From NCBI GenBank assembly GCA_946414075.1, contig CAMKNA010000005.1, positions 27,861-91,860 on the forward strand: a stretch of 64,000 bases of DNA. The letters run 5' to 3'. The position numbers were made by a program, and so were the translations under genes. The notes under the pieces are model-generated. The model had not been told where the DNA came from and searched no databases. It saw nothing but the letters and a program-made list of their open reading frames with translations. The stretch comes from an uncultured Fibrobacter sp. (GTDB taxonomy: Bacteria; Fibrobacterota; Fibrobacteria; Fibrobacterales; Fibrobacteraceae). Position 1 is the first letter of the stretch; each line of letters begins with the position of its first letter. Positions 1 through 64,000 of the stretch are shown here, piece after piece.

Positions 1-1269
1 GTGGACGGTCCCAGCCGGAATGTAGGTGGATTCGTTGGGACGCACCAGGAACACCTTGTCGCCTACGGTACATGTCGCCGTTCCACTGACAACGACCCAA
101 TGTTCCGAACGATGCAGGTGCTTCTGCAAGCTGAGACGCTTGCCCGGCTTTACGACAATGCGTTTCATCTTGTAGCTTTCAGAGGATTCCAGCACGGAGT
201 AGGTTCCCCACGGACGGTTCACCGTCTGGGGTACGCTTACCAGGTCGCTGCCCTTTTCCTTCAACTTTTCCACCACCTGCTTCACCTTCTGGCTACTAGA
301 ACGGGGGGCAACCAGCAGGGCATCCGGCGTATCCACGATGAGCATGTCGTTCAAGTCGATAGTGGCAATAGTCCGCTGGCTTCCCATCACCAGGGAATCC
401 TTTGTACCTACAGCGATATGGCGGGGGTTCACATTATTGCCATTCTCGTCGTGGGGGTATTCGCCATAAAGGCTGTCAAAGCTGCCCAGGTCGCTCCAGC
501 CGATGTCGCTGGGGACCACCTTCACCTTGGAAGACTTCTCCATCACAGCGTAGTCGATGGAATTACTGGGAATGGCCATCATGTCTTCTAAAGAAATGCG
601 GATAGGCTCGCCCTTTTCCTTGTTGGAGCGGTCCAAGGCAATCTTTGCCGCATTCAGAATGTCGGGAGAGAACTTCTTCAATTCATCTAGGAAAGTCTTC
701 ACCTTGAAGCAGAAGATTCCGCTGTTCCAGTAGAAGTTGCCTGCCAGCAAGTACTTCTCGGCCGTCGCCAAGTCCGGCTTTTCCACAAAGCGCTTAACAT
801 CCTCTCCGTCCGCTTCGATATAGCCATAGCCCGTCTCGGGACTTGTGGGCGTGATACCGAAGGTCACCAGGTTTCCTGCCTGGGCCAATTCTTCGGCCCG
901 GAGCAGCACCTTCTTGTATTCATCCTTCTTGCGGATGACATGATCCGACGGGGAGACCAGCACAATCTCTTCGGGAGCAAGGGTCAGGCAGGCCAGTGCG
1001 ATGGCGGGAGCCGTATTCCGGCCTACAGGTTCCAGAAGGAACCTACTGCCCTTCATTTTTTCAGCTTCCAACTGGTCCTTGGCCAAAAAGAACTGGTCGG
1101 CGTTGCTCACGATAAACTGGGAGCCACAAACAGCGGCATTGGTCTTGACGGTCTTTCTAAACAGGGACTGACCATCAAACAGCGGGGCAAACTGCTTGGG
1201 CATCAACGAACGACTCACAGGCCAAAGCCGCGTTCCACTTCCACCACAAAGAATCAGGTTTATCATCAT
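1..1269 (-). CDS. manC: Mannose-1-phosphate guanylyltransferase (partial, C-terminus beyond window)
   Basis: Makes GDP-mannose from mannose-1-phosphate and GTP for exopolysaccharide or O-antigen. The first 423 residues are in the window. The N-terminal nucleotidyltransferase signature GGSGTRLWP lies at residues 9-17 and the sugar-binding EKP motif follows near the middle. From about residue 350 a cupin domain begins (NRPWGTYSVL), as in the fused guanylyltransferase/mannose-6-phosphate isomerase form; it is cut by the window edge. I chose the ATG at 1269, 8 nt after the wza stop and preceded by GAAGG; a second ATG follows directly. Last visible gene of the rfb-wzb-wza operon. Confidence 0.93.
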   Translation of the reverse strand, partial: MMINLILCGGSGTRLWPVSRSLMPKQFAPLFDGQSLFRKTVKTNAAVCGSQFIVSNADQFFLAKDQLEAEKMKGSRFLLEPVGRNTAPAIALACLTLAPEEIVLVSPSDHVIRKKDEYKKVLLRAEELAQAGNLVTFGITPTSPETGYGYIEADGEDVKRFVEKPDLATAEKYLLAGNFYWNSGIFCFKVKTFLDELKKFSPDILNAAKIALDRSNKEKGEPIRISLEDMMAIPSNSIDYAVMEKSSKVKVVPSDIGWSDLGSFDSLYGEYPHDENGNNVNPRHIAVGTKDSLVMGSQRTIATIDLNDMLIVDTPDALLVAPRSSSQKVKQVVEKLKEKGSDLVSVPQTVNRPWGTYSVLESSESYKMKRIVVKPGKRLSLQKHLHRSEHWVVVSGTATCTVGDKVFLVRPNESTYIPAGTVH

Positions 1270-1277
1270 CTACCTTC

Positions 1278-2420
1278 TTATTCACCCCAGTGCCCATTCG
1301 AAATCAGCTGGGTATTACGCGTAGTCAACACACCATAGTAGACCGTCTGGACAGAAGGCAAAATCAGGCTGATCAGGCGATTCCATGTGGCAAGACCAGA
1401 AGCGTCCACATAGACAACATCATGGGGATTCAGTTCAAACCGCTCTGCCATAGCGAGCGCCATGGCATTCTTGGCGTTCAGGTGGAACACATCGATCCTA
1501 TCTTCAGAAGTATTGCGAATCACATAAATGCCACGGGATGTGGCGTTCAAGGCCTGGAGACCACCCGCGGTAGACAAAGCCTCCACAAGGTTCACCTTGC
1601 CATTCACCAAGTCTACAAGACCGACATTCTGGACTTCTCCCATCACATAGGCACGATTCTCGCGCTGGGTCTGAGTCAATGCAGGCACATACAACTGGTC
1701 ATCCGGTTTCAACAGAATCTTATCCAGGGGAAGTTCCTTCTTGAAGGCCTCCAGGTAGTTGATATTATAGACCTTGTTTCCACGGCGAAGCTGTATGCCA
1801 GCCGGGTCCGCATACTGGTTGAACCCTCCCACTTCGGCGATGGCCATGGGAATGGTCATAGGAGCTTCCGAGAAATAGGCGTATCCGGGACTTTTCACTT
1901 CTCCAGACACCACGGCCTTGAGACTCTTGTATTCCGAAACACGGACATCCACCTGGGGGTCGTTCAGAATCTTATCGGACAGGCGCTTGGTAATTTCGAT
2001 TCGGAGTTCCTGGGCAGTAAGACCTGCAGCCTGGAGTTCCCCGGCATAGGGATAGAACAGTTTACCGTCGGTGGTCACCTTCTGACCGGCAGGTTGGTAC
2101 TGGCCCATAGGAGAAGTCAGTTCCGGATGCTCCCACACCACCACCTGGACCATGTCCAGAGGACCGATGCGGTATTCCAGTTTAGGCAGAGAATCCACTA
2201 TCAATTCGGACAAGTCACCATAAGACGCCGTCGTATCCCCACCGGGAGCAGCCTTGATGTCCGTTCCAAAATCACCATCATCTATGGAATGGAGGTAGAT
2301 GGAAATGCCGTTATACTCCGAAGAATCGCTCGGAGCATACATACTCATCTGGGGGCCAAAGAAGCAACCATTTAGCACGATAGCAGCTCCGGCCAACAAC
2401 AATAGTTTCATCTTATTCAT
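1278..2420 (-). CDS. wza: Polysaccharide export outer-membrane lipoprotein, Wza-like
   Basis: Predicted outer-membrane channel lipoprotein for capsule or exopolysaccharide export, 380 aa. The ATG at 2420 gives a clean lipoprotein signal with lipobox LNGC and acylated Cys19; the longer reading from 2450 would overlap wzb and spoil the signal. A Poly_export domain begins with YRIGPLDMVQVVVWEHPELT at about residues 80-100, followed by SLBB-type repeats. GGAAAG precedes the start. It sits between the phosphatase wzb and manC, a usual arrangement for Wzy-dependent export; no wzc tyrosine kinase is visible in the window. Confidence 0.88.
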   Translation of the reverse strand: MNKMKLLLLAGAAIVLNGCFFGPQMSMYAPSDSSEYNGISIYLHSIDDGDFGTDIKAAPGGDTTASYGDLSELIVDSLPKLEYRIGPLDMVQVVVWEHPELTSPMGQYQPAGQKVTTDGKLFYPYAGELQAAGLTAQELRIEITKRLSDKILNDPQVDVRVSEYKSLKAVVSGEVKSPGYAYFSEAPMTIPMAIAEVGGFNQYADPAGIQLRRGNKVYNINYLEAFKKELPLDKILLKPDDQLYVPALTQTQRENRAYVMGEVQNVGLVDLVNGKVNLVEALSTAGGLQALNATSRGIYVIRNTSEDRIDVFHLNAKNAMALAMAERFELNPHDVVYVDASGLATWNRLISLILPSVQTVYYGVLTTRNTQLISNGHWGE

Positions 2421-2433
2421 AATCTTTCCAGGC

Positions 2434-2880
2434 TTAAGCCTGCCCTTCACTTTCCTTGATTTTCTTTACCCAATAGGGGGTCAATTTTGAAATAAAATTC
2501 CACGCCAAAACAAAGGCGTTTTCGGGCCTACGGTAGGGGTCCGGAATGTCCACCTGGACGCTTTCGCCATAGCGGAAAACCTTGCCTTCGGTCCAGGGGT
2601 ACTTGCGTAGGATTTCCTGCTTGTGGCCGTTTTCCATGACTAAAATCAGGTCCGCCCACTTGAGGATGTCCATGTTGATTTGCCTTGCATGATGGGCACT
2701 CATGTCTACCCCATGTTCCAAAGCAATTTTCTGACTTAATTCGTGTGCCGGATGGTCCACAAGGGCTCCAAGCCCTGCGCTCATCACATTAAAGCCTTCA
2801 CCCAGTTCCTTTTTCAGGAGGTATTCCCCCGTAGGACTGCGGCAAATGTTTCCGGTGCAAACTACTAGAATATTCTTCAT
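2434..2880 (-). CDS. wzb: Low-molecular-weight protein-tyrosine phosphatase, Wzb-like
   Basis: 148 aa cytoplasmic LMW-PTP that would dephosphorylate a Wzc-type kinase in polysaccharide export. The P-loop C-X5-R is at residues 8-14 (CTGNICR followed by S15) and the general-acid Asp114 is in the DPYRR motif. Length is typical. The gene sits directly upstream of wza. Only 21 nt separate it from rfbC; that gap contains a -10-like TATCAT 8 nt before the ATG, so it may also have its own start of transcription. Confidence 0.9.
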   Translation of the reverse strand: MKNILVVCTGNICRSPTGEYLLKKELGEGFNVMSAGLGALVDHPAHELSQKIALEHGVDMSAHHARQINMDILKWADLILVMENGHKQEILRKYPWTEGKVFRYGESVQVDIPDPYRRPENAFVLAWNFISKLTPYWVKKIKESEGQA

Positions 2881-2901
2881 CGTGTATAATGATAGAAAAA
2901 G

Positions 2902-3465
2902 CTACATCTCAAACGCAAAGTCCAAGTCCTTCAGGAGAGGGTTCTTTGTGTCTTTTTCCGAAAGTAGTGGTTCAAATCCATCGCCAACTGGCCATTTGAT
3001 ACCAATTTCAGGATCGTTCCACATCAAGCCACCTTCGTCTTTGGGGTCGTAAAGACGGGTGCACTTGTATACAAATGTCGCCGTCTCGCTGAGCACAACG
3101 AACCCGTGGGCAAAACCTTCGGGAATGTATAGCTGGTTTTTCTTTTCTGCAGAAAGTACAACGCCTTCCCACTTGCCGAATGTGGGGCTTCCCTTACGAA
3201 GGTCCACCGCCACATCAAAAACTTCTCCTTCGATTACGCGAACAAGTTTGCCCTGAGGATTCTTCTTTTGAAAGTGCAGCCCGCGAAGTACTCCCTTCTT
3301 GCTCCTGGATTCATTGTCTTGCACAAAGACCATGTTCAAACCAGCCGCATCGAATTCCGCCTTGTTGTATGTCTCCATGAAGTAGCCGCGCTGATCGCCA
3401 AAGACCGTCGGCTCGATGATGGTCACGCCCTCGATAGAAGTCTTGATGAAATTAAACTTGCCCAT
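2902..3465 (-). CDS. rfbC: dTDP-4-dehydrorhamnose 3,5-epimerase
   Basis: Third step of dTDP-L-rhamnose synthesis. 187 aa from the ATG at 3465, 8 nt after the rfbB stop; an upstream extension to 3540 would overlap rfbB and is not homologous. The catalytic His64 is in GVLRGLHFQ, and LYIPEGFAHGF (about residues 112-122) is the conserved active-site strand. Typical cupin-fold epimerase length. In operon with rfbB and rfbA. No rfbD (4-dehydrorhamnose reductase) is found in this window. Confidence 0.94.
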   Translation of the reverse strand: MGKFNFIKTSIEGVTIIEPTVFGDQRGYFMETYNKAEFDAAGLNMVFVQDNESRSKKGVLRGLHFQKKNPQGKLVRVIEGEVFDVAVDLRKGSPTFGKWEGVVLSAEKKNQLYIPEGFAHGFVVLSETATFVYKCTRLYDPKDEGGLMWNDPEIGIKWPVGDGFEPLLSEKDTKNPLLKDLDFAFEM

Positions 3466-3473
3466 TTTATCAA

Positions 3474-4610
3474 TTACCTGTTCTTGTACATCATCTCGTA
3501 ATACTTTTCGTAGTCCCCGCTGGTGATGTTGTCCAGCCATTCCTGGTTGTCCAAGTACCAGCGCACCGTCTTCTCGATGCCTTCTTCGAACTGTAGAGAC
3601 GGTTCCCAGCCCAATTCCTTCTGGAGCTTGGTGGAATCGATGGCGTAGCGGGCGTCGTGACCCAAACGGTCCGTGACATAGGTAATGAGGTTCATGTCCT
3701 CGCCTTCGGTTCGGCCCAGGAGCTTGTCCACCGTTTTGATGACCACTTTGACGATGTCAATATTCTTCCATTCGTTGAAGCCGCCGATGTTGTATGTCTC
3801 GGCAATCTTCCCGTTATGGAAAATCACATCGATAGCGCGGGCATGGTCTTCCACAAAGAGCCAGTCACGAACATTCTCGCCCTTGCCGTAGACCGGTAGC
3901 GGTTTCCTGTGGCGGATGTTGTTGATGAACAGCGGAATCAACTTCTCGGGGAACTGGTAGGGACCGTAATTGTTGGAGCAGTTCGTCACGATAGTGGGCA
4001 GGCCGTAGGTGTCGTGGAATGCGCGCACGAAATGGTCGGAACCCGCCTTACTGGCGGAATACGGGGAATGTGGCGTATACTTGGTGGTCTCGTAGAAGAA
4101 GTCGTCACCGTAGGCCAGGTGATGTTCGCTGGAGCTAGCCGTCGTGGTGAACGGGGGCGTGATGCCTTCCGGATGGTTCATCGCAAGGGCGCCGTAAACT
4201 TCGTCGGTGGAAATGTGATAGAAACGCTTGCCTTCGAACTTCTCGGGGAGACTTTCCCAGTAGAGCTTGGCGGCCTGCAACAGACTCAAAGTGCCCATCA
4301 CATTGGTCTTGGCGAAGGTGAACGGGTCCTTGATGGAACGATCCACATGGCTTTCGGCGGCCAGGTGAATGATACCGTCAACCTGTTCGTCCTGCATGAG
4401 TTTGTAGAAGGCGTCAAAGTCGCAAATGTCCATCTTCACGAACTTGTAGTTCGGTTTGCCTTCGATGTCCTTGAGATTTGCCAGGTTGCCCGCGTAGGTA
4501 AGCTTATCGAGATTGATAATCCTGTAGTCCGGGTACTTGTTCACAAAAAGCCGAACCACATGACTTCCGATAAAGCCTGCCCCACCGGTGATTACGATAG
4601 ATCGCTTCAT
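3474..4610 (-). CDS. rfbB: dTDP-glucose 4,6-dehydratase
   Basis: Converts dTDP-glucose to dTDP-4-keto-6-deoxyglucose. 378 aa extended SDR: NAD-binding GGAGFIGSH at 9-17, catalytic TDE triad at 135-137 and YxxxK at Tyr184/Lys188. A loop before Tyr184 is somewhat longer than in the shortest homologues but is seen in other family members. The start ATG lies 2 nt after the rfbA stop, so the two are probably translated together. Confidence 0.96.
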   Translation of the reverse strand: MKRSIVITGGAGFIGSHVVRLFVNKYPDYRIINLDKLTYAGNLANLKDIEGKPNYKFVKMDICDFDAFYKLMQDEQVDGIIHLAAESHVDRSIKDPFTFAKTNVMGTLSLLQAAKLYWESLPEKFEGKRFYHISTDEVYGALAMNHPEGITPPFTTTASSSEHHLAYGDDFFYETTKYTPHSPYSASKAGSDHFVRAFHDTYGLPTIVTNCSNNYGPYQFPEKLIPLFINNIRHRKPLPVYGKGENVRDWLFVEDHARAIDVIFHNGKIAETYNIGGFNEWKNIDIVKVVIKTVDKLLGRTEGEDMNLITYVTDRLGHDARYAIDSTKLQKELGWEPSLQFEEGIEKTVRWYLDNQEWLDNITSGDYEKYYEMMYKNR

Positions 4611-4612
4611 AC

Positions 4613-5500
4613 CTAGTACTTAATCCTTCCTTCGGCAACTTTGCGCAGATGTTGACCGTAGGGAGATTTGCCATACTTTGCCGCAGATTCTAGAAGTTTT
4701 TCCTTGCTAATCCAGCCGTTTCTATAAGCGATTTCCTCGACAGCACTAATCTGGATGCCCTGGCGATTCTCCACCATCTTCACGAATTCGCCTGCTTCGA
4801 TAAGGCTATCCATGGTTCCGGTATCCAGCCAGGCAAACCCCCGGCCCAGCAGCTTGACATCCAGTTCTCCCTTGTCCAGGTAGGTCTTGTTCAGGTCGGT
4901 AATTTCCAGTTCGCCGCGGGCGCTGGGCTTTTGAGATTTCGCAAATTCCGAAACCCGATTGTCGTAAAAGTACAATCCAGTGACGGCATAGTTGCTCTTG
5001 GGATCTTTCGGCTTTTCTTCTACCGAAATAACCTTTCCGGATTCGTCAAATTCCACCACACCAAAACGTTCAGGGTCTTCTACATAGTAGCCGAACACAC
5101 TGGCACGACCATGTTGTTCGGCGTTCTTCACAGCGTCCTTCAAAAGCCGGCTGAAACCGTTGCCGTAGAAGATATTGTCTCCCAGCACCATGGCACAGCA
5201 GTCGTTTCCGATAAATTCTTCGCCCAAGATGAAGGCTTGTGCAAGCCCATCGGGGCTTGGTTGCACCTTGTAGCTCAGGTTCAACCCCATAGCGGAACCG
5301 TCACCAAGCAGTCGCTCGAAATTCGGCAGATCCGTAGGTGTGGAAATGATGAGGATATCCCGGATGCCCGCAAGCATCAGTGTAGAAAGCGGGTAATAGA
5401 CCAAGGGTTTGTCGTAAACGGGCAGGAGCTGTTTACTGGTGACCATGGTCAGCGGGTACAGTCTGGTGCCGGAACCCCCGGCGAGAACGATTCCTTTCAT
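4613..5500 (-). CDS. rfbA: Glucose-1-phosphate thymidylyltransferase
   Basis: Makes dTDP-glucose from glucose-1-phosphate and dTTP; 295 aa, normal length. The nucleotide-binding GGSGTRLYP is at residues 8-16, and EEKP and the GxxWLDTGT-type motif ([11 protein letters not shown]) are present. First gene of the minus-strand operon. It is divergent from the helicase gene with only 29 bp between the two start codons; no Shine-Dalgarno is present. Confidence 0.96.
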
Positions 5501-5507
5501 AAAGGAT

Positions 5508-5513
5508 AAAATA
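5508..5513 (-). promoter_or_regulatory. -10-like hexamer of rfbA, 7 nt before the start codon
   Basis: TATTTT on the minus strand ends 7 nt before the rfbA ATG, and no GGAGG-like site lies between. It sits almost back to back with the helicase -10 on the other strand. Confidence 0.45.
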
Positions 5514-5515
5514 GC

Positions 5516-5521
5516 TATCTT
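5516..5521 (+). promoter_or_regulatory. -10-like hexamer of the helicase gene, 8 nt before the start codon
   Basis: TATCTT ends 8 nt before the ATG at 5530. The spacer TTGGTCCC has no Shine-Dalgarno. Confidence 0.45.
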
Positions 5522-5529
5522 TTGGTCCC

Positions 5530-8148
5530 ATGAGCGAGCAGAACAAGCCTACTCTCAAGGATTTCATCGCAAAACTCGCTGCAAACGCAGCGAAAAGTAA
5601 CGGTGCGCCTGCTTCCGAAGACATTCTGGAAGCTTTTATAGAGTGGGCGGAGTCCCGCGGGACGGTACTTTACCCGGCCCAAGAAGAAGCTATTCTCGAG
5701 CTTTTGGACGGCAAGAATGTTATCTTGAATACGCCCACGGGTTCTGGAAAATCCATGGTGGCCCTGGCGCTCCATTTCGACAGCTTGGTACATGGCCGCA
5801 AGAGCGTCTACACATGCCCCATTAAGGCCCTGGTCAATGAAAAGTGGATGGCCCTCTGCAAGGAATTCGGACCCGAAAATGTAGGGCTTTCTACAGGGGA
5901 CGCAACCGTCAACCACGACGCCCCTATCCTCTGCTGCACTGCTGAAATTTTAAGCAACATGTCCCTTTGCGAAGGCGAAAAGCTTGCGATTACCGATGTG
6001 GTGATGGACGAGTTCCATTACTACTCCGACAGGGAGCGCGGCGTGGCCTGGCAGATCCCGCTCCTGACCCTTCCGCAGAGCAGATTCCTGCTGATGAGTG
6101 CCACCATTGGCGCCACGGAATTCTTCGAACGGGAAATGACAAAGCGGACGGGCAGGGAATCGGTGACGGTGCGTTCGTCCCAGCGGCCCGTTCCCCTGGA
6201 TTTCAGCTACAGCACTACCGAAATTTCCACCGAAGTTCAGAAATTGGTGAACGAAGGCAAGGCCCCCGTCTATGTTGTCCATTTTACCCAAGCCGCTGCC
6301 GCTACCAACGCCCAGAACTTCATGAGCCTGGACCTTTGCACCAAAGAAGAAAAGCAGGCCATAAACGAGGCCATCAAGGAGGTCCGTTTCAGCAGCCCCT
6401 ACGGTCCCGAAGTCAAGCGCTGGCTCAAGCAGGGCATCGGGCTTCACCATGCCGGGCTTTTGCCCAAGTACCGAATCCTCTGCGAAAAGCTGGCCCAAAA
6501 AGGCCTGCTGAAGGTGATTTGCGGAACCGACACTCTTGGCGTCGGCGTGAATGTTCCCATTCGCACCGTTCTTTTTACGCAACTCTGCAAGTACAGCGGC
6601 GACAAGACCGCAATTTTAACCGCTCGGGACTTCCACCAGATTGCAGGCCGCGCCGGCCGAAAGGGTTTCGACATCATCGGCTACGTGGTGGCACAGGCTC
6701 CCGAGCATGTCATCGAGAACCTAAAACTAGAAGCCAAGAGCCGCCAGACCGGCAAGAAATTCCAGAAGCGTAAGCCTCCCGAACACGGCTACGTTCCCTT
6801 CGATGAAAGCACATATAAGCGCCTGATTGCCGCCGCTCCCGAGCCTCTCACCTCAAGCTTCCGCGTAGACCACGGGATGCTCCTGAACATCTTGAGCCGA
6901 GAAACCGACGGCTGCCGCGCCATGCGGAACCTGCTCAAGGACTGTCATGAAAGCGCCGCCAACAAGAAACTGCTGCAACATCGGTCATTCCAGCTGTTCC
7001 GAAGCCTTGTGGAAAAGAAAATCGTGGAGTTCGTAAAACCTGTGGCTCCCGGTTACAGCCACCTACGGGTCAATTTGGATTTGCAAGATGACTTTGCCAT
7101 GAACCAGCCCCTTTCGCTGTACCTGGTGGATACCTTGCCGAAACTGGACAGGGAAAGTCCCGAATACGCTTTGAATGTAATAACCCTGTGCGAATCCATC
7201 GTGGAAAATCCCGACGCAATACTGCGCATCCAGCAGAACAAGGCCCGGAATGCCCGCCTAGACGAGCTCAAAGCCCAGGGCATGGAATTCAACCAGCGCA
7301 TGGAAGAAATCGAGAAGGTGGAATACCCCAAGCCCCTGCGAGATTTTATCTACGACACCTATAACGCCTTTGCCGAAGTCCACCCGTGGGTAGATGTGAA
7401 TGTAGAGCCCAAGAGCATTGTCCGCGAGATGTTCGAAAACTTCAGCACCTTTAGCGGCTATGTGAAGCAGTACGGCCTGCAGCGTATGGAAGCAATTCTG
7501 CTCCGCCATCTGAACTACGTGTACAAGGTTTTGAGCCAGACCGTTCCCGACGGCTACAAGAACGATGAACTTCACGAAATGGAAGACTACCTGGGCGACA
7601 TGATCCGTCGTACCGACTCGAGCCTTTTGGAAGAATGGGAAAAGATGGCCCATCCCGAAGACTACCAGAAGCGCCTGGAAGCAGGCCTTACCGAAGACGA
7701 GGCCGAAAAGGCCTTCGGTGCCGATAAGGCCGCCGCCGACATCACCTACGACAAGAAACGCTTCTTGGGAATGGTGCGCCAGCGCATCTTCCAGATTATG
7801 GGGAGCCTTGCCAAGCAGGACTTTGCTGCGGTTCTGGACAGCTTGGCCGACGACCTTGCCGAAGGAGAGATGCTTACAGACGGTACGGGAAAACCCTGGA
7901 CCGAAAATTCCCTGATGGAAATTATGGCCGCCTATACCGCCGAACACCACCGGTTCCGCCTGGACAACGAAGGCCGCTCGCTACGCCACACCATCGTCAC
8001 CTACGAGAGCAACATCATGCATGTGCAGCAGATGCTCCAGGACGAAGAGGATTTCAACGACTGGAGTATCGATTTCGAACTGAATTTAGTTGATTGTGGT
8101 GAAGCTGGCGTGCCCCTCTTAAAGATGACCCGAATCGGGGAAGCGTAA
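5530..8148 (+). CDS. Ski2/Mtr4-like DEAD/DEAH-box RNA helicase
   Basis: 872 aa superfamily 2 helicase, presumably acting on RNA. Walker A TPTGSGKS is at 68-75, DEFH (motif II) at 160-163, SAT (motif III) at 190-192, [12 protein letters not shown] near 304-315 and [10 protein letters not shown] (motif VI) at 370-379. The long C-terminal half, with the block [17 protein letters not shown] and a segment ending [10 protein letters not shown], resembles the helicases carrying DUF3516, best known to me from Actinobacteria. Divergent from rfbA and alone as a transcription unit. The family is clear; the substrate is not known. Confidence 0.85.
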
Positions 8149-8182
8149 TCAGTGTGGAATGTGTGGTGTGGGGTGTGGAATT

Positions 8183-8188
8183 TATATT
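8183..8188 (+). promoter_or_regulatory. -10-like TATATT of the 8220 gene
   Basis: TATATT lies 31 nt before the ATG at 8220, which has its own Shine-Dalgarno (AGGAGA, 8208-8213). This is a conventional leadered arrangement. The bases just upstream (8155-8180) are a GTGTGG-rich low-complexity run. Confidence 0.4.
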
Positions 8189-8219
8189 TTTGAAGTGAGC
8201 TGTTTTTAGGAGAAAGTAC

Positions 8220-8753
8220 ATGCGCCTGTTTGCCTTTTTAATTGCCTTTGCCGTTGCCATGCCCTTTGCCTACGATGGCGACATGGACATCTACCACGAA
8301 GTCAAGGAAGAACTGTCCCTTGTTCGGGACGGTTACCTTACCGCCCTGAACATGGCTATGGACGATGCCAACGAAGGGGATCCCGACGGTTGGTTCAAGG
8401 CCCGCGACAACGGGGAATGCGCCGATTGGGACGACCTGGAATATGCGGGCCCAGAACTGGAGCATTTCAAGCTCACCGAGATTCCCTACGGGTTCCAGTT
8501 CAAAGGCCGTCACGGCGCCTATGTTATGGATGTGAAAATCAGGGTGGTCACTCGTGATTCCGACGTCTTCTACGACATCCAGTACCAGAAGGGCACAAAC
8601 GCCCCGGCCAAAGAGGTCATTGAAGAAATTTTCAAGAACGACCGCAAGGTCTTCTACAAGGCGAACTCCCCCTGTCCCCGTGAAGCCGTTACCTGCGTAG
8701 GCGAGTACAGCAAGGGTACTCTCGGGACTCTAAAAAAGAAGAAGTCTAAGTAG
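8220..8753 (+). CDS. Secreted hypothetical protein
   Basis: 177 aa with a signal peptide (MRLFAFLIAFAVAMPFA, cleavage near residue 17-19) and an acidic mature part; no family recognised. Two cysteines lie near the C-terminus (CPREAVTC), and the end is Lys-rich (LKKKKSK). AGGAGA at 8208-8213 fixes the start. The alkD-like gene begins 6 nt after its stop, so the two are probably cotranscribed, although a link between a secreted protein and a DNA-repair protein is not obvious. Confidence 0.75.
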   Translation: MRLFAFLIAFAVAMPFAYDGDMDIYHEVKEELSLVRDGYLTALNMAMDDANEGDPDGWFKARDNGECADWDDLEYAGPELEHFKLTEIPYGFQFKGRHGAYVMDVKIRVVTRDSDVFYDIQYQKGTNAPAKEVIEEIFKNDRKVFYKANSPCPREAVTCVGEYSKGTLGTLKKKKSK

Positions 8754-8759
8754 GCCTTT

Positions 8760-9506
8760 ATGAAACGATTGCCTGCCAAAGGGTCTTCGGTAGAATGCCG
8801 GATTCAGGAGGCCTTGTTTCACGCTCAGGACCTGAAGTTTAAGGCCTTCCACAGCAGGCTGATCCCTACAATTCCTGCAGATACAGTCATCGGCGTGCGG
8901 ACTCCGGAACTGCGCCGTATCGCAAAGGAATTCGGCTCTAACCCAGACATCAAAAATTTCCTGGAAAAGCTCCCGCACAAGTATTACGACGAGAACCAGG
9001 TTCATTCCTTTATCCTGTCGGGCATCAAGAACTTTGACGAATGCGTTGAGCAGGTAGAAAAATTCCTGCCCTATGTGGACAACTGGGCTACCTGTGACCA
9101 GCTGAGGCCCAAAGTGTTGGGGAATACGGCAGAACACCGTGAGCGTCTGCTGAAATCGGTGAAGTTTTGGATGCAGGGCAAACTGGTCTCTGGTAAGCGG
9201 GTTCAGGACGACACCTATGTGGTGCGCTTTGGAATCGAGATGTTGATGACTTACTTTTTGGATAAGGATTTCGATCCGGCCTACCTGAAAAAAGTCGCCG
9301 CCATCCGCCGTGAAGATTACTATGTGAAGATGATGGTGGCCTGGTATTTTGCCACGGCACTAGCCAAGCAGTACGAGACTACCTTGCCCTTTATTCAGGG
9401 CCGAAAGCTTGAGCCCTGGACCCACAACAAGGCAATTCAGAAGGCCATCGAAAGCTACAGGATTACCCCCGAACAAAAGACGTACCTAAAAACGCTGAAA
9501 GTGTAG
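8760..9506 (+). CDS. DNA alkylation repair protein, AlkD-like HEAT-repeat family
   Basis: 248 aa all-helical protein resembling the AlkD-type DNA alkylation repair enzymes, which excise bulky or positively charged alkylated bases without base flipping. Recognisable blocks are IGVRTPELRRIAKEF (near residue 45), YVDNWATCDQL (near 106) and RFGIEMLMTYF. The active-site Trp/Asp/Arg set cannot be assigned with certainty by eye. Start ATG is preceded by AGTAGG. It is one of two AlkD-superfamily genes in the window (see 36392). Confidence 0.82.
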   Translation: MKRLPAKGSSVECRIQEALFHAQDLKFKAFHSRLIPTIPADTVIGVRTPELRRIAKEFGSNPDIKNFLEKLPHKYYDENQVHSFILSGIKNFDECVEQVEKFLPYVDNWATCDQLRPKVLGNTAEHRERLLKSVKFWMQGKLVSGKRVQDDTYVVRFGIEMLMTYFLDKDFDPAYLKKVAAIRREDYYVKMMVAWYFATALAKQYETTLPFIQGRKLEPWTHNKAIQKAIESYRITPEQKTYLKTLKV

Positions 9507-9709
9507 ACGGTAATGTCATTGCGCAGAGCGCATGACTGCATCGGCTCGGCAATAGAACACGCAAGCGGTTCTGCTGCTCTCGCCTCGCGTGTCATTGCGA
9601 GCGTAGCGAAGTAATCTCTATCTCGGCTTTTGTCATGTCCCGCTTGACGGGGCATCTCCTATTGAAGTACGGTCGGTGACACCAAGAGTTGTCTGTTTCC
9701 AAGCTTGTA
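9507..9709. repeat. Intergenic repeat patch with short hairpins
   Basis: No gene seen. GTCATTGCG occurs twice (9515-9523, 9591-9599). A perfect TGCGC-AGA-GCGCA hairpin lies at 9520-9532, and a CCCGCTTGACGGG hairpin near 9638-9652. The style matches other intergenic patches at 12520-13062, 27134-27458 and 59356-60527. Confidence 0.5.
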
Positions 9710-10984
9710 TTACAGACGATGTTTATCAGAGTAAAGGGACTCTAATTTTTTGCATATCTCATTTTGTAGTTGTTCGGAGATTTTTCGCTTATTTGGAATG
9801 TTTCCCAATTCATCAGATAGGTATTGAATTCGCCAAATGGGAACACTAGGTTTATCTTCGAGACAGATTATATCCGCATTTGCCATAACAACCCTTGGCT
9901 CTACCCATTTTTTTTCTTTATTCCTGCAAAAATCAGCTTCCAAATAATCCGCTAGTCGCGCAGCATTTCTTTTTGCCTGGTTGGTCGGATCATCCTTAAG
10001 TTTATGTCGTTTTTTTCCTTTATAGTAGAACCAATCCTCTTGTACATTTTCATACTTACCATTATAGGTTTTTACTTCAAACACAAAAACACCTTGTGGA
10101 GAAACCCAAATTATGTCTATATCCTCTTTTTGACCAGGCAATACGCAGTTTCTGAATATGTGACTCGAACCGTCTAGAGCCTCGCGCATAATATCTACAA
10201 CTTTATCTTCTCCATCTCTTCCCTGCTTATGATTCTTTATGGACGAGTCATACTTGTCTATTTTCTTTTCAAGTGTCTGTGTTATAATGAAATTAATAAT
10301 GGATAAGATAATGACGATAAAGGTGACAATGAAAGCCAATCCAATAAACTTTGTTTCTAGTATAAATTTAATAAGAGTGGGAATTGCGCCAATGACTCCC
10401 ATATATATAAAATCAGCAATTAATAGAATTGCGCATATAGCGAGAATCGCTCCAACAAATATTCCCTTCTTAAAAGAAATTATTTCAACCTGTTCCTCCA
10501 TGAAACTTCGATTTGCAGTCACTTTAAGTGCACCTTTTGTTTCATTTGCCCGATTGTTTTCAATACCTAATTGGTAGGTGAGTATAATGCGCGAAGCCTC
10601 GCGAACTTGTTCATCCCAGGCTTTTTCTAAGGCATAGGCTAAATCCCGTTTGGTTATATCCCGATTGTCCGCGAGTTCGCCCATTGTTTGTCCTGTTTTG
10701 CCTAAATATTTGCTAAATGGCCAAACAACAGCTCTGGCTTCATCTATGTTTCTTGGTAGTTTCCCCTTTTCAATAAAATTTTTCGTACTCTTTTGTTTTT
10801 GTGCTAAAAATACTTTGCAAGCCTCTTTAATAGCAGGGTCATATGCATTATGTGCGCCCCATTCTAAACGTCGTATGTTTAGAAATCCATTATCAAAAAG
10901 TTCGCCCATAGGCCTGTAATTGTTCTTAAGCCAATAGACGCCGCGTGCGCGTTCTAATGTCATAAATGAATTGGGGTTTAGCAT
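9710..10984 (-). CDS. Membrane protein with nuclease-related (NERD) domain
   Basis: 424 aa from the ATG at 10984, which overlaps the upstream stop as TAATG and has AGAAGGA just before it. Layout: two homologous N-terminal repeats (about 8-62 and 80-135; each has ...ARxVxW...MGEL... then EA and an aliphatic end), two membrane segments (about 174-200 and 212-236), then a NERD domain (about 255-360). The NERD core has Asp290 and E303-V-K305, a PD-(D/E)xK-like arrangement, so nuclease activity is plausible but unproven. Base composition is clearly more AT-rich than the flanking genes, suggesting acquisition. Coupled to the GLUG lipoprotein. Confidence 0.8.
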   Translation of the reverse strand: MLNPNSFMTLERARGVYWLKNNYRPMGELFDNGFLNIRRLEWGAHNAYDPAIKEACKVFLAQKQKSTKNFIEKGKLPRNIDEARAVVWPFSKYLGKTGQTMGELADNRDITKRDLAYALEKAWDEQVREASRIILTYQLGIENNRANETKGALKVTANRSFMEEQVEIISFKKGIFVGAILAICAILLIADFIYMGVIGAIPTLIKFILETKFIGLAFIVTFIVIILSIINFIITQTLEKKIDKYDSSIKNHKQGRDGEDKVVDIMREALDGSSHIFRNCVLPGQKEDIDIIWVSPQGVFVFEVKTYNGKYENVQEDWFYYKGKKRHKLKDDPTNQAKRNAARLADYLEADFCRNKEKKWVEPRVVMANADIICLEDKPSVPIWRIQYLSDELGNIPNKRKISEQLQNEICKKLESLYSDKHRL

Positions 10985-12519
10985 TATTCCTTCTCCCAAG
11001 CAAGGATAGGATAGCCGGCGTTTAGGCCGCTGTCATAGACAAAGTCGTCGCCGAGGAGTTTGGCAAAGTCGGCAGATTTCATTTCGGTTTCGGTCTTGGG
11101 AGTTGCCACGCCCCCGCCGTTGTTCTGGCCAAAGGGTTCCTGGTCGCCTTGTTTCAGGTAATAGTAATCCGCCATGGTGGTATTGTAGTTGTAGCCAATC
11201 ATTAGGCCCACAAGGGAATCGCCATCGACTTTGCCGGTGGAATAGGCGGAGCTGGTTACGCCTTCTTGATTGTAACCAGTAATTCCACCAACATTGATTG
11301 ATCCCGATACATCAGCGGTATTGTATATGCTATTTGTGGTTGAATTATTTATGTATCCGAATAACCCTCCAACATATTTTTTTCCGTTAACAACGCCACT
11401 ATTCGCAGCACCTTTATTTGTTGAATTTTCATTTTTACCGACAATACCACCGACATATTCTTTCCCTTCAATTTTCCCTGAATTCTCTATATTTGTTATA
11501 TCTCCCGCAGCCCCTTTAGAACAACAATATCCATAATTACCAATTATACCACCTACCGATTCATTCCCTGTAACATTTCCAAAATTTCTTGAGTTTGATA
11601 GTTTTGAGTTCTTCCCTAAATTTCCTGCAATTCCTCCCGTAAGAGATGAACCTGAAATATCAGTGTGATTTTCGGCTTCAGAAATTACAATATCTTGAGC
11701 ACTACCAATAACGCCCCCAACATATTTTAATGCAGATACCATCCCATAATTCTTTACATTTTTAACTGTTCCAATTTTATTGCAGCATACAAAAGTGTAA
11801 TTACCAACAACCCCGCCAACACCATCACCTGTTCCAATAATCGTTGCTTGGTTAATAGAATTTGTTACGGCCGCTGTTCCTGAGATATTTCCAATAATTC
11901 CTCCTGTAAACTTTCCTCCTGTTACCCACGAATTATCGACGGTAACATTTGACACTGTTCCGCTAGAATTTCCAAACAATCCGTTATGAGAACTTGTGGT
12001 ATTGATAAACATTCCGCTTATAGTATGCCCATTGCCGTCAAATGTTCCGTCAAAGGCGATGCTAGAATTTCCGATGGGAGTCCACTTATGGAGTTTGGCA
12101 GAATCACCGACCAAGCCTCCCTTGTCATCGATGACCTTCCCGTCGTTCAGTTTGATGTCTGCCGCCAACTTGTAATATTTACCGCTAAAATTCTTGTCGT
12201 TGGCATTTACAACAAAAGACAGATGGGCCAGTTGTTCCGCCGTCAAGATGATGAACGGACTCAACTTGGTTCCCGAACCGCAGGCAAAATCCTTTGCCGT
12301 GGTACCGTCCCAGGGCTTACCCAATTCTCCAACGCAGTCCTCATTGAGGACTTCTTCCGAACCATTCGAACCCGAAGATCCATTATCGGAGCCCTTGCTA
12401 TCGGAACTATTTTCGGCAGAGGATTTTTCCTCGTCATCATTTGAGGACGCTGACACCGTATGCGAGCAGGCGACAAACATTGCTACCATTCCAAGAATGA
12501 CAAATAACGCTTTGCGCAT
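10984..12519 (-). CDS. Surface lipoprotein with GLUG-like repeats
   Basis: 511 aa. Lipoprotein signal with lipobox FVAC (Cys18), then an acidic Ser/Asp/Gly linker to about residue 60. Residues 145-450 carry tandem repeats of the GLUG type with cores such as VGGVVGNY, TGGIIGNIS, VGGIVGKN and VGGLFGYI, expected to form a beta-helix or adhesin-like stalk. The C-terminus ends GYPILAWEKE as in many GLUG proteins. A clear AAGGAG precedes the ATG. The middle is AT-rich while both ends are GC-rich. Translationally coupled to the NERD protein. Confidence 0.82.
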   Translation of the reverse strand: MRKALFVILGMVAMFVACSHTVSASSNDDEEKSSAENSSDSKGSDNGSSGSNGSEEVLNEDCVGELGKPWDGTTAKDFACGSGTKLSPFIILTAEQLAHLSFVVNANDKNFSGKYYKLAADIKLNDGKVIDDKGGLVGDSAKLHKWTPIGNSSIAFDGTFDGNGHTISGMFINTTSSHNGLFGNSSGTVSNVTVDNSWVTGGKFTGGIIGNISGTAAVTNSINQATIIGTGDGVGGVVGNYTFVCCNKIGTVKNVKNYGMVSALKYVGGVIGSAQDIVISEAENHTDISGSSLTGGIAGNLGKNSKLSNSRNFGNVTGNESVGGIIGNYGYCCSKGAAGDITNIENSGKIEGKEYVGGIVGKNENSTNKGAANSGVVNGKKYVGGLFGYINNSTTNSIYNTADVSGSINVGGITGYNQEGVTSSAYSTGKVDGDSLVGLMIGYNYNTTMADYYYLKQGDQEPFGQNNGGGVATPKTETEMKSADFAKLLGDDFVYDSGLNAGYPILAWEKE

Positions 12520-12738
12520 ATAAGGCTCCTTCTAACCCCTTTGACTTGCAGTTTGGGGCTATGTCATTAGTTAATATATATTATTCAAAATGAAAAAGGA
12601 GATGCCGGGACAAGCCTGGCATGACAAGAGGACGCACATGTGTGACTAAAGGGCGTGTGGCATGATAAGATGGTGGTTGCGAAGGAACACCGTGACCGAG
12701 CAACCTCCTGCGTAGCGAACCCATTTTTCGAGGCGAGA

Positions 12739-12827
12739 GGGCATAGTTGCTAGGCAAAAAATCCGGAGGGTAGCGACGAACAAAGTGAAGTTGCGACCGA
12801 CGGTCTTTTTTGCAGGCGACTGTGCCC
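12739..12827. repeat. Imperfect inverted repeat, arms of about 27 bp
   Basis: The arm at 12739-12765 (GGGCATAG...ATCCG) matches the reverse complement of 12801-12827 (CGGTC...GTGCCC) at most positions. The 35-nt loop carries two direct copies of a G-T-(A/T)-G-C-G-A-C motif. Confidence 0.6.
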
Positions 12828-13020
12828 TTGAGACTCGGATTATTTAAGGGGGCGTTGCGGGGGACTCCCCGCAGAGGGGGTAGCGGAAAATGCGGCGGGT
12901 ATGGAATGGTGGCCCCGGCATTCGCCGGGGTGACAGTCGGATAGAGCCGCAGTTGTAGCGAGGGGGAGACTTCCCCCTTCGTCCCATCAAAACACCCTTG
13001 GGGCTTTGTAAACTTTTTTC

Positions 13021-13026
13021 TATATT
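13021..13026 (+). promoter_or_regulatory. -10-like TATATT of maeB
   Basis: TATATT lies 36 nt before the maeB ATG, with a purine-rich AAAGGAAAAA site in between. This is a leadered promoter. Confidence 0.4.
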
Positions 13027-13062
13027 TGGGCGCGAAAAAATGCATTTCCAAAAGGAAAAATT

Positions 13063-15387
13063 ATGAGCAAGGATTTGAAGGAACAGGCGCTTGAATACCA
13101 CGCCATGGGCAAACCCGGCAAGATCGAAATCGTGCCCACCAAGCCCCACAGCACCCAGACAGACTTGGGTCTCGCGTACACTCCGGGCGTGGCCGCGCCC
13201 TGCCTTGAAATCGAGAAGGACAACAACCTGGCCTACGAATACACCGGCAAGGGCAACTTGGTGGCGGTGATCAGTAACGGTACCGCCGTGCTCGGCCTCG
13301 GTGACATTGGTGCCCTAGCTGGCAAACCCGTGATGGAAGGCAAGGCCCTTTTGTTCAAGATTTACGCCGGCATCGATGTGTTCGATATCGAAATCAACGA
13401 GAAGGACCCCAAGAAGTTCATCGAGATCGTGAAGGGGATCGCACCCACCTTTGGCGGCATCAACCTGGAAGATATCAAGGCTCCGGAATGCTTTGAGATC
13501 GAGGACACTCTCAAGGAACAGCTTGACATTCCCGTGATGCACGACGACCAGCACGGAACCGCTATTATTTCTTCTGCGGGCTTGTTGAACGCCATCGAGG
13601 TGGCGGGCAAGAGCATCCGCGAAGTCAAAATGGTGGTGAACGGCGCCGGCGCCGCCGCCTGCGCCTGCACCCGCCTGTACCTATCGCTTGGTCTCAAGAA
13701 AGAGAACCTGGTCATGTGCGACAGTAAGGGCGTCATCCGCAAGGACCGCAAGGGCCTTACCGAAGCCAAAGCCTTCTTTGCCACCGACCGCACCGACATC
13801 GAGACCCTGGCCGACGCCATGAAGGGTGCCGACGTGTTCGTGGGCCTTTCCAAGGGCAACATCCTCAACCGCGAAATGATCCGCAGCATGGCGGACCAGC
13901 CCATCGTTTTTGCCCTGGCGAACCCCACTCCCGAAATTAGCTACGAAGAGGCCATGGCCAGCCGTGGCGACCTGATTTTTGCAACGGGCCGTAGCGACTA
14001 CCCGAACCAGGTAAACAACGTCATCGGCTTTCCTTACATCTTCCGTGGGGCCCTGGATGTGCGTGCCACCTGCATCAACGAGCACATGAAGCATGCCGCC
14101 GTGCGTGCCATTGCCGCCCTGGCCCACCAGCCGGTGCCCGATGTGGTGAACATCGCCTACAACGCCCAGCGTTTTACCTTTGGCAAGGAATACCTGATTC
14201 CGAAGCCCCTGGACCCGCGCCTGCTTACGGATGTCTCTATCGCCGTTGCCAAGGCGGCCATCGAGAGCGGCGTGGCCCGCAAGCCCATTACCGACTGGGA
14301 CGCCTACTACGACAAGCTCCGCGACATGATGGGCTACGACAACAAGCTCATCCGCCAGTTCAGCGATACCGCCCGCAGCAACCCCAAGCGCGTGGTGTTT
14401 GCCGAGGGCGACAATCTCAACATGCTCAAGGCCGCCGTACAGGCAAAGCTCGAAGGGGTCGCCCATCCGATTCTGCTGGGTAACGCCGAACGCATTCAGA
14501 TGATGGCGAACAAGGAACAGCTGGACCTTACGGGCATCAAGATTGTGAACCCCCGTTCTCCCGAAGAATTCGAACGGCGCCGCAAGTATGCCGGCATTTA
14601 CGCCGAAGAGAATGGCCGCAACGGCGTCACCTTCGACGAGGCCCGCGATGACATGTTCGAGCCGAACCACTTCGGCATGATGATGGTGAAGGTAGGCGAT
14701 GCCGACGCATTCATTACGGGCGGCTACTCCAAGTACAGCGAGACTATTGAACTGGCCAAGGAAATCATCGGCATCCGCGAAGAATACAAGCACTTCGGGG
14801 CCATGCACATCCTGAGCACCCGCAAGGGCACCTTCTTCTTGGCGGACACTCTGGTGAACCGCGACCCCGATGCCGAAACGCTAGTGGATATCGTAAAGCT
14901 CACTCACGACGCCGTGAAGTTCTTTGCCCACGAACCGGTGATGGCCATGCTCAGCTACGCAAACTTCGGTAGCGATAAGGGCGCCGCCCGGGGAACTTCC
15001 AATACGGCCCGCGAAGCGGTGAAAATCCTCCACGAAAAGTATCCTGAATACGCTATCGACGGCGAGATGCAGGTAAATGTGGCCCTGGACAAGGAACTGC
15101 GCGACACCAAGTACCCCTTCAACAAGCTCAAGGGCCAGACCGTCAATACGCTCATCTTCCCTTGCCTCTCTTCGGCGAATACCACCTGCAAGATGCTCCT
15201 GGAAATGGGCGTTGGCGAATCTATCGGTCCCGTGCAGATGGGTTTGAACAAGCCAGTACACTTCACCGACTCCGACGCCTCCGTTCACGACATCTTCAAC
15301 CTGACTGTGGCCGCCGTCATCGACGCCATCGTCCAGGAGAAGAAGGACGAAGAGAAAGATCGGAGAAAGTTCGACCGGATCTGGTAG
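13063..15387 (+). CDS. maeB: NADP-dependent malic enzyme with phosphotransacetylase-like domain
   Basis: 774 aa; oxidatively decarboxylates malate to pyruvate, linking C4 acids to pyruvate and NADPH. The N-terminal malic domain contains YTPGVAAPC and HDDQHGTA, and the NAD-binding part has [16 protein letters not shown] (about 195-210). From about residue 430 the protein continues into a PTA-like domain ([16 protein letters not shown]... ending [15 protein letters not shown]), usually regulatory rather than catalytic in this fusion. Full length for the MaeB class. Convergent with pheA; the two stop codons are directly adjacent. Confidence 0.96.
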
Positions 15388-16251
15388 CTAGTAACTCAAC
15401 TTTTCCGTCGAGCCTTCCTTAAAGCTGCCCAGACGGTACACGAAATCGCAGTAGCTCTGCAACTCTTTCAAGGCTTCCACCACCAGCGGGTCCTTGGGGC
15501 TACCCTCGAAGGACAGGTGGAAGATGTATTCCCAGGGGCGATCCGGGTGGGGCCTGCTCTCGATGCGGGTCAGGTTCAGGTTACGCTTGGCAAAGCAGCC
15601 TAGGGCCGCATGGAGCGCACCGGACTTTCCAGAATCGTTCAGCATGAACAGCAGCGTCGTCTTGATGGTGGTGTTGTCAGATCCAGCTGCAGGCAGATCC
15701 ACCGCCACCTTCTGGATGGCGTAGAAACGGGTGAAGTTCACGCCCTTCAGGTTCTCGATACCTTCGGCCAGAATGTCCAGGCCGTAGAACTTGGCGGCAT
15801 AGGCGCTGGCGATGGCGCCAAGCGTCTTGTCTCCACGCTTGGCCACCTCTTCGGCACTGCCGGCGGTATCGTAGAAGGCGATACTTTCAATACCAGGATT
15901 GCGACCGAAGAACCGGCTGCACTGGGCAAGGCCCTGGGGGTGGCTCAGCACCTTCTTCAGGTCCCCGAGTTTTACTCCGGGCAGTGCGCACAGGGTATGG
16001 GAAATCTGGAGTTTCACCTCCGCGACGATAGGCAGGCGCCACTTGTAAAGCAGGTCGTAGTTCTCGTAGATAGAGCCTGCCGTAGAATTCTCGATAGGGA
16101 TTGCACCCCCGTCCACGACGCCGGTCTCGATGCTCTGGAAAATCTCGCCGAAGGTGTCCATAGGCACCACCTCGATATCGTTTCCGAACAAATGATAAGC
16201 GGCACTTTCGCTATAGGCCCCGCGACGACCCTGGAATGCAATCTTTTTCAT
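15388..16251 (-). CDS. pheA: Prephenate dehydratase
   Basis: 287 aa monofunctional enzyme forming phenylpyruvate for phenylalanine synthesis. The catalytic part starts FQGRRGAYSE and contains AIPIENSTAGSI; the conserved Thr-Arg-Phe is in VNFTRFYAI (about 173-181). A C-terminal ACT domain (LHAALGCFAKRNLNLTRIESRP) provides phenylalanine feedback. There is no chorismate mutase domain. Start ATG 16251 has no Shine-Dalgarno and follows a -10-like box by 7 nt. Confidence 0.95.
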   Translation of the reverse strand: MKKIAFQGRRGAYSESAAYHLFGNDIEVVPMDTFGEIFQSIETGVVDGGAIPIENSTAGSIYENYDLLYKWRLPIVAEVKLQISHTLCALPGVKLGDLKKVLSHPQGLAQCSRFFGRNPGIESIAFYDTAGSAEEVAKRGDKTLGAIASAYAAKFYGLDILAEGIENLKGVNFTRFYAIQKVAVDLPAAGSDNTTIKTTLLFMLNDSGKSGALHAALGCFAKRNLNLTRIESRPHPDRPWEYIFHLSFEGSPKDPLVVEALKELQSYCDFVYRLGSFKEGSTEKLSY

Positions 16252-16258
16252 GCGCGAA

Positions 16259-16264
16259 AAGATA
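16259..16264 (-). promoter_or_regulatory. -10-like hexamer of pheA, 7 nt before the start codon
   Basis: TATCTT on the minus strand, spacer TTCGCGC, then the pheA ATG. It falls in the 30-bp gap behind the nlpC stop. Confidence 0.45.
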
Positions 16265-16281
16265 GAAAAGAAGGGGTTAGG

Positions 16282-16938
16282 TTATTTGAACCGCCGCGCC
16301 CCTTGGTACTTTGGGCGCCAGTAGTTGTCGCTCATGGGCGAAATCATCACGCCCTTGCTGGAGCTGGCGTGGGTAAAGCGGTCTCCACTCAGATAAATTC
16401 CCACATGGTCGATTTTCCAGAAACTTCCGAAAAACACCAGGTCCCCTTCCTTGAGACTGCCACGGCTGACGGAACTTCCTCGGCTGTCATCGTACATCTG
16501 GCCAGCGTTATGGGGCAGGCTTATGCCGTAATGGGCCTTGTAAAGTTGCATCACATAGCCGGAACAATCCGTGCCTGATTTGGAGCTGCCCCCATAAACA
16601 TAGGGTGTGCCAATCCAAGACTTGGCCAACTGTTCCAGGGAAGAATTGCTGGATGCCTTCGTTGCGTTTTCCTGGGCCATCTTGGTAGTGGCGGCCTGCT
16701 TGGTGGCACCGGCACTGGTCTGTTTGTTGGTTGGTTCCCTGGTTGGTGCTTTTGCCACAGATGCACCTGCTTTGGCGCCCGATTCGGCCTTCGCCGTCGA
16801 TGCTTCCCGGCTAGGTGCGGCTTTGTACCCACCAATACCCCTGTCGTAGCCCGTACGCACAGGAAAAGTGCAACTGCACAAAACCAGGCAGAAACAGACT
16901 AGAGATAGACCTGCAATGTATTTGACCAACACAGCCAT
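16282..16938 (-). CDS. NlpC/P60 cell-wall peptidase lipoprotein
   Basis: 218 aa. Lipoprotein signal with acylated Cys21 or Cys23 (VLCSC), an Ala/Lys/Ser-rich linker (about 40-98), then an NlpC/P60 domain with catalytic Cys125 (GTDCSGY), His178 (DHVGIYL) and His190 (THASSSKGV). Expected to cut D-Glu-mDAP bonds in peptidoglycan from the periplasmic face of a membrane. The ATG at 16938 is preferred over the TTG one codon upstream: it lies 7 nt after TACCTT and no Shine-Dalgarno is present. Confidence 0.92.
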   Translation of the reverse strand: MAVLVKYIAGLSLVCFCLVLCSCTFPVRTGYDRGIGGYKAAPSREASTAKAESGAKAGASVAKAPTREPTNKQTSAGATKQAATTKMAQENATKASSNSSLEQLAKSWIGTPYVYGGSSKSGTDCSGYVMQLYKAHYGISLPHNAGQMYDDSRGSSVSRGSLKEGDLVFFGSFWKIDHVGIYLSGDRFTHASSSKGVMISPMSDNYWRPKYQGARRFK

Positions 16939-16945
16939 CAAGGAA

Positions 16946-16951
16946 AAGGTA
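16946..16951 (-). promoter_or_regulatory. -10-like hexamer of the NlpC/P60 gene, 7 nt before the start codon
   Basis: TACCTT, spacer TTCCTTG, then ATG 16938. The hexamer lies in the short gap after the ybaK stop at 16960. Confidence 0.4.
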
Positions 16952-16959
16952 ATTAAAAA

Positions 16960-17457
16960 TCAATCCGGCTTTTCTGGGGGCACACGGGCAATAACGCCTA
17001 CCGTTGCGCGGGTAGCCTTCACCAGGTCGGCCGGGGCAATCTTGAACTGCAAGCCACGCTCTCCCGCACTCACATAAATATAGGGAAAGTTCAAAGCGGT
17101 CTCGTGAATAAAAATCGGAAAATTTTTCTTGAGCCCAAGCGGGCTGCAACCACCGCGAATGTAGCCCGTCAAAGGGGTTAGGTCCTTCAGAGGAACGGTA
17201 TCTATTTTCTTGTTGCCGCTGACCTTGGCAGCCCCCTTCAGGTCCACCTCGAGATTCCCGGGAATCACGCACATCAAATAACCAATCTTGTCGCCGTGAA
17301 CCAGAATCGTCTTGAAAACCTGATTGATATCTTCGCCCAGGGTGTCAGCGACATGCTGCGCCCCCAAGTCGTTTTCGTCCACCTTGTAAGGGATCAGCTC
17401 GTACTGAATCTTTTGGCGGTCCAGGATTCGAGCAGCGTTTGTCTTCTTGATATCCAT
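16960..17457 (-). CDS. ybaK: Cys-tRNA(Pro)/aminoacyl-tRNA deacylase, YbaK family
   Basis: 165 aa single-domain trans-editing enzyme of the YbaK/EbsC family that hydrolyses mischarged tRNA such as Cys-tRNA(Pro). The family blocks VFKTILV, the catalytic-site Lys region AAKVSGNKK and the glycine-rich GGCSPLG (about 103-109) are present. TTGAGGAC precedes the ATG. Normal length. Confidence 0.92.
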   Translation of the reverse strand: MDIKKTNAARILDRQKIQYELIPYKVDENDLGAQHVADTLGEDINQVFKTILVHGDKIGYLMCVIPGNLEVDLKGAAKVSGNKKIDTVPLKDLTPLTGYIRGGCSPLGLKKNFPIFIHETALNFPYIYVSAGERGLQFKIAPADLVKATRATVGVIARVPPEKPD

Positions 17458-17615
17458 AAAGTCCTCAAGGGGAAAAAATAAAATATTTATACAGAATCAA
17501 TGTAGTCTAACTTGGAATATTCCGACTTAGACAGAGAAGGCCTTACAAAACACTTTAATTTACCTTGTATTTATTTATATATGATTTAAAACCGCCTTTG
17601 GGGCAAGGAGAATCA

Positions 17616-18509
17616 ATGTATATGAAAAAGAGCACTCTAATCATTTCGTGCTTTGCCGGCATCTCTATGCTGGCACTCGCCGGTTGTGGAGACAGTAGCA
17701 GCGGAACTGACGCAAAAGGCCCCGAAGATGAAGGGAAAGTCATTTGCGATTTTGATGATGATGACCTGTGGATTGTACAAGAAGACGGAGACTATGGTAA
17801 GTACCGCTACCACGAATGGCATGGGGACTCCGTCACGGTCTGGTGGGTCAAAGAAAACGGAAGCATATTCGGGACAAATACCACCAAGCAGGACAAGGCC
17901 CAAACCCTTAAGGACTTTAAGAAAAAATGCACCGAGTACAAGGACTTGACCCCCAAGGAAGGTGACAAGGAAGAAGGCGGTTCCAGCTCGTCTTCTAAGC
18001 CCAGCGATGGCTGTATTGTAAGTGTTGGCGGAGAATGCAAAGCTTGGGCATGCAGCAAGGAGCACACGGATATGTGCACCGACGAAGAACTTTGCGAAAT
18101 GGGAGATAAGGACTATTGCGAAGAAGAAGATGACGACGATATCGAAGAAAATGATGACGACGATATCGACGATGATGATGACGATGATGATGGCCCCGCT
18201 ACTACGACTGTCACCTGCGATTTCGACGTTACTGATAACGAATGGGAAGTTGTAATAAATAACGATATGTCTACGATTTACGAGTGGACCGGAACATCCT
18301 ACAAGGTTTACAATTTATCTAGAGATGATACGGGTAGTGCTGACAACTGTCAGTCAACGCTGGAGTCTTTTGGCAGCACTTTCGATGACGCCTCATGCGA
18401 AGGGTCTGTCTTTGTCGGATTAACGATGATGAGCGAGCAGGGGGATTGCGATGAATCATGTCGAGAACAAGTTTATGAAGCAGTAAAGCAAAGGTCCTGT
18501 TCCGAATAA
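17616..18509 (+). CDS. Acidic lipoprotein with a duplicated domain
   Basis: 297 aa from the ATG at 17616, placed 5 nt after AAGGAG. Lipobox LAGC gives Cys23. Two copies of a roughly 65-residue unit can be aligned: the first begins VICDFDDDDLWIV, the second VTCDFDVTDNEWEVV, and both continue to a Trp-rich strand, a helix and a late Cys. Between them are an SSSS linker, a Cys-rich patch and a run of about 25 Asp/Glu residues that could bind divalent cations. The family is not recognised; it is a predicted surface lipoprotein. Confidence 0.75.
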   Translation: MYMKKSTLIISCFAGISMLALAGCGDSSSGTDAKGPEDEGKVICDFDDDDLWIVQEDGDYGKYRYHEWHGDSVTVWWVKENGSIFGTNTTKQDKAQTLKDFKKKCTEYKDLTPKEGDKEEGGSSSSSKPSDGCIVSVGGECKAWACSKEHTDMCTDEELCEMGDKDYCEEEDDDDIEENDDDDIDDDDDDDDGPATTTVTCDFDVTDNEWEVVINNDMSTIYEWTGTSYKVYNLSRDDTGSADNCQSTLESFGSTFDDASCEGSVFVGLTMMSEQGDCDESCREQVYEAVKQRSCSE

Positions 18510-18540
18510 TCGCATAATTCTTTACATCTGAAAAATATGG

Positions 18541-18566
18541 GTCCGGGTCTTTTCCCGGACTTTTTT
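18541..18566 (+). terminator. Intrinsic terminator of the acidic lipoprotein gene
   Basis: Perfect 7-bp stem GTCCGGG/CCCGGAC, loop TCTTTT, followed by six T. Its T-run merges into the -10-like TATATT (18566-18571) of thiC. Confidence 0.85.
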
Positions 18567-18571
18567 ATATT
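18566..18571 (+). promoter_or_regulatory. -10-like TATATT of thiC
   Basis: TATATT lies 24 nt before the thiC ATG, with GTGAGGA as Shine-Dalgarno. The leader is too short to hold a TPP riboswitch. Confidence 0.4.
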
Positions 18572-18580
18572 GTCGTTTGA

Positions 18581-20200
<1,620 letters not shown>

Positions 20201-20229
20201 GGACGCACATGCGCCGAGGCGAAACGCCT

Positions 20230-20664
20230 TTACTCTAGCATAATCGTGAACGGTCCGTCGTTCACTAGTCTCACCTGCATGTCGGCGCCGAATTTCCCCG
20301 TCTGCACGACGGGGATTTCCTTTTTGCATTCGGAAACAATGTATTCGTAAAGCTCGTTCGCAAGAGTCGGGTTGCCGGCGCCATTGAATGTGGGGCGATT
20401 GCCCTTGTTGCAGTTGGCGTACAGCGTGAATTGCGAAACAAGCAGGAGTTCGCCTTTCACATCCTTAATAGAAAGATTCGTCTTTCCATTTTCATCGGCA
20501 AAAATGCGGAGCGCCAGCATCTTGCGGATAAACCTATCGGCGATTTCGCGAGTGTCTTCTTCACCGATGCCGATAAGAATCATGTATCCCTTGCCAATCT
20601 TGCCGACAATTTCGCCTTCGATATCCACCTGGGCGTTCTGGACTCGTTGTATCAGGAATTTCAT
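20230..20664 (-). CDS. dtd: D-aminoacyl-tRNA deacylase
   Basis: 144 aa enzyme that removes D-amino acids (and Gly from tRNA-Ala) from tRNA. The cross-subunit active-site motifs are present: [10 protein letters not shown] (SQxTLY) and the C-terminal [10 protein letters not shown] (GPxT). The ATG at 20664 is 1 nt beyond the sufS stop (TAATATG), so translation is probably coupled. A small AGGCG-AAA-CGCCT hairpin at 20217-20229 separates it from the convergent thiC. Confidence 0.96.
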
Positions 20665-20665
20665 A

Positions 20666-21892
20666 TTAGCCAAACAGACGCAAAACGCGTTTGATGCCTG
20701 CAATAAAGCGGTCGATGTCGCGCTTCAGGGTGTACGCACCGAAGCTGAGTCGGAGCGTGGCGTCGACACCGAAGCGATCCATCACAGGTTGGGCGCAGTG
20801 GTGCCCGCTACGCACAGCCACATTCTCTTCGTCCAGAATCATGGCAGCATCGCTTACGGCGATTCCGTCCAGCGTAATGCTGATGAGGGCACCGCGTTCC
20901 TTGGGGTTTCCGAAGATTTTCACCTGGGGTATTTTTGCAAGTTCCGCAAGAGCATACTGCGTAATTTCTTCTTCGTGCTTGCGGATGTTCTCGATTCCCT
21001 TTTCATTAATCCACTCGATGGCCTTGCCAAGCCCGATAACTTCAGCGATCATGGGAGTACCGGCCTCAAATCGGGCAGGAACATCGGCGTAGGTCGTCTT
21101 CTCAAAGGTCACATTCTTGATCATCTCGCCGCCGCCATGCCAGGGAGGCATGCTGTCAAGAACTTCGTACTTGCCGTAGAGTACGCCCACGCCTGTCGGG
21201 CCGTACATCTTGTGACCGCTGAAAGCGAGAAAGTCGCAATCCAGCTTTTGCACATCAATCTTGATATGGCTTGAACTCTGGGCGGCATCAATCAAAACTT
21301 TTGCCTGGGGCGCAAGCTTACGAACCGTGGCGGTGATTTCTGCAATGGGGTTCACGGTACCAACGGAATTGCTCACATGGGCGACGGCCACCATCTTAGT
21401 GCGTGCATTCAAAAGTTCAGGGAGCTTGCTCAGGTCTAAATCGCCGGTGTCGAGAATCGGGATAACCTTAATCTTGGCACCCTTCGTTTCGGCCACCAGC
21501 TGCCAGCTCACGATGTTGGCATGGTGTTCAAGCCCGCTAATCAAAATCTCGTCGCCCGCTTCGAAGAACTTGCGTCCGTAGCTCCACGCCACCAGATTGA
21601 TGCTTTCGGTGGTGCCGCGAGTGAATACGATTTCGTCTTCGGATTTGGCGTTGATGAACTTGGCCACATTCTTACGGGTGGCTTCGAACGCTTCGGTGGT
21701 GCGGGCGCTCAAGCGATACACGCCCCGCTTTACGGAACTGTAATGTTCACGATAGAAGTCGTCCATCACATCGATCACGCAGGCAGGTTTTTGCGTGGTA
21801 GCGGTACTGTCCAAAAAGGCGAGAGGCTTTGCATCCTTGTCCCCAGCCACAAGCATGGGGAATTCACTACGAACTTTTTCGGCATCAAACAT
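20666..21892 (-). CDS. sufS: Cysteine desulfurase, SufS/CsdA type
   Basis: 408 aa PLP enzyme (class II, SufS-like) that mobilises sulfur from cysteine for Fe-S clusters. PLP Lys228 is in [11 protein letters not shown], the cofactor-stacking His is in [10 protein letters not shown] (about 121-130) and catalytic Cys366 is in RSGHHCAQP. No sufBCD or sufE is adjacent; its partner here is dtd. A TAAATT box lies 7 nt before the ATG and there is no Shine-Dalgarno. Confidence 0.95.
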
Positions 21893-21899
21893 GTCGCCA

Positions 21900-21905
21900 A
21901 ATTTA
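21900..21905 (-). promoter_or_regulatory. -10-like hexamer of sufS, 7 nt before the start codon
   Basis: TAAATT, spacer TGGCGAC, then ATG 21892. Its neighbour on the other strand, TATATT at 21912-21917, serves the FISUMP gene. Confidence 0.4.
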
Positions 21906-21911
21906 AAAAAC

Positions 21912-21917
21912 TATATT
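21912..21917 (+). promoter_or_regulatory. -10-like TATATT of the FISUMP gene
   Basis: TATATT is 29 nt before ATG 21947, with GAAGGA in between, giving an ordinary short leader. Confidence 0.4.
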
Positions 21918-21946
21918 TGTCTGCGAAAAAATAATGAAGGACTTTT

Positions 21947-23335
21947 ATGAAAAAATCGAGACTTTCCCTAATCAGCCTTATCGTTCTTATTTTTGCAGGT
22001 TTTTCCTTTGCACAGGAGGCTTTCCGCGAAGCCATCGATAACCAGGATATCGCCACCGCCAAGAAAATGGTCAAGAACGGCGAAATCGAGGAAATCTATT
22101 GCGGCAAGCTGAACGCCAATGATGCCGTGGCCGTCTTCGAGAAAATTTTCAAGTCCATGCCCGACGAATCATTCGCCCAGTGTCCTTCCCAGTTTGCCTA
22201 CGGTTATGGAGCCAAGGTTTGCGCCAACGCCAAGACAATGAACGCCTGTAACGAAGTGGTAAGCTACCTGCTCATGGAAGGTACTGCCGGAAACTCCAAC
22301 GCCCTTGAAGCCCTTGACAAGGTAATCAAGGCAGCCCTCAAAACCAAAGCCTTTGCCAAGCCTGTCAAAGAACAGGTAGACACCACCACCTGGGTTGCCT
22401 GCCCCAAGAAAGGCAAGGACAGGGATTTCTGCAAGTTGCAGTGCATAACCCAGGCGGATTCCCTGAACGACGAAGCCCACAAGCAATCCTGCGAAACCAA
22501 ACCCGAGCACTTCATCGAAACCACCATTACCGTCACCAAGCCTTCCCTCCTTTACGAGAAGATCCGCACAGGGCTTATGGAAGGTTACTGGAAATGCCCC
22601 ATGACGGTGGCAGAACAGTTCTCCAAGATGATTGGCTCCAGCGCAAAGGTTCTTTCCATCGCTGACACGACCATTCCGAACCTTGCCTATGTGACCCGCT
22701 GGGCCGACAAGCACAAAGCTGATTCCACAGACCTTCCCGGTGGAGAACTGTTCCGGTTCTGCACCGCCTGGCAGCCTGCCGTAGACTCTATCCTGGCTTC
22801 GAAGGAATTCGAGACCCGTTGCCCCGTCTTTGAATCCTTCGTAGACAACCGCGATGGACAAGCCTACAAGGTCAAGGAAATCAACGGGACCCGTTGGTTT
22901 GTTCAGAATCTGAACTACGCTATGGAAGAAGGTTCCATGTGCTATGACCGCGAAGATGACAACTGCAAGGTCTACGGCCGTCTCTACACGCAAGATGCCG
23001 CCCAGACGGCCTGCCCCGAAGGAAGTCACCTTTCCACGGACGAAGACTGGAAAATGCTGGAGATTTACGCCGGGGGCGCCAACACGGCCGCCGAAAGGCT
23101 CCGCAGCAACGGAAGCGACAACTACGCCTTTACCGCCATGTTCGGTGGCTACGCCAACAAGAACAACATTTCCGTCATCATCGGCGAGGGCGCCTATTTC
23201 TGGACAAACCAAGACGGCGGCGACGGACGCGGCGTGGCCCGCTCCATGTTCAGCACCGACAAAGAAGTGTCCACCATTTCGGTCAACAAGAAGTTCTCTC
23301 TATCGGTCCGCTGCGTAGTCAACAATGAAAAATAA
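21947..23335 (+). CDS. Secreted FISUMP-domain protein
   Basis: 462 aa. Signal peptide (MKKSRLSLISLIVLIFAGFSFA), then an N-terminal helical, Cys-containing region (about 23-280) starting AFREAIDNQDIATAKKMVKNG, which resembles an ankyrin/TPR-like unit and matches the N-terminus of the 60528 protein. The C-terminal FISUMP domain (about 300-462) opens with DNRDGQAYKVKEINGTRWF, contains VQNLNYA...CYD...YGRLYT...CPEGSHL and ends SVRCV, the hallmark order of the Fibrobacter major paralogous domain. The function of the domain is unknown; surface location is expected. epmA overlaps its end by 11 nt. Confidence 0.9.
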   Translation: MKKSRLSLISLIVLIFAGFSFAQEAFREAIDNQDIATAKKMVKNGEIEEIYCGKLNANDAVAVFEKIFKSMPDESFAQCPSQFAYGYGAKVCANAKTMNACNEVVSYLLMEGTAGNSNALEALDKVIKAALKTKAFAKPVKEQVDTTTWVACPKKGKDRDFCKLQCITQADSLNDEAHKQSCETKPEHFIETTITVTKPSLLYEKIRTGLMEGYWKCPMTVAEQFSKMIGSSAKVLSIADTTIPNLAYVTRWADKHKADSTDLPGGELFRFCTAWQPAVDSILASKEFETRCPVFESFVDNRDGQAYKVKEINGTRWFVQNLNYAMEEGSMCYDREDDNCKVYGRLYTQDAAQTACPEGSHLSTDEDWKMLEIYAGGANTAAERLRSNGSDNYAFTAMFGGYANKNNISVIIGEGAYFWTNQDGGDGRGVARSMFSTDKEVSTISVNKKFSLSVRCVVNNEK

Positions 23336-24281
23336 TTTCGCGCCCACATGCTCCCGTGATTCCTGGATAAAGCGCCAGGATTTGATGCGGCGAGTCCGTG
23401 CCTTTTTTGAATCCCGCGGAGTACTGGAGGTGGAAACGCCGGTAGTTTCTAGCGCAGGCGGCACTGACCCACAGTTGGACTATTTCGAAGTGGAAGGCAA
23501 ACGCTACCTGACGACCAGTCCGGAATTCCATATGAAGCGGCTACTAGCGGCTGGGTTCGGCGACATCTTCCAAATTACCAAGTCCTTTCGCAAAGATGAA
23601 TTCGGTGCACACCACAACAACGAATTCAGCATGGTGGAGTGGTACCGCGTAGGCATGTCCCAGGAACAATTAATGGACGAGGTAGAAGCCCTCGTTTCTG
23701 AAATTTTCGGAAAGCCCATCCATGCCCGCCGCACCCGCTGGATCGACGCCTTCAAGAATTACGCGGGAGTGGACCCGCTTGCAGCCTCTGACAACGATTT
23801 CGTCGAAGCCTGCAAATCCCGAAACATTCCGCTCCCCGCCGACACCACAGACATGTCCCGAGAAGACTGGTGGGACTACCTGATGGTCTTCGCCGTAGAA
23901 CCGGCCCTGGCAAAGAACGGCCCGGAATTCATTCTGGATTACCCGCAGTCCCAGGCAGCGCTGGCCCAGACCTATGTGGGTGAAGACGGTCATACCTGGG
24001 CCAGGCGTTTCGAGCTTTTCGTTGAACAGGTAGAACTCTGCAACGGCTACACGGAACTCACCGATGCCGCTGAACAGCGCCGCCGCTTTCAGGCAGACCT
24101 CGAAATCCGCAAGCAGATGGGGAAGCCTTTGCCTACCCTGGACGAGAACTTTCTTGCGGCATTGGAATCGGGAATGCCCGCTTGTTCCGGCGTGGCTCTG
24201 GGCCTGGACCGCCTGTTTATGCTGGCCATGGATAAGAAAGAAATCAAGGATGTAATTCTATTTCCCAGCCCGGTTGCCTAG
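23325..24281 (+). CDS. epmA: Elongation factor P--(R)-beta-lysine ligase
   Basis: 318 aa, a truncated class II lysyl-tRNA synthetase without an anticodon-binding domain, as in EpmA/PoxA/GenX, which attaches beta-lysine to EF-P. Class II motifs: TPVVSSAGGTDPQL (motif 1 region), SFRKDEFGAHHNNEFSMVEW (motif 2) and GVALGLDRLFML (motif 3). It overlaps the FISUMP gene by 11 nt. Neither efp nor epmB is in the window. Confidence 0.92.
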   Translation: MKNNFAPTCSRDSWIKRQDLMRRVRAFFESRGVLEVETPVVSSAGGTDPQLDYFEVEGKRYLTTSPEFHMKRLLAAGFGDIFQITKSFRKDEFGAHHNNEFSMVEWYRVGMSQEQLMDEVEALVSEIFGKPIHARRTRWIDAFKNYAGVDPLAASDNDFVEACKSRNIPLPADTTDMSREDWWDYLMVFAVEPALAKNGPEFILDYPQSQAALAQTYVGEDGHTWARRFELFVEQVELCNGYTELTDAAEQRRRFQADLEIRKQMGKPLPTLDENFLAALESGMPACSGVALGLDRLFMLAMDKKEIKDVILFPSPVA

Positions 24282-24294
24282 GTGTTCCAAAGCA

Positions 24295-24807
24295 TTAATT
24301 CAGCAACTGCTGGATTCTTTTTTCCAAAACATTTTCGGAAACATCGCCTACAACGGCCATCTCGATTTTGTTGTTGGCACCTACCAGGCAAGTGGCCGGG
24401 ATGAACCCCGGGTTGCCCACGGCGTTCGAGGCGTCGCGGTTCCAGTGGACCACGGTCCAGGGAAGCTCTTTTGCCTTAATGAACCGTGCCATGGCTTTCA
24501 GGTTGTCGTCCTCGTTAATCATCAGGATTTTTAGGCCCTTATCGCTGTATTTTTGGTGCAGGCGTTTCAGCATGGGGATTTCCATGAGACATCCTGGACA
24601 CCAACTGGCGCTTAGCACTATAAGGGTGGCCTTTCCCTTTTCGCTTTCGTAGTCCGTCTTGCTGCCGTCGGCTTTCAGGGCTACAAAATTGACTATCTCT
24701 GTTGGCATTTCCCGAAACTCTGGTTCCTGGGCTGTGATGCGGGATAGCACGAATAGTGCAAGCAAAAACAGCGGAATCAGGGCCAATTTTCGTATAGAAA
24801 TTCGCAT
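24295..24807 (-). CDS. TlpA/ResA-like thioredoxin-fold protein
   Basis: 170 aa. One N-terminal signal or membrane anchor (about 7-22) followed by a periplasmic thioredoxin fold with WCPGC (Cys70, Cys73) and a cis-Pro region GFIPATCLVG. Likely a membrane-tethered reductase or oxidoreductase acting on exported proteins or cytochromes. It stands alone, convergent with epmA (13 nt between stops), so the client cannot be inferred. Confidence 0.85.
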   Translation of the reverse strand: MRISIRKLALIPLFLLALFVLSRITAQEPEFREMPTEIVNFVALKADGSKTDYESEKGKATLIVLSASWCPGCLMEIPMLKRLHQKYSDKGLKILMINEDDNLKAMARFIKAKELPWTVVHWNRDASNAVGNPGFIPATCLVGANNKIEMAVVGDVSENVLEKRIQQLLN

Positions 24808-24846
24808 AACACACTAGAATTTATGAAAATAATCCACCTTTTTAGT

Positions 24847-24852
24847 TATATT
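24847..24852 (+). promoter_or_regulatory. -10-like hexamer of pilT, 7 nt before the start codon
   Basis: TATATT, spacer CTTTGAT, then ATG 24860. No Shine-Dalgarno occurs in the 40 nt upstream. Confidence 0.5.
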
Positions 24853-24859
24853 CTTTGAT

Positions 24860-25927
24860 ATGGCATACAATATTCAAGAACTTCTTTCTGAAATGGTCAA
24901 ACGCGGAGCCTCCGACTTGCATATCACGGCAGGCTCCCCTCCCCTTCTCCGTATCTCCGGCAAGCTCACTCCCATCGGGGCCGACAAGCTGAAACCGGAC
25001 GAAACCATGCGCATGACATACAGTCTCATGAACGAGATGCAGAAGAAGACCTTCGAGCAGCAGAAGGAATGCGACTTTTCCTTCGGTATTGCGAATCTCG
25101 CCCGTTTCCGTGCCAACGCCTACCTGCAGCGCGGTTGCGTGGCCATCGCCCTGCGTATCATTCCTCTAGATATTCGCACCTTCAAGGACCTAGGTCTTCC
25201 GAAGATCCTGGCCGAATTCACCACCCGTCCTTCGGGGCTGGTGCTGGTGACTGGCGCTACCGGTTCCGGTAAGTCCACCACCCTGGCCGCCATGATCGAC
25301 AAGATCAACAAGGAGCGCCACGACCACATTCTCACGGTGGAAGACCCTATCGAATTCTTGCATAAGCACCAGGGATGCATGGTGAACCAGCGTGAGGTCG
25401 GGAGCGACACCAACAGTTTTGCCCAAGCCTTGAAGATGGCTCTCCGTCAGGACCCCGATGTGGTGCTCATCGGCGAAATGCGTGACCTGGAGACGATCCG
25501 TGCCGCCCTGACCATCGCCGAAACGGGCCACTTGGCCTTTGCCACCCTGCATACCAACTCCTGCGTGCAAACGATCAACCGTATTGTGGACGCGTTCCCC
25601 AAGGGGGAACAGCAGACGGTCCGTACCCAGCTGTCCTTTGTGCTTCAGGGCGTAATATGCCAGACCCTGGTCCCGAGAATTGGCGGTGGCCGAGTCATGG
25701 CCTACGAGATCATGAATGTGACTCCAGGTATTCGCGCCCTAATCCGCGACGACAAGGTGCACCAGGTCGAATCCATGATTGAAATCGGTCAGAAGTTCGG
25801 CATGAACACCATGAACATGTGCCTATGCGACCTGGTCAAGAACAGAAAGGTGGACCGTTTCGAAGCTCTTTCCCGCTCCCCCAGCCCCGACCAGTTGGAA
25901 CAGTTGTTCGTGAAGGAAGGTGTGTAA
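24860..25927 (+). CDS. pilT: Type IV pilus retraction ATPase
   Basis: 355 aa hexameric ATPase powering pilus retraction. N-terminal GASDLHI, Walker A GATGSGKST at 132-140, Asp box (EDPIE), Walker B LIGEMRD and His box region (HLAFATLHTNS) are intact. The C-terminal GIRALIRDDKVHQ corresponds to the AIRNLIRE element that marks PilT rather than PilB. pilC starts 3 nt downstream, so they form an operon. No pilB or pilin lies in the window. Confidence 0.95.
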   Translation: MAYNIQELLSEMVKRGASDLHITAGSPPLLRISGKLTPIGADKLKPDETMRMTYSLMNEMQKKTFEQQKECDFSFGIANLARFRANAYLQRGCVAIALRIIPLDIRTFKDLGLPKILAEFTTRPSGLVLVTGATGSGKSTTLAAMIDKINKERHDHILTVEDPIEFLHKHQGCMVNQREVGSDTNSFAQALKMALRQDPDVVLIGEMRDLETIRAALTIAETGHLAFATLHTNSCVQTINRIVDAFPKGEQQTVRTQLSFVLQGVICQTLVPRIGGGRVMAYEIMNVTPGIRALIRDDKVHQVESMIEIGQKFGMNTMNMCLCDLVKNRKVDRFEALSRSPSPDQLEQLFVKEGV

Positions 25928-25930
25928 GCC

Positions 25931-27133
25931 ATGGCAGAATTTTTGTACAAGGCCCAGAATACCCAGGGTAATGTTTTCCAGGGCTCCCTAGAAGCCAAGG
26001 ACAAGGCCGAAGCCGAAGCCATGCTCCTACGCCGTAGACTGGTGATTACCAGCCTAAAGAAGAAGCCTACCGAAATCAAGATCAAAATTGGTTCCGGCAT
26101 CAAGCACGCCGATATCGCCCGTTTTACCCGTATGTTCTCATCCATGAGTTCTGCCGGTCTTCCCATGCTCCAGTGCCTGAATATTCTGGAAGAGCAGTGC
26201 GAAAATCCAGAACTCAAGACCGTCATCCACAAGATCACCCAGTCCATCAATGGTGGTTCTTCCCTGGCCGACGCCCTATCCCAGCACCCCAAGGTGTTTG
26301 GGCCGCTCTACACCAACATGGTGGCGGCCGGTGAAGCAGGCGGTATCTTGGATGGCATCCTTGCCCGTCTGGCAGAAACTTTGGAAAACCAGGAACGCCT
26401 GAAGCGTAAGGTGAAAAAAGCCCTGACCTATCCTGTGATGCTCGTTATCGTGGGTGTCCTGGTGGTGATCGCCCTTATGACCTTCGTGGTGCCCACCTTT
26501 GCCGAGCAGTTTGCCGCCCTAGACGCGGAACTCCCCGCACCGACCCTAGTGGTGATGGGCATATCGGACTTTATTCGCGACAACGCCGCATTCATGGTTA
26601 TAGGCGTTGTAATCCTGATTGTCGGTTTCAAGATGTCCATGAAGGTTCCAACCGTACGGTTTGCGTGGGACGGGTTCATGCTTAAGGTACCCAAGCTGGG
26701 CGATTTGCAGATTAAGTCTACGACGGCAAGTTTCGCCCGTACGCTGGGAACCCTGTTGAATGCCGGCGTATCCATCATGGATTCCCTGAAGGTAGTTGCA
26801 TCCACCGTGAGTAACAAGGTAGTGGAAAGATCCATCAACAAGATTTCCATCGGCATCGCAGGCGGTAAATCCATCGCCGAGCCCATGACGGATGTGGGAA
26901 TCTTCCCGCCCATGGTCATCCAGATGACCGGCGTGGGCGAAAAGACCGGTAACCTGGGCGGCATGCTCCTGAAGCTCGCCGACTTCTACGACGAAGAAGT
27001 GGACGCGGCCGTGGACGCCGTGGTGGGCATGATGGAACCGATGATCATCGTGTTCCTGGGCGGTGCCGTCGGTGGCTTGCTGATTGCTATGTATATGCCT
27101 ATGTTCTCCATGGGCGACGCTATCAAGGGCTAG
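25931..27133 (+). CDS. pilC: Type IV pilus inner-membrane platform protein
   Basis: 400 aa, GspF/PilC family. Two T2SF domains: the first about residues 65-190 (ARFTRMFSSMSSAGLPMLQCL) with a membrane segment at about 168-190, the second about 270-390 (ASFARTLGTLLNAGVSIMDSL) with the final segment IIVFLGGAVGGLLIAMYMPMF. A middle membrane helix is at about 218-236. It anchors the pilus motor; pairing with pilT in one operon is common. Confidence 0.95.
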   Translation: MAEFLYKAQNTQGNVFQGSLEAKDKAEAEAMLLRRRLVITSLKKKPTEIKIKIGSGIKHADIARFTRMFSSMSSAGLPMLQCLNILEEQCENPELKTVIHKITQSINGGSSLADALSQHPKVFGPLYTNMVAAGEAGGILDGILARLAETLENQERLKRKVKKALTYPVMLVIVGVLVVIALMTFVVPTFAEQFAALDAELPAPTLVVMGISDFIRDNAAFMVIGVVILIVGFKMSMKVPTVRFAWDGFMLKVPKLGDLQIKSTTASFARTLGTLLNAGVSIMDSLKVVASTVSNKVVERSINKISIGIAGGKSIAEPMTDVGIFPPMVIQMTGVGEKTGNLGGMLLKLADFYDEEVDAAVDAVVGMMEPMIIVFLGGAVGGLLIAMYMPMFSMGDAIKG

Positions 27134-27458
27134 GAAGCCGTCGCAATAGTTCGTCACAACTCCGCTCACGTACGTTTTAGTACGCTACGCGAAGTTGTTC
27201 CTGCTCTTGCTAGGCATCCATACGCCCTTAAATCCCTTACTAAAAAAAAGTGAAATTTCGTTGAAAATACTGCATCACGCTTTGGCTCACGTGTTGAATG
27301 TACGCTACGCCAAAGCGTTCTTTGTCTCGCTTGATTTTAAGCGAAATTTTGAGTATTGCGCCTTTAAATACACTTGATACAGTTATGTATAATTTAACAC
27401 TTTGTCGGCATCACATAGTCCGAAAACGAGTTTATATTATGGAAAAAGAGGTAATCCC
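27134..27458. repeat. Gene-free interval with two related hairpin units
   Basis: Two similar units, roughly 27160-27210 and 27282-27335, each contain CTCACGT, then (A/G)TACGCTACGC, and end with (C/T)TCTTGCT or TCTCGCTT. Each is bordered by inverted repeats (AACTCCGC with GCGAAGTT; CGCTTTGGC with GCCAAAGCG). No gene seen. The GH16 promoter TATATT (27433-27438) is at the end. Confidence 0.55.
27433..27438 (+). promoter_or_regulatory. -10-like TATATT of the GH16 gene
   Basis: Located 20 nt before ATG 27459; AAAAAGAGG in between serves as a Shine-Dalgarno. Confidence 0.4.
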
Positions 27459-28469
27459 ATGAAAACGAAATTCATTCTCCCGATTATAGCACTTGGCCTG
27501 TTTGCCGCGTGCTCCGACGACAGCAGCTCCACAGGGCCGGACGCAAACTCCACAACGGAATCTTCCTCCAGCGTCGAACCGGAGTCTTCTGACGCTGTAG
27601 ATCCGGAATCTTCCGAAAGCGCCAAGCCGGAACCCTCTGCCGCTGAAGAAACCGTCCCCCAGGAACCAATCCGCAAGGAAATAGAAAACACCATCCCCAA
27701 CAATGTCGCAACCGAAGTGGAAGACTTTGCAGACTACCTGTACTACGGGGCGGAACTTTCAGGTACAGATCAGTTCACCTACGGTCGTTTCGAGGCTCGA
27801 ATGAAGATGGTTTCCATCTCCGGTTCCGTGAGTTCCATGTTCCTCTATTACGACCCGTCCTACATGCTGAAAAAACAGCCGTGGAATGAAATCGACATCG
27901 AGGTCCTTGGAACAAATCCCGGCTCCTGGCAATCCAACCTGATTACCCGTGAAGCCGACACCAGCTCTTTCGAGAACCCGAAAATCACCTCCGAGTACAA
28001 GACGGGATTTGGTTTCAATTCCACCGAAGATTTCCATCTCTTCGCCTTTGTGTGGACGCCGGAATACATCTCCTGGGAAATCGACAGTGTCGAAATCCGC
28101 CGCGATGTTCTCGGCATGGAGAAGGGCCAGGTGGAGTTCATGACCAAGCAGCAAACCCTCCGGTTCAATCTTTGGGCATCCAAGCACTCTGGCTGGACCG
28201 GCAAATTCACCGGCGCCGAACTGGCAGACGGGCCCGTCGCCCAGGAAATCGACTATGTCCGCGTATATAGCTACGACACAGAGACCAAGACTTTCACCAA
28301 GGCCTGGCAAGACGATTTCGATGGCGACGCCCTGGACACAAAGCACTGGAGCAAGGGTGACTGGCTTATGGAAAATGTCAAACTTTCAAAGGACAATGTT
28401 GTAGTTGAAGACGGAAAGTGCAAACTGCTGATGTCCCGCAAGAAAAAAGAAGAACCTGCGGCAGACTAG
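27459..28469 (+). CDS. GH16 beta-glucanase (lichenase-like), circularly permuted, lipoprotein
   Basis: 336 aa endo-glucanase, probably acting on mixed-linkage 1,3-1,4-beta-glucan. Lipobox FAAC (Cys18) is followed by a Ser/Glu/Pro linker (about 20-80). The catalytic motif E144-I-D-I-E148 holds the nucleophile and acid/base. The domain starts with YYGAEL...YGRFEARMKM and ends with AWQDDFDGDALDTKHWSKGD...DGKCKLLMSRK; in Bacillus lichenases that latter strand is N-terminal. The order is thus that of the permuted F. succinogenes enzyme, but with a lipid anchor and no C-terminal Ser-rich tail. Start chosen after AAGAGG. Confidence 0.9.
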   Translation: MKTKFILPIIALGLFAACSDDSSSTGPDANSTTESSSSVEPESSDAVDPESSESAKPEPSAAEETVPQEPIRKEIENTIPNNVATEVEDFADYLYYGAELSGTDQFTYGRFEARMKMVSISGSVSSMFLYYDPSYMLKKQPWNEIDIEVLGTNPGSWQSNLITREADTSSFENPKITSEYKTGFGFNSTEDFHLFAFVWTPEYISWEIDSVEIRRDVLGMEKGQVEFMTKQQTLRFNLWASKHSGWTGKFTGAELADGPVAQEIDYVRVYSYDTETKTFTKAWQDDFDGDALDTKHWSKGDWLMENVKLSKDNVVVEDGKCKLLMSRKKKEEPAAD

Positions 28470-28491
28470 AAGGTTTTACTCCTCCACAGTT

Positions 28492-28526
28492 CCCCGGGCA
28501 CGAAAGTGCTCGGGGTTTTATTTTTT
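28492..28526 (+). terminator. Intrinsic terminator of the GH16 gene
   Basis: Stem CCCCGGGCAC/GTGCTCGGGG (one G-T pair), GAAA loop, then TTTTATTTTTT. The T tract overlaps the end of the convergent M16 gene. Confidence 0.85.
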
Positions 28527-29984
28527 CAGCAAAAATCCCGAGACAGACTTTTCCCTGACAAAGGTTTCCTTGGCTATTTTCTGGACATCGGCAGCGGTCA
28601 CCTTGGAAAGCTCATCGGCCCAATTCAAAAAGATATTATAGTCCCCGTACATCTCGTACCAGGCAAGCATGGTAGCCACATTTTCCATATCCGTAAGGCT
28701 ACGGACCAGGGAGGCGTAGGAGTGGTTCTTCACCTTCTCGAAATCCCTTGCGTCCAACGGTTCAGTTTTCAGCTTCTCCAGTTCTTCCCAGACAATCTGC
28801 TCCACCTTGGTCTCGTCTACACCGGGGCGCAAGTTCACATGGACCCCGAATTCAGAAACATACTTGTTGGGACTATTGCTGGACCGGATTCCTACGGCAA
28901 GTTTTTCCTGTTCCACCAGGCGTTTATACAGCCGACCGGAGCGCCCATTCAACACACCCTCGATAATGTCCAGGGCATAAAGGCTCTTATCGCCCACCGC
29001 CGCCGTTTTGAAGACAAGGTCGTACATGTTGGGGGCATCTGGGCGTTTTACCACCAACCGCTTTTCCCCCACCTGTTCAGGATCGCGGATAGTCAGCGGC
29101 GGGAACGCTTCCCCTGCGGGAATACCCGAGAAATACTTTTTCACCATCCCCATTGTGGCCGTCGTATCCAAGTCACCTGCCAATACCAGGATGGCGTTTC
29201 TCGGTTTGTAGTACTTGCGGTAATGTTTCGCAGCCATTTCGCGGGTCAGGTTGTCAATATCGCTAGGCCAGCCTATGGTGGGCACGCGGTAAGGGAAAGC
29301 CTCGTAAATCATGGAGTTCAGCGTCTCGATGTAGCGGCCCGCGGGCTTATCGTCGTAACGCATGCGCCGTTCTTCCCGCACCACGGAGCGTTCCGAATAG
29401 AACTCCCGCAAAACGGCATTCTGCATGCGGTCCGATTCTAGCCACATGAACAGTTCAATCTTATCCTTGGGGAGTGTCACGATATAGGCCGTCATCAGGT
29501 CCGAGGTAAAAGCGTTGAGTCCCGTACCGCCCACCGCCTGGTAGGCGCTCCACAGTTCGTCCTTCACGAAAATCTTGCGGTGTTCGTTCACCACGGAATC
29601 ATGTTCCGCCGTGAGCTTTGAGACCAGGACAGAATCCCCAGCAAGCTTTGCCGGGCGAATTAGCGCCTGCAGGGAATCCTGCACCGCCATGAACCGCGCA
29701 TCGGCCACGCTGTCCGTGATGCCCACCTTGCTTGTCCCCTTGAAAAGTTCGTGCTCCAGGATATGCGCCAGACCCGACTTGCCGGGAACCTCGTGGACAG
29801 AACCCGTCACATAAAAAAGCCGGCAGCTCACCGTAGGGGCCTGGGAATTAGGGTGCAGCAGGACCGTCAGGCCGTTGTCCAGGACCTCCTTGTGGACAGG
29901 CATGTTCACCGCCGCTAGGGAAGCTCCAGAAAAAACGGTCAGGGCAACCGCTGCATATGCAAAAATTTTCGGGGAAACTTTCAT
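28518..29984 (-). CDS. Secreted M16-family zinc peptidase
   Basis: 488 aa, periplasmic or secreted insulinase-like peptidase. Signal peptide MKVSPKIFAYAAVALTVFSGASLAA (1-25). The inverted zinc motif H74-I-L-E77-H78 lies in GLAHILEHELFKGT; the more distant third ligand Glu is expected about 75 residues on. A second M16 domain begins near residue 240 and is shorter but recognisable. Length fits a single-chain two-domain M16B protein. A TATAAT box ends 7 nt before the start, directly behind a strong terminator hairpin. Confidence 0.9.
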   Translation of the reverse strand: MKVSPKIFAYAAVALTVFSGASLAAVNMPVHKEVLDNGLTVLLHPNSQAPTVSCRLFYVTGSVHEVPGKSGLAHILEHELFKGTSKVGITDSVADARFMAVQDSLQALIRPAKLAGDSVLVSKLTAEHDSVVNEHRKIFVKDELWSAYQAVGGTGLNAFTSDLMTAYIVTLPKDKIELFMWLESDRMQNAVLREFYSERSVVREERRMRYDDKPAGRYIETLNSMIYEAFPYRVPTIGWPSDIDNLTREMAAKHYRKYYKPRNAILVLAGDLDTTATMGMVKKYFSGIPAGEAFPPLTIRDPEQVGEKRLVVKRPDAPNMYDLVFKTAAVGDKSLYALDIIEGVLNGRSGRLYKRLVEQEKLAVGIRSSNSPNKYVSEFGVHVNLRPGVDETKVEQIVWEELEKLKTEPLDARDFEKVKNHSYASLVRSLTDMENVATMLAWYEMYGDYNIFLNWADELSKVTAADVQKIAKETFVREKSVSGFLLKK

Positions 29985-29991
29985 AGGGTGA

Positions 29992-29997
29992 ATTATA
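29992..29997 (-). promoter_or_regulatory. -10-like TATAAT of the M16 gene, 7 nt before the start codon
   Basis: Consensus TATAAT with spacer TCACCCT and then ATG; no Shine-Dalgarno. It lies immediately after the T-tract of the terminator at 30002-30031. Confidence 0.5.
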
Positions 29998-29998
29998 G

Positions 29999-30031
29999 AA
30001 AAAAAGAGACTAATCTTTCGATTAGTCTCTT
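29999..30031 (-). terminator. Strong intrinsic terminator upstream of the M16 gene
   Basis: On the minus strand, perfect 13-bp stem AAAGAGACTAATC/GATTAGTCTCTTT with GAAA loop, followed by a T-run. It ends read-through from the tRNA-Glu unit just before the M16 promoter. Confidence 0.9.
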
Positions 30032-30033
30032 TA

Positions 30034-30087
30034 TACCCCCTTAGGGTTGGGCCTCGCCACTTCGTGGCTGAGGCCAACCTGGGGGTA
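30034..30087. repeat. Long palindrome between tRNA-Glu and the M16 gene
   Basis: TACCCCC...GGTTGGGCCTCGCCAC-TTC-GTGGCTGAGGCCAACC...GGGGGTA: a stem of about 16 bp with one bulge and one mismatch, extended by a 7-bp TACCCCC/GGGGGTA clamp. The GGGGGTA repeats the 3' acceptor strand of the adjacent tRNA-Glu. Confidence 0.7.
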
Positions 30088-30118
30088 CGAAAAAAGACCC
30101 GCTTTCGCGAGTCTTCCT
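30088..30118 (-). terminator. Intrinsic terminator of tRNA-Glu
   Basis: Minus strand: AAGACTCGC-GAAA-GCGGGTCTT followed by TTTT, beginning 3-10 nt after the tRNA 3' end. Confidence 0.85.
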
Positions 30119-30121
30119 TCG

Positions 30122-30194
30122 TACCCCCAAGCGGTTTCGAACCGCTGTTGCGGGAATGAAAATCCCGAGTCCTGGGCCACTAGACGATAGGGGC
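30122..30194 (-). tRNA. tRNA-Glu (anticodon TTC)
   Basis: 73 nt cloverleaf. Acceptor GCCCCTA pairs with TGGGGGT, the anticodon arm is CGGGA-TTTTCAT-TCCCG with anticodon TTC, and the T-arm is AGCGG-TTCGAAA-CCGCT. CCA is not encoded. The G1-U72 pair and A73 are slightly unusual but tolerable. Confidence 0.95.
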
Positions 30195-30272
30195 GTTAAG
30201 TAAGGCCAAATATAGGAAACTTTATTTCTTTGTAAAGGGTGGCCCCTTAAAATTTTTAAATTTTCGCCAAGG

Positions 30273-31847
30273 ATGTTGAAAAAGTGGCTGAAAAAATCCT
30301 TTTTGAAAGGCATTTTGCGGTTCCTGCCGCTGGCGATAGCTTCTAGCGTTGCAGACGGCGCCCTACTTTGGGGAATCCGTTCCTTCATGGACCTGCTCTC
30401 CCAGGAATCGCCCTTCACCTTGGCGGAATGGGTGGCCCTGATGGTCCTACTGACCGCACTCCGGCTTATATTCCTCTTCGCCAAAGTCCGACAGAACGAA
30501 ACCTGGATTTTCCAGATCAGTTCCTCCCTGCGGAGCTGGTTCATCCGCAAGCTCCGGAATCTTTCGCCACGATTTTTCCACGGCGCAGACAGTGGCGCCC
30601 AAACCGAAATGGCCTTCGACGCCATCCATACCATCCAAAGTAACGGAACCGTCTTTTTCCAGGCGACCCAGGCGGCCCTGCAGCTGCTGGTTTTTATCCC
30701 GGTGCTCCTCTACATCTCCTGGCCCCTGACCCTGTTCCTTTTCCTGATTATCACTCCCCTGGTGGCCTGGCTCCAGCGCAAGATCCACCGCATGGGCCCT
30801 GAAGAAGAATCCCTGCTGTTCGAAAGGTCGAAATTCCGGAACAGCTTCGACACAACCCGAAGGCTTTTCCGCAACTGGAGCGCACCCCAAGAACGGGCCA
30901 TCCTTTCTTCGAATCTCCAAAAAAATTCCCGGGAGCTGACCCAGAATACCAAGCGTTTCTCTATACGCAAGAACGGCCTTTCCCTGGTGATGGAATCCGT
31001 CTCCGTGCTGTCCATGATTTTCGTCCTTACCTTCTGCGCCATCCTTATCGCCCAAGGCTGGATGGACAGCAAGGGGCTCATCCTGTTCTGCTCCGCCGTA
31101 CTTTTGAGTTACAAGCCCGTCAAGGAATGCTCCCGCGCCCTGCCGGAATTCCGGGCCCTAGTAAGCGCCTGCCATTTCCTTTTCAAGTTCGAGACCATTC
31201 CCGAAAAATTGCCCGCACCGGCCACCTGCGGCGAAAGCCTTTCCATCCGGCAAGGCGCTTTCTCCTACGGAGGCCCCTACTGCAATGCTAACACCCCCGA
31301 AACCCAAGTCTACCGCAATCTGAACCTGAACTGGAGCGTTAAGCAGCCCGTACTCCTGAAGGGGAAAAACGGTGCCGGCAAGACCACGCTGTTTAGGCTT
31401 ATCGCCAATCTGGAAGAATGGAACCAGGGTGATATTTGTGTCCCTTATCTTAGCGCAGCCGACGGAATTTTTCTCATGTCCCAAGACTTGGAGCTCCCAC
31501 CGAAAAGCATTCTGAAAGAGCTGTTGGCGCGCTCCCAAGCCCCCCTGTTGCAAGACTTTATAGAGACATCCCGAATCCAGAAGCAGCTCTCCAAAGAAGT
31601 CCTCTCCGGTGGGGAGCGCGCCAAGGTGGCCCTGCTATGGGCGCTGGCGTCCCCATCCAAAGTCTTGCTGCTGGACGAACCCCTGGCAGGCATAGCCCTT
31701 GCCGACCGGGCCCCCATCTTGGAAAAGCTTCTGGAGGCCTGCGAAAAGCTAGGCAAGTGGCTTTTGATTTCCAGTCACGACCGCTTGCCCGAAATCCTGG
31801 AAAACAAGTTCCTGCTGGTAGATTTGGACCATGAAAAGAATCTATAA
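30273..31847 (+). CDS. ABC transporter, fused membrane and ATPase domains
   Basis: 524 aa half-transporter. Membrane region about residues 10-300 with hydrophobic segments near 15-35, 52-72, 135-165 and 240-280; then an ATPase with Walker A GKNGAGKTT (364-372), signature LSGGE (444-448) and Walker B LLLDEP (465-470). Exporter topology (type IV fold, CydCD/MsbA-like), but the membrane domain is too diverged to name a substrate. The next gene overlaps by 17 nt and waaA follows, so a role in envelope lipid or LPS traffic is possible. A TAAATT box is 10 nt before the start. Confidence 0.85.
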   Translation: MLKKWLKKSFLKGILRFLPLAIASSVADGALLWGIRSFMDLLSQESPFTLAEWVALMVLLTALRLIFLFAKVRQNETWIFQISSSLRSWFIRKLRNLSPRFFHGADSGAQTEMAFDAIHTIQSNGTVFFQATQAALQLLVFIPVLLYISWPLTLFLFLIITPLVAWLQRKIHRMGPEEESLLFERSKFRNSFDTTRRLFRNWSAPQERAILSSNLQKNSRELTQNTKRFSIRKNGLSLVMESVSVLSMIFVLTFCAILIAQGWMDSKGLILFCSAVLLSYKPVKECSRALPEFRALVSACHFLFKFETIPEKLPAPATCGESLSIRQGAFSYGGPYCNANTPETQVYRNLNLNWSVKQPVLLKGKNGAGKTTLFRLIANLEEWNQGDICVPYLSAADGIFLMSQDLELPPKSILKELLARSQAPLLQDFIETSRIQKQLSKEVLSGGERAKVALLWALASPSKVLLLDEPLAGIALADRAPILEKLLEACEKLGKWLLISSHDRLPEILENKFLLVDLDHEKNL

Positions 31848-32397
31848 GTGGCGGGGTTTCATTCTAGGCTTGCTAGCCTTGGGTCTGTTCATCAGTCCTG
31901 CGGCTGCGTTACAATATGGGCCAACAATAACAGCGGCAATTCTCCTAGTTCTCGGAATTCTGCTCCGGATTTTTGCGAGGCGCACCATCGGCGAACATAC
32001 GAGGGGAGTCGTTCATGCAGCCCCCACCTTGGTCACCACTGGCGCCTACTCCCTGATGCGGCACCCGCTCTATGTTTCCAACACCCTCATCGCCAGCGGG
32101 GCAATCTTTTTCCACCTGGGTTTTGAACTTTGGGCACTCCCCTTCCTCGCCGTCCTGTTTTCCCTGGAATTCGCCCTTTCCAAGGCGGAGGACCGTTTCC
32201 TGGAAGGCTCCTTCCAGGACGAGTGGAAATATTGGAAGGCTAGGACCTGGGCCTTTTTCCCAAATCCGCGGAATTTCAGGCCTACCCCACAACCCAGAAG
32301 TTTTTTCCAATCCTTATGGGCCGACCGATCCACCTGGCTTTGGGTCTTTTTGTTAATTTTCGTACTGTATGGTAAAAAAGTTTTTCTTGGAGCGTAG
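31831..32397 (+). CDS. Isoprenylcysteine carboxyl methyltransferase-like membrane protein
   Basis: 188 aa, four to five membrane segments. The family core TGAYSLMRHPLYVSN (about 71-85) and the later EDRFLEGSFQDEWKYWKAR (E...Y/W...) are the SAM and substrate-binding elements of the ICMT/PEMT superfamily. Bacterial members methylate lipids or small molecules; the substrate here is unknown. It overlaps the ABC transporter gene and its stop directly abuts the waaA ATG, so one envelope operon. Confidence 0.82.
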   Translation: MKRIYKWRGFILGLLALGLFISPAAALQYGPTITAAILLVLGILLRIFARRTIGEHTRGVVHAAPTLVTTGAYSLMRHPLYVSNTLIASGAIFFHLGFELWALPFLAVLFSLEFALSKAEDRFLEGSFQDEWKYWKARTWAFFPNPRNFRPTPQPRSFFQSLWADRSTWLWVFLLIFVLYGKKVFLGA

Positions 32398-33585
32398 ATG
32401 TTCAACGCATTCAGTATCGTTCGCGAAGTCGCAGGTGTAGTGGCCGGCGCCACCACAAAAATCCCAGCCATCGAAAAAAAGTTCCGTATTTCGGAAAGGC
32501 TAGACGGCAACTGGCCCGAAGGCCCGTTCCTCTGGCTCCACGGGGCAAGTCTCGGCGAATGCCGGATGCTCCTTTCCCTTGCCGGGTTCCTGCAGCAGGA
32601 CCTGCCCGGCTGCCCGAAAATCCTTATCACGGCACAGAAACCCGAGGTCGTCGACTTCTTGAAAAATTCGGGCAAGGATATCGAGGCCGCCATGGCTCCC
32701 GCCGACACGCCCACTTCCCTTGCGAAGTTCATCTCCAAGGTAAAGCCCGTGGGCCTTGTCCTGGGAGAAAATGAACTCTGGCCAGGATACCTATCTGCCA
32801 TGCGCAGGCTTTCGCTGAAGCCCTCCGTGGCCATCGTGTCCGGCAGGTTCCGCAGGGCGCTCCCCTTCATGGACTATAGTCCCATCGGGTTCGCCGCCAT
32901 GCAGACTGGCGCCGATTCCAGCCGTATCCAGGCGGCCTTCGGCGACACCTGCACCACAAAGGCTGTCATCGGCGGCGACTGGAAGCTGCTTTCCTGGGCC
33001 AAGGCCGGCAAGCAGGTCTCCGCTCCCGAAAACCCAAGCGTGGACACCGTATTCCTTTCCATGCACTTTGCGGAATGGGCAAGCCTAAGCCGCATGATCA
33101 TTTCTTCTATCAAGCGCCAGGAAGCCGTGGTGCTGGTTCCCCGCAGGCTCGAAGAGGTGGAGACCTTCCGCAAGGCCCTCCTGGAGCAGGAACTCATCGT
33201 CACGGAATGGCCCCTGGTCCAGAAGGGCGCCGTCTCCATGGTCACGGAATTCGGGCTCGTTCCGGAAATCCTGAAAAATTCAAGGTCAGCCGTCGTGGGC
33301 GGCTCCTTCAGCCTGACTCTCGGGGTCCACGACTTCTGGGAACCGCTCCAGAACGGAGTGGCCACCTGCGTCGGCCCCTATTCCAGAGGGCAAAGGGAGA
33401 CCGTCTGCACCCTGGTCCGCGAAGGTGTACTGACGCAGATCCAGACCACCGCAGGCTTTGTCGACCGGAACAAGGCGGACATCCGGATGGTCCAGTCTTT
33501 CCTGGAAAGGGAACGGCTGAAGATTTCCGAATCCTACCAGCAGCTTCTGGATTTCTTGAAGGACCTGCTCCAAGCTCAAGGCTAA
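32398..33585 (+). CDS. waaA: 3-deoxy-D-manno-octulosonic acid (Kdo) transferase
   Basis: 395 aa GT30 glycosyltransferase adding Kdo to lipid A at the inner membrane. The N-terminal domain has LWLHGASLGE, with the conserved catalytic Glu54; the C-terminal GT-B half has VVGGSFSLTLGVHDFWEPL. It is a little shorter than E. coli WaaA and lacks an obvious N-terminal transmembrane helix. It starts immediately after the preceding stop (TAGATG). Shows that the organism makes Kdo-lipid A. Confidence 0.9.
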   Translation: MFNAFSIVREVAGVVAGATTKIPAIEKKFRISERLDGNWPEGPFLWLHGASLGECRMLLSLAGFLQQDLPGCPKILITAQKPEVVDFLKNSGKDIEAAMAPADTPTSLAKFISKVKPVGLVLGENELWPGYLSAMRRLSLKPSVAIVSGRFRRALPFMDYSPIGFAAMQTGADSSRIQAAFGDTCTTKAVIGGDWKLLSWAKAGKQVSAPENPSVDTVFLSMHFAEWASLSRMIISSIKRQEAVVLVPRRLEEVETFRKALLEQELIVTEWPLVQKGAVSMVTEFGLVPEILKNSRSAVVGGSFSLTLGVHDFWEPLQNGVATCVGPYSRGQRETVCTLVREGVLTQIQTTAGFVDRNKADIRMVQSFLERERLKISESYQQLLDFLKDLLQAQG

Positions 33586-33590
33586 CGATT

Positions 33591-34535
33591 ATGAAGAAAC
33601 TGATCCTAGCGACCCCCCGTGGATTCTGCGCCGGAGTGGACCGCGCCATCCATGTGGTGGAAAAGGCCCTGGAAAAATTCGGCTCCCCCATCTATGTGCG
33701 CCACGAGATAGTCCACAACCGCTATGTGGTGGAAACCCTGAAATCCAAGGGAGTCATCTTCGTGGACGAGCTGGACGAAGTCCCCGAAGGCTCCGTCGTC
33801 ATCTTCTCGGCCCACGGGGTGGCAGACCACATCTACCAGGACGCCGAAGCCAAGCACCTGAAGGTGGTGGACGCCACCTGCCCGCTGGTGCGCAAGGTCC
33901 ATTTCAGCGCCAAGAGACATTACTCTGCAGGGCGGCATATCATCCTTATCGGGCATGCCGGACACGCCGAAGTGGAGGGCACCCTGGGACAGCTCCCCGA
34001 AGGCGCCATCACCCTCATCCGGAACGAATCGGATATCGAGAAGCTAGCCTTCCAGGACGACAAGGAAATCGCCTATATCACACAGACCACCCTTTCCGTG
34101 GCGGAAACCCGAAAAATCATCGCCACCCTAAAGGCAAAATTCCCAACCATCATCGGACCGGAGGCCGGAGACCTATGCTACGCTACCGGAAACCGTCAGG
34201 CCGCCGTCTTGGACCTGTGTTCCCAGGTGGACCTGCTCCTGGTGGTAGGGGCAAAGAACTCTTCCAATTCATCCCGTCTCATGGAGCTCGGGCAGGAACA
34301 GGGCATCAAGAGTCACCTCATCGAGTCCGTAAACGACCTGGACCCGAACTGGTTCCAGGGCGTGGAGACCGTGGGGGTCTCCAGCGGGGCCAGTGCACCC
34401 GAGATCCTGGTCCAGGAGGTGGTTGACTGGATTAAGACGAATTTCAGCCCCATAGAAGTGGAAAATCTCGTAAAATTGGTAGAATCCACCAAATTTAACC
34501 TGCCAAAGGAGTTACAAGACGCCCCCCAGTCTTGA
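33591..34535 (+). CDS. ispH: 4-hydroxy-3-methylbut-2-enyl diphosphate reductase
   Basis: 314 aa Fe-S enzyme, last step of the MEP isoprenoid pathway. Cluster ligand Cys13 is in ATPRGFCAGVDRAI, a second Cys is in VVDATCPLV and the third near the GDLCYATGNRQ region. Conserved His residues are in YVRHEIVHN. The ATG at 33591, 5 nt after the waaA stop, gives the family N-terminus; the reading frame is open far upstream inside waaA but that part is not homologous. Confidence 0.96.
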   Translation: MKKLILATPRGFCAGVDRAIHVVEKALEKFGSPIYVRHEIVHNRYVVETLKSKGVIFVDELDEVPEGSVVIFSAHGVADHIYQDAEAKHLKVVDATCPLVRKVHFSAKRHYSAGRHIILIGHAGHAEVEGTLGQLPEGAITLIRNESDIEKLAFQDDKEIAYITQTTLSVAETRKIIATLKAKFPTIIGPEAGDLCYATGNRQAAVLDLCSQVDLLLVVGAKNSSNSSRLMELGQEQGIKSHLIESVNDLDPNWFQGVETVGVSSGASAPEILVQEVVDWIKTNFSPIEVENLVKLVESTKFNLPKELQDAPQS

Positions 34536-34591
34536 CAATTCCCCCACTTTTAACTAAAATTGGTGTCCGTAAAAAACAACGGAGTTTAATT

Positions 34592-34813
34592 ATGAGCCGT
34601 ATTTGTGAAGTCACCGGAAAAGCCGGCCTCGTGGGCAACATGGTTTCCCACTCCAATCGCAAGAAGTTGATGAAGCAGCTTCCCAACCTCCAGAAGAAGC
34701 GCTTCTACATTCCCGAAGAAGACCGCTGGGTCACCCTCCGCGTGAGCGCCGCTGGTCTCCGCACTATCAGCAAGTGCGGCATCCAGGCTGTTGCCCAGGA
34801 ACTCGGCATCTAA
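34592..34813 (+). CDS. rpmB: 50S ribosomal protein L28
   Basis: 73 aa. N-terminal CEVTGKAGLVGNMVSHSNRK is the L28 signature and the C-terminus GLRTISKCGIQAVA is typical. It has a good Shine-Dalgarno (GGAG, 34581-34584) and its own terminator, so it is probably monocistronic. No rpmG is adjacent. Confidence 0.97.
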   Translation: MSRICEVTGKAGLVGNMVSHSNRKKLMKQLPNLQKKRFYIPEEDRWVTLRVSAAGLRTISKCGIQAVAQELGI

Positions 34814-34835
34814 TTCTCGCCAAGCGTATTTGAAA

Positions 34836-34865
34836 ACCGCCAAAGCATCACTTTGGCGGTATTTT
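34836..34865 (+). terminator. Intrinsic terminator of rpmB
   Basis: Perfect 10-bp stem ACCGCCAAAG/CTTTGGCGGT, loop CATCA, then ATTTTG. Confidence 0.85.
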
Positions 34866-34881
34866 GTGTGTTCTAAGCAAC

Positions 34882-35529
34882 CTATTTATTAATAAACTGC
34901 GGCGTACCCTTGTACTTGGCCATGCTGGCCATGATGCTTCCCAGTTCCCAGTCCTTCTCCTTGAACCGGCGGCGGAGGATGGCCACGAAGATCTCCATGA
35001 GCATCTCGCAGTCATAGACGGCACGGTGCATCTTCTCGGAATCGATGTTCATGGCAATCTCGTTACGGCGCTTGAATAGCCCAGCCATATAGCCCAGCTT
35101 GTGGTTTTCTAGTTCAGGCAGGATCGTTCTCGAGACCACCAGGCTATCAATCACAGGGTTTCCCGGCACCAACTGAGGATTCTTGGCGTATGCCGCCCGC
35201 AAGAAGCTGGCGTCAAAGTTTGCATTGTGGGCAACCAATATGGAACCCTGGCCGCAAAAGGCCGTAAAGCTCTTGAGACATTCCCCCACTGGCGGGGCAT
35301 TCTCCACATCCTTGTCGTAGATGTGGTTCACATTGGAGGCCTCGGCGGGAATCAGCATATTGGGCTTTACGAAGGTCTCGAATTCAGAAAGCAGCTTGGG
35401 CACCACCTTGCCGTTCCTGGTTTCCACCGTAAATTTCACGGCGCCTATTTCGATGATTTCATCTTTCTTGTTGTCAAGGCCTGTCGTTTCCAGGTCAAAA
35501 GCCACGAATTTTGGAGCTAAAGCAATCAC
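34882..35529 (-). CDS. DnaQ-like 3'-5' exonuclease
   Basis: 215 aa DEDDh exonuclease of the DNA polymerase III epsilon type. ExoI AFDLETTG (Asp12, Glu14), ExoII LVAHNANFDASFL and ExoIII HRAVYDCEML (His and Asp) are complete. There is no clear clamp-binding or polymerase-tethering tail, so it may be a proofreading subunit or a stand-alone exonuclease. The start codon is GTG at 35529. Confidence 0.88.
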   Translation of the reverse strand: MIALAPKFVAFDLETTGLDNKKDEIIEIGAVKFTVETRNGKVVPKLLSEFETFVKPNMLIPAEASNVNHIYDKDVENAPPVGECLKSFTAFCGQGSILVAHNANFDASFLRAAYAKNPQLVPGNPVIDSLVVSRTILPELENHKLGYMAGLFKRRNEIAMNIDSEKMHRAVYDCEMLMEIFVAILRRRFKEKDWELGSIMASMAKYKGTPQFINK

Positions 35530-35547
35530 GGGACATCATCCTTTTTT

Positions 35548-36063
35548 CTATTCGTCACAAAAATACTTAATTCTCACGACAATGGTTGACAAGGGAAAGG
35601 GAATTACAAACCGGTCCCATGTATGGAGTGTGACATGCCTTCCATACTGCACCTGGACTTCCCATAGGGGGCGGCCCGATTTCCTTGACAGCCAAAGAGA
35701 TCCAGGCTTCGCAACACCCGCAGGTCCCCGGGGACCGTCCAAGGCCATGCCCACAAATTGTCCGGCACTCAGGGAGCCAAGCAGATGGCGTACATTGAGC
35801 GCCCCGTGACTGTCCGAACCCCGAGTAACCCTGTACCCCAACCGTTTGACCGTTTCGGAAAAAAATTCCCCGTCCCTGGACTCCGAGATAAAGGCATGGA
35901 CATTCATGTCCTTAAAGGCGGCACAGCAAGCAAGCAGGTCACGGTGCCAGACTCCAAGAATCCCAGGGCCATAGCCTTCCGGGACTTCCAGCCGGACTCT
36001 GAGACTCCGCAACCAGAGGGACACCGCCAAAGAGGCAAATTTCGCCTTAAAAACGCCAAACAT
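35548..36063 (-). CDS. DUF374/LPLAT-family acyltransferase-like protein
   Basis: 171 aa, related to the LpxL-superfamily DUF374 proteins. Recognisable blocks are WHRDLLACCAAF (H-x4-D-like acyltransferase site), ISESRDGEFFSETVKRLGYRV, RGSDSHGA and ALDGPRGP. Predicted inner-membrane-associated acyltransferase in lipid A or phospholipid metabolism; the exact substrate is unknown. Shorter at the N-terminus than many homologues. Confidence 0.8.
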   Translation of the reverse strand: MFGVFKAKFASLAVSLWLRSLRVRLEVPEGYGPGILGVWHRDLLACCAAFKDMNVHAFISESRDGEFFSETVKRLGYRVTRGSDSHGALNVRHLLGSLSAGQFVGMALDGPRGPAGVAKPGSLWLSRKSGRPLWEVQVQYGRHVTLHTWDRFVIPFPLSTIVVRIKYFCDE

Positions 36064-36070
36064 GGCCCCA

Positions 36071-36076
36071 AAAATA
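36071..36076 (-). promoter_or_regulatory. -10-like hexamer of the DUF374 gene, 7 nt before the start codon
   Basis: TATTTT, spacer TGGGGCC, then ATG 36063. No Shine-Dalgarno. Confidence 0.45.
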
Positions 36077-36137
36077 GTTTTTTTAGCATTTTGCCCTTGG
36101 AAAACGGCCTTCCATTACCTATATTACGCCTCACATT

Positions 36138-36210
36138 GGCGACGTACCCAAGTTGGTAAGGGGCGGCTCTGCAAAAGCCTTATTCATCAGTTCGAGTCTG
36201 ATCGTTGCCT
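36138..36210 (+). tRNA. tRNA-Cys (anticodon GCA)
   Basis: 73 nt. Acceptor GGCGACG pairs with CGTTGCC, anticodon loop CTGCAAA gives GCA, T-arm ATCAG-TTCGAGT-CTGAT. CCA is not encoded. Confidence 0.95.
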
Positions 36211-36213
36211 CTC

Positions 36214-36240
36214 GAGACCTCCGCAAGGGGGTCTTTTTTT
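36214..36240 (+). terminator. Intrinsic terminator of tRNA-Cys
   Basis: AGACCTCC-GCAA-GGGGGTCT followed by seven T. The AT-rich stretch behind it (36241-36377) holds another A/T palindrome (36352-36373) and no gene. Confidence 0.85.
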
Positions 36241-36377
36241 GTTTCTAAGCCCTATTTTCTCTTTTTTCGGCTTTGTCAAGGGTGTTTTTGTACTTTTTTC
36301 GCAAAATTTTTCAAAAAAGGGCAAAAAAAATTGAAAAAAATGCTTGTCAAGACCTAGAAAAAAAATTTTTTTAGGAC

Positions 36378-36383
36378 TATTTT
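36378..36383 (+). promoter_or_regulatory. -10-like hexamer of the 36392 gene, 8 nt before the start codon
   Basis: TATTTT, spacer TGTGAGCG, then ATG 36392. Only a poor GAGCG is present as a possible Shine-Dalgarno. Confidence 0.4.
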
Positions 36384-36391
36384 TGTGAGCG

Positions 36392-37054
36392 ATGTTACGA
36401 TTCACGCAAGAAATCCTTCTGGCACTACGTTCCATAGCCAACGAAGAAGAATCTCACGAGATGTCCAAAAAGGCCCGCGAGCAATTCGACTTCCTAGGAG
36501 TGAAACTGGTTCCCCGCCGGGAAGTGACATACCCCATATTCGACAAGAACCCTCCCAAAGACGACACGGAGCTGGTGAACCGGATTGAGGACATGTGGAC
36601 ACAGCCCTATCGGGAAATCCAGTACGCCGCCTGCGACTACCTGTTCAGGCACAAGAACATGCTGGGAGGGCAGCACCTTAATTTTTTGAAGAAACTGATT
36701 AAAACCCGCGCATGGAAAGACACGGTGGACACTATCGCCGCCTGCGTCCTGGGAGACCTGGCGCTCCGCCTACCGGCGCTCCACGCCAAAATCGCCTCCT
36801 GGATACGGGACCCCAACATCTGGGTACGCCGTAGCGCCATCATCTTCCAGATCCAGTACAAGGACCGCACCGACTGGCCCCTGCTCCGGCAGTTCTGCCT
36901 TACCTGCGCCAAGGATGACGAATACTACATCCGTAACGGCATCGGCAAGGCTCTCTCCGAATACGCCAGGATCAACCCCACCGAAGTGCGCCGTTTCGTG
37001 CAGGACAACAGCTTCGCCGAGCAGACCACCCAAGAAATCCTGCGGATGATCTAG
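36392..37054 (+). CDS. AlkD-like HEAT-repeat DNA alkylation repair protein
   Basis: 220 aa, second AlkD-superfamily member in the window and only distantly similar to the 8760 protein. The C-terminal half has the family blocks DPNIWVRRSAIIFQIQYKDRTDWPLL and DDEYYIRNGIGKALSEYARINP (about 144-205), which include the conserved Trp/Arg positions of AlkD-type glycosylases. Whether it is catalytic cannot be judged by eye. Confidence 0.85.
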   Translation: MLRFTQEILLALRSIANEEESHEMSKKAREQFDFLGVKLVPRREVTYPIFDKNPPKDDTELVNRIEDMWTQPYREIQYAACDYLFRHKNMLGGQHLNFLKKLIKTRAWKDTVDTIAACVLGDLALRLPALHAKIASWIRDPNIWVRRSAIIFQIQYKDRTDWPLLRQFCLTCAKDDEYYIRNGIGKALSEYARINPTEVRRFVQDNSFAEQTTQEILRMI

Positions 37055-37145
37055 GGATTGCCGAAAAAGCGATGACGGGAAGCACAAATTTCCGTCATTC
37101 GTTGTTTTTTGGCAGATTTCGTCCTTTTTATTGCAGAATACATTT

Positions 37146-37151
37146 TATATT
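37146..37151 (+). promoter_or_regulatory. -10-like TATATT of the 37158 gene, 6 nt before the start codon
   Basis: TATATT, spacer GTAGGT, then ATG. The AGG in the spacer is too close to be a good Shine-Dalgarno. Confidence 0.4.
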
Positions 37152-37157
37152 GTAGGT

Positions 37158-37583
37158 ATGGAATTTAGGATTCCACATATTCTTGCCGTATTCTGTCTGG
37201 CATCGGCCCTCTGGGCCCAGGACCTGTCCAAGCCCGTTAGCGATGTGCATATTTTCCGCCCCGAGAAGAGGGAATCCAACATCCAGCTGGTAGATTCCAG
37301 CAAGGCTAACACGGTCTTGCTGAATGTGGACATCTTCGGAAGCCTAGATGTAGGGTCCTACTATATCCTCTGGGACATGGTGGACCTGTCAGAAGACATC
37401 AAGAAGATGATGACCACCCGGGACTTTGCCCGCGATGAATTCTTTATGCAGAATATCGACCGCGAGCAGTTTGAGCAGGAACGAATCTTGCAGCTGTTCG
37501 AAGACCGCAAGCGCGAATTCTTCGCCATCTTTCCCGAAGAGGCCCTGAAGGAATTGCAGGAAAAGCAAGAAGACGAAGAGTAA
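37158..37583 (+). CDS. Secreted hypothetical protein
   Basis: 141 aa with a signal peptide (MEFRIPHILAVFCLASALWA) and an acidic, helical, charged C-terminal third (from about residue 88) rich in Asp/Glu/Arg/Lys, possibly coiled coil. No family recognised. The 90-bp gap behind it carries GATGTGGGAT direct repeats and an inverted CACACTACACATTTCACAT stretch. Confidence 0.65.
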   Translation: MEFRIPHILAVFCLASALWAQDLSKPVSDVHIFRPEKRESNIQLVDSSKANTVLLNVDIFGSLDVGSYYILWDMVDLSEDIKKMMTTRDFARDEFFMQNIDREQFEQERILQLFEDRKREFFAIFPEEALKELQEKQEDEE

Positions 37584-37673
37584 TGCGAGATGTGGGATGT
37601 GGGATGCAAAAAGCATGCAATTATCCATTTCACACTACACATTTCACATTGCTAGTATAGTGGCTGGTGGTTA

Positions 37674-38555
37674 GTGTTTAGCAACGAACAGAAATTTTCA
37701 GATTGGAAGATTACGGGTTTCGGCAACGCTCCCGCCTTGCTTTTCGAATCTCTTGAAAGTACGCACTCCCTAATGAAGGCTAAGGCTGCCGCAGGAGAGA
37801 TTCCCGCGGGCACCCTGATCGTGGCCGACATGCAGACCGCAGGACGAGGCAGGCACCAGCGTACCTGGGACTCCCCCGCCGGACTCAACCTCTATTTCAA
37901 CATCCTAATTCCGCTAGACGGGATTCCGCTCTCGTCGGCACCGCAAATCACACAAGTGGCCGCCCTTACCTTTGCCGAGATCTTCAAGAGCCTGCAAGAC
38001 GAGTCAAACGCGCATGGACTGGGCAACAAGGATATCGGCAAAGTCACCGTCAAGTGGCCCAACGACATCCTCTGTGGAAAACACAAGTTCTGCGGGATTT
38101 TGGCGGAAGTTGTACCGGGAATGCCGATGCTGAAACAAGTTCAGCATGACTTTAAGGAGCCAGCCGTCAGTATGGGCGTAGGAATCAATGTGAACAGCGA
38201 CCCTGTGGACTACGCCGCTCTCGGACGCGCCGTCACCACGCTCAAGGATATCTGCGGGCAAAAAGTCAACCGCGAAAAACTGCTTCAGGCGCTTGTGGCA
38301 AACCTGGAGCGGGCCATCGGGCAATTCCGAGCTTTCGGGATACGCCCCTGGGTCAGCGCATGGAAACGGATGGACCAGTTTATCGGAACCCGGGGCACGA
38401 TCGTCGTGAACGGCCATTGTACCGACCAAAACCGTGGTGAAGGCGACACTAAAAAGACCGGTTCCATCCTTGACATGCAAGACGACGGAAGCCTGCTATT
38501 CAAATGTGACGATGGAACCGTCGAAACCGTTTACTCCGCAGATTTGGAAATCTAG
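37674..38555 (+). CDS. birA: Biotin--[acetyl-CoA-carboxylase] ligase
   Basis: 293 aa group I biotin ligase without the N-terminal DNA-binding HTH, hence probably not a repressor. The biotinyl-AMP loop GRGRHQR is at 57-63, followed by VKWPNDI and the C-terminal SH3-like domain (TRGTIVVNG...). The start is uncertain: the GTG at 37674 fits the family N-terminus but has only a poor GGTGG before it. Confidence 0.9.
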   Translation: MFSNEQKFSDWKITGFGNAPALLFESLESTHSLMKAKAAAGEIPAGTLIVADMQTAGRGRHQRTWDSPAGLNLYFNILIPLDGIPLSSAPQITQVAALTFAEIFKSLQDESNAHGLGNKDIGKVTVKWPNDILCGKHKFCGILAEVVPGMPMLKQVQHDFKEPAVSMGVGINVNSDPVDYAALGRAVTTLKDICGQKVNREKLLQALVANLERAIGQFRAFGIRPWVSAWKRMDQFIGTRGTIVVNGHCTDQNRGEGDTKKTGSILDMQDDGSLLFKCDDGTVETVYSADLEI

Positions 38556-38574
38556 CGTCGATTTAAAACTCTAA

Positions 38575-38802
38575 CTACAGCTTCCGCTTAAAATACAGGC
38601 TCTCGCCAAGGGAGACGGCCAACACCACAATCATGGCGGTAAGCCCCATCTCCGCAAGAGAAGCGTATTCGCCGGCAACACCCGTTTCAATCACAATGAC
38701 AAAGGCGAGAGCAAGGACTGCTCCCACGGAGCCCATCTGCTGGAACATCTTGACCTTGTCTTCAACCGAAAACTTTCCGTCGGGTCTCTTAATAAAGGGC
38801 AT
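38575..38802 (-). CDS. Small two-helix membrane protein
   Basis: 75 aa, with two predicted membrane segments (about 26-43 and 50-66) and a basic C-terminus. It overlaps the end of ubiA by 14 nt and has its own GGGAGG, so it is likely the last gene of the menaquinone-type operon. No family recognised. Confidence 0.65.
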   Translation of the reverse strand: MPFIKRPDGKFSVEDKVKMFQQMGSVGAVLALAFVIVIETGVAGEYASLAEMGLTAMIVVLAVSLGESLYFKRKL

Positions 38803-39682
38803 CTACATTACCTCCCATGCAAATCCACACGATAAGGCCAGCCATTACCAGCACGCTTATGGCCACATTCGCCAGAAAAAAATCCCTGTTCATGGCATCC
38901 AGGTCATCGGACTTGCGGAATAGATGAATATAGAGGACCGCAGCCGTCATAAGGCCGGTCACCACCCACCAGGGCACGCCCATATTCCAGAACAAGCCAA
39001 ACACCACGCAAAGGACCAGCATGGCCATATGGCTGCCAAAGGCGATTTGCAGGGCCCGCTTGCGGCCAAATCGGGCCGGCACCGAATGCAGCCCCATGGC
39101 CCGGTCAATCTCTTCGTCCTGGGTGGCATAAATTATATCGAAACCGCCCATCCAAAGCATGAGAATCACCAACAAAAAAATCGGGAATACCGCAAATTCT
39201 CCTCGGATGGCAATCCAGGCTCCTAAAGGGCTCATACCGATGGCAAAACCCAGAAACCAGTGGCAAAGCCAGCTGAAACGCTTCCAGTAGGAATAGGAAA
39301 GGAGCAAAAGCCACACCGGCAAGGCAAGCAGGCCGGCGAGGGGTTGCAGCAGCGCCGCGAAAGTTACAAACAGGATGCCGTTCACCACCAGGAACGCAAT
39401 GACCGACGCCTTGCTCAAGCGCCCGGCAGGCAGGTGGCGACCAGCCGTGCGGGGATTCTTCGCATCGATATCGGCGTCGGCAATGCGGTTGAAGCTCATG
39501 GCGCTGTTGCGGGCGGTCACCATGCAGCCCACAATCAACGCTATAATCCTGACCACCTCCACGGCATTCATGCCGTGGAAACCCCTCGCCGCCACCCACA
39601 TGGAGCCTATGGCAAAGGGCATCGCGAAAAGCGAATGACTAAAGCGCACTAAGTGACCGAACTCTAATATTTTCTTCAGCAT
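38789..39682 (-). CDS. ubiA: UbiA-family prenyltransferase
   Basis: 297 aa integral membrane enzyme that attaches a polyprenyl chain to an aromatic acid. First Asp motif N65-R-x-x-D69-x-x-x-D73 followed by RTAGR, second motif ATQDEEIDR; eight or so membrane segments. Clustered with ubiX- and ubiE-like genes, which fits menaquinone synthesis, possibly the futalosine route where MqnP is a UbiA homologue; no mqn gene is visible here to decide. Confidence 0.9.
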   Translation of the reverse strand: MLKKILEFGHLVRFSHSLFAMPFAIGSMWVAARGFHGMNAVEVVRIIALIVGCMVTARNSAMSFNRIADADIDAKNPRTAGRHLPAGRLSKASVIAFLVVNGILFVTFAALLQPLAGLLALPVWLLLLSYSYWKRFSWLCHWFLGFAIGMSPLGAWIAIRGEFAVFPIFLLVILMLWMGGFDIIYATQDEEIDRAMGLHSVPARFGRKRALQIAFGSHMAMLVLCVVFGLFWNMGVPWWVVTGLMTAAVLYIHLFRKSDDLDAMNRDFFLANVAISVLVMAGLIVWICMGGNVDALY

Positions 39683-39744
39683 AAATCATTCATCGCTTTT
39701 TTCAAGACTCGGGACTGGATCCTTCCCCTGAAACAAGTTCAGGA

Positions 39745-40329
39745 TCAGGATGACCTGGAGATACACGGAGATGTCCACGGTTTTACAATAGTCTCACAAT
39801 CTCCAGCCGTTACCGCCCCCAGGTGCTTTAGGACTTTCGCCACCACCGTATCCACAAGTTCTTCGATGGATGTCGGCTTACTGTAGAACTGAGGCGATGC
39901 GGGAACTACGACCGCGCCGGCCCGGGTCACCCGCTCCATATTTTCAATATGGATAAGGTTGTAGGGCATTTCCCGCGGAACAATCACCAGCGCCCTGCGT
40001 TCCTTGAGGCATACATCGGCTGTCCGCACCAGCAGATTATCCGAAGTCCCTGCGGCAATACGCCCCAGCGTCCCCATGGAGCAGGGTACTACGGCCATAC
40101 CGGCGTAATCGGCACTTCCACTGGCACACTCAGCAAAGAAATCGTCTACATTGAACACTCGGTCGGCATAATCGAAAAGCGCGCCTTGCCCCTCGAATTC
40201 CACCACTTCGCGGCCGGGCCCCGTCACCACAAGCGAGACTTCGTGGCCGATCCGTTTCAGATGCATGGCGGTACGGGTCCCATAGATCGCCCCGCTGGCA
40301 CCAGTCACTCCAAGAATATACCTAGCCAC
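39745..40329 (-). CDS. ubiX: Flavin prenyltransferase UbiX
   Basis: 194 aa; makes prenylated FMN for UbiD-type decarboxylases. The N-terminal GVTGASGA (7-14) and the conserved VVPCSMGTLGRIAAG and VIVPREMPYNLIHIENM blocks are intact. It overlaps ubiE by 8 nt. No ubiD is in the window. Possible alternative name MqnM-like if the menaquinone pathway is of the futalosine type. Confidence 0.93.
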   Translation of the reverse strand: MARYILGVTGASGAIYGTRTAMHLKRIGHEVSLVVTGPGREVVEFEGQGALFDYADRVFNVDDFFAECASGSADYAGMAVVPCSMGTLGRIAAGTSDNLLVRTADVCLKERRALVIVPREMPYNLIHIENMERVTRAGAVVVPASPQFYSKPTSIEELVDTVVAKVLKHLGAVTAGDCETIVKPWTSPCISRSS

Positions 40330-41020
40330 GGGGCACCTCCAGAGACCTTCTCAAGAAAACCCCGTAAGAAATCCCGCCATTGAAGCTCTTTACCTTTGTC
40401 ACCTGGAATCCGCATTCTTCCGCCAAGCGGCAAAAGTCCCTTACCGGCAGGAATCGCCTAATAGAATTCACCAAATATTCGTATGCTTCTTTCTTGCCGC
40501 TAAAGAAAGCACCAAGCAAAGGGATAAACACAGGGGCAAGGCATCCATAAAAGAATCGGTTGAGCACATTGCGCGGGGCAAAAAATTCCAACACACACAG
40601 GTAACCCCCAGGCGTCAGCACGCGCCAACTTTCTTCTAGGGCACATCGAGCGTCCGGAACATTTCGCATGCCAAAGCCGTTCAGCACCACATCAAAAGCA
40701 CCGTTCACGAACGGAATGCGCATGGCATCCAGCTGCACGGGAGTTGCCACCGTCTTTTTTCCAACAGAGCCTTTCAACATTCCAAAAGAGAAATCCCCAA
40801 GCACGGCCACATCAGGTTTTGCGCACAGCTTCTCATAGGTAACCGCAAAATCACCCGTACCACCGCACAGGTCAAGCAAGCGACGCCCTGCCCCATACTT
40901 TTTTAGTTGACGGCAACAGTAACGACGCCACAAGATGTCCTGGCCACAACTCAAGAAATGATTCAGAAAATCATAACGGCATGCAATGCCGTCGAACATC
41001 TTTCGGACGGAGCTTATCAC
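40322..41020 (-). CDS. ubiE: Demethylmenaquinone methyltransferase
   Basis: 232 aa SAM-dependent C-methyltransferase for the last step of menaquinone synthesis. N-terminal MFDGIACRYDFLN, SAM motif LLDLCGGTGDF (48-58) and FGMRNVPD are family signatures. The start is GTG at 41020; an in-frame ATG at 40999 begins the conserved part. First gene of the operon with ubiX and ubiA. Confidence 0.93.
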   Translation of the reverse strand: MISSVRKMFDGIACRYDFLNHFLSCGQDILWRRYCCRQLKKYGAGRRLLDLCGGTGDFAVTYEKLCAKPDVAVLGDFSFGMLKGSVGKKTVATPVQLDAMRIPFVNGAFDVVLNGFGMRNVPDARCALEESWRVLTPGGYLCVLEFFAPRNVLNRFFYGCLAPVFIPLLGAFFSGKKEAYEYLVNSIRRFLPVRDFCRLAEECGFQVTKVKSFNGGISYGVFLRRSLEVPRG

Positions 41021-41041
41021 ATGCCAAATGTAGAAATATCG

Positions 41042-43519
41042 CTACTTGCTGAACTTAGCCTTATAAGTAGCCCCGGCCTTAACATCCACTATTCGGGGAT
41101 TTTCCACACTCTCATCGTCCCAGCCCATAAACACGGCGGATCCGCTAGGAATGGCGGTTAGCTCCATCTTGGTACCAGAGAAGAAATTGCCAGAATAGTT
41201 CGTCGAGGAAGTCGTCGTTCCCGGAAGCTTCATACCTTCCATCAGCACATAACCATTGCCAGAACTGGATATTGTCATCGACACCAGGCTCCCTAAGCCA
41301 AATTCACTCTGAATCTCGGACAGGAATTTGGAGTCCCGCGACTCTGCCCAAGGCACCAATGTTTCTCCGTATGGGTCAAAGGTACCGTAGTTGCTTCTCC
41401 TATTTTCATAGGCCGAAACAGCCATGTCATCGGCAACATCGGACGCATCAAGCATTCCTGCAAGGAAACTGACCTTGGCCGCAACATTCTTTCCGTTCAG
41501 GTAATTTTCGAGCATGACCGCGGCATGGTTAATGAAAAGCCGCTTGAAATCGCTGTTCTTGATGAGATGGTTAAATAGGCCAGCAAAACAGAGCGTGTCC
41601 GTACTGCAACCATTCTTTCCACCCTGTCTCACCCACTCGAACATGTTTTTAGACGAGCTGAATCCCGCCACAGCCCAATCCGAGCGCCAGTTGAAACCGT
41701 GGTCAAGGTCATAGACCATGAACTTCCAAGGCTGGTCTGGAGAACGCCATGCGCGGACATTGTTATCAGGCCAGTCGCCGTTGTGGACATACATTTCCGC
41801 CACCATGTAATCGGCGAAATTTCCAACATCGATGAGGGTCTTGGCCTTCTCATAATTTGCGGTGTTATCCATCTTTTTTGTATTGATGTGGGTAAGCATG
41901 GCCTTATAGTCATCCGTGGTGCCGTTGCTTGCCGTAATAGACTTGTTCAGGTGCTTGATAAAGTTCACCGTACCGGCGTCGATACCATAGTTCGTTTCCA
42001 CATAATTCTTGTTGAACCGTTCCCGCATATCGTGGATGCCATAGTACTTGCCGTTGTAGTAAACCACAACCTGGCGGCTACGCTGGTAGTCTACATGGCT
42101 GCCTTCAAGAATTGCCCCACCCACGGCATCGGCAAAATAGTCCGCTACGAAGCGGTTTCCGTTATTGCGCAGGTTAAAGGCCTTGTACTTGTCATCTGTT
42201 CCCCTGCGGGGTTCAAACAACGGGTAATGCAACCATCCACTCTGGTATTCCTCCCGCATCACGATAGCAACGGACTTCTTTCGCTCCATGCGGCTCCAGC
42301 CACCCATCAGCGAAATGCCGGCATCAATCTCCCAGGCCTTTTCAGAACTCTTTGAACCATTTTCGAAATACTCGACATGGACAGGAAGTTCAGGATCTTC
42401 GGGATAGGACTTGTTTGGAGCGTACATCTGGTCGTGATCCATGTCCGGTTGTCCACCATCGGTCTTCTTGTAGTACTTTTCAAAGAAGACCGGGTCCACG
42501 CTAACCGCCACCACAGGCATGTTCACCGACTCACCCACAAAGATGGTGTTGGTGATTACTTCCCTAGTAAGCGTTCCATCCTTAAACGCAGAACAACGAA
42601 GGGGAGTGTTCTTGGAGAATGTCTTGGGAGCGTTGAACACTTCCGACGATGCCGTCGGTGCCGAACCGTCCGTAGTGCAGCGAAGAGTCACCCCCGCTTC
42701 AACATCTGGTGGGCTGAAGGTGACTTCCGACGGATAGAAGCCGGCCTTGACAGAACCAAAGTCTACCGACGGAGCCATGCCGTCATAAGCCGTGGCCGCC
42801 GTATTTGGTTTTTCTGGAGTGGGCGTGCCGAAATATTTCCACGCACCACCGTCCACAATACCCCAGCTGACACCACCCACCAGTTCCGGGTAAGCTACAG
42901 AATCGCGTATTCCATTGCTAGGATCAACCAGGTAAACCGTACCCCCGTCCTTGTCCAGCTTCCAGTTCGTGTGGGTCCGGTAATGCACCGAATCCTTCTC
43001 GCTATTCACTGTATCGCGCAGACCAGCAACTGTGGCGATATCCTTCTTGTCACAAAAAACCGTGCGCATACTCTTTGCCGCAATCACTTCGTCACCGAAG
43101 ACCCACTTCTTGGGAGACTTCAAGTTCTCTACCAAAGCCCAACCCTTAAGATTCGCAGATTCCGTTCCGGCGTTGTAGATTTCCACCCAAGACGGGTCAT
43201 CGCCATCCAAGTCCAACCAGTTCAAGTTGAGAGAGGCAATTTCCGTAATCACCAGGGCGGAGTTGCCGACCCAACGCAGGGTGGTGTCCGGATAAATCGT
43301 CACGGTGTCCTTCACATAGATGGTATCACCCGTTTCCGTGATCACGCGGGTATAACCGGCACTATCGCCCGGGGCTTCGGTTTGTCCCGAAGAGCTGGAC
43401 AACTCTTCTTCACCGTCTTCCACCGGCTTAGAAGTGGAACTTCCACCTGAACAAGCAAAAAAGCAAACCACACAAATGGCCGCCAGGTACAATTTGAAAA
43501 TACAACTCCAAAGATGCAT
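41042..43519 (-). CDS. Surface lipoprotein with lamin-tail, chitobiase-type and CotH kinase domains
   Basis: 825 aa. Lipobox FFAC (about Cys23) is followed by a Ser-rich linker. A lamin-tail-like domain (about 85-215: VITEIASLNLNWLDLDGDDPSWVEIYN), a chitobiase C-terminal-like domain (about 250-320: VTLRCTTDGSAPT) and a CotH-like domain (about 325-690: KAFNLRNNGNRF, GKYYGIHDMRERFN, KFMVYDLDHGFNW) can be read, the last resembling spore-coat kinase CotH. A C-terminal beta domain ends YKAKFSK. CotH-like proteins outside spore-formers are often secreted; a role in cell-surface or cellulose attachment is possible. AGAGGAC precedes the ATG. Confidence 0.85.
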   Translation of the reverse strand: MHLWSCIFKLYLAAICVVCFFACSGGSSTSKPVEDGEEELSSSSGQTEAPGDSAGYTRVITETGDTIYVKDTVTIYPDTTLRWVGNSALVITEIASLNLNWLDLDGDDPSWVEIYNAGTESANLKGWALVENLKSPKKWVFGDEVIAAKSMRTVFCDKKDIATVAGLRDTVNSEKDSVHYRTHTNWKLDKDGGTVYLVDPSNGIRDSVAYPELVGGVSWGIVDGGAWKYFGTPTPEKPNTAATAYDGMAPSVDFGSVKAGFYPSEVTFSPPDVEAGVTLRCTTDGSAPTASSEVFNAPKTFSKNTPLRCSAFKDGTLTREVITNTIFVGESVNMPVVAVSVDPVFFEKYYKKTDGGQPDMDHDQMYAPNKSYPEDPELPVHVEYFENGSKSSEKAWEIDAGISLMGGWSRMERKKSVAIVMREEYQSGWLHYPLFEPRRGTDDKYKAFNLRNNGNRFVADYFADAVGGAILEGSHVDYQRSRQVVVYYNGKYYGIHDMRERFNKNYVETNYGIDAGTVNFIKHLNKSITASNGTTDDYKAMLTHINTKKMDNTANYEKAKTLIDVGNFADYMVAEMYVHNGDWPDNNVRAWRSPDQPWKFMVYDLDHGFNWRSDWAVAGFSSSKNMFEWVRQGGKNGCSTDTLCFAGLFNHLIKNSDFKRLFINHAAVMLENYLNGKNVAAKVSFLAGMLDASDVADDMAVSAYENRRSNYGTFDPYGETLVPWAESRDSKFLSEIQSEFGLGSLVSMTISSSGNGYVLMEGMKLPGTTTSSTNYSGNFFSGTKMELTAIPSGSAVFMGWDDESVENPRIVDVKAGATYKAKFSK

Positions 43520-43633
43520 TTTTTAGTCCTCTATATCCTATTCAAATTTATATGATTTTTCGGAAAAATGCTAGTAATATTCTATTTACCCTTGACAAAA
43601 AACACACTATCAGCTATTTTTGGGCTACAATTT

Positions 43634-43706
43634 GGTTCTGTAGCTCAGTTGGTAGAGCAGTGGACTGAAAATCCGCGTGTCGTTGGTTCAATTCCAATCG
43701 GAACCA
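43634..43706 (+). tRNA. tRNA-Phe (anticodon GAA)
   Basis: 73 nt. Acceptor GGTTCTG pairs with CGGAACC, anticodon arm GTGGA-CTGAAAA-TCCGC gives GAA, T-arm TTGG-TTCAATT-CCAA. Confidence 0.96.
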
Positions 43707-43708
43707 CG

Positions 43709-43745
43709 AAAAGCTTCGGTTTAGCGACCGAAGCTTTTCTTTTTC
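43709..43745 (+). terminator. Intrinsic terminator of tRNA-Phe
   Basis: Perfect 12-bp stem AAAAGCTTCGGT/ACCGAAGCTTTT, loop TTAGCG, followed by CTTTTTCTT. Confidence 0.9.
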
Positions 43746-43777
43746 TTACAACGGCATGGAAAATCGCCCCAAAAGAG

Positions 43778-44890
43778 TCAATTTCGGTAGGGGCCGTAGA
43801 TTTCGTCCCAATGGGCAAGCAGTAGGTCCACCAGTTCCGGCTGGAACTGGGTGCCCCGCTGGTTCCGAAACTCCTCGCGAATGCGGGCTTCGGACCATGG
43901 TTCCTTGTAGCAGCGAGGACTGCTCAAGGCGTCCAGGACATCGGCAACGGCACAAATTCGACCCGCCAAAGGGATAATTTCCCCCTTGAGCCCGCGGGGA
44001 TAACCCGTCCCATCCCAGCGTTCATGGTGCGAGCCCGCGATGGTGGCGGCGAACTGCAAAAGGGATCTCTTGGAAGACTTGAGCATCTCTTCGCCGATAA
44101 TGGCGTGGGATTTCATAACCCCATATTCCACTTCAGAGAGCTTGCCGGGCTTGTTCAGCACGGAATCGGGAATGCCAATCTTACCCAGATCGTGCATCGG
44201 CGATGCCAATCTTATCCGCTCGGCTTCCTCTTCGGAAAGCCCATAAAGCTTGGCTATCACATAGGATATTTCCGCCACACGCTGGATGTGGTCTCCGGTC
44301 TCCTGGCTGCGGTATTCGGAAGCCTCGCCCAGAATATGGATGATTTCCCTCTGGGTGGCCTCCTGCTCCGCGATCAGGCGGGCCGACTCCACCGTCTTGG
44401 CCGAATAAACGGCGGTAAGAATCAGCCGTTCCAGGTCCCGTTGCGAAAACACCCCGGAACCACCCTGCTTGTTGATAGCCTGGAAGGCCCCCATTACAAC
44501 CCCTTCCGTATCCAGAAGGGGAACCGTAAGCACCGATGTGGTCCGGTAATGGGTCTTGTCGTCACTCCGACGATCAAACCTGGGGTCCTGGTAAGCATCC
44601 TCTATCAGCAGGGGTTTCCCCGTCCGCACGGAGTAGCCTACGAATCCCGCATTTAAGGGAATCCGGAGTTCATCCACACCATGGGCCACCTTGGTCCAGA
44701 GTTCGTCAGCATCCTTGTCAATTAACCAAAGGGAACACCGATCAGCCGACACCATGGTACGGCCCAGGTCGGCCATAAGAATCAGCAGGTTGTCCATTTT
44801 CCGCTCCGCCGCAATCTTGGGCATGTAGGAAAACAACAAATCCAGGATCCTTCTCGATTCTACGGTTTCATCTCCGCATTCTCCCTTCAT
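43778..44890 (-). CDS. GAF and HD-GYP cyclic-di-GMP phosphodiesterase
   Basis: 370 aa cytoplasmic signalling protein. GAF sensor domain about residues 30-165, then a linker helix and an HD-GYP domain: His201 (GDHIQRV), His233-Asp234 (HDLGKIG), His288-His289 and G296-Y-P298 (DGTGYPRG), followed by GRICAVADVLDAL. The metal-binding and GYP residues are present, so hydrolysis of c-di-GMP is likely. Stands alone. The start is preceded by a -10-like box and lacks a Shine-Dalgarno. Confidence 0.93.
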   Translation of the reverse strand: MKGECGDETVESRRILDLLFSYMPKIAAERKMDNLLILMADLGRTMVSADRCSLWLIDKDADELWTKVAHGVDELRIPLNAGFVGYSVRTGKPLLIEDAYQDPRFDRRSDDKTHYRTTSVLTVPLLDTEGVVMGAFQAINKQGGSGVFSQRDLERLILTAVYSAKTVESARLIAEQEATQREIIHILGEASEYRSQETGDHIQRVAEISYVIAKLYGLSEEEAERIRLASPMHDLGKIGIPDSVLNKPGKLSEVEYGVMKSHAIIGEEMLKSSKRSLLQFAATIAGSHHERWDGTGYPRGLKGEIIPLAGRICAVADVLDALSSPRCYKEPWSEARIREEFRNQRGTQFQPELVDLLLAHWDEIYGPYRN

Positions 44891-44897
44891 GGGTCCA

Positions 44898-44903
44898 AAG
44901 ATA
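44898..44903 (-). promoter_or_regulatory. -10-like hexamer of the HD-GYP gene, 7 nt before the start codon
   Basis: TATCTT, spacer TGGACCC, then ATG 44890. Confidence 0.5.
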
Positions 44904-44954
44904 GAAAATCCATTGACGGAATGTGTTTAGTTTTTTATTCTTTACCCACCTTTT

Positions 44955-45035
44955 GGAGGAATAGGCTAATTGGTAAGTCAGCGGTCTTGAAAACCGCCGC
45001 CGTCAGGCTTGGGGGTTCGAGTCCCTCTTCCTCCG
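44955..45035 (+). tRNA. tRNA-Ser (anticodon TGA)
   Basis: 81 nt class II tRNA. Acceptor GGAGGAA pairs with TTCCTCC, anticodon arm GCGGT-CTTGAAA-ACCGC gives TGA, long variable arm with GCC-GTCA-GGC, T-arm GGGGG-TTCGAGT-CCCTC, discriminator G. Confidence 0.95.
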
Positions 45036-45066
45036 TAAAAAAAGCGCCCCAAGGGGCGCTTTTCGT
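45036..45066 (+). terminator. Intrinsic terminator after tRNA-Ser
   Basis: AAAAGCGCCCC-AA-GGGGCGCTTTT, flanked by A7 on one side and TTCGTTT on the other. It could act in both directions and so also serve the convergent 45088 gene. Confidence 0.85.
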
Positions 45067-45087
45067 TTATGTAGACTCACGGAAAAA

Positions 45088-45786
45088 CTAGAAACTCCAC
45101 ATGGCGCCCACGGTAGGCACAATCGTGAAACCACCATCGCTATCCTTGGACTTGATGTTATCCACACGATTAAAATCATCGTTGTCGTATTCAGCCGTAT
45201 GAATGGCCACCGCTACCGGGACCCAGCGTCCGCCCACACTGACAAAGACGCTGGCCCGTTCACCCAGTGCCCTGCGGACAACCAAATCGCCGCCCAATGT
45301 AAGGGCCCCCACGCTCACGGACCTGGTCATATCCACCTTGCCCAGTTCTTCATGTACAAACTTGTCCTTGTCACTTTCAAAGACGGACGCTTCCATCCCC
45401 ATCATGGCAAAGGCCGCAACCGTCCAATTGGAAGTGTTTACGAAACCATAGCCCACACCCATTTCTCCCGTGACATAGGTGCCCAACGCCCCGTCATCCT
45501 TCGTCTCGAACTTCACATCTTCCGTCCAGGCGGCACCGATACTCCAGGAAACTTTCACGGCAAGGCCATTCTTGTTGACCCCCATGTAGTTGAGGTTCAG
45601 GCCCCCAGCCACCTGGGAGTAATCGGTATCGTCAATGTTGTAGCTGGATACGGGAACAACGGCTCCGACCCCCACAAAGTGGGCCCAGTTCTTGGCACCT
45701 GTCTCCGAGGGGTCGGTCTGCGTAGTGGTGGCGGCAAAAACCGTAGTGGCAGCAAAAACAGCAGCTGTAAAGATTGTCGTTTTCAT
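45088..45786 (-). CDS. Predicted outer-membrane beta-barrel protein
   Basis: 232 aa from the ATG at 45786 (AAGGAAG upstream). Signal peptide MKTTIFTAAVFAATTVFA, then alternating beta-strand pattern with Gly/aromatic girdles (SVGALTLGGDLVVRRALGERASVFVSVGGRW), ending in Phe (GAMWSF), the usual last residue of barrels recognised by the Bam machine. Low similarity to any named porin; function unknown. Confidence 0.75.
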   Translation of the reverse strand: MKTTIFTAAVFAATTVFAATTTQTDPSETGAKNWAHFVGVGAVVPVSSYNIDDTDYSQVAGGLNLNYMGVNKNGLAVKVSWSIGAAWTEDVKFETKDDGALGTYVTGEMGVGYGFVNTSNWTVAAFAMMGMEASVFESDKDKFVHEELGKVDMTRSVSVGALTLGGDLVVRRALGERASVFVSVGGRWVPVAVAIHTAEYDNDDFNRVDNIKSKDSDGGFTIVPTVGAMWSF

Positions 45787-45903
45787 GATGAACTTCCTTG
45801 ATTTAAATTCTTTCTTGTTTACACACACAATATATCTTCGAGAATTCATAAAGTCAAATGCATAATTTTCATAAAAACGATATATATTATTGATTAATAG
45901 CGA

Positions 45904-46608
45904 TTAGGGATTCCAAAAAGCCCGACGGTCTGCCACATAGTCCATCGTAGCGCTAACGGGCATGTCGTAAAGCAAGGTACACACCTTCATGTCCAGCGGG
46001 AAATCCTTGCCGAAAGCATCCATACAGGCCCCCGTAGTGGCTCCCGTGGTGTACACATCATCAACAATAACCACAGTCCCGCGAACAGGGAGCACCTTTG
46101 GAAGTCTCGCCTCGAAAGCCCCTGACACATTACTCTCGCGCTCCCCCCGAGTGAGTTTCGTCTGGGAAACGCGAAAAGCTTTACGCCGAAGCCAGTAGCA
46201 AACGCAGCCCCCTGTCCGCTCCGCCAGGGCCTTTGCAACCATTTCGGCCTGGTTGTAGCCCCGTTCTCGGAATCTCGCCCTGTGGAGTGGCACCGGCACA
46301 AAATACAACGGCGGCACAAAATCCGGGAACAAGATCTCCGGACTCCCCCGCATCATACAGGAATGCCCCACCAAATAGGCCGCCATTCCAGGAATACTGC
46401 GGTATTTCAACAGGTGGACCAACCGGCGGGTCAGTTTTTCCATAGGGAACAGGCTCACGACATCGTCCCTGGGTCGCCGCGTCTCCTTCGAAACATTTTC
46501 CAGGGTCTTCCGGCAGTCCGGGCATAGCCACGGGTCAAGGCTCCCCGAGACCGCGCCGCAACCCAGGCATTCCATTCCAAAAACGATACTGGACCAGGAA
46601 TCGAGCAT
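45904..46608 (-). CDS. comF: ComF-family phosphoribosyltransferase-like protein
   Basis: 234 aa. An N-terminal four-Cys zinc site (Cys14, 17, 29, 32; CLGC...CPDC) is followed by a type I PRTase fold with the PRPP loop VVIVDDVYTTGATTG near residues 183-197. ComFC homologues support DNA uptake in competent bacteria; with pilT-pilC elsewhere in the window this is suggestive but no proof of competence. GAGGTG precedes the ATG. Confidence 0.88.
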   Translation of the reverse strand: MLDSWSSIVFGMECLGCGAVSGSLDPWLCPDCRKTLENVSKETRRPRDDVVSLFPMEKLTRRLVHLLKYRSIPGMAAYLVGHSCMMRGSPEILFPDFVPPLYFVPVPLHRARFRERGYNQAEMVAKALAERTGGCVCYWLRRKAFRVSQTKLTRGERESNVSGAFEARLPKVLPVRGTVVIVDDVYTTGATTGACMDAFGKDFPLDMKVCTLLYDMPVSATMDYVADRRAFWNP

Positions 46609-46616
46609 ATCACCTC

Positions 46617-46645
46617 ACAAAAAAAAGCGTCTTCTTGTATAGACG
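46617..46645 (-). terminator. Intrinsic terminator after the CBM-like lipoprotein gene
   Basis: AAAAAAGCGTCT-TCTTGTAT-AGACGCTTTTTT, symmetrical on both strands; it separates the 46706 lipoprotein from comF. Confidence 0.9.
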
Positions 46646-46705
46646 CTTTTTTCGCCGGAAACATGCCTAAAGAAATTCAATTTTTAGACTTTTACAGTCT
46701 TTCGC

Positions 46706-47977
46706 CTATTGCTGCAAACGGAAAATCTTCACATCCTTAATATAGAATGTCCTTTCCCTGCTACCTAGATTCAGCTCAAAGCGAGCGAAGGGAGTACTCT
46801 CCTTCGGAATGAACTCGATCTCCACGGCTTTGCCCGATGTACCGACAAACACATGCTTCTGGAACCCGATGGTCTCGTAATCGTCGTAGGCGCCGATTCT
46901 TGCAGTAATCTGCCCATCCACATCGGACCAGATGGTAAACACGCACTTGTACTTCTTGCCTGCAAAAAGTGCCACATTCTCCTGAATAAGCTGGACACTG
47001 TAGGAATACCTGCCTCCTTGGGTTACCTGAACCTTGGCATAGTGTTCGCCACTGCTTTCCTCTTCTACAGAAGCCTTGGACTCACCCCCGAACTGGTCGA
47101 AGACAATCCAGCTATAGAAGTCATTGGAGAAGTCACCATTCTTAATCGTATTGTCGCTCATCGCCCCGATGATTCCTTCCCAAATGTCCAGGACATAGGT
47201 TTCGGCAACATCGCCATCGTTATCGGAGTACCCATAGCGCAGCGGCCTGAAGCTAGAGATAAACTGCTGATTCAGTTCCTTCCATATAGAAGCATTGTGT
47301 TTCGCGTCAAGATAAATCGTTCCGTCTTCAGCAACATTCACCTTGGAGAAATCAACTCCATCTACAAAATAGCGAGGGAAGAACGCCACGGACAAATTGG
47401 CAATGCTGTCCGACACCTTTTCTATCTGAGTATAGTGATAGCGAAGCTCAAATTGTTCGAGCCAAGCCAGGGAATACTGCACAGGCACATATTCGCCCTT
47501 GACCAGGAGCTTCCCATAAACCTTCGACATTTTCTTGACCGGCCTGAAGGAAACTCCCATTTCCTTCAGATAGCCCTTGTCTTCTAGACGGATATTCCTG
47601 AAAGGCTCATCCACTACAGAAGCGTCGGTAAAGGACACCGTCAAAGAAGAATCTGCAAGATCCTCGCCGGGCCACAGCTGTACGCCCTTCGACATGTCAA
47701 TATTCACTTCCGCATAATAGCTGGAGTAGGAGCGGACCTCGAAGAAATCCAGAGCGAAAGAATCCAACAGCAAAGGCTCATCCTTGGCGGCGGAGGTTTT
47801 GGAAAAAGAATTGGAGGAAACCTCGGAATAATCTACGGAGAAATCCGCCGTAAATGCCAGGGATGGATTCCCGATTTCAATCCCTGCCACAGATTTATCA
47901 TCGGAACAAGCGACAAAAGCCATGGCAGCACACGCCATAGCCAACAAAGACCCAAATTTAAACCCCGCAAAGCGCAT
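46706..47977 (-). CDS. Surface lipoprotein with C-terminal CBM4/9-like domain, paired with a DUF4423 regulator
   Basis: 423 aa. Lipobox FVAC (about Cys24), then the sequence SDDKSVAGIEIGNPSL, whose V-A-G...I-G-N motif recurs in the 57994 lipoprotein. A middle beta-rich region (about 40-270) is not recognised. From about residue 280 (NGDFSNDFYSWIVFDQFGG) a carbohydrate-binding CBM4/9-like jelly roll runs to the end. The ATG at 47977 shares one base with the regulator stop (TGATG) and has GAGGA 5 nt upstream, so translation is coupled. Predicted outer-surface glycan-binding protein; function otherwise unknown. Confidence 0.82.
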   Translation of the reverse strand: MRFAGFKFGSLLAMACAAMAFVACSDDKSVAGIEIGNPSLAFTADFSVDYSEVSSNSFSKTSAAKDEPLLLDSFALDFFEVRSYSSYYAEVNIDMSKGVQLWPGEDLADSSLTVSFTDASVVDEPFRNIRLEDKGYLKEMGVSFRPVKKMSKVYGKLLVKGEYVPVQYSLAWLEQFELRYHYTQIEKVSDSIANLSVAFFPRYFVDGVDFSKVNVAEDGTIYLDAKHNASIWKELNQQFISSFRPLRYGYSDNDGDVAETYVLDIWEGIIGAMSDNTIKNGDFSNDFYSWIVFDQFGGESKASVEEESSGEHYAKVQVTQGGRYSYSVQLIQENVALFAGKKYKCVFTIWSDVDGQITARIGAYDDYETIGFQKHVFVGTSGKAVEIEFIPKESTPFARFELNLGSRERTFYIKDVKIFRLQQ

Positions 47978-48825
47978 CACATTCCTCGGGTTAAGGGGAA
48001 CAGCTGGATGTTAACCTGAACTACATCGTCGCCTTCTCCAGCACCGGCAGAGAAATCTAGTAGTTCTTTGCGCATTAGTTGGATCTGTTTTTTCAAATTG
48101 GGGAAATCTTTGCGCCTTATGCTGAAAGTGAGGGCCGAAAAGTCCCTATCCTGGCTTGCCAGTTCGGACAACCTTTCCTTGGACATAGAGAGCATCTGCT
48201 GGTGGTACTGCTTTACCATCAGGTCCTGGACCTCGTCGTCGGTAGTGATCATGGGGTCCCGCTGGCGGAATCCATTGGCCGTCTTGACCAGGAGGCCTAG
48301 CTCCATAAGGAGGTTGAAGGACTCCTGCACCTGGGCGGGGGTCACCTTGCCATCAAGACGCTTGGAAACCCAGTCGGGAATAGGGCGGAACCCTTTCAGG
48401 GACACCATCTCCAGAATGACAGAGTGGTGCCATTCCCTGAAAATGCGGAGCTGGGCCTGGTCCATCTTGTGGAGCTTGGAATGGGGGCTTGCCTTGACCA
48501 GCTGCTCGTAATAGACCTTCTTTTCTTCGTCGTCGGTGGCCTGGTTAAAGAACACCAGATTCTCGAAGTAAGTGGCCCGCTGCTTAATAAGTCCGAGACC
48601 GTGGATAAGCTTTGTGACCGTACTCTTGGTAATGTTTCTCTTGCCGTCGATAGTCAATTTCAGGTGGGCATGACTGGAAAGACCCGCTTTTTCGGCAAAA
48701 AAACGCAAACTGAAGGCCGGCTGGGTCTTCTTCTTGTATTCGTAGTAGTCCCGAAGATACACGCGAAAATTCGTGTATTGCAACACATCGGGCTCTGTCA
48801 ATTTTACACTTTCTCCATTTTCCAT
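47977..48825 (-). CDS. TIGR02147/DUF4423 family regulator, first copy
   Basis: 282 aa from the ATG at 48825. N-terminal block FRVYLRDYYEYKKKTQPAFSLRFFAEKAGLSSHAHLKLTIDGKRNI (about 20-65, shown as an unbroken HTH-like region) is the DNA-binding-like start of the family, followed by an all-helical DUF4423 domain. The family is expanded in Fibrobacter and also found in Bdellovibrio; the function is not established but transcription control is the usual suggestion. A TTG 14 codons upstream is a weaker start. It is followed without gap by the CBM-like lipoprotein. Confidence 0.85.
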   Translation of the reverse strand: MENGESVKLTEPDVLQYTNFRVYLRDYYEYKKKTQPAFSLRFFAEKAGLSSHAHLKLTIDGKRNITKSTVTKLIHGLGLIKQRATYFENLVFFNQATDDEEKKVYYEQLVKASPHSKLHKMDQAQLRIFREWHHSVILEMVSLKGFRPIPDWVSKRLDGKVTPAQVQESFNLLMELGLLVKTANGFRQRDPMITTDDEVQDLMVKQYHQQMLSMSKERLSELASQDRDFSALTFSIRRKDFPNLKKQIQLMRKELLDFSAGAGEGDDVVQVNIQLFPLTRGM

Positions 48826-48831
48826 GCTATA

Positions 48832-48837
48832 AAAATA
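48832..48837 (-). promoter_or_regulatory. -10-like hexamer of the first DUF4423 gene, 6 nt before the start codon
   Basis: TATTTT, spacer TATAGC, then ATG 48825. No Shine-Dalgarno. Confidence 0.4.
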
Positions 48838-48885
48838 GAAGTCTAGGGGGGCAAATGCACTATCCAAAGGTTAATTATCGTTTAC

Positions 48886-49458
48886 CTAAGTAACCACATC
48901 CCCGGCAAGTCTCGACAATCTCAGGTGGTCGTGGAACGAGCCATGTAGCCATTCGTATTCACGACAAACGCCCTCTTCTTGGAATCCACAGCGGCGGGCG
49001 ACCCCGATACTGGCGTGATTCTGGACTGCGGCGGAGATTTCCAGGCGGTTCAATCCCAAGGTCTCAAAGCAGAACCTGCTTAAAATGTCCAGGGACTCTG
49101 TCGCGAGGCCGCGGCCCGTGTACGCCTGCCCGAGCCAGTAGCTGACAGTGGCCGAGCGGTGCTCCAGATGGACCCAGCCTATAAAGATGCAGCCCGACAG
49201 CTCAAGGCCATTTGAGGCTCTCTCAAAAATACCCCAGCAGGCCCCGTTCCCCATCTGAGCCTGCATTTCCCAGGTTTCTAGGCGAGACACCACATCCTCT
49301 TCGGAACGGCAGTCGGAGGGCCAGGGCAAGAACCGCTCCAGATGCTCCCGGGAGGAATCAATCAGGCGGTAAAGGGGCGCGGCGTCCGTCTCGTGCAACG
49401 GGCGGAGAACCACGCGTTCGCCTGGCAGTTCCGTTTCGGGGATTTCATCTAAAATCAT
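48886..49458 (-). CDS. GNAT-family N-acetyltransferase, RimJ/RimL-like
   Basis: 190 aa. The acetyl-CoA loop is GQAYTGRGLATES (Q/RxxGxG/A type), the later N-x-A-S is in AVQNHASIGVARRCGFQEEGVCR, and the N-terminus LPGERVVLRPLHETDA is typical of the ribosomal-protein acetyltransferase branch. Substrate unknown. A TACATT box lies 7 nt before the ATG. Confidence 0.9.
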   Translation of the reverse strand: MILDEIPETELPGERVVLRPLHETDAAPLYRLIDSSREHLERFLPWPSDCRSEEDVVSRLETWEMQAQMGNGACWGIFERASNGLELSGCIFIGWVHLEHRSATVSYWLGQAYTGRGLATESLDILSRFCFETLGLNRLEISAAVQNHASIGVARRCGFQEEGVCREYEWLHGSFHDHLRLSRLAGDVVT

Positions 49459-49465
49459 AAGGCGA

Positions 49466-49471
49466 AATGTA
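49466..49471 (-). promoter_or_regulatory. -10-like hexamer of the GNAT gene, 7 nt before the start codon
   Basis: TACATT, spacer TCGCCTT, then ATG 49458. It sits between the start codon and the tRNA-Leu terminator. Confidence 0.4.
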
Positions 49472-49479
49472 GGAAAACA

Positions 49480-49512
49480 GAAAGCCCGCCGAAAAAATTT
49501 CAGCGGGTCTTC
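49480..49512 (-). terminator. Intrinsic terminator of tRNA-Leu
   Basis: Minus strand: CCCGCTGAAA...TTTCGGCGGG stem with a short A/T loop, then CTTTCTGTTTT. Confidence 0.75.
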
Positions 49513-49514
49513 AG

Positions 49515-49598
49515 TGCGGATGAAAGGACTTGAACCTTCATGCCCTCGCGAGCACTAGAACCTGAATCTAGCGTGTCTACCAGTTCCACCACATCCGC
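49515..49598 (-). tRNA. tRNA-Leu (anticodon CAG)
   Basis: 84 nt class II tRNA. Acceptor GCGGATG pairs with CATCCGC, anticodon arm CTAGA-TTCAGGT-TCTAG gives CAG, long variable arm TGCTCGCGAGGGCA, discriminator A. Confidence 0.96.
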
Positions 49599-49634
49599 GT
49601 GGTGCACCAAATTTTGAAAAAAAAGCCCGTTTTG

Positions 49635-50366
49635 TCAAGGGGTTTTCGCAAAAATCGCATCCCTAATCCATTGCGGGTAGCGTTTTTCCCAATAACTCCA
49701 GTCATGCTCCCCTGCCGGGTCGTACTTCAAGTCGCAGTCCGCCCCCACATTCCTGCAAAAAACCTGGATCCAAGGGAGTGTTTCTCCCGAAGGATAGAGC
49801 CTGTCGGAGCCCCCCTGCAAAAAGCGCCACCGTCCAGACTTTTCCTTCATGGCGGCGGCAACTTCCGGAGCAGTTCCCAGGAACGGGCCATAGGAACTGA
49901 CCATCAGGCGGTTTTTCACACCCTGACGTTTCCCGTAAAGGGTATAGGACATCACTCCAAAAAATCCATCGGACACGCCAACCAGGGAAACTTCCTTAAC
50001 CGGACGGCCCATGCGCCCCGACAGGGAGTCCAAAGCCACATCCACAGCCCCTACCATCTGGGGCGTTGCCCAATGGTTTTCTCTACAGGCCGAAACACTT
50101 ATAACCACGGCTTCGGGAACCAGTTCGCTTATCGGCTTACCAGCGGTAAGCCCCTTCTCACAATTGGAGCTTTTCATGCCTCCGTGAAACCAGACGATAA
50201 CCGGCGCTTTGGAAAGAGCCTTGGGAGAATCTCCCTTTACAGTGGGCCACCAGATTCCCACCGGACTCTGGGACATTCCCTTGCCTACGGGAACATTAAG
50301 AGAAGCACTCCGGTCTAACCCAAAGACAAAAACAGAAGCCAGAAGGACAAACCCGAGAAATTTCAT
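49635..50366 (-). CDS. Secreted alpha/beta-hydrolase (esterase-like)
   Basis: 243 aa. Signal peptide about residues 1-20. A catalytic triad can be proposed: Ser132 in GVSDG, Asp188 in GGSDRLYP and His221 in GEHDW; an HGG oxyanion motif is at 61-63 (VWFHGG). Similar in layout to polyhydroxybutyrate-depolymerase/feruloyl-esterase-like hydrolases, so a role in releasing acyl groups from plant polymers is possible. It overlaps the upstream membrane-protein gene by 4 nt. Confidence 0.78.
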   Translation of the reverse strand: MKFLGFVLLASVFVFGLDRSASLNVPVGKGMSQSPVGIWWPTVKGDSPKALSKAPVIVWFHGGMKSSNCEKGLTAGKPISELVPEAVVISVSACRENHWATPQMVGAVDVALDSLSGRMGRPVKEVSLVGVSDGFFGVMSYTLYGKRQGVKNRLMVSSYGPFLGTAPEVAAAMKEKSGRWRFLQGGSDRLYPSGETLPWIQVFCRNVGADCDLKYDPAGEHDWSYWEKRYPQWIRDAIFAKTP

Positions 50367-50875
50367 GAGCGGTTTCTAATCGCGAAGATAAAGAACATCA
50401 GGAACCCGACGGAACTCACGCCGATAATTCCAAGCACGATCAGGGAATAGAACAGCTGGTACTTAACCACGGTATCCCAATCCAGTTCACCATAGGTCGA
50501 AGCCATGGACTTGACGATATAGCGGTTGCCAGAAAGCCGGACAGCGCTGATTTCCAGCGGGACTTCATCGACATTCACCGCAGCAAAGTTGAACCAGTCC
50601 GACATGGAATCCAGCATCTCTTCGGAGGCGTACAGCACGAAGGTGGCGCTATCGTCCCCGTTTATCCGGAAAAAAGTCTTATCCAGAAACGGGACATTGG
50701 AACCGCCGAATACGCTTGGGATGGCGGCATAGGAAACCCGACCGTAAAAGAGATGCTCATCCTTGAAAAAACTTTGCAGGACTGGGCCCGCGTAGGACAC
50801 GCACCAGACAACGACCAATAACAAAAGCAGCGCGATATTGAAGTATACAGAACGACGGGAACGGAATCGGGGCAT
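50363..50875 (-). CDS. Membrane protein of unknown function
   Basis: 170 aa with a membrane helix near each end (about 13-33 and 143-165), so the middle domain (about 35-140) is probably periplasmic. No family recognised. Lies 6 nt after the 50882 gene and overlaps the esterase gene by 4 nt. Confidence 0.72.
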   Translation of the reverse strand: MPRFRSRRSVYFNIALLLLLVVVWCVSYAGPVLQSFFKDEHLFYGRVSYAAIPSVFGGSNVPFLDKTFFRINGDDSATFVLYASEEMLDSMSDWFNFAAVNVDEVPLEISAVRLSGNRYIVKSMASTYGELDWDTVVKYQLFYSLIVLGIIGVSSVGFLMFFIFAIRNRS

Positions 50876-50881
50876 CGAGAA

Positions 50882-51670
50882 CTACTGTTTGGAGCGGAAC
50901 ATGAAGAAAAATGTAGATAAAAGAAGCACCAAGGTCAAGAAGTAGAAGACCAAGGGAATCTTTGCATTCAGGGCGATTTCGTTTAGCCGTTCCATCTGGA
51001 AAAACTGTATCAATTCCTCGCTGTTCAGCATGGCCACATCGCTATCGAAGCGGGCCCAGGCCACCGAAAGGTCTAAGTTGGTGTTGAGCAGCATGTCCAA
51101 CTGGTGGTATAGGGTATCCGGCAAGCCCAGCCCTTCGGGAAGCCGTACCGGGAACCCAGCCCGGGCAGAATCCAGAAGCTCGCGGACCACATATTCCTGG
51201 TTGTCAGGCAGGCCGTTCACCATGTAAGAAACTTGCTGCCAGGATTTCAGCCATTGGGTCCTGATAGACAAGTAGCGCCTGGCCGACGAAACCTTGCCTA
51301 AGACTTCCTTTTCAAAGCGGGACACCGAAGCGGAGCTAGGAGCTTTGAAACCGAAGCCCTGCAATTCGTCCATCTGGCGGGCAAAGGAGACCGCCATCTC
51401 CCTAAGGGTCATGGTCTCGGACAGGATTCTCATGGTATCCAGGCCGTAACCGCTACGGGCACGCTCCATATCCTTGGAAAGCCGGGCATCTAGCAGCTGG
51501 AAATCCGACAGGGACTTGATGTACTGGGAGTAAAGGACCATCTGGGGTTTCTGGGACAACGAGAAGAGCACAGTAAGCCCCACAGTCAGGGCCACCACAA
51601 TCCACACCCAGGGCGTTTTCAGCTTGGAGCGGAACGTTTCCGCGATGGTCTTGTTTTTCGTTTCGTCCAC
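50882..51670 (-). CDS. Membrane protein with long periplasmic helical domain
   Basis: 262 aa. N-terminal helix about residues 19-38, C-terminal helix about 238-258, and a helical middle region rich in Leu/Arg/Glu; it resembles a sensor or chemotaxis-like periplasmic domain but no signalling domain follows. Starts with GTG at 51670. First gene of the three-gene unit ending in the esterase; same topology as the 50363 protein. Confidence 0.7.
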   Translation of the reverse strand: MDETKNKTIAETFRSKLKTPWVWIVVALTVGLTVLFSLSQKPQMVLYSQYIKSLSDFQLLDARLSKDMERARSGYGLDTMRILSETMTLREMAVSFARQMDELQGFGFKAPSSASVSRFEKEVLGKVSSARRYLSIRTQWLKSWQQVSYMVNGLPDNQEYVVRELLDSARAGFPVRLPEGLGLPDTLYHQLDMLLNTNLDLSVAWARFDSDVAMLNSEELIQFFQMERLNEIALNAKIPLVFYFLTLVLLLSTFFFMFRSKQ

Positions 51671-51676
51671 GAAAAG

Positions 51677-51682
51677 AAATTA
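51677..51682 (-). promoter_or_regulatory. -10-like hexamer of the 50882-51670 gene, 6 nt before the start codon
   Basis: TAATTT, spacer CTTTTC, then GTG 51670. Confidence 0.4.
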
Positions 51683-51691
51683 CCTTTTTTC

Positions 51692-51697
51692 TACCTT
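51692..51697 (+). promoter_or_regulatory. -10-like hexamer of the MORN lipoprotein gene, 7 nt before the start codon
   Basis: TACCTT, spacer AAAAGCT, then ATG 51705. Together with the minus-strand box it makes a divergent promoter pair in 34 bp. Confidence 0.45.
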
Positions 51698-51704
51698 AAA
51701 AGCT

Positions 51705-52949
51705 ATGAAGTTCCACCATTTTGCCACTTTTTTTTGTGTTTTCGCCTTCTTTTGCGGCTGTACCGTAGAAAGAGCCGAAGAACAGGTGGTGGAACGACAC
51801 GCCAACGGGGTCAAGAAAACCTCCGTATGGGTGTATCCCGACGGCGAAATCCTGAAGCGGAACGAGTGGTACAACAACGGAATCAAGGAATTCGAGATCC
51901 CTTACAAGGACAACGTTCCCCACGGTGAAATCAAACGCTGGACCGGGCTTGGAAACGTTGTGATGGTTGGCCAGTACAAAAAGGGCAAACGCGAAGGCAA
52001 ATGGACCAGTTATTACGGCGACAAGAAAGTGGAAGCGGTCCGTTATTACAAAGACGACCACCCCGTAGGAGACTGGGAAGGGTTTCATTACAACGGCAAC
52101 AAGGCCTTCGAGGAACATTACAACGACAAGGGCGACACCGTAGGCGTGTGGAAAAAATGGTCCAAGAACGGAAAGATCCAAGAAGAAAACAGCTGCCATG
52201 GTGGCGACAGTGTGGGAATCATCGTTGAGTATTACGAGAACGGAAAACGAAGACATTCCACGAGCTGCCGATACGGAGTATTTAACGGTCCGCAAATCAC
52301 CTACGCTGCAGACGAAAAGAATTCCTGGCTTGTTACAGAAGGTTACACGGACGGTGTGCTGGATGGCCCTCGTGAATTCTACCTTCCTTCCGAAGACGGG
52401 TTACTCCCCTACAGACGGGAACGGTGGAAAATGGGAGCGAGAGATTCCGTCTGGCGGCTGGACGACGGCCACCTGCACCTTGTAATCGAAAGCGAGTTCG
52501 TGAACGGAACAGGAATCGGATACGGCCAGTGCGAATACAACTACGGGATAATCTGTGCCGAGACATCCTTTGTAGCGGGTGTTCCTGGCGGAACCCTGGA
52601 CAGTAGCGCTGTTCTCGGGAAAGCCGTCTCGGGCGCCACCCTGTGGTACTACAAGAAAGGGCACGACCTGCGTTACGAAGAAATCTGGGAGAACGGTGAG
52701 ATTGCCATAAGCCGGAGTTTCTACCCCGACAGCCTAGGCGGAAAACTTGCAAGCGAGGCCTTCTGGAAAGAGGGCAAGCGGAACGGAATTTTACGCAACT
52801 GGTACAAAAGCGGCGTCCTACGAGATAGCCTCACCTTCGTAAACGGAGAGCGTGTAGGCGAACAGTTCAGCTACGACAGCACAGGCAAGCTTACCATCCA
52901 TAAAACAGAGGCCGGCAAGAACCGGCCCGTGATTATGCACTTGCATTAA
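51705..52949 (+). CDS. Lipoprotein with MORN-type (YwqK-like) repeats
   Basis: 414 aa from the ATG at 51705. Lipobox FCGC (about Cys19). It carries at least ten copies of a roughly 20-25-residue repeat of the form Y-x-N-G-x4-...-Y-x(3)-G-x(2)-G-x-W, e.g. YPDGEILKRNEWYNNGIKEF, YKKGKREGKWTSYYGDKK and FKEGKR-like WKEGKRNGILRNWYKSG. Such MORN/YwqK repeats form extended beta sheets and are annotated in some genomes as antitoxin-like; nothing here supports that role. Predicted surface lipoprotein, function unknown. Confidence 0.8.
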   Translation: MKFHHFATFFCVFAFFCGCTVERAEEQVVERHANGVKKTSVWVYPDGEILKRNEWYNNGIKEFEIPYKDNVPHGEIKRWTGLGNVVMVGQYKKGKREGKWTSYYGDKKVEAVRYYKDDHPVGDWEGFHYNGNKAFEEHYNDKGDTVGVWKKWSKNGKIQEENSCHGGDSVGIIVEYYENGKRRHSTSCRYGVFNGPQITYAADEKNSWLVTEGYTDGVLDGPREFYLPSEDGLLPYRRERWKMGARDSVWRLDDGHLHLVIESEFVNGTGIGYGQCEYNYGIICAETSFVAGVPGGTLDSSAVLGKAVSGATLWYYKKGHDLRYEEIWENGEIAISRSFYPDSLGGKLASEAFWKEGKRNGILRNWYKSGVLRDSLTFVNGERVGEQFSYDSTGKLTIHKTEAGKNRPVIMHLH

Positions 52950-52960
52950 TCAATTCACAA

Positions 52961-54349
52961 TTACATATCTTCTAGTTGTTTGCCCTTGGTTTCCTTGATA
53001 AACTTTGCCACGAAGAAGATGCTGAATATGGCAAAGAACGAATAGATACCGTAGGTGGGGCCAACGCCAAAGCCGTCTTCGCCCGTGAGCACGGGGAATG
53101 TCCAGGTGACCACGAAGTTTGCAAACCACTGGGCCAACCCGCAAATGGCGATGGCGATAGTGCGGATACGATTGTTGAACATTTCGCCCAACATCACCCA
53201 CATCACAGGACCCCAGGTCGCCGCAAAGAAGGCGATGTAGAGGTTTGCCGCTATCAGGGCCACAAAGGCAGCCGAATCAGACAGGGCTGCGCCACCGCCA
53301 CTCATAAAGCAAATCGTAAGGGTACTCAAGGTCACCGCCATGCCAACGCTACCGATAAGCAGAAGGGGTTTACGGCCTAGCTTGTCCACAAGCAAAATGG
53401 CGGCAACGGTCATCACCAAGTTGATGGCGCTAGAAATCACGCTGGTGAGGAACGCGTCGCTTTCACCAAAACCCACACTCTGCCAGAGCATGGTGCCGTA
53501 GTAGAAGATAACGTTGATGCCAACCAGCTGCTGCAAAATAGCAAGGCCCAAACCCGCCCACAAAACCGGAGTAATCCGCTCCTTCTTGTTAATGACCTCC
53601 AACAAATCGGTGAACTTGGCGGGCTTTTTATTGCTGAAGGAACCCTGAATCTTTTCGACTTCTTCGTCAACCCCTTCGGGATTAATTTTGGCAATGACTT
53701 TCTTGGCTTCGTCCAGGAGCCCTTTGTGAATCAGGTAACGGGGCGATTCGGGGAGTTTCCAGGCGGCATAGCCGTAGATTACCGACGGGATAATTTCGAC
53801 CCAGAACATCACCTGCCATGCCTTGATGTGGCCAAACATCGGATTGTTGGCCGAACCCGCAATGCGTACGATGAGGTAGTTCGAAAGGAGCGCTACAAAA
53901 ATTCCTATCACGATAGCGAACTGTTGCAATGAGCCCAAGCGTCCACGCAAGTGGGCTGGCGCAGTTTCTGCAATGTAGATCGGTGCGATAATGCTTGCCA
54001 TTCCAATGCCGAGACCCCCGATGATACGCCACATGATAAAGTCCGGGATGCCGAAGGGAATGCCCGACCCGATTGCACTCAACAGGAACAGGTCTGAAGC
54101 AAAAAGCATACAACGCACGCGGCCGAAGGCGTCGGCAATCCGCCCGGCAAAAAACGCACCGATAGCAGCCCCAATAAGGGCCAGGGAGACAGACCAGGCC
54201 AGTTCATAGTCCGTCGCGTTAAAGTGTGCCTTTAACGCCCCGTTTGCCCCGTTGATGACGGACGAGTCAAACCCGAACAGAAACCCGCCAATGGCGGCGG
54301 ACAGGGTTATGAGCACTATGTGTTTCATTTGCGGATTTGCGTTGGACAT
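52961..54349 (-). CDS. MFS sugar transporter, XylE/GLUT-like
   Basis: 462 aa, twelve membrane segments. Sugar-porter signatures: GFLFGFDSSVINGANGAL (TM1), RIADAFGRVR (GRR-type loop 2-3), PESPRYLIHKG after TM6, QQLVGINVIFYYG (TM7) and DKLGRKPLLL. A proton-linked hexose or pentose importer is most likely. The ATG at 54349 has GGAGG 7 nt upstream; an upstream ATG at 54373 is less good. The palindrome TATTCCAA-A-TTGGAATA lies 90 bp upstream. Confidence 0.93.
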   Translation of the reverse strand: MSNANPQMKHIVLITLSAAIGGFLFGFDSSVINGANGALKAHFNATDYELAWSVSLALIGAAIGAFFAGRIADAFGRVRCMLFASDLFLLSAIGSGIPFGIPDFIMWRIIGGLGIGMASIIAPIYIAETAPAHLRGRLGSLQQFAIVIGIFVALLSNYLIVRIAGSANNPMFGHIKAWQVMFWVEIIPSVIYGYAAWKLPESPRYLIHKGLLDEAKKVIAKINPEGVDEEVEKIQGSFSNKKPAKFTDLLEVINKKERITPVLWAGLGLAILQQLVGINVIFYYGTMLWQSVGFGESDAFLTSVISSAINLVMTVAAILLVDKLGRKPLLLIGSVGMAVTLSTLTICFMSGGGAALSDSAAFVALIAANLYIAFFAATWGPVMWVMLGEMFNNRIRTIAIAICGLAQWFANFVVTWTFPVLTGEDGFGVGPTYGIYSFFAIFSIFFVAKFIKETKGKQLEDM

Positions 54350-54438
54350 CAGGCCTCCCTTGAATTGAATCATCCTCTCTAATATACCCGCTTTGCGCCA
54401 GAAATGTCACACGATAGTATTATTTTTACAAAAAATGA

Positions 54439-54455
54439 TATTCCAAATTGGAATA
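54439..54455. promoter_or_regulatory. Operator-like palindrome upstream of the MFS transporter
   Basis: Perfect 8-1-8 palindrome TATTCCAA-A-TTGGAATA in the 157-bp gap between the transporter and the 54507 gene end. Confidence 0.4.
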
Positions 54456-54506
54456 ATACGGGTCCCCGTGTCCCATGGATAATTTCGGGACCCGATAGCA
54501 AAGTCT

Positions 54507-56933
54507 TTAGCGTGTAATGCTAATCGGCCTTGCCTCACGGTAACTGCCGGAGGAAACCTTTACGATGTACATACCCGCAGGTAGCCCAGCCAAGTCAAAG
54601 GAATACGAGTGCACTCCAGCATTCAACCGGCCCGTGATTTCTTGCGCCACAAGGGCGCCATAACCCGTAAACAGGCTGATTTTCACGTTGTCCCTCTGGG
54701 GGAGCGTGTACTGCACCGTAATCATCCCGTGCTGTCTCTTGAGCTGCATATGCGTCGGAAGTCCTTCGAGACCATACATCAGGGCCGTCGTCGTTTCGCT
54801 TGCTCCGCTACCCTCTTCGTTGGTGATTGTCACCCGGACATTGAACAGCACTGAATTCTTGTCATTGGAGATTCCCTGCGTAAAGCTATAGGTTTCGCCG
54901 TTAGAAACGCGATTCGGGTAGTGGCCCACAGAAAGGGTTCCCTTCGACAAATCGGCTTCGCTGAACACGTAGGCGTTTTCGCCCCATTCAACAACCTTGC
55001 CGTCGCTTCCAAACCAGTGTCCGGGGGCGTTCGCCGTTGAACGCAGGACCTTGTTTCCTCCAGGTTCCTGAGCAAAGAAGGTCGCCTCAGAAAGGGCCGA
55101 TGCCTTAAGGCCCAATTTTTGGGCAACTTCGTCCACATTAAAATTCGCCACAACAGGAGCATAGTTTTCATCTATCGGGAGAGTAACCTTTACCTCGTAA
55201 ACTGCCGTTTCCCCCGCAGGAGCATTTGCGGAACTGCTTGATGCGGGCACGACACCGCTCGAACTTGCAAGGGTTACGCTACTTGACGATTTCGGTACGG
55301 CAGAGCTGCTCGAAGCTACAGAGCTACTGGACGCAGCCGGGACATCGCCAATTTCAGGCCAGTCATAATCCAACTTAAAGTCGTTGTAATACTTGGTGTA
55401 CGCATCACCTGCACCGCTGATGCCACTTTCAAGTTTCAACTTGTAGTCATAGTGTTTTTTTCGTATTTCCGTATTGCCCGTATATTGGAAGTCGGTATTC
55501 ACAACCACGGCAAAGACCATCTGCGTCCCGCCTGTCGAAGAAGGAGTCTTGTCAAGCCGAAGCGTCGCCGTGCCTTCACCGGTAATAGGTTCGCTGTAAA
55601 CGGGGGTACCATCGGTGGCGCGATAGCAAATCAAAAAATTCATGTTGGTATTGTTGGAATTGCTGCCGTTCGGGAAAAAGCTCACACTCACCTGCTTGGC
55701 TCCGCTCTGCACCTTGAGCGGGATATAGTTCGCGCCCGACCAGCCCGGAGTAATGTCCTGGTTCGGGACAAGGTAATCGCCGTTCGCGGTCACGCTCTGG
55801 TACGGTGTCATTTTCCAGGTGTAACTGTAGTTCTTGTTGTCCCAATAATCCTGTTCCCAGTAGGTATTGCTACCAAAATTATTATTCAGCAGGGACTTGA
55901 TCTCGTTTGACCATTTCTTCATGTCCAGGAGTGCAAGCCTTGCGCGGAATTCCGTAATCAGGCGACGAACGCCCGCTTCGCCGAGCCCCTTGTCGAGGGC
56001 GTAGGTTTCGAGCAAGTACTTTGTTTTGCCGTAAGCATTCCCGTAAATCCAGCGGACAGATCCCGTACCCAGCCAAGTTCCCATGAAGGTGGGGAAAATG
56101 TTGCTGTACTGCGAACCTCCCAAGAGGTACCTCTGATTCTTGCCCGTAACACCGCCATTATCGGCACTTCCGCCGGGTCCACCAAACGTGCCGTCGATCA
56201 ACCATCCCGAATAAGTTTCAATCGGCATAAAGGGGGCAATGACCGTTGCCGCATTCAGGAATCCCATACCACTGTAAACACCGTCGCGATGACTGAACAT
56301 ATCCTGCTGAATCCAGGTATTACCCGCTTCCTGGAACCAGTGCGCATCCTTTGCGCCGGGGTAACCGTTCGTCATCGAGTGGATTCCCTCGTGAATCATC
56401 GCATCCATCTGCGCCACACGATCGCGGTAGGGGCAACTCGTGTTAAAACTGTAGAGCGGATAGAACGAGGCTGCCACCGCCGTGTAGCCCGCCACCCATG
56501 TCTGCCAACCACCCGTGGTATCGTCCTTCGCACCACCGGCACACGTACCCGAGCCATAGTAATAAACGGCACTGTACTGGCCTTCTTGCGCCTGGGCATC
56601 CGGCGCCCATCCCATCTCATTGTACAGGTACTCGAAATCGGTATCGTACTTCTTGAGGATCGAATCAATCGTCACGTCGGTAATGCGGCTGTCGCGATCC
56701 TTGCCCCAGTAAAACGCCCACCATTTACCGGCCTTCTTTCCGGTAACGCCCGAACAATTGTTATTGAACTTGGTCGGCGGCTGAATGTCGCCCAGATTAG
56801 ACTTCGTGTCGTAATCCAGGTCGCTGCGGTAGCCGGGCCATGTGTAAGCATCGCCATTGGCGGCAAATACATCCGCTCCCATTCCGGCGACAAGTGCCGC
56901 CGCGATTATCCATCCTGTCATTTTTTTCTGCAT
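54507..56933 (-). CDS. Secreted HExxH protein with Ser-rich linkers, DUF4859-like and C-terminal sorting-type domains
   Basis: 808 aa from ATG 56933 (CAGGAG upstream). Signal peptide about 1-25. The first half carries HEGIH (181-185) and, 17 residues on, WFQEAGNTW with Glu202: a gluzincin-like zinc site, so metallopeptidase-like. A Ser/Ala/Val linker with SSSS tracts (about 570-615) follows, then a domain resembling DUF4859 (VTLPIDENYAPVVANFNVDEV...) and a C-terminal beta domain ending AGMYIVKVSSGSYREARPISITR, of the type found at the end of secreted Fibrobacter enzymes. Divergent from the second DUF4423 gene. Confidence 0.75.
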   Translation of the reverse strand: MQKKMTGWIIAAALVAGMGADVFAANGDAYTWPGYRSDLDYDTKSNLGDIQPPTKFNNNCSGVTGKKAGKWWAFYWGKDRDSRITDVTIDSILKKYDTDFEYLYNEMGWAPDAQAQEGQYSAVYYYGSGTCAGGAKDDTTGGWQTWVAGYTAVAASFYPLYSFNTSCPYRDRVAQMDAMIHEGIHSMTNGYPGAKDAHWFQEAGNTWIQQDMFSHRDGVYSGMGFLNAATVIAPFMPIETYSGWLIDGTFGGPGGSADNGGVTGKNQRYLLGGSQYSNIFPTFMGTWLGTGSVRWIYGNAYGKTKYLLETYALDKGLGEAGVRRLITEFRARLALLDMKKWSNEIKSLLNNNFGSNTYWEQDYWDNKNYSYTWKMTPYQSVTANGDYLVPNQDITPGWSGANYIPLKVQSGAKQVSVSFFPNGSNSNNTNMNFLICYRATDGTPVYSEPITGEGTATLRLDKTPSSTGGTQMVFAVVVNTDFQYTGNTEIRKKHYDYKLKLESGISGAGDAYTKYYNDFKLDYDWPEIGDVPAASSSSVASSSSAVPKSSSSVTLASSSGVVPASSSSANAPAGETAVYEVKVTLPIDENYAPVVANFNVDEVAQKLGLKASALSEATFFAQEPGGNKVLRSTANAPGHWFGSDGKVVEWGENAYVFSEADLSKGTLSVGHYPNRVSNGETYSFTQGISNDKNSVLFNVRVTITNEEGSGASETTTALMYGLEGLPTHMQLKRQHGMITVQYTLPQRDNVKISLFTGYGALVAQEITGRLNAGVHSYSFDLAGLPAGMYIVKVSSGSYREARPISITR

Positions 56934-57060
56934 AAATAACACTCCTGACATTGTCCTGCGCAATAAATAGAATCCCTTTGCCCCAAATCCCAGTTTTTTG
57001 TCACCTGTAGAAAAAGATTCCGTGTTAAAAGCGTGTAAAAGCCCTATTTTCGCCTCCATT

Positions 57061-57080
57061 TGTGTAATTTTTATTACACA
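57061..57080. promoter_or_regulatory. Operator-like palindrome in the divergent 56933/57152 region
   Basis: Perfect 20-bp palindrome TGTGTAAT-TTTT-ATTACACA. Further TGTGTAA half-sites are at 57124-57130 (same strand, next to the 57152 promoter) and GTGTAA at 57033-57038. Candidate binding site of the DUF4423 protein. Confidence 0.5.
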
Positions 57081-57136
57081 CTAAAATCAAAAACACTAAA
57101 TATTTACAAAATTTATTGATTTGTGTGTAAAAATTT

Positions 57137-57142
57137 TATATC
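57137..57142 (+). promoter_or_regulatory. -10-like TATATC of the second DUF4423 gene
   Basis: TATATC ends 9 nt before the GTG start, but here TTTGGAG (57144-57150) occupies the gap, unlike at the sites without a Shine-Dalgarno. Confidence 0.35.
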
Positions 57143-57151
57143 TTTTGGAGC

Positions 57152-57997
57152 GTGAGTATCGCACTGGAACATCTATTCGACTACGACGATTTCCGCAAGT
57201 TCATGCAGGATTATTTCGAAGAGCAGAAAAAAATGCGCTCCGTGTTTTCCCACCGTTTCTTTGCGGCAAAAGCCGGATTCAGCAGTTCCTCTTACTGCCT
57301 GAACGTAATTCGCGGGCGATTCAACCTTACGCACAAGTCCATCGAGAAAATTTCGAAGGCCATGGATTTCGAGCCCCTGCAAAAGGAATACTTCGAGGCA
57401 CTGGTGCAGTACAACCAGGCAGAGCAGGTGGACATCCGGGAGCAGGCGTGGAAACAGATTCTGCAAATCCGCAAGCAGATCGAGTTTACCCATGTCACCA
57501 CCCGCGAGCAGGCTTACTTTAGCAAGTGGTACTACCCTATCATACGCGAACTCGCCGTTGACCTGGACTGGCACGAAGACTACCGCGTGCTGGCACGGTC
57601 GCTCACGCCGCAAATAACGACAGAAGAAGCCCGCAAGGCGGTGAAGAACCTGCTGGAATGGGGACTCTTGAAAAAAGAGGGCGACCGCTACGAACTGACT
57701 TCGCAAATGCTTGACGCCGCAGAAATTCCACCCATTGCACTCCGGCAAATCCGACACGAGTACATACAGCATGCCATAGGTGCAGTGGAATCCATGCCCA
57801 AGGACGAACGCTTTGCTACGTTCACGACCCTTGCCATGAGCAAAAGTTCCTATGACTACGCCGTAGAAATTCTCGAGGATGCCCGCAAAAAAATTATAGC
57901 CCGCGCGTCCAACGACACCAACGTGGAGCGTATTTACGAAATGATGCTCGTGGCGTTCCCGATGAGCAAGATGCTCACGAAGGAGGACGAAGGATGA
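57152..57997 (+). CDS. TIGR02147/DUF4423 family regulator, second copy
   Basis: 281 aa, start GTG after TTTGGAG. The N-terminal FDYDDFRKFMQDYFEEQKK...FSHRFFAAKAGFSSSSYCLNVIRGRFNLT (about 8-62) matches the first copy (FRVYLRDYYEYKK...FSLRFFAEKAGLSSHAHLKLTIDGKRNIT) position by position, then both have the long helical DUF4423 part. The stop overlaps the ATG of the next gene by 4 nt (ATGA). Likely DNA-binding regulator; target unknown, but the nearby palindrome is a candidate. Confidence 0.87.
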   Translation: MSIALEHLFDYDDFRKFMQDYFEEQKKMRSVFSHRFFAAKAGFSSSSYCLNVIRGRFNLTHKSIEKISKAMDFEPLQKEYFEALVQYNQAEQVDIREQAWKQILQIRKQIEFTHVTTREQAYFSKWYYPIIRELAVDLDWHEDYRVLARSLTPQITTEEARKAVKNLLEWGLLKKEGDRYELTSQMLDAAEIPPIALRQIRHEYIQHAIGAVESMPKDERFATFTTLAMSKSSYDYAVEILEDARKKIIARASNDTNVERIYEMMLVAFPMSKMLTKEDEG

Positions 57998-59355
57998 ATC
58001 GTTTGATAGTTTGGCTTAGACAACCTTGCCATGGGTGGATGGCCGCCTTTGCCACCACCCTTGCCCTCCTCGCTTGTTCAAACAGCAACGATGTGGCTGG
58101 CGGCGTTACCGATATCGGAAATTCTGTTGCACAGGAACCAGACTCGGTAGTATTCTGCGGAACCGTAGTCAACATGCAGGGCAAAAAAATGCCCGCCGCA
58201 CGGCTTGCGCTGTATTGGGACAACGGCATTGGAATTGTCGATTCCCTGGAAACCTTTGCCGATTCCAACGCCCAGTTTGAATTCAAGATGCCCGCCGACG
58301 ATGAACATATCGGCAAGCAGGCCACGCCGGAGCTCTACCTGTACGCCGAATCGGGTGCACTTTCGGGCCTTTCTCTCCCGCCAACTCAAAAGACAGAGGA
58401 AATCCGCATCGGCACGAACAAGGCTGTCCGGGGAAGCATTTCTGGTGCAACGTCTGGATTGGTCCGTATCGGCGGAACACACCTCATGGCCGAAGTGCAG
58501 GCAGACGGATCCTTCCGTTTCGATTCGATTCCACCCGGCATACAAGAAACGTTAATTTATTCAGAAAGTGCTTCGGTGACGGGTTACATCCCGTTCTCGA
58601 TACAGGACGCCGGCGACACGCTGGTACTTCCGCAACTGGAAAACTTCGGAGGACACCTTTGGAATCCAGACCTTGACCTGCTTGGGGAAACCTACGGATT
58701 CACATCTTTCCACGCCAACGATGTAAGCGAGACCAACATCGGATGGACCACGATAGACATCGAAATGAACGGCGACGAATATGTGTTTGACCACAACGGA
58801 AAAATTGCAGACAGTGTAAATTATGTAGAGGGCGTAAGTGGCAAGGGCGTGCTGCTTGAACCGGGGCAGTATATAGACCTGGACACCCTCAACCCCACTG
58901 GCGGAGACTTCACCCTTTCGCTGTGGACAAAATGGAACGGTCCAAACGGAGAGCACCAGGCCCTGTTCTGCCAGCGCGCCTACTGGAGCGATTCCACGTC
59001 GCGGTTCCAGTGGCATTTCGAGTCGAACACCGGTTCATTCACCGTAATGAAAAGCATGCCCAACTATCCCGAAGCCATTTTCTTCGGCGATTCAACCAGT
59101 GTCCCTGTGGGAGAATGGGCGTTCCTCGTACTCGTTTCGAAAGACCACATGGTGAGCATGTTCGTAAACGGCAATCCCGTAGGCAATGCACAGGAATTTG
59201 TTCCGAATGACCTGAACCGGAGCGTTCCATTCCGCGTGGGCGGCAACGAAATTAGGACCGAGACCTGGAATGGCATAATCGACGGCGTAAGTATTGAAAC
59301 CCGCGCCCGCAGCCCCGAGTGGATAAGGGCAAAATACGAAAAAAGCAAGCCCTAG
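57994..59355 (+). CDS. Surface lipoprotein with LamG/concanavalin-like domain, paired with a DUF4423 regulator
   Basis: 453 aa. Lipobox LLAC (about Cys28) is followed by SNSNDVAGGVTDIGN, the same V-A-G...I-G-N pattern as in the 47977 lipoprotein. Two beta-sandwich regions resembling carboxypeptidase regulatory-type domains follow (about 50-125 and 135-210), then a LamG/concanavalin A-like lectin domain (about 235-453) with GDFTLSLWTKWNG, WAFLVLVSKDHMVSMFVNG and a GIIDGVSIETRARSPEWIRAKYE ending. AAGGAGG precedes the ATG, which overlaps the regulator stop. Predicted glycan-binding surface protein. Confidence 0.85.
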   Translation: MNRLIVWLRQPCHGWMAAFATTLALLACSNSNDVAGGVTDIGNSVAQEPDSVVFCGTVVNMQGKKMPAARLALYWDNGIGIVDSLETFADSNAQFEFKMPADDEHIGKQATPELYLYAESGALSGLSLPPTQKTEEIRIGTNKAVRGSISGATSGLVRIGGTHLMAEVQADGSFRFDSIPPGIQETLIYSESASVTGYIPFSIQDAGDTLVLPQLENFGGHLWNPDLDLLGETYGFTSFHANDVSETNIGWTTIDIEMNGDEYVFDHNGKIADSVNYVEGVSGKGVLLEPGQYIDLDTLNPTGGDFTLSLWTKWNGPNGEHQALFCQRAYWSDSTSRFQWHFESNTGSFTVMKSMPNYPEAIFFGDSTSVPVGEWAFLVLVSKDHMVSMFVNGNPVGNAQEFVPNDLNRSVPFRVGGNEIRTETWNGIIDGVSIETRARSPEWIRAKYEKSKP

Positions 59356-59380
59356 AAAGAACGCTCTGAACTAAAGAATC

Positions 59381-59682
59381 GCGCCAAAGGCGCCTGATAA
59401 ATCGCCTAGCTTTGCTAGGCAACCTCATTGCTCAAAGGAAACCGAAGGTTTCCGCGCTCATGGCTCACAGCCTGGCCGAAGGCCGAGAGGTAACCCATGT
59501 TTCGTGAAGTAAAGAAAGAAGATACGTTGCGCAAGCGCCAACTTCTTCGCCTCGGTCATGGGAGCCTGTAAACCGCCTTCCGCACTACGGTCAGTTGCAG
59601 TAAACTGCAAGCCTGTTCAGCTCGGAAATGAAAACGCAAGCGTTTTCGCTTCACTCGCTTCCATGGCTTTCGAACTTCGAAA
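59381..59682. repeat. Cluster of perfect micro-hairpins
   Basis: Seven perfect inverted repeats with loops of 1-4 nt: GCGCC-AAA-GGCGC (59381), GCCTAGC-TTT-GCTAGGC (59404), GGAAACC-GAA-GGTTTCC (59437), GGCC-GAA-GGCC (59474), TTGCAG-TAAA-CTGCAA (59595), GAAAACGC-AA-GCGTTTTC (59630) and TTTCGAA-C-TTCGAAA (59668). Confidence 0.75.
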
Positions 59683-59850
59683 CGAACCAGGGCTATAAGG
59701 ACCGTCAAGACCCGTCCCTCACGCTGTTTTTCCCGATCAACTCGAAGGTCGCCAAGTTCAAGGATACGAGCATTCTCGTGTGGACGACGACCCCGTGGAC
59801 GCTGTACTCCAACTTCTGCATCGTTGTGGGCCCGGACTACGAGCCGCTCT
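59487..59850 (+). pseudogene. ileS: Broken partial copy of ileS (isoleucyl-tRNA synthetase)
   Basis: 59487-59522 is identical over 36 bp to 63867-63902, covering the Shine-Dalgarno region and first codons of the intact ileS; after that the frame ends after 24 codons. From about 59692 a second piece encodes [19 protein letters not shown] and then [24 protein letters not shown], the editing-domain entry region of IleS (WTTTPWTL is a family signature). The pieces are separated by unrelated hairpin sequence. The internal deletion and lack of catalytic motifs make it non-functional. Confidence 0.85.
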
Positions 59851-60296
59851 CCCGCATTTCCGATGCGTTCGTGACGCCGGACCAGCTGTCCCGCCACTAC
59901 AAGAGCTGCTTTATGGAAGGGGGAAGTATCCCCCTGGTTCGCACAGCGCAAGCGTCGTTGCTCTCCACCCCTACTGCGGGGCTCAGGCGCCGCCCCGCAA
60001 AACCATGCAAGGCGAATGCCGCAGCCATGCTCGCATGGCTATGGCTGAGCCGCAGGGGTTTCTGTAACGCCCCGCTTACCCCACCCACCAATTTTCTATT
60101 TGGAATAATCCGACTTTTCTAAAAAATGCATTTTCTGCGGAAAAATTACCAGAATTGTAAATTTTTTGAACGAATTATCCATTTTTATGTTATTTTTAAA
60201 GAGTAAAAGAGTTTTTGCTCTTGTTCTCTAGATGAAATCGGGAAAATTTCAACTTACACGAGGACAAGGCGAACGCTCACGTAGATGCGTTTATCG

Positions 60297-60445
60297 AGCC
60301 GCCTATAGCGGTTCTTTTGGGCGTGTTTCGACAAGCCGCTTTTGCGGTTCTGTCGCCCTTTCGGGGCGTGGGTCGTTTGCATTTATCGTGTAAGGGCCCT
60401 TCCCGAGCCTCGTCTGGGTAAATGCAACGATCTGCGCCTTTTTTT
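60297..60445 (+). promoter_or_regulatory. Structured leader or terminator upstream of the FISUMP gene
   Basis: Hairpins AGCCGC-CTATA-GCGGTT, AGCCGC-TTTT-GCGGTT and CGCCC-TTTC-GGGGCG in a row, then a 12-bp stem TCGT(T)TGCATTTA / TAAATGCAACGA around a 33-nt loop, with eight T about 12 nt later (60438-60445). Could be a terminator or an untranslated leader of the 60528 gene. Confidence 0.4.
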
Positions 60446-60527
60446 TGCATTCTCGTAAAATTTGGCGAAGATCTTTGTGGAACAGGGTGAAAATCCAAAT
60501 ATTACCCGTTTCACAAGGAGAAACAAA

Positions 60528-62975
60528 ATGAAAAGAATCCTATGTGCATGCGCATTACTAAGCATTGCAGCATTTGCAGATACCCATCCGGCCTTGAAAG
60601 AGGCTATAGACTCCAAGAACTACAAGCAGGCAGAAAACCTGATAAAAAATGTAGGAGTCAAGGATATCTACTGCCCTGAAACTCTTGCAGCAAAAGACGC
60701 TGATAAAATCTATGGCAAAGTATTTGCCGATTCAATCGGATACCTGTTAGAAAATTGCGATGCAGTTTTTTCTAGAACCTATCTGGAATACAAATGCGCT
60801 GGTGGAAAGGATAAAGCCATGTGCCTGAATTTGGTCAACTTGACAGACCCGAATTCTTGGCCAGAAACGTATGCAAAACAATTCTGCACAAAGAAAAACG
60901 TAGAAATTTGTGCTGCCGCCGTCGAAAAGATACCCGTTGAAAAATCTGTCCCATACTTGAAAGCCATAAAGGCGAATAAGTTGGCGGAGATGAAACAGAT
61001 TAATGTAAAAGATTTTCGCTCCGGCGGAGCAACAAAAAAAGAATGCCTTCCCAAAGCAAAAGAATTGTACAATGATATGCTGGCGCAGATACAAAGAAGA
61101 ATTGATGACGCAAATTTTAATTGGCGGATGGCGAGAAATGATAACGATCGCTACAATCGCGAAAAAGAAATAAAAAGATGGGAAGAGGAGAAAAAAGAAT
61201 TAAAGGCTAAAAGTTATTCAGACTTCTGTTCTGATTTACAAGATGATGTAACTTTTGAAAAACTTAAACTAAATCAGTATTATTTTGACATACCTTTTAT
61301 GCTATTAACGGACAAGGCCGCTCGGTATTATTGGGATATACACAATCCAATAATACCCGGCCTTGCTGAAAACTGGGCTGATGTCGACAGACTTTTTGAA
61401 ATTGCAAATAAAGCTACGATAAAATCAATAGAAAGTATGAAAGACACCCTTGCCCAATTAACGGCACTTGCTGAATTCATGGGGAGATATGCTAAGTCAG
61501 CCCCATACTTTATATACAAGAAAAATATTATAGACAATATGAAGGCCTCTTTTGCAAAGAATGAAAAAATTGATTCTATTGAACAGCTCTTTTATTGTAA
61601 ACTTTATCCTTCGTTGGATAAGGAGACTGAAAAGCTCTTTGGAATGAAGATTATTGATTGCAAAGGAATGTTGGAGGAAAACAAAAAGATTGCAGAGCCC
61701 TGCGAAAATGATTCAAGATTGTTTGGTGGAAAAGTGCGCTGTATGGAGGGAAAATTTGAAAAATCTCATTGGCTCAAAGTCAATCGGTTCTTCGTGATAA
61801 ACGACTTCGATTATCAGATATCTAGTAAAGATGCCGAAAATTTGCCCGGCATGCTGAATTTCATTAAACATGGGCGACTTTATTCTTGGGAAGCAGGGAT
61901 GAAAGCTTGCCCAGACGGGAGCAGAATTCCTAACGAATCAGAAATGCAGATTATTGCTAAATACGGAAAGAATTTAATAACACCTTCAAAAGCTGGAAGT
62001 ATTTTTGAAGACAAACTAGAAGAATTTGGAACTAAAACGATTTATATGACTTCTTCTACTTGGAATGGAGAGGATTTTAGAAATGGCGGCTACACAAAAA
62101 ATTTTAATGCCGCGAAAATAGATTCTGCTGGTAATTGGAATTTAAAGAAAAGTTATATAATGAAGCGATTTGGCCGTAATAGATATTATCAACAAGTGGA
62201 GGAAAAAATAAATTTTTTGGTTTCAATTTTATGTATAGATGACGCTCGTGAAAATGACAAGTGCTCTGAAGATGAAGAAGGAACATGTTATGGAACACTC
62301 TGCTGTAAAAACGGAGTATTCAAAAAGAGCGAAGCAGAAAAAATGATTGACCCAAGAGACGGAAAGGAATACAAAACATTACGAATTGGACAACAAACGT
62401 GGATGGCTGAGAATCTGAATTACTCCGATAGTTCCACTTATGTTGGAATGAGGAATCGGTCTTGGTGTTATGACAACAAGGTCGAAAATTGCTCAAAATA
62501 TGGCCGCTTATATACATGGGCTGCCGCCATGGATAGTGCAGGGACTTGGAATACAAATGGGAAAGGATGTGGACCAGCAACGACGGACTGTTCTCCCACA
62601 TATCCTGTACGAGGAATATGCCCTGAAGGGTGGCATTTGCCCGATACTACGGATTGGAAAAAATTGTTGAACGAAATAAGTTTCAGCTCTGCTCCTACTG
62701 GCAAAGCACTTAAATCTAGCAGTGATTGGAGTGGCAACGGAAACGGCACCGATGTTATCGGCTTTTCTGCATTGCCTGCCGGTTTTTGGACTAAAAGTTG
62801 TTCCAATGATGAAGGATGCTTCGAGAAAAGAAAAAATAGCACATACTTTTGGACTTCTTCCATGTACAGTCAAGGCGTATATGGTGTGAAGTTGTCCGAT
62901 AATAGCGAAAAAACACTTGTAGATAGATTTTATAGGGAGCAAGACGGTTTCTCCGTCCGTTGCGTCAAGGACTAA
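60528..62975 (+). CDS. Secreted protein with two FISUMP-type domains
   Basis: 815 aa from ATG 60528 (AAGGAG at 60515-60520). Signal peptide MKRILCACALLSIAAFA. The N-terminus THPALKEAIDSKNYKQAENLIKNVGVKDIYC matches the start of the 21947 protein (AFREAIDNQDIATAKKMVKNG...IYC), followed by a helical Cys-rich region to about residue 440. A degenerate FISUMP-like unit (about 445-590) precedes a complete one (about 600-815) with DPRDGKEYKTLRIGQQTWMAENLNY, CYD, YGRLYTWAAAM, CPEGWHLP and SVRCV. AT-rich compared with neighbours. Function unknown; cell-surface location likely. Confidence 0.88.
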   Translation: MKRILCACALLSIAAFADTHPALKEAIDSKNYKQAENLIKNVGVKDIYCPETLAAKDADKIYGKVFADSIGYLLENCDAVFSRTYLEYKCAGGKDKAMCLNLVNLTDPNSWPETYAKQFCTKKNVEICAAAVEKIPVEKSVPYLKAIKANKLAEMKQINVKDFRSGGATKKECLPKAKELYNDMLAQIQRRIDDANFNWRMARNDNDRYNREKEIKRWEEEKKELKAKSYSDFCSDLQDDVTFEKLKLNQYYFDIPFMLLTDKAARYYWDIHNPIIPGLAENWADVDRLFEIANKATIKSIESMKDTLAQLTALAEFMGRYAKSAPYFIYKKNIIDNMKASFAKNEKIDSIEQLFYCKLYPSLDKETEKLFGMKIIDCKGMLEENKKIAEPCENDSRLFGGKVRCMEGKFEKSHWLKVNRFFVINDFDYQISSKDAENLPGMLNFIKHGRLYSWEAGMKACPDGSRIPNESEMQIIAKYGKNLITPSKAGSIFEDKLEEFGTKTIYMTSSTWNGEDFRNGGYTKNFNAAKIDSAGNWNLKKSYIMKRFGRNRYYQQVEEKINFLVSILCIDDARENDKCSEDEEGTCYGTLCCKNGVFKKSEAEKMIDPRDGKEYKTLRIGQQTWMAENLNYSDSSTYVGMRNRSWCYDNKVENCSKYGRLYTWAAAMDSAGTWNTNGKGCGPATTDCSPTYPVRGICPEGWHLPDTTDWKKLLNEISFSSAPTGKALKSSSDWSGNGNGTDVIGFSALPAGFWTKSCSNDEGCFEKRKNSTYFWTSSMYSQGVYGVKLSDNSEKTLVDRFYREQDGFSVRCVKD

Positions 62976-63007
62976 GACTAATGTCGTAATAGCCTAGAAA
63001 AAAAAGG

Positions 63008-63053
63008 AGGTGGTCAAAATTTTGACCACCTTGCCAAACTAAAATTTAGTTTT
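63008..63053. terminator. Two adjacent palindromes between convergent genes
   Basis: A perfect 24-bp palindrome (AGGTGGTCAAAA and its complement, 63008-63031) is followed by AAACTAAA-A-TTTAGTTT (63036-63052). They lie between the FISUMP gene and the convergent vapC-like gene and could terminate in both directions. Confidence 0.6.
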
Positions 63054-63060
63054 GCATTCC

Positions 63061-63468
63061 CTACACAGATAAAATACATGGCTCGTTGTAATAGGGAATT
63101 AAGGAGTCGTGTGTCATAAGTTTCATCCTCTCGACTTTTGCCTGACAAATTAGGATCCTGTCAAATGGGTCTTTATGTTGTTGGGGAGCGTCTTCGGAAT
63201 AAACGAGAGATTTCAGTTCAATGCAGTGATTTGGCTTTACAGGCAGGCTTTGCAAACCAGCCTTTATGCTTAGGTCGTTAAGTTCGTCACCAGAGAAATT
63301 GATGTCATCTGCATGCTTCAAAAATTTCATCTGGGTTTCCCAAATGTTTACGGAACTGTAAAAAATTTCGTTTTGGGGATTCAGCAGAATATCCCATGCT
63401 TCTTGTGGTAATGCGTCGTCGTGAGTATGAAACCAAACGAGAATGTGCGTGTCCAGAAGAATTTTCAT
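63061..63468 (-). CDS. vapC: PIN-domain toxin, VapC-like
   Basis: 135 aa predicted ribonuclease. The PIN acidic residues are present: Asp6 (LLDTHILVW), Glu44 (NIWET), Asp100/Asp103 (DPFDRIL) and Asp121 (THDSL). The Leu-Val-Trp after the first Asp and the DPFDR motif are typical of the subgroup paired with DUF2281-type antitoxins. Its ATG overlaps the antitoxin stop by 4 nt. Confidence 0.92.
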   Translation of the reverse strand: MKILLDTHILVWFHTHDDALPQEAWDILLNPQNEIFYSSVNIWETQMKFLKHADDINFSGDELNDLSIKAGLQSLPVKPNHCIELKSLVYSEDAPQQHKDPFDRILICQAKVERMKLMTHDSLIPYYNEPCILSV

Positions 63469-63695
63469 AGATATTCCTTAAAGTCCTCTGCGACTTCGTT
63501 GTCAAAAGCGTTGATGTCTTTAGGGTATTTCCATTTCCCCTTGGCCAAACCGGGAATTACTTTGGAAGAGCCTTGCTTTTCTTTCGCGGAGAGAACCTTT
63601 ACTTTGAATTCCAGTAAATTGAGGAAACTGTCGATTTCATCGAAGTATTCTTCAGGAAATGTGCTTATTTTTTTCTGTAATGCGGCTAACGACAT
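63465..63695 (-). CDS. vapB: VapB-like antitoxin, DUF2281 type
   Basis: 76 aa from the ATG at 63695, which has GGAGG 7 nt upstream. The helical N-terminus SLAALQKKISTFPEEYFDEI and the C-terminal Gly/Lys-rich tail PGLAKGKWKYPKDINAF...EDFKEYL are typical of DUF2281 proteins, whose tail wraps around the PIN toxin. First gene of the toxin-antitoxin operon and likely its autorepressor. Confidence 0.85.
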   Translation of the reverse strand: MSLAALQKKISTFPEEYFDEIDSFLNLLEFKVKVLSAKEKQGSSKVIPGLAKGKWKYPKDINAFDNEVAEDFKEYL

Positions 63696-63841
63696 AACGC
63701 TACCTCCATGCAGGAATTCCTTTACCAATATAACTTTTTTTCGCTAAATAGGGTGGTTATGGCAGATTTGAAACGTGTTGGGGGCGTGTTTCTTGATGTC
63801 ATAAACGTTTTTTTTCTATCTTTACCCGCGAAAATTTAGTG

Positions 63842-63863
63842 CCCGCAGCGCTGTGCTGCGGGG
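63842..63863 (+). promoter_or_regulatory. Hairpin in the ileS leader
   Basis: CCCGCAG-CGCTGTG-CTGCGGGG just before the GAGG Shine-Dalgarno of ileS; a -10-like TATCTT lies near 63818. Not a T-box: no specifier or antiterminator is seen. Confidence 0.4.
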
Positions 63864-63876
63864 TTTGAGGTAACCC

Positions 63877-64000
63877 ATGTTTCGTGAAGTAAAGAAAGAA
63901 GAGACCTTCCCGCAGATTGAAGAGCGCGTGCTCGCCCTGTGGGACAAGGATGAATCGTTCAAGAAGTCGCTGGACTCCCGTCCGGAAACTGAACCGTACA
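63877..64000 (+). CDS. ileS: Isoleucyl-tRNA synthetase (partial, N-terminus)
   Basis: First 41 codons, running off the right edge. The encoded start MFREVKKEETFPQIEERVLALW and DKDESFKKSLDSRP is the normal N-terminus of IleS from the group with MFxxV...FPxxExxIlxfW. GAGG 6 nt before the ATG is the Shine-Dalgarno. The first 36 bp including the leader are duplicated at 59487-59522. Confidence 0.9.
   Translation, partial: MFREVKKEETFPQIEERVLALWDKDESFKKSLDSRPETEPY

Follow-up and report, generated by a model that had tools for sequence, protein, structure and literature searches.

Paired regulators and tagged lipoproteins across the Fibrobacter phylum: a candidate family of self-controlling surface modules

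Fibrobacter are gut bacteria that digest plant fibre. A stretch of 64,000 nucleotides from an uncultured Fibrobacter sp. (contig CAMKNA010000005.1; hereafter the window), belonging to a draft genome of 2.31 Mb in 65 contigs that is 82% complete (G000), carries two gene pairs in which a TIGR02147/DUF4423 regulator is followed by a lipoprotein, raising the question of whether the two proteins work as a unit and of what the one might recognise in the other. The initial annotation, made from the sequence, held that they form a unit, because gene order, direction, a 4-nt ATGA overlap and a motif behind the lipobox recur in both pairs, each with a different outer domain. The coordinates given there for the second pair (57152..59355, hereafter the window pair) are correct by sequence and domain search, and order and direction are the same in both pairs. 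The ATGA overlap is present in the window pair and not in the first pair, which has GTGA with a GTG start or a 1-nt overlap (TGATG) with an ATG start. The motif, hereafter the tag, is common to both, as VAGGVTDIGNSVA in the window pair and VAGIEIGNPSLA in the first, and the outer ends differ (Laminin_G_3 and CBM_4_9). The two regulators are about 20% identical, and the copies are therefore not recent duplicates. Of the genus, 55 of the 61 genomes contain a match to the first-pair regulator at E<=1e-60; one genome (G021, contig C23, L309) has two matches to this regulator, and the partner beside one of them is short, with a decayed-looking tag.

Table 1. Features of the two regulator-lipoprotein pairs in the window (positions count from the first letter of the window)
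Feature	Position	Strand	Evidence
First pair: lipoprotein, outer domain CBM_4_9	46706..47980 (start 47980 or 47977)	-	
First pair: tag VAGIEIGNPSLA	47855..47890	-	GIEIGNP in 29/30 orthologous loci
First pair: regulator	47977..48867	-	TIGR02147, 329 bits
Inverted repeat TGTGTAAT-N4-ATTACACA, operator-like, upstream of regulator	57061..57080	.	sequence
TGTGTAA box, 28 nt before start codon, within likely promoter	57124..57130	+	
Window pair: TIGR02147/DUF4423 regulator gene, GTG start, 281 aa	57152..57997	+	TIGR02147 (Fsuc_second), 203 bits, cut-off 50, model positions 4-271 of 272; PF14394, 88 bits, gathering cut-off 30
Predicted Xre-type helix-turn-helix DNA-binding domain, residues 11-95	57182..57436	+	
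DUF4423 domain, residues 112-271; first part winged-helix-like	57485..57964	+	
ATGA overlap, regulator stop and lipoprotein start	57994..57997	+	sequence
Window pair: lipoprotein gene, 453 aa	57994..59355	+	lipoprotein gene next in 23/23 named orthologous loci
Signal peptide with lipobox LLAC; cysteine 28 at 58075-58077	57994..58077	+	sequence
Tag VAGGVTDIGNSVA, residues 34-46	58093..58131	+	conservation in 24 orthologues
Two predicted beta-sandwich-like domains, residues 51-223	58144..58662	+	AF2 model
Laminin-G/concanavalin-like outer domain, residues 248-449	58735..59340	+	Laminin_G_3 at residues 291-444, 71.7 bits, gathering cut-off 27.6

By curated cut-offs, the regulators of both pairs belong to the TIGR02147/DUF4423 family (Table 1), to which the family libraries assign no function (it is listed as a paralog family and a DUF). 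The window regulator has orthologues at 23 named Fibrobacter loci at 73-100% identity, the closest in MAGs. The N-terminal helix-turn-helix that characterises Xre-type proteins is present as a predicted fold, the winged-helix likeness of the model is weak, and the protein carries no signal peptide. A reading of DUF4423 as a TPR peptide-binding domain, which defines the RRNPP regulators, was set aside because none is evident in the regulator model; the fold searches probed the C-terminal part weakly, which leaves room for one. The partner is a predicted lipoprotein by its signal peptide, its lipobox (LLA-C28) and its cysteine, unchanged in 19 of 19 aligned orthologues. The tag is modelled as disordered (pLDDT below 50 in the AF2 model); the beta-sandwich-like region includes a weak CarboxypepD_reg match under cut-off (residues 161-183), and the model gives the outer domain a laminin-G/concanavalin fold, nearest to an arabinan-binding domain, AbnA domain 4 (5hon), at 18% identity and in a fold common to many lectins and enzymes. 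No sigma or anti-sigma family scores above cut-off in either window protein (Pfam, NCBIfam). Downstream of the pair lie a fragment-like reading frame (59628-60122, +), in which an 11-residue stretch presumably recalls the isoleucyl-tRNA synthetase editing domain, and a PIN-domain-like ORF (63061-63468, -) beginning MKILLDTHILVWF, which we take to be a start of the kind seen in VapC toxins.

The pairing goes far beyond two copies and is not a chance arrangement. TIGR02147 matches are present in all 61 sampled genomes of the genus and, across the phylum, in 156 of 167 genomes and 38 of 40 genera. Three genomes were surveyed for all their matches (G000, n=9; G005, n=28; G029, n=31), and a partner lipoprotein gene adjoins 68 of the 68 regulators: 66 have it directly downstream, and the other two, which look mutually orthologous, are transcribed divergently from an operon with a lipoprotein of this kind. 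In the 66, the lipoprotein starts between -47 and +59 nt from the regulator stop, with overlap in 41 and a commonest offset of -4 (14 cases); an automatic rule passed the lipobox in 60, and six were added by eye. Outside the genus, 30 of the 96 matches, from eight genomes, were inspected, and a tagged partner (tags judged by eye) was found at 23, one of them with the order swapped and the lipoprotein first; two were ambiguous, and five had no tagged partner in the flanks examined. The view of regulator plus lipoprotein as a unit, put forward from two copies, is supported by the wider counts: 68 of 68 in the three genomes and, beyond the genus, 23 of 30. Tandem arrays of three pairs, about 3 kb apart, occur in G029 (L136 and L139, contigs C1 and C3) and in G005 (L117, L112 and L111, contig C1).

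Behind the cysteine, the tag takes the form [AS]G-x-x-[ST]-[ED]-x-x-N-x-[IV]-A, with variations, at a distance of 1 to 20 residues in the 52 of 66 paired lipoproteins that fit a simple pattern for it. All 24 orthologous pairs (the window and the 23 named loci) keep AGGVTDIGN and the last A of the tag unchanged, with two to four synonymous codon variants at each of these sites. Among the 17 lipoproteins kept after near-duplicates were removed by hand from the 24 (mean identity 49%), AGGVTDIGN is the longest invariant run, at nine residues, and both the signal peptide and the residues after the tag drift. A second orthogroup has G[TA]DE[QH] at 30 of 30 loci in lipoproteins that are 33% identical, and a third has IEIGNP at 29 of 30, lacking it only in a short copy that looks decayed. 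In each of the three orthogroups examined, synonymous sites vary. Conservation of this kind shows selection acting on the tag peptide, whose version is fixed within orthogroups and different between them. The loss of the motif in a wider alignment, named beforehand as grounds for giving it up, is not observed: it is kept across pairs, genomes and orthogroups. The tag Thr-Asp-Ile codons are nearly fixed (ACC in 23, GAT in 22 and ATC in 22 of 24) and sit in a palindrome, CCGATATCGG (58109-58118; orthologues L200-L222), neighbouring synonymous sites being unlike them, so some DNA-level constraint is possible. The tag was also considered as the first strand of the next domain, and this was rejected, since it precedes serine-rich linkers and several different domains.

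The simple pattern passes these 52 of 66 paired lipoproteins against 11 of 56 other lipoprotein-like ORFs, five of the 11 near a pair; because it separates badly, profiles were used. A 46-position tag profile run against the whole of G029 and G000 (cut-off E<=1e-4) gave 26 matches in G029, of which 24 lie directly behind a regulator, and eight in G000, of which seven do. The three others are the second lipoprotein of such an operon, a member of the divergent operon described above and an orphan in G000. Partners falling short of the cut-off number six of 31 in G029 and two of nine in G000, and many weaker matches span the signal-peptide part of the profile only. Many profile rows come from these two genomes and the recovery of pairs is therefore partly by construction; the near-absence of other matches is informative. 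The orphan in G000 (contig C29, L256:3149-4690) has a tag-like SGTTETGN, no regulator in the flanks examined and, by eye, parA/parB-like neighbours; a probable second orphan in G029 (contig C7, L254:1126-2538; HGTTEEENA) likewise has no regulator in the flanks examined. A phylum-wide tag profile was searched in 11 genomes without TIGR02147 (G067-G074, G089, G090, G110) and nine with it. At E<=0.01 it matched in none of the 11 regulator-less genomes versus all nine regulator-bearing ones, a comparison weakened by several regulator-less genomes being 60-70% complete. At E<=0.05, three of the 11 give weak matches; the ORFs hit resemble lipoproteins in which a tag is slight or absent, the one in G090 being faintly tag-like. 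In each of two genomes where TIGR02147 matches only once, there is one clear tagged partner, VAGGTSEETNALA. Across the sampled genomes of the phylum, these profile searches show tag presence following regulator presence.

Co-phylogeny of regulator and lipoprotein, whose absence had been named as evidence against a unit, was assessed by similarity correlations over 64 of the 66 pairs (two with a regulator cut by a sequence edge were dropped). Regulator similarity correlates with outer-part similarity (0.51), a value reached by 0 of 2000 permutations overall, in G005 and in G029, and with tag similarity (0.40; 0 of 2000). With the outer part removed, the partial correlation of tag and regulator is weak, at 0.19 (0 of 2000), or 0.26 in G005 (10 of 2000) and 0.18 in G029 (42 of 2000); signal-peptide similarity relates to the regulator inconsistently (0.14 overall, 0.29 in G005, -0.14 in G029). 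The swapping of outer domains suggested by the two window pairs recurs on a larger scale. For 221 of the 263 within-genome regulator pairs that are at least 40% identical, the lipoproteins have no BLAST similarity beyond the tag region, as in two G005 regulators that are 79% identical, with tags TIDPNSIAE and TVDPNTLAE and outer parts of no detectable similarity. Different Pfam families are matched among the 66 lipoproteins (18 CarboxypepD_reg, 15 FISUMP, seven Laminin_G_3, three CBM_4_9 and two pectate lyase, in a tally where one protein may match several). Remote likeness may escape BLAST, so the comparison does not separate rapid divergence from true exchange. That the different outer domains bind different ligands is a prediction. 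A FISUMP-domain protein (Fib_succ_major, TIGR02145, 208 bits), with the domain found in 15 of the 66 paired lipoproteins, is also encoded downstream of the window pair (60462-62975, +).

The regulator is probably an Xre-type DNA-binding protein that acts on its own promoter. TGTGTAA is found at -27/-28 in 24 of 26 orthologous upstream regions, and the inverted arm is at its position only in the window and the four loci closest to it among the 25 compared. The box of the window group, TGTGTAAAAA, has 27 copies in the three genomes, five of them at its regulator, with 18 for the reversed control; it is common elsewhere, and autoregulation in the window therefore rests on position. A second box, TTTGTATCAT, marks another part of the family. 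It was sought at the 66 of 68 regulators with at least 100 nt of upstream sequence, a different set from the 66 with a downstream lipoprotein. In 11 of them the 200 nt before the gene contain the box, which has no site in 120 kb of control sequence; with one mismatch the figures are 18 regulators and three control sites. At up to two mismatches, at least two copies occur in 15 upstream regions, spaced by 70-74 nt in nine. Genome-wide, G029 and G005 together hold 12 copies, ten just upstream of a TIGR02147 gene, versus three for the reversed pattern. Thus, TTTGTATCAT is an operator-like box nearly exclusive to regulator promoters, which suggests that the regulators carrying it control themselves. 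Divergent to the window regulator lies a gene for a secreted protein (54507-57059, -; DUF4859, with weak DUF6055 and T9SS-type tail matches; likely start, by eye, an internal ATG near 56933), with a relative in ten of 23 orthologous loci, on the other side of the pair in L221.

The reading favoured here, tentatively, is that of a phylum-wide family of pairs in which a regulator, likely self-controlling, recognises the tag of its partner, and the glycan bound would differ from pair to pair with the swappable outer domain. Recognition of the tag is suggested because the regulator stays with the orthogroup-specific tag through changes of gene order, outer part and genome, and a regulator that reads its own partner's tag would be the simplest reading of this; neighbourhood and conservation do not prove the predicted contact. 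Translation reaches the tag within about 50 residues, a single coupled message usually encodes both proteins, and the regulator has no signal peptide while the tag is on an exported protein; contact is therefore most likely on the precursor before export. The regulator would thus meet the tag in the cytoplasm, on the lipoprotein precursor not yet exported, and the balance of tag-bound and free regulator may set expression to match lipoprotein export. The mature lipoprotein would sit on the outer surface and grip plant-wall glycan by its outer domain, which in the window pair is predicted to be of an arabinan-binding type. Whether tag and regulator meet before export or after release and re-uptake of the tag, each pair would act as a surface module that adjusts itself and whose ends can be exchanged. 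A bolder version, which we consider doubtful, has each regulator serve as receptor for a single private peptide, namely its partner's tag, giving about thirty insulated channels per cell, each ending in a different plant-glycan-binding domain, and a new class of signalling without a membrane-spanning sensor.

The strongest alternative, though we judge it unlikely, is that a lipoprotein machine common to all pairs reads the tag as a signal for sorting or surface export, with the regulator only timing the making of the lipoprotein. Like the Bacteroidota lipoprotein export signal, as described in the available text (PMC5080379), the tag is a short peptide behind the lipidated cysteine, and a loose consensus is common to tags across pairs. 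By contrast with that signal, it is longer, stands at a variable distance from the cysteine and is orthogroup-specific. The Bacteroidota signal itself was ruled out, as K-(D/E)2 or QA-(D/E)2 occurs in none of the 66 paired and none of the 56 other lipoproteins. Against an export role, clear tags (by eye) occur in only five of those 56 ORFs, which include the L100 partner read from another cysteine, and all five are near a pair, with six more passed by the lax pattern. The regulator-less genomes, with no match at E<=0.01 and little or no tag in the weak ones, also speak against it, and so does the freezing of a separate variant in each orthogroup, since a signal used by all for export should vary inside its consensus, and one with a cognate reader would not.

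Release of the tag by cleavage of the surface lipoprotein, possibly when the outer domain binds its ligand, and its re-import as an inducer are improbable. Enterococcal pheromone peptides originate in lipoprotein signal peptides. The available accounts of such peptides acting through PrgX offer a precedent, and an orthogroup-specific linear peptide, modelled as disordered, beside a helix-turn-helix-type regulator would suit the scheme, but the conserved piece here lies behind the cysteine and outside the signal peptide, the pair encodes neither protease nor importer, and a TPR-like domain is not evident in the model, by a fold search that could miss one. Ordinary paralogue expansion, in which the pair is co-transcribed, the tag is no more than a linker passed on by descent, and the regulator has no interaction with it, is equally hard to favour. 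Both genes descend together, and co-phylogeny fits this account because shared descent alone would yield it; however, a mere linker flanked by a signal peptide and outer parts that both drift would not be expected to vary least of all, and the link of regulator and tag outlasts altered gene order. That the stretch acts as DNA or RNA, serving as an operator or controlling translation from within the lipoprotein gene, has the palindromic, nearly fixed Thr-Asp-Ile codons and the tight gene overlap in its favour and is nonetheless very improbable, and the tag as solely such a site was set aside, since synonymous sites vary in three of three orthogroups and the tag is kept where gene order is divergent or swapped.

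The available text of the F. succinogenes S85 genome paper calls the control of cellulase genes an unanswered question and reports a paucity of transcriptional regulators near them (PMC3079729). Three related genomes have 9 to 31 predicted DNA-binding regulators each, every one tied to a lipoprotein, and the outer ends of these partners in part match lectin-like, carbohydrate-binding or pectate-lyase families. Should an interaction of regulator and tag exist, each circuit would have one sequence-readable peptide, a handle for mapping what the regulators sense and a help in building reporters for rumen fibre breakdown; were each tag a private peptide, two-membrane bacteria would have a new class of surface-to-gene signalling. 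The tag also provides a means to find such lipoproteins among the phylum's many unannotated ones. No published description of the pair or its tag, nor mention of TIGR02147, was found in a search covering the main text of mostly open-access papers; the one DUF4423 mention found is a table row for Bdellovibrio Bd3700.

Among known systems, cCF10-PrgX of Enterococcus resembles the proposal in that, as the available text has it, a short peptide is read by a dedicated transcription regulator, but the source of the peptide and the fold of the regulator differ. RsgI sensors carry different carbohydrate-binding domains. In the available text on SigI-RsgI of Clostridium thermocellum, one cell likewise has several paralogous pairs of regulator and outside sensor, and nine RsgI factors are said to sense different substrates (PMC12203970, PMC4711584). 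By contrast, RsgI is a membrane-spanning anti-sigma factor, and the window pair consists not of a sigma factor with a transmembrane anti-sigma partner but of a helix-turn-helix-type regulator with a lipoprotein, so that the Fibrobacter pair would be comparable to SigI-RsgI in logic, not in parts.
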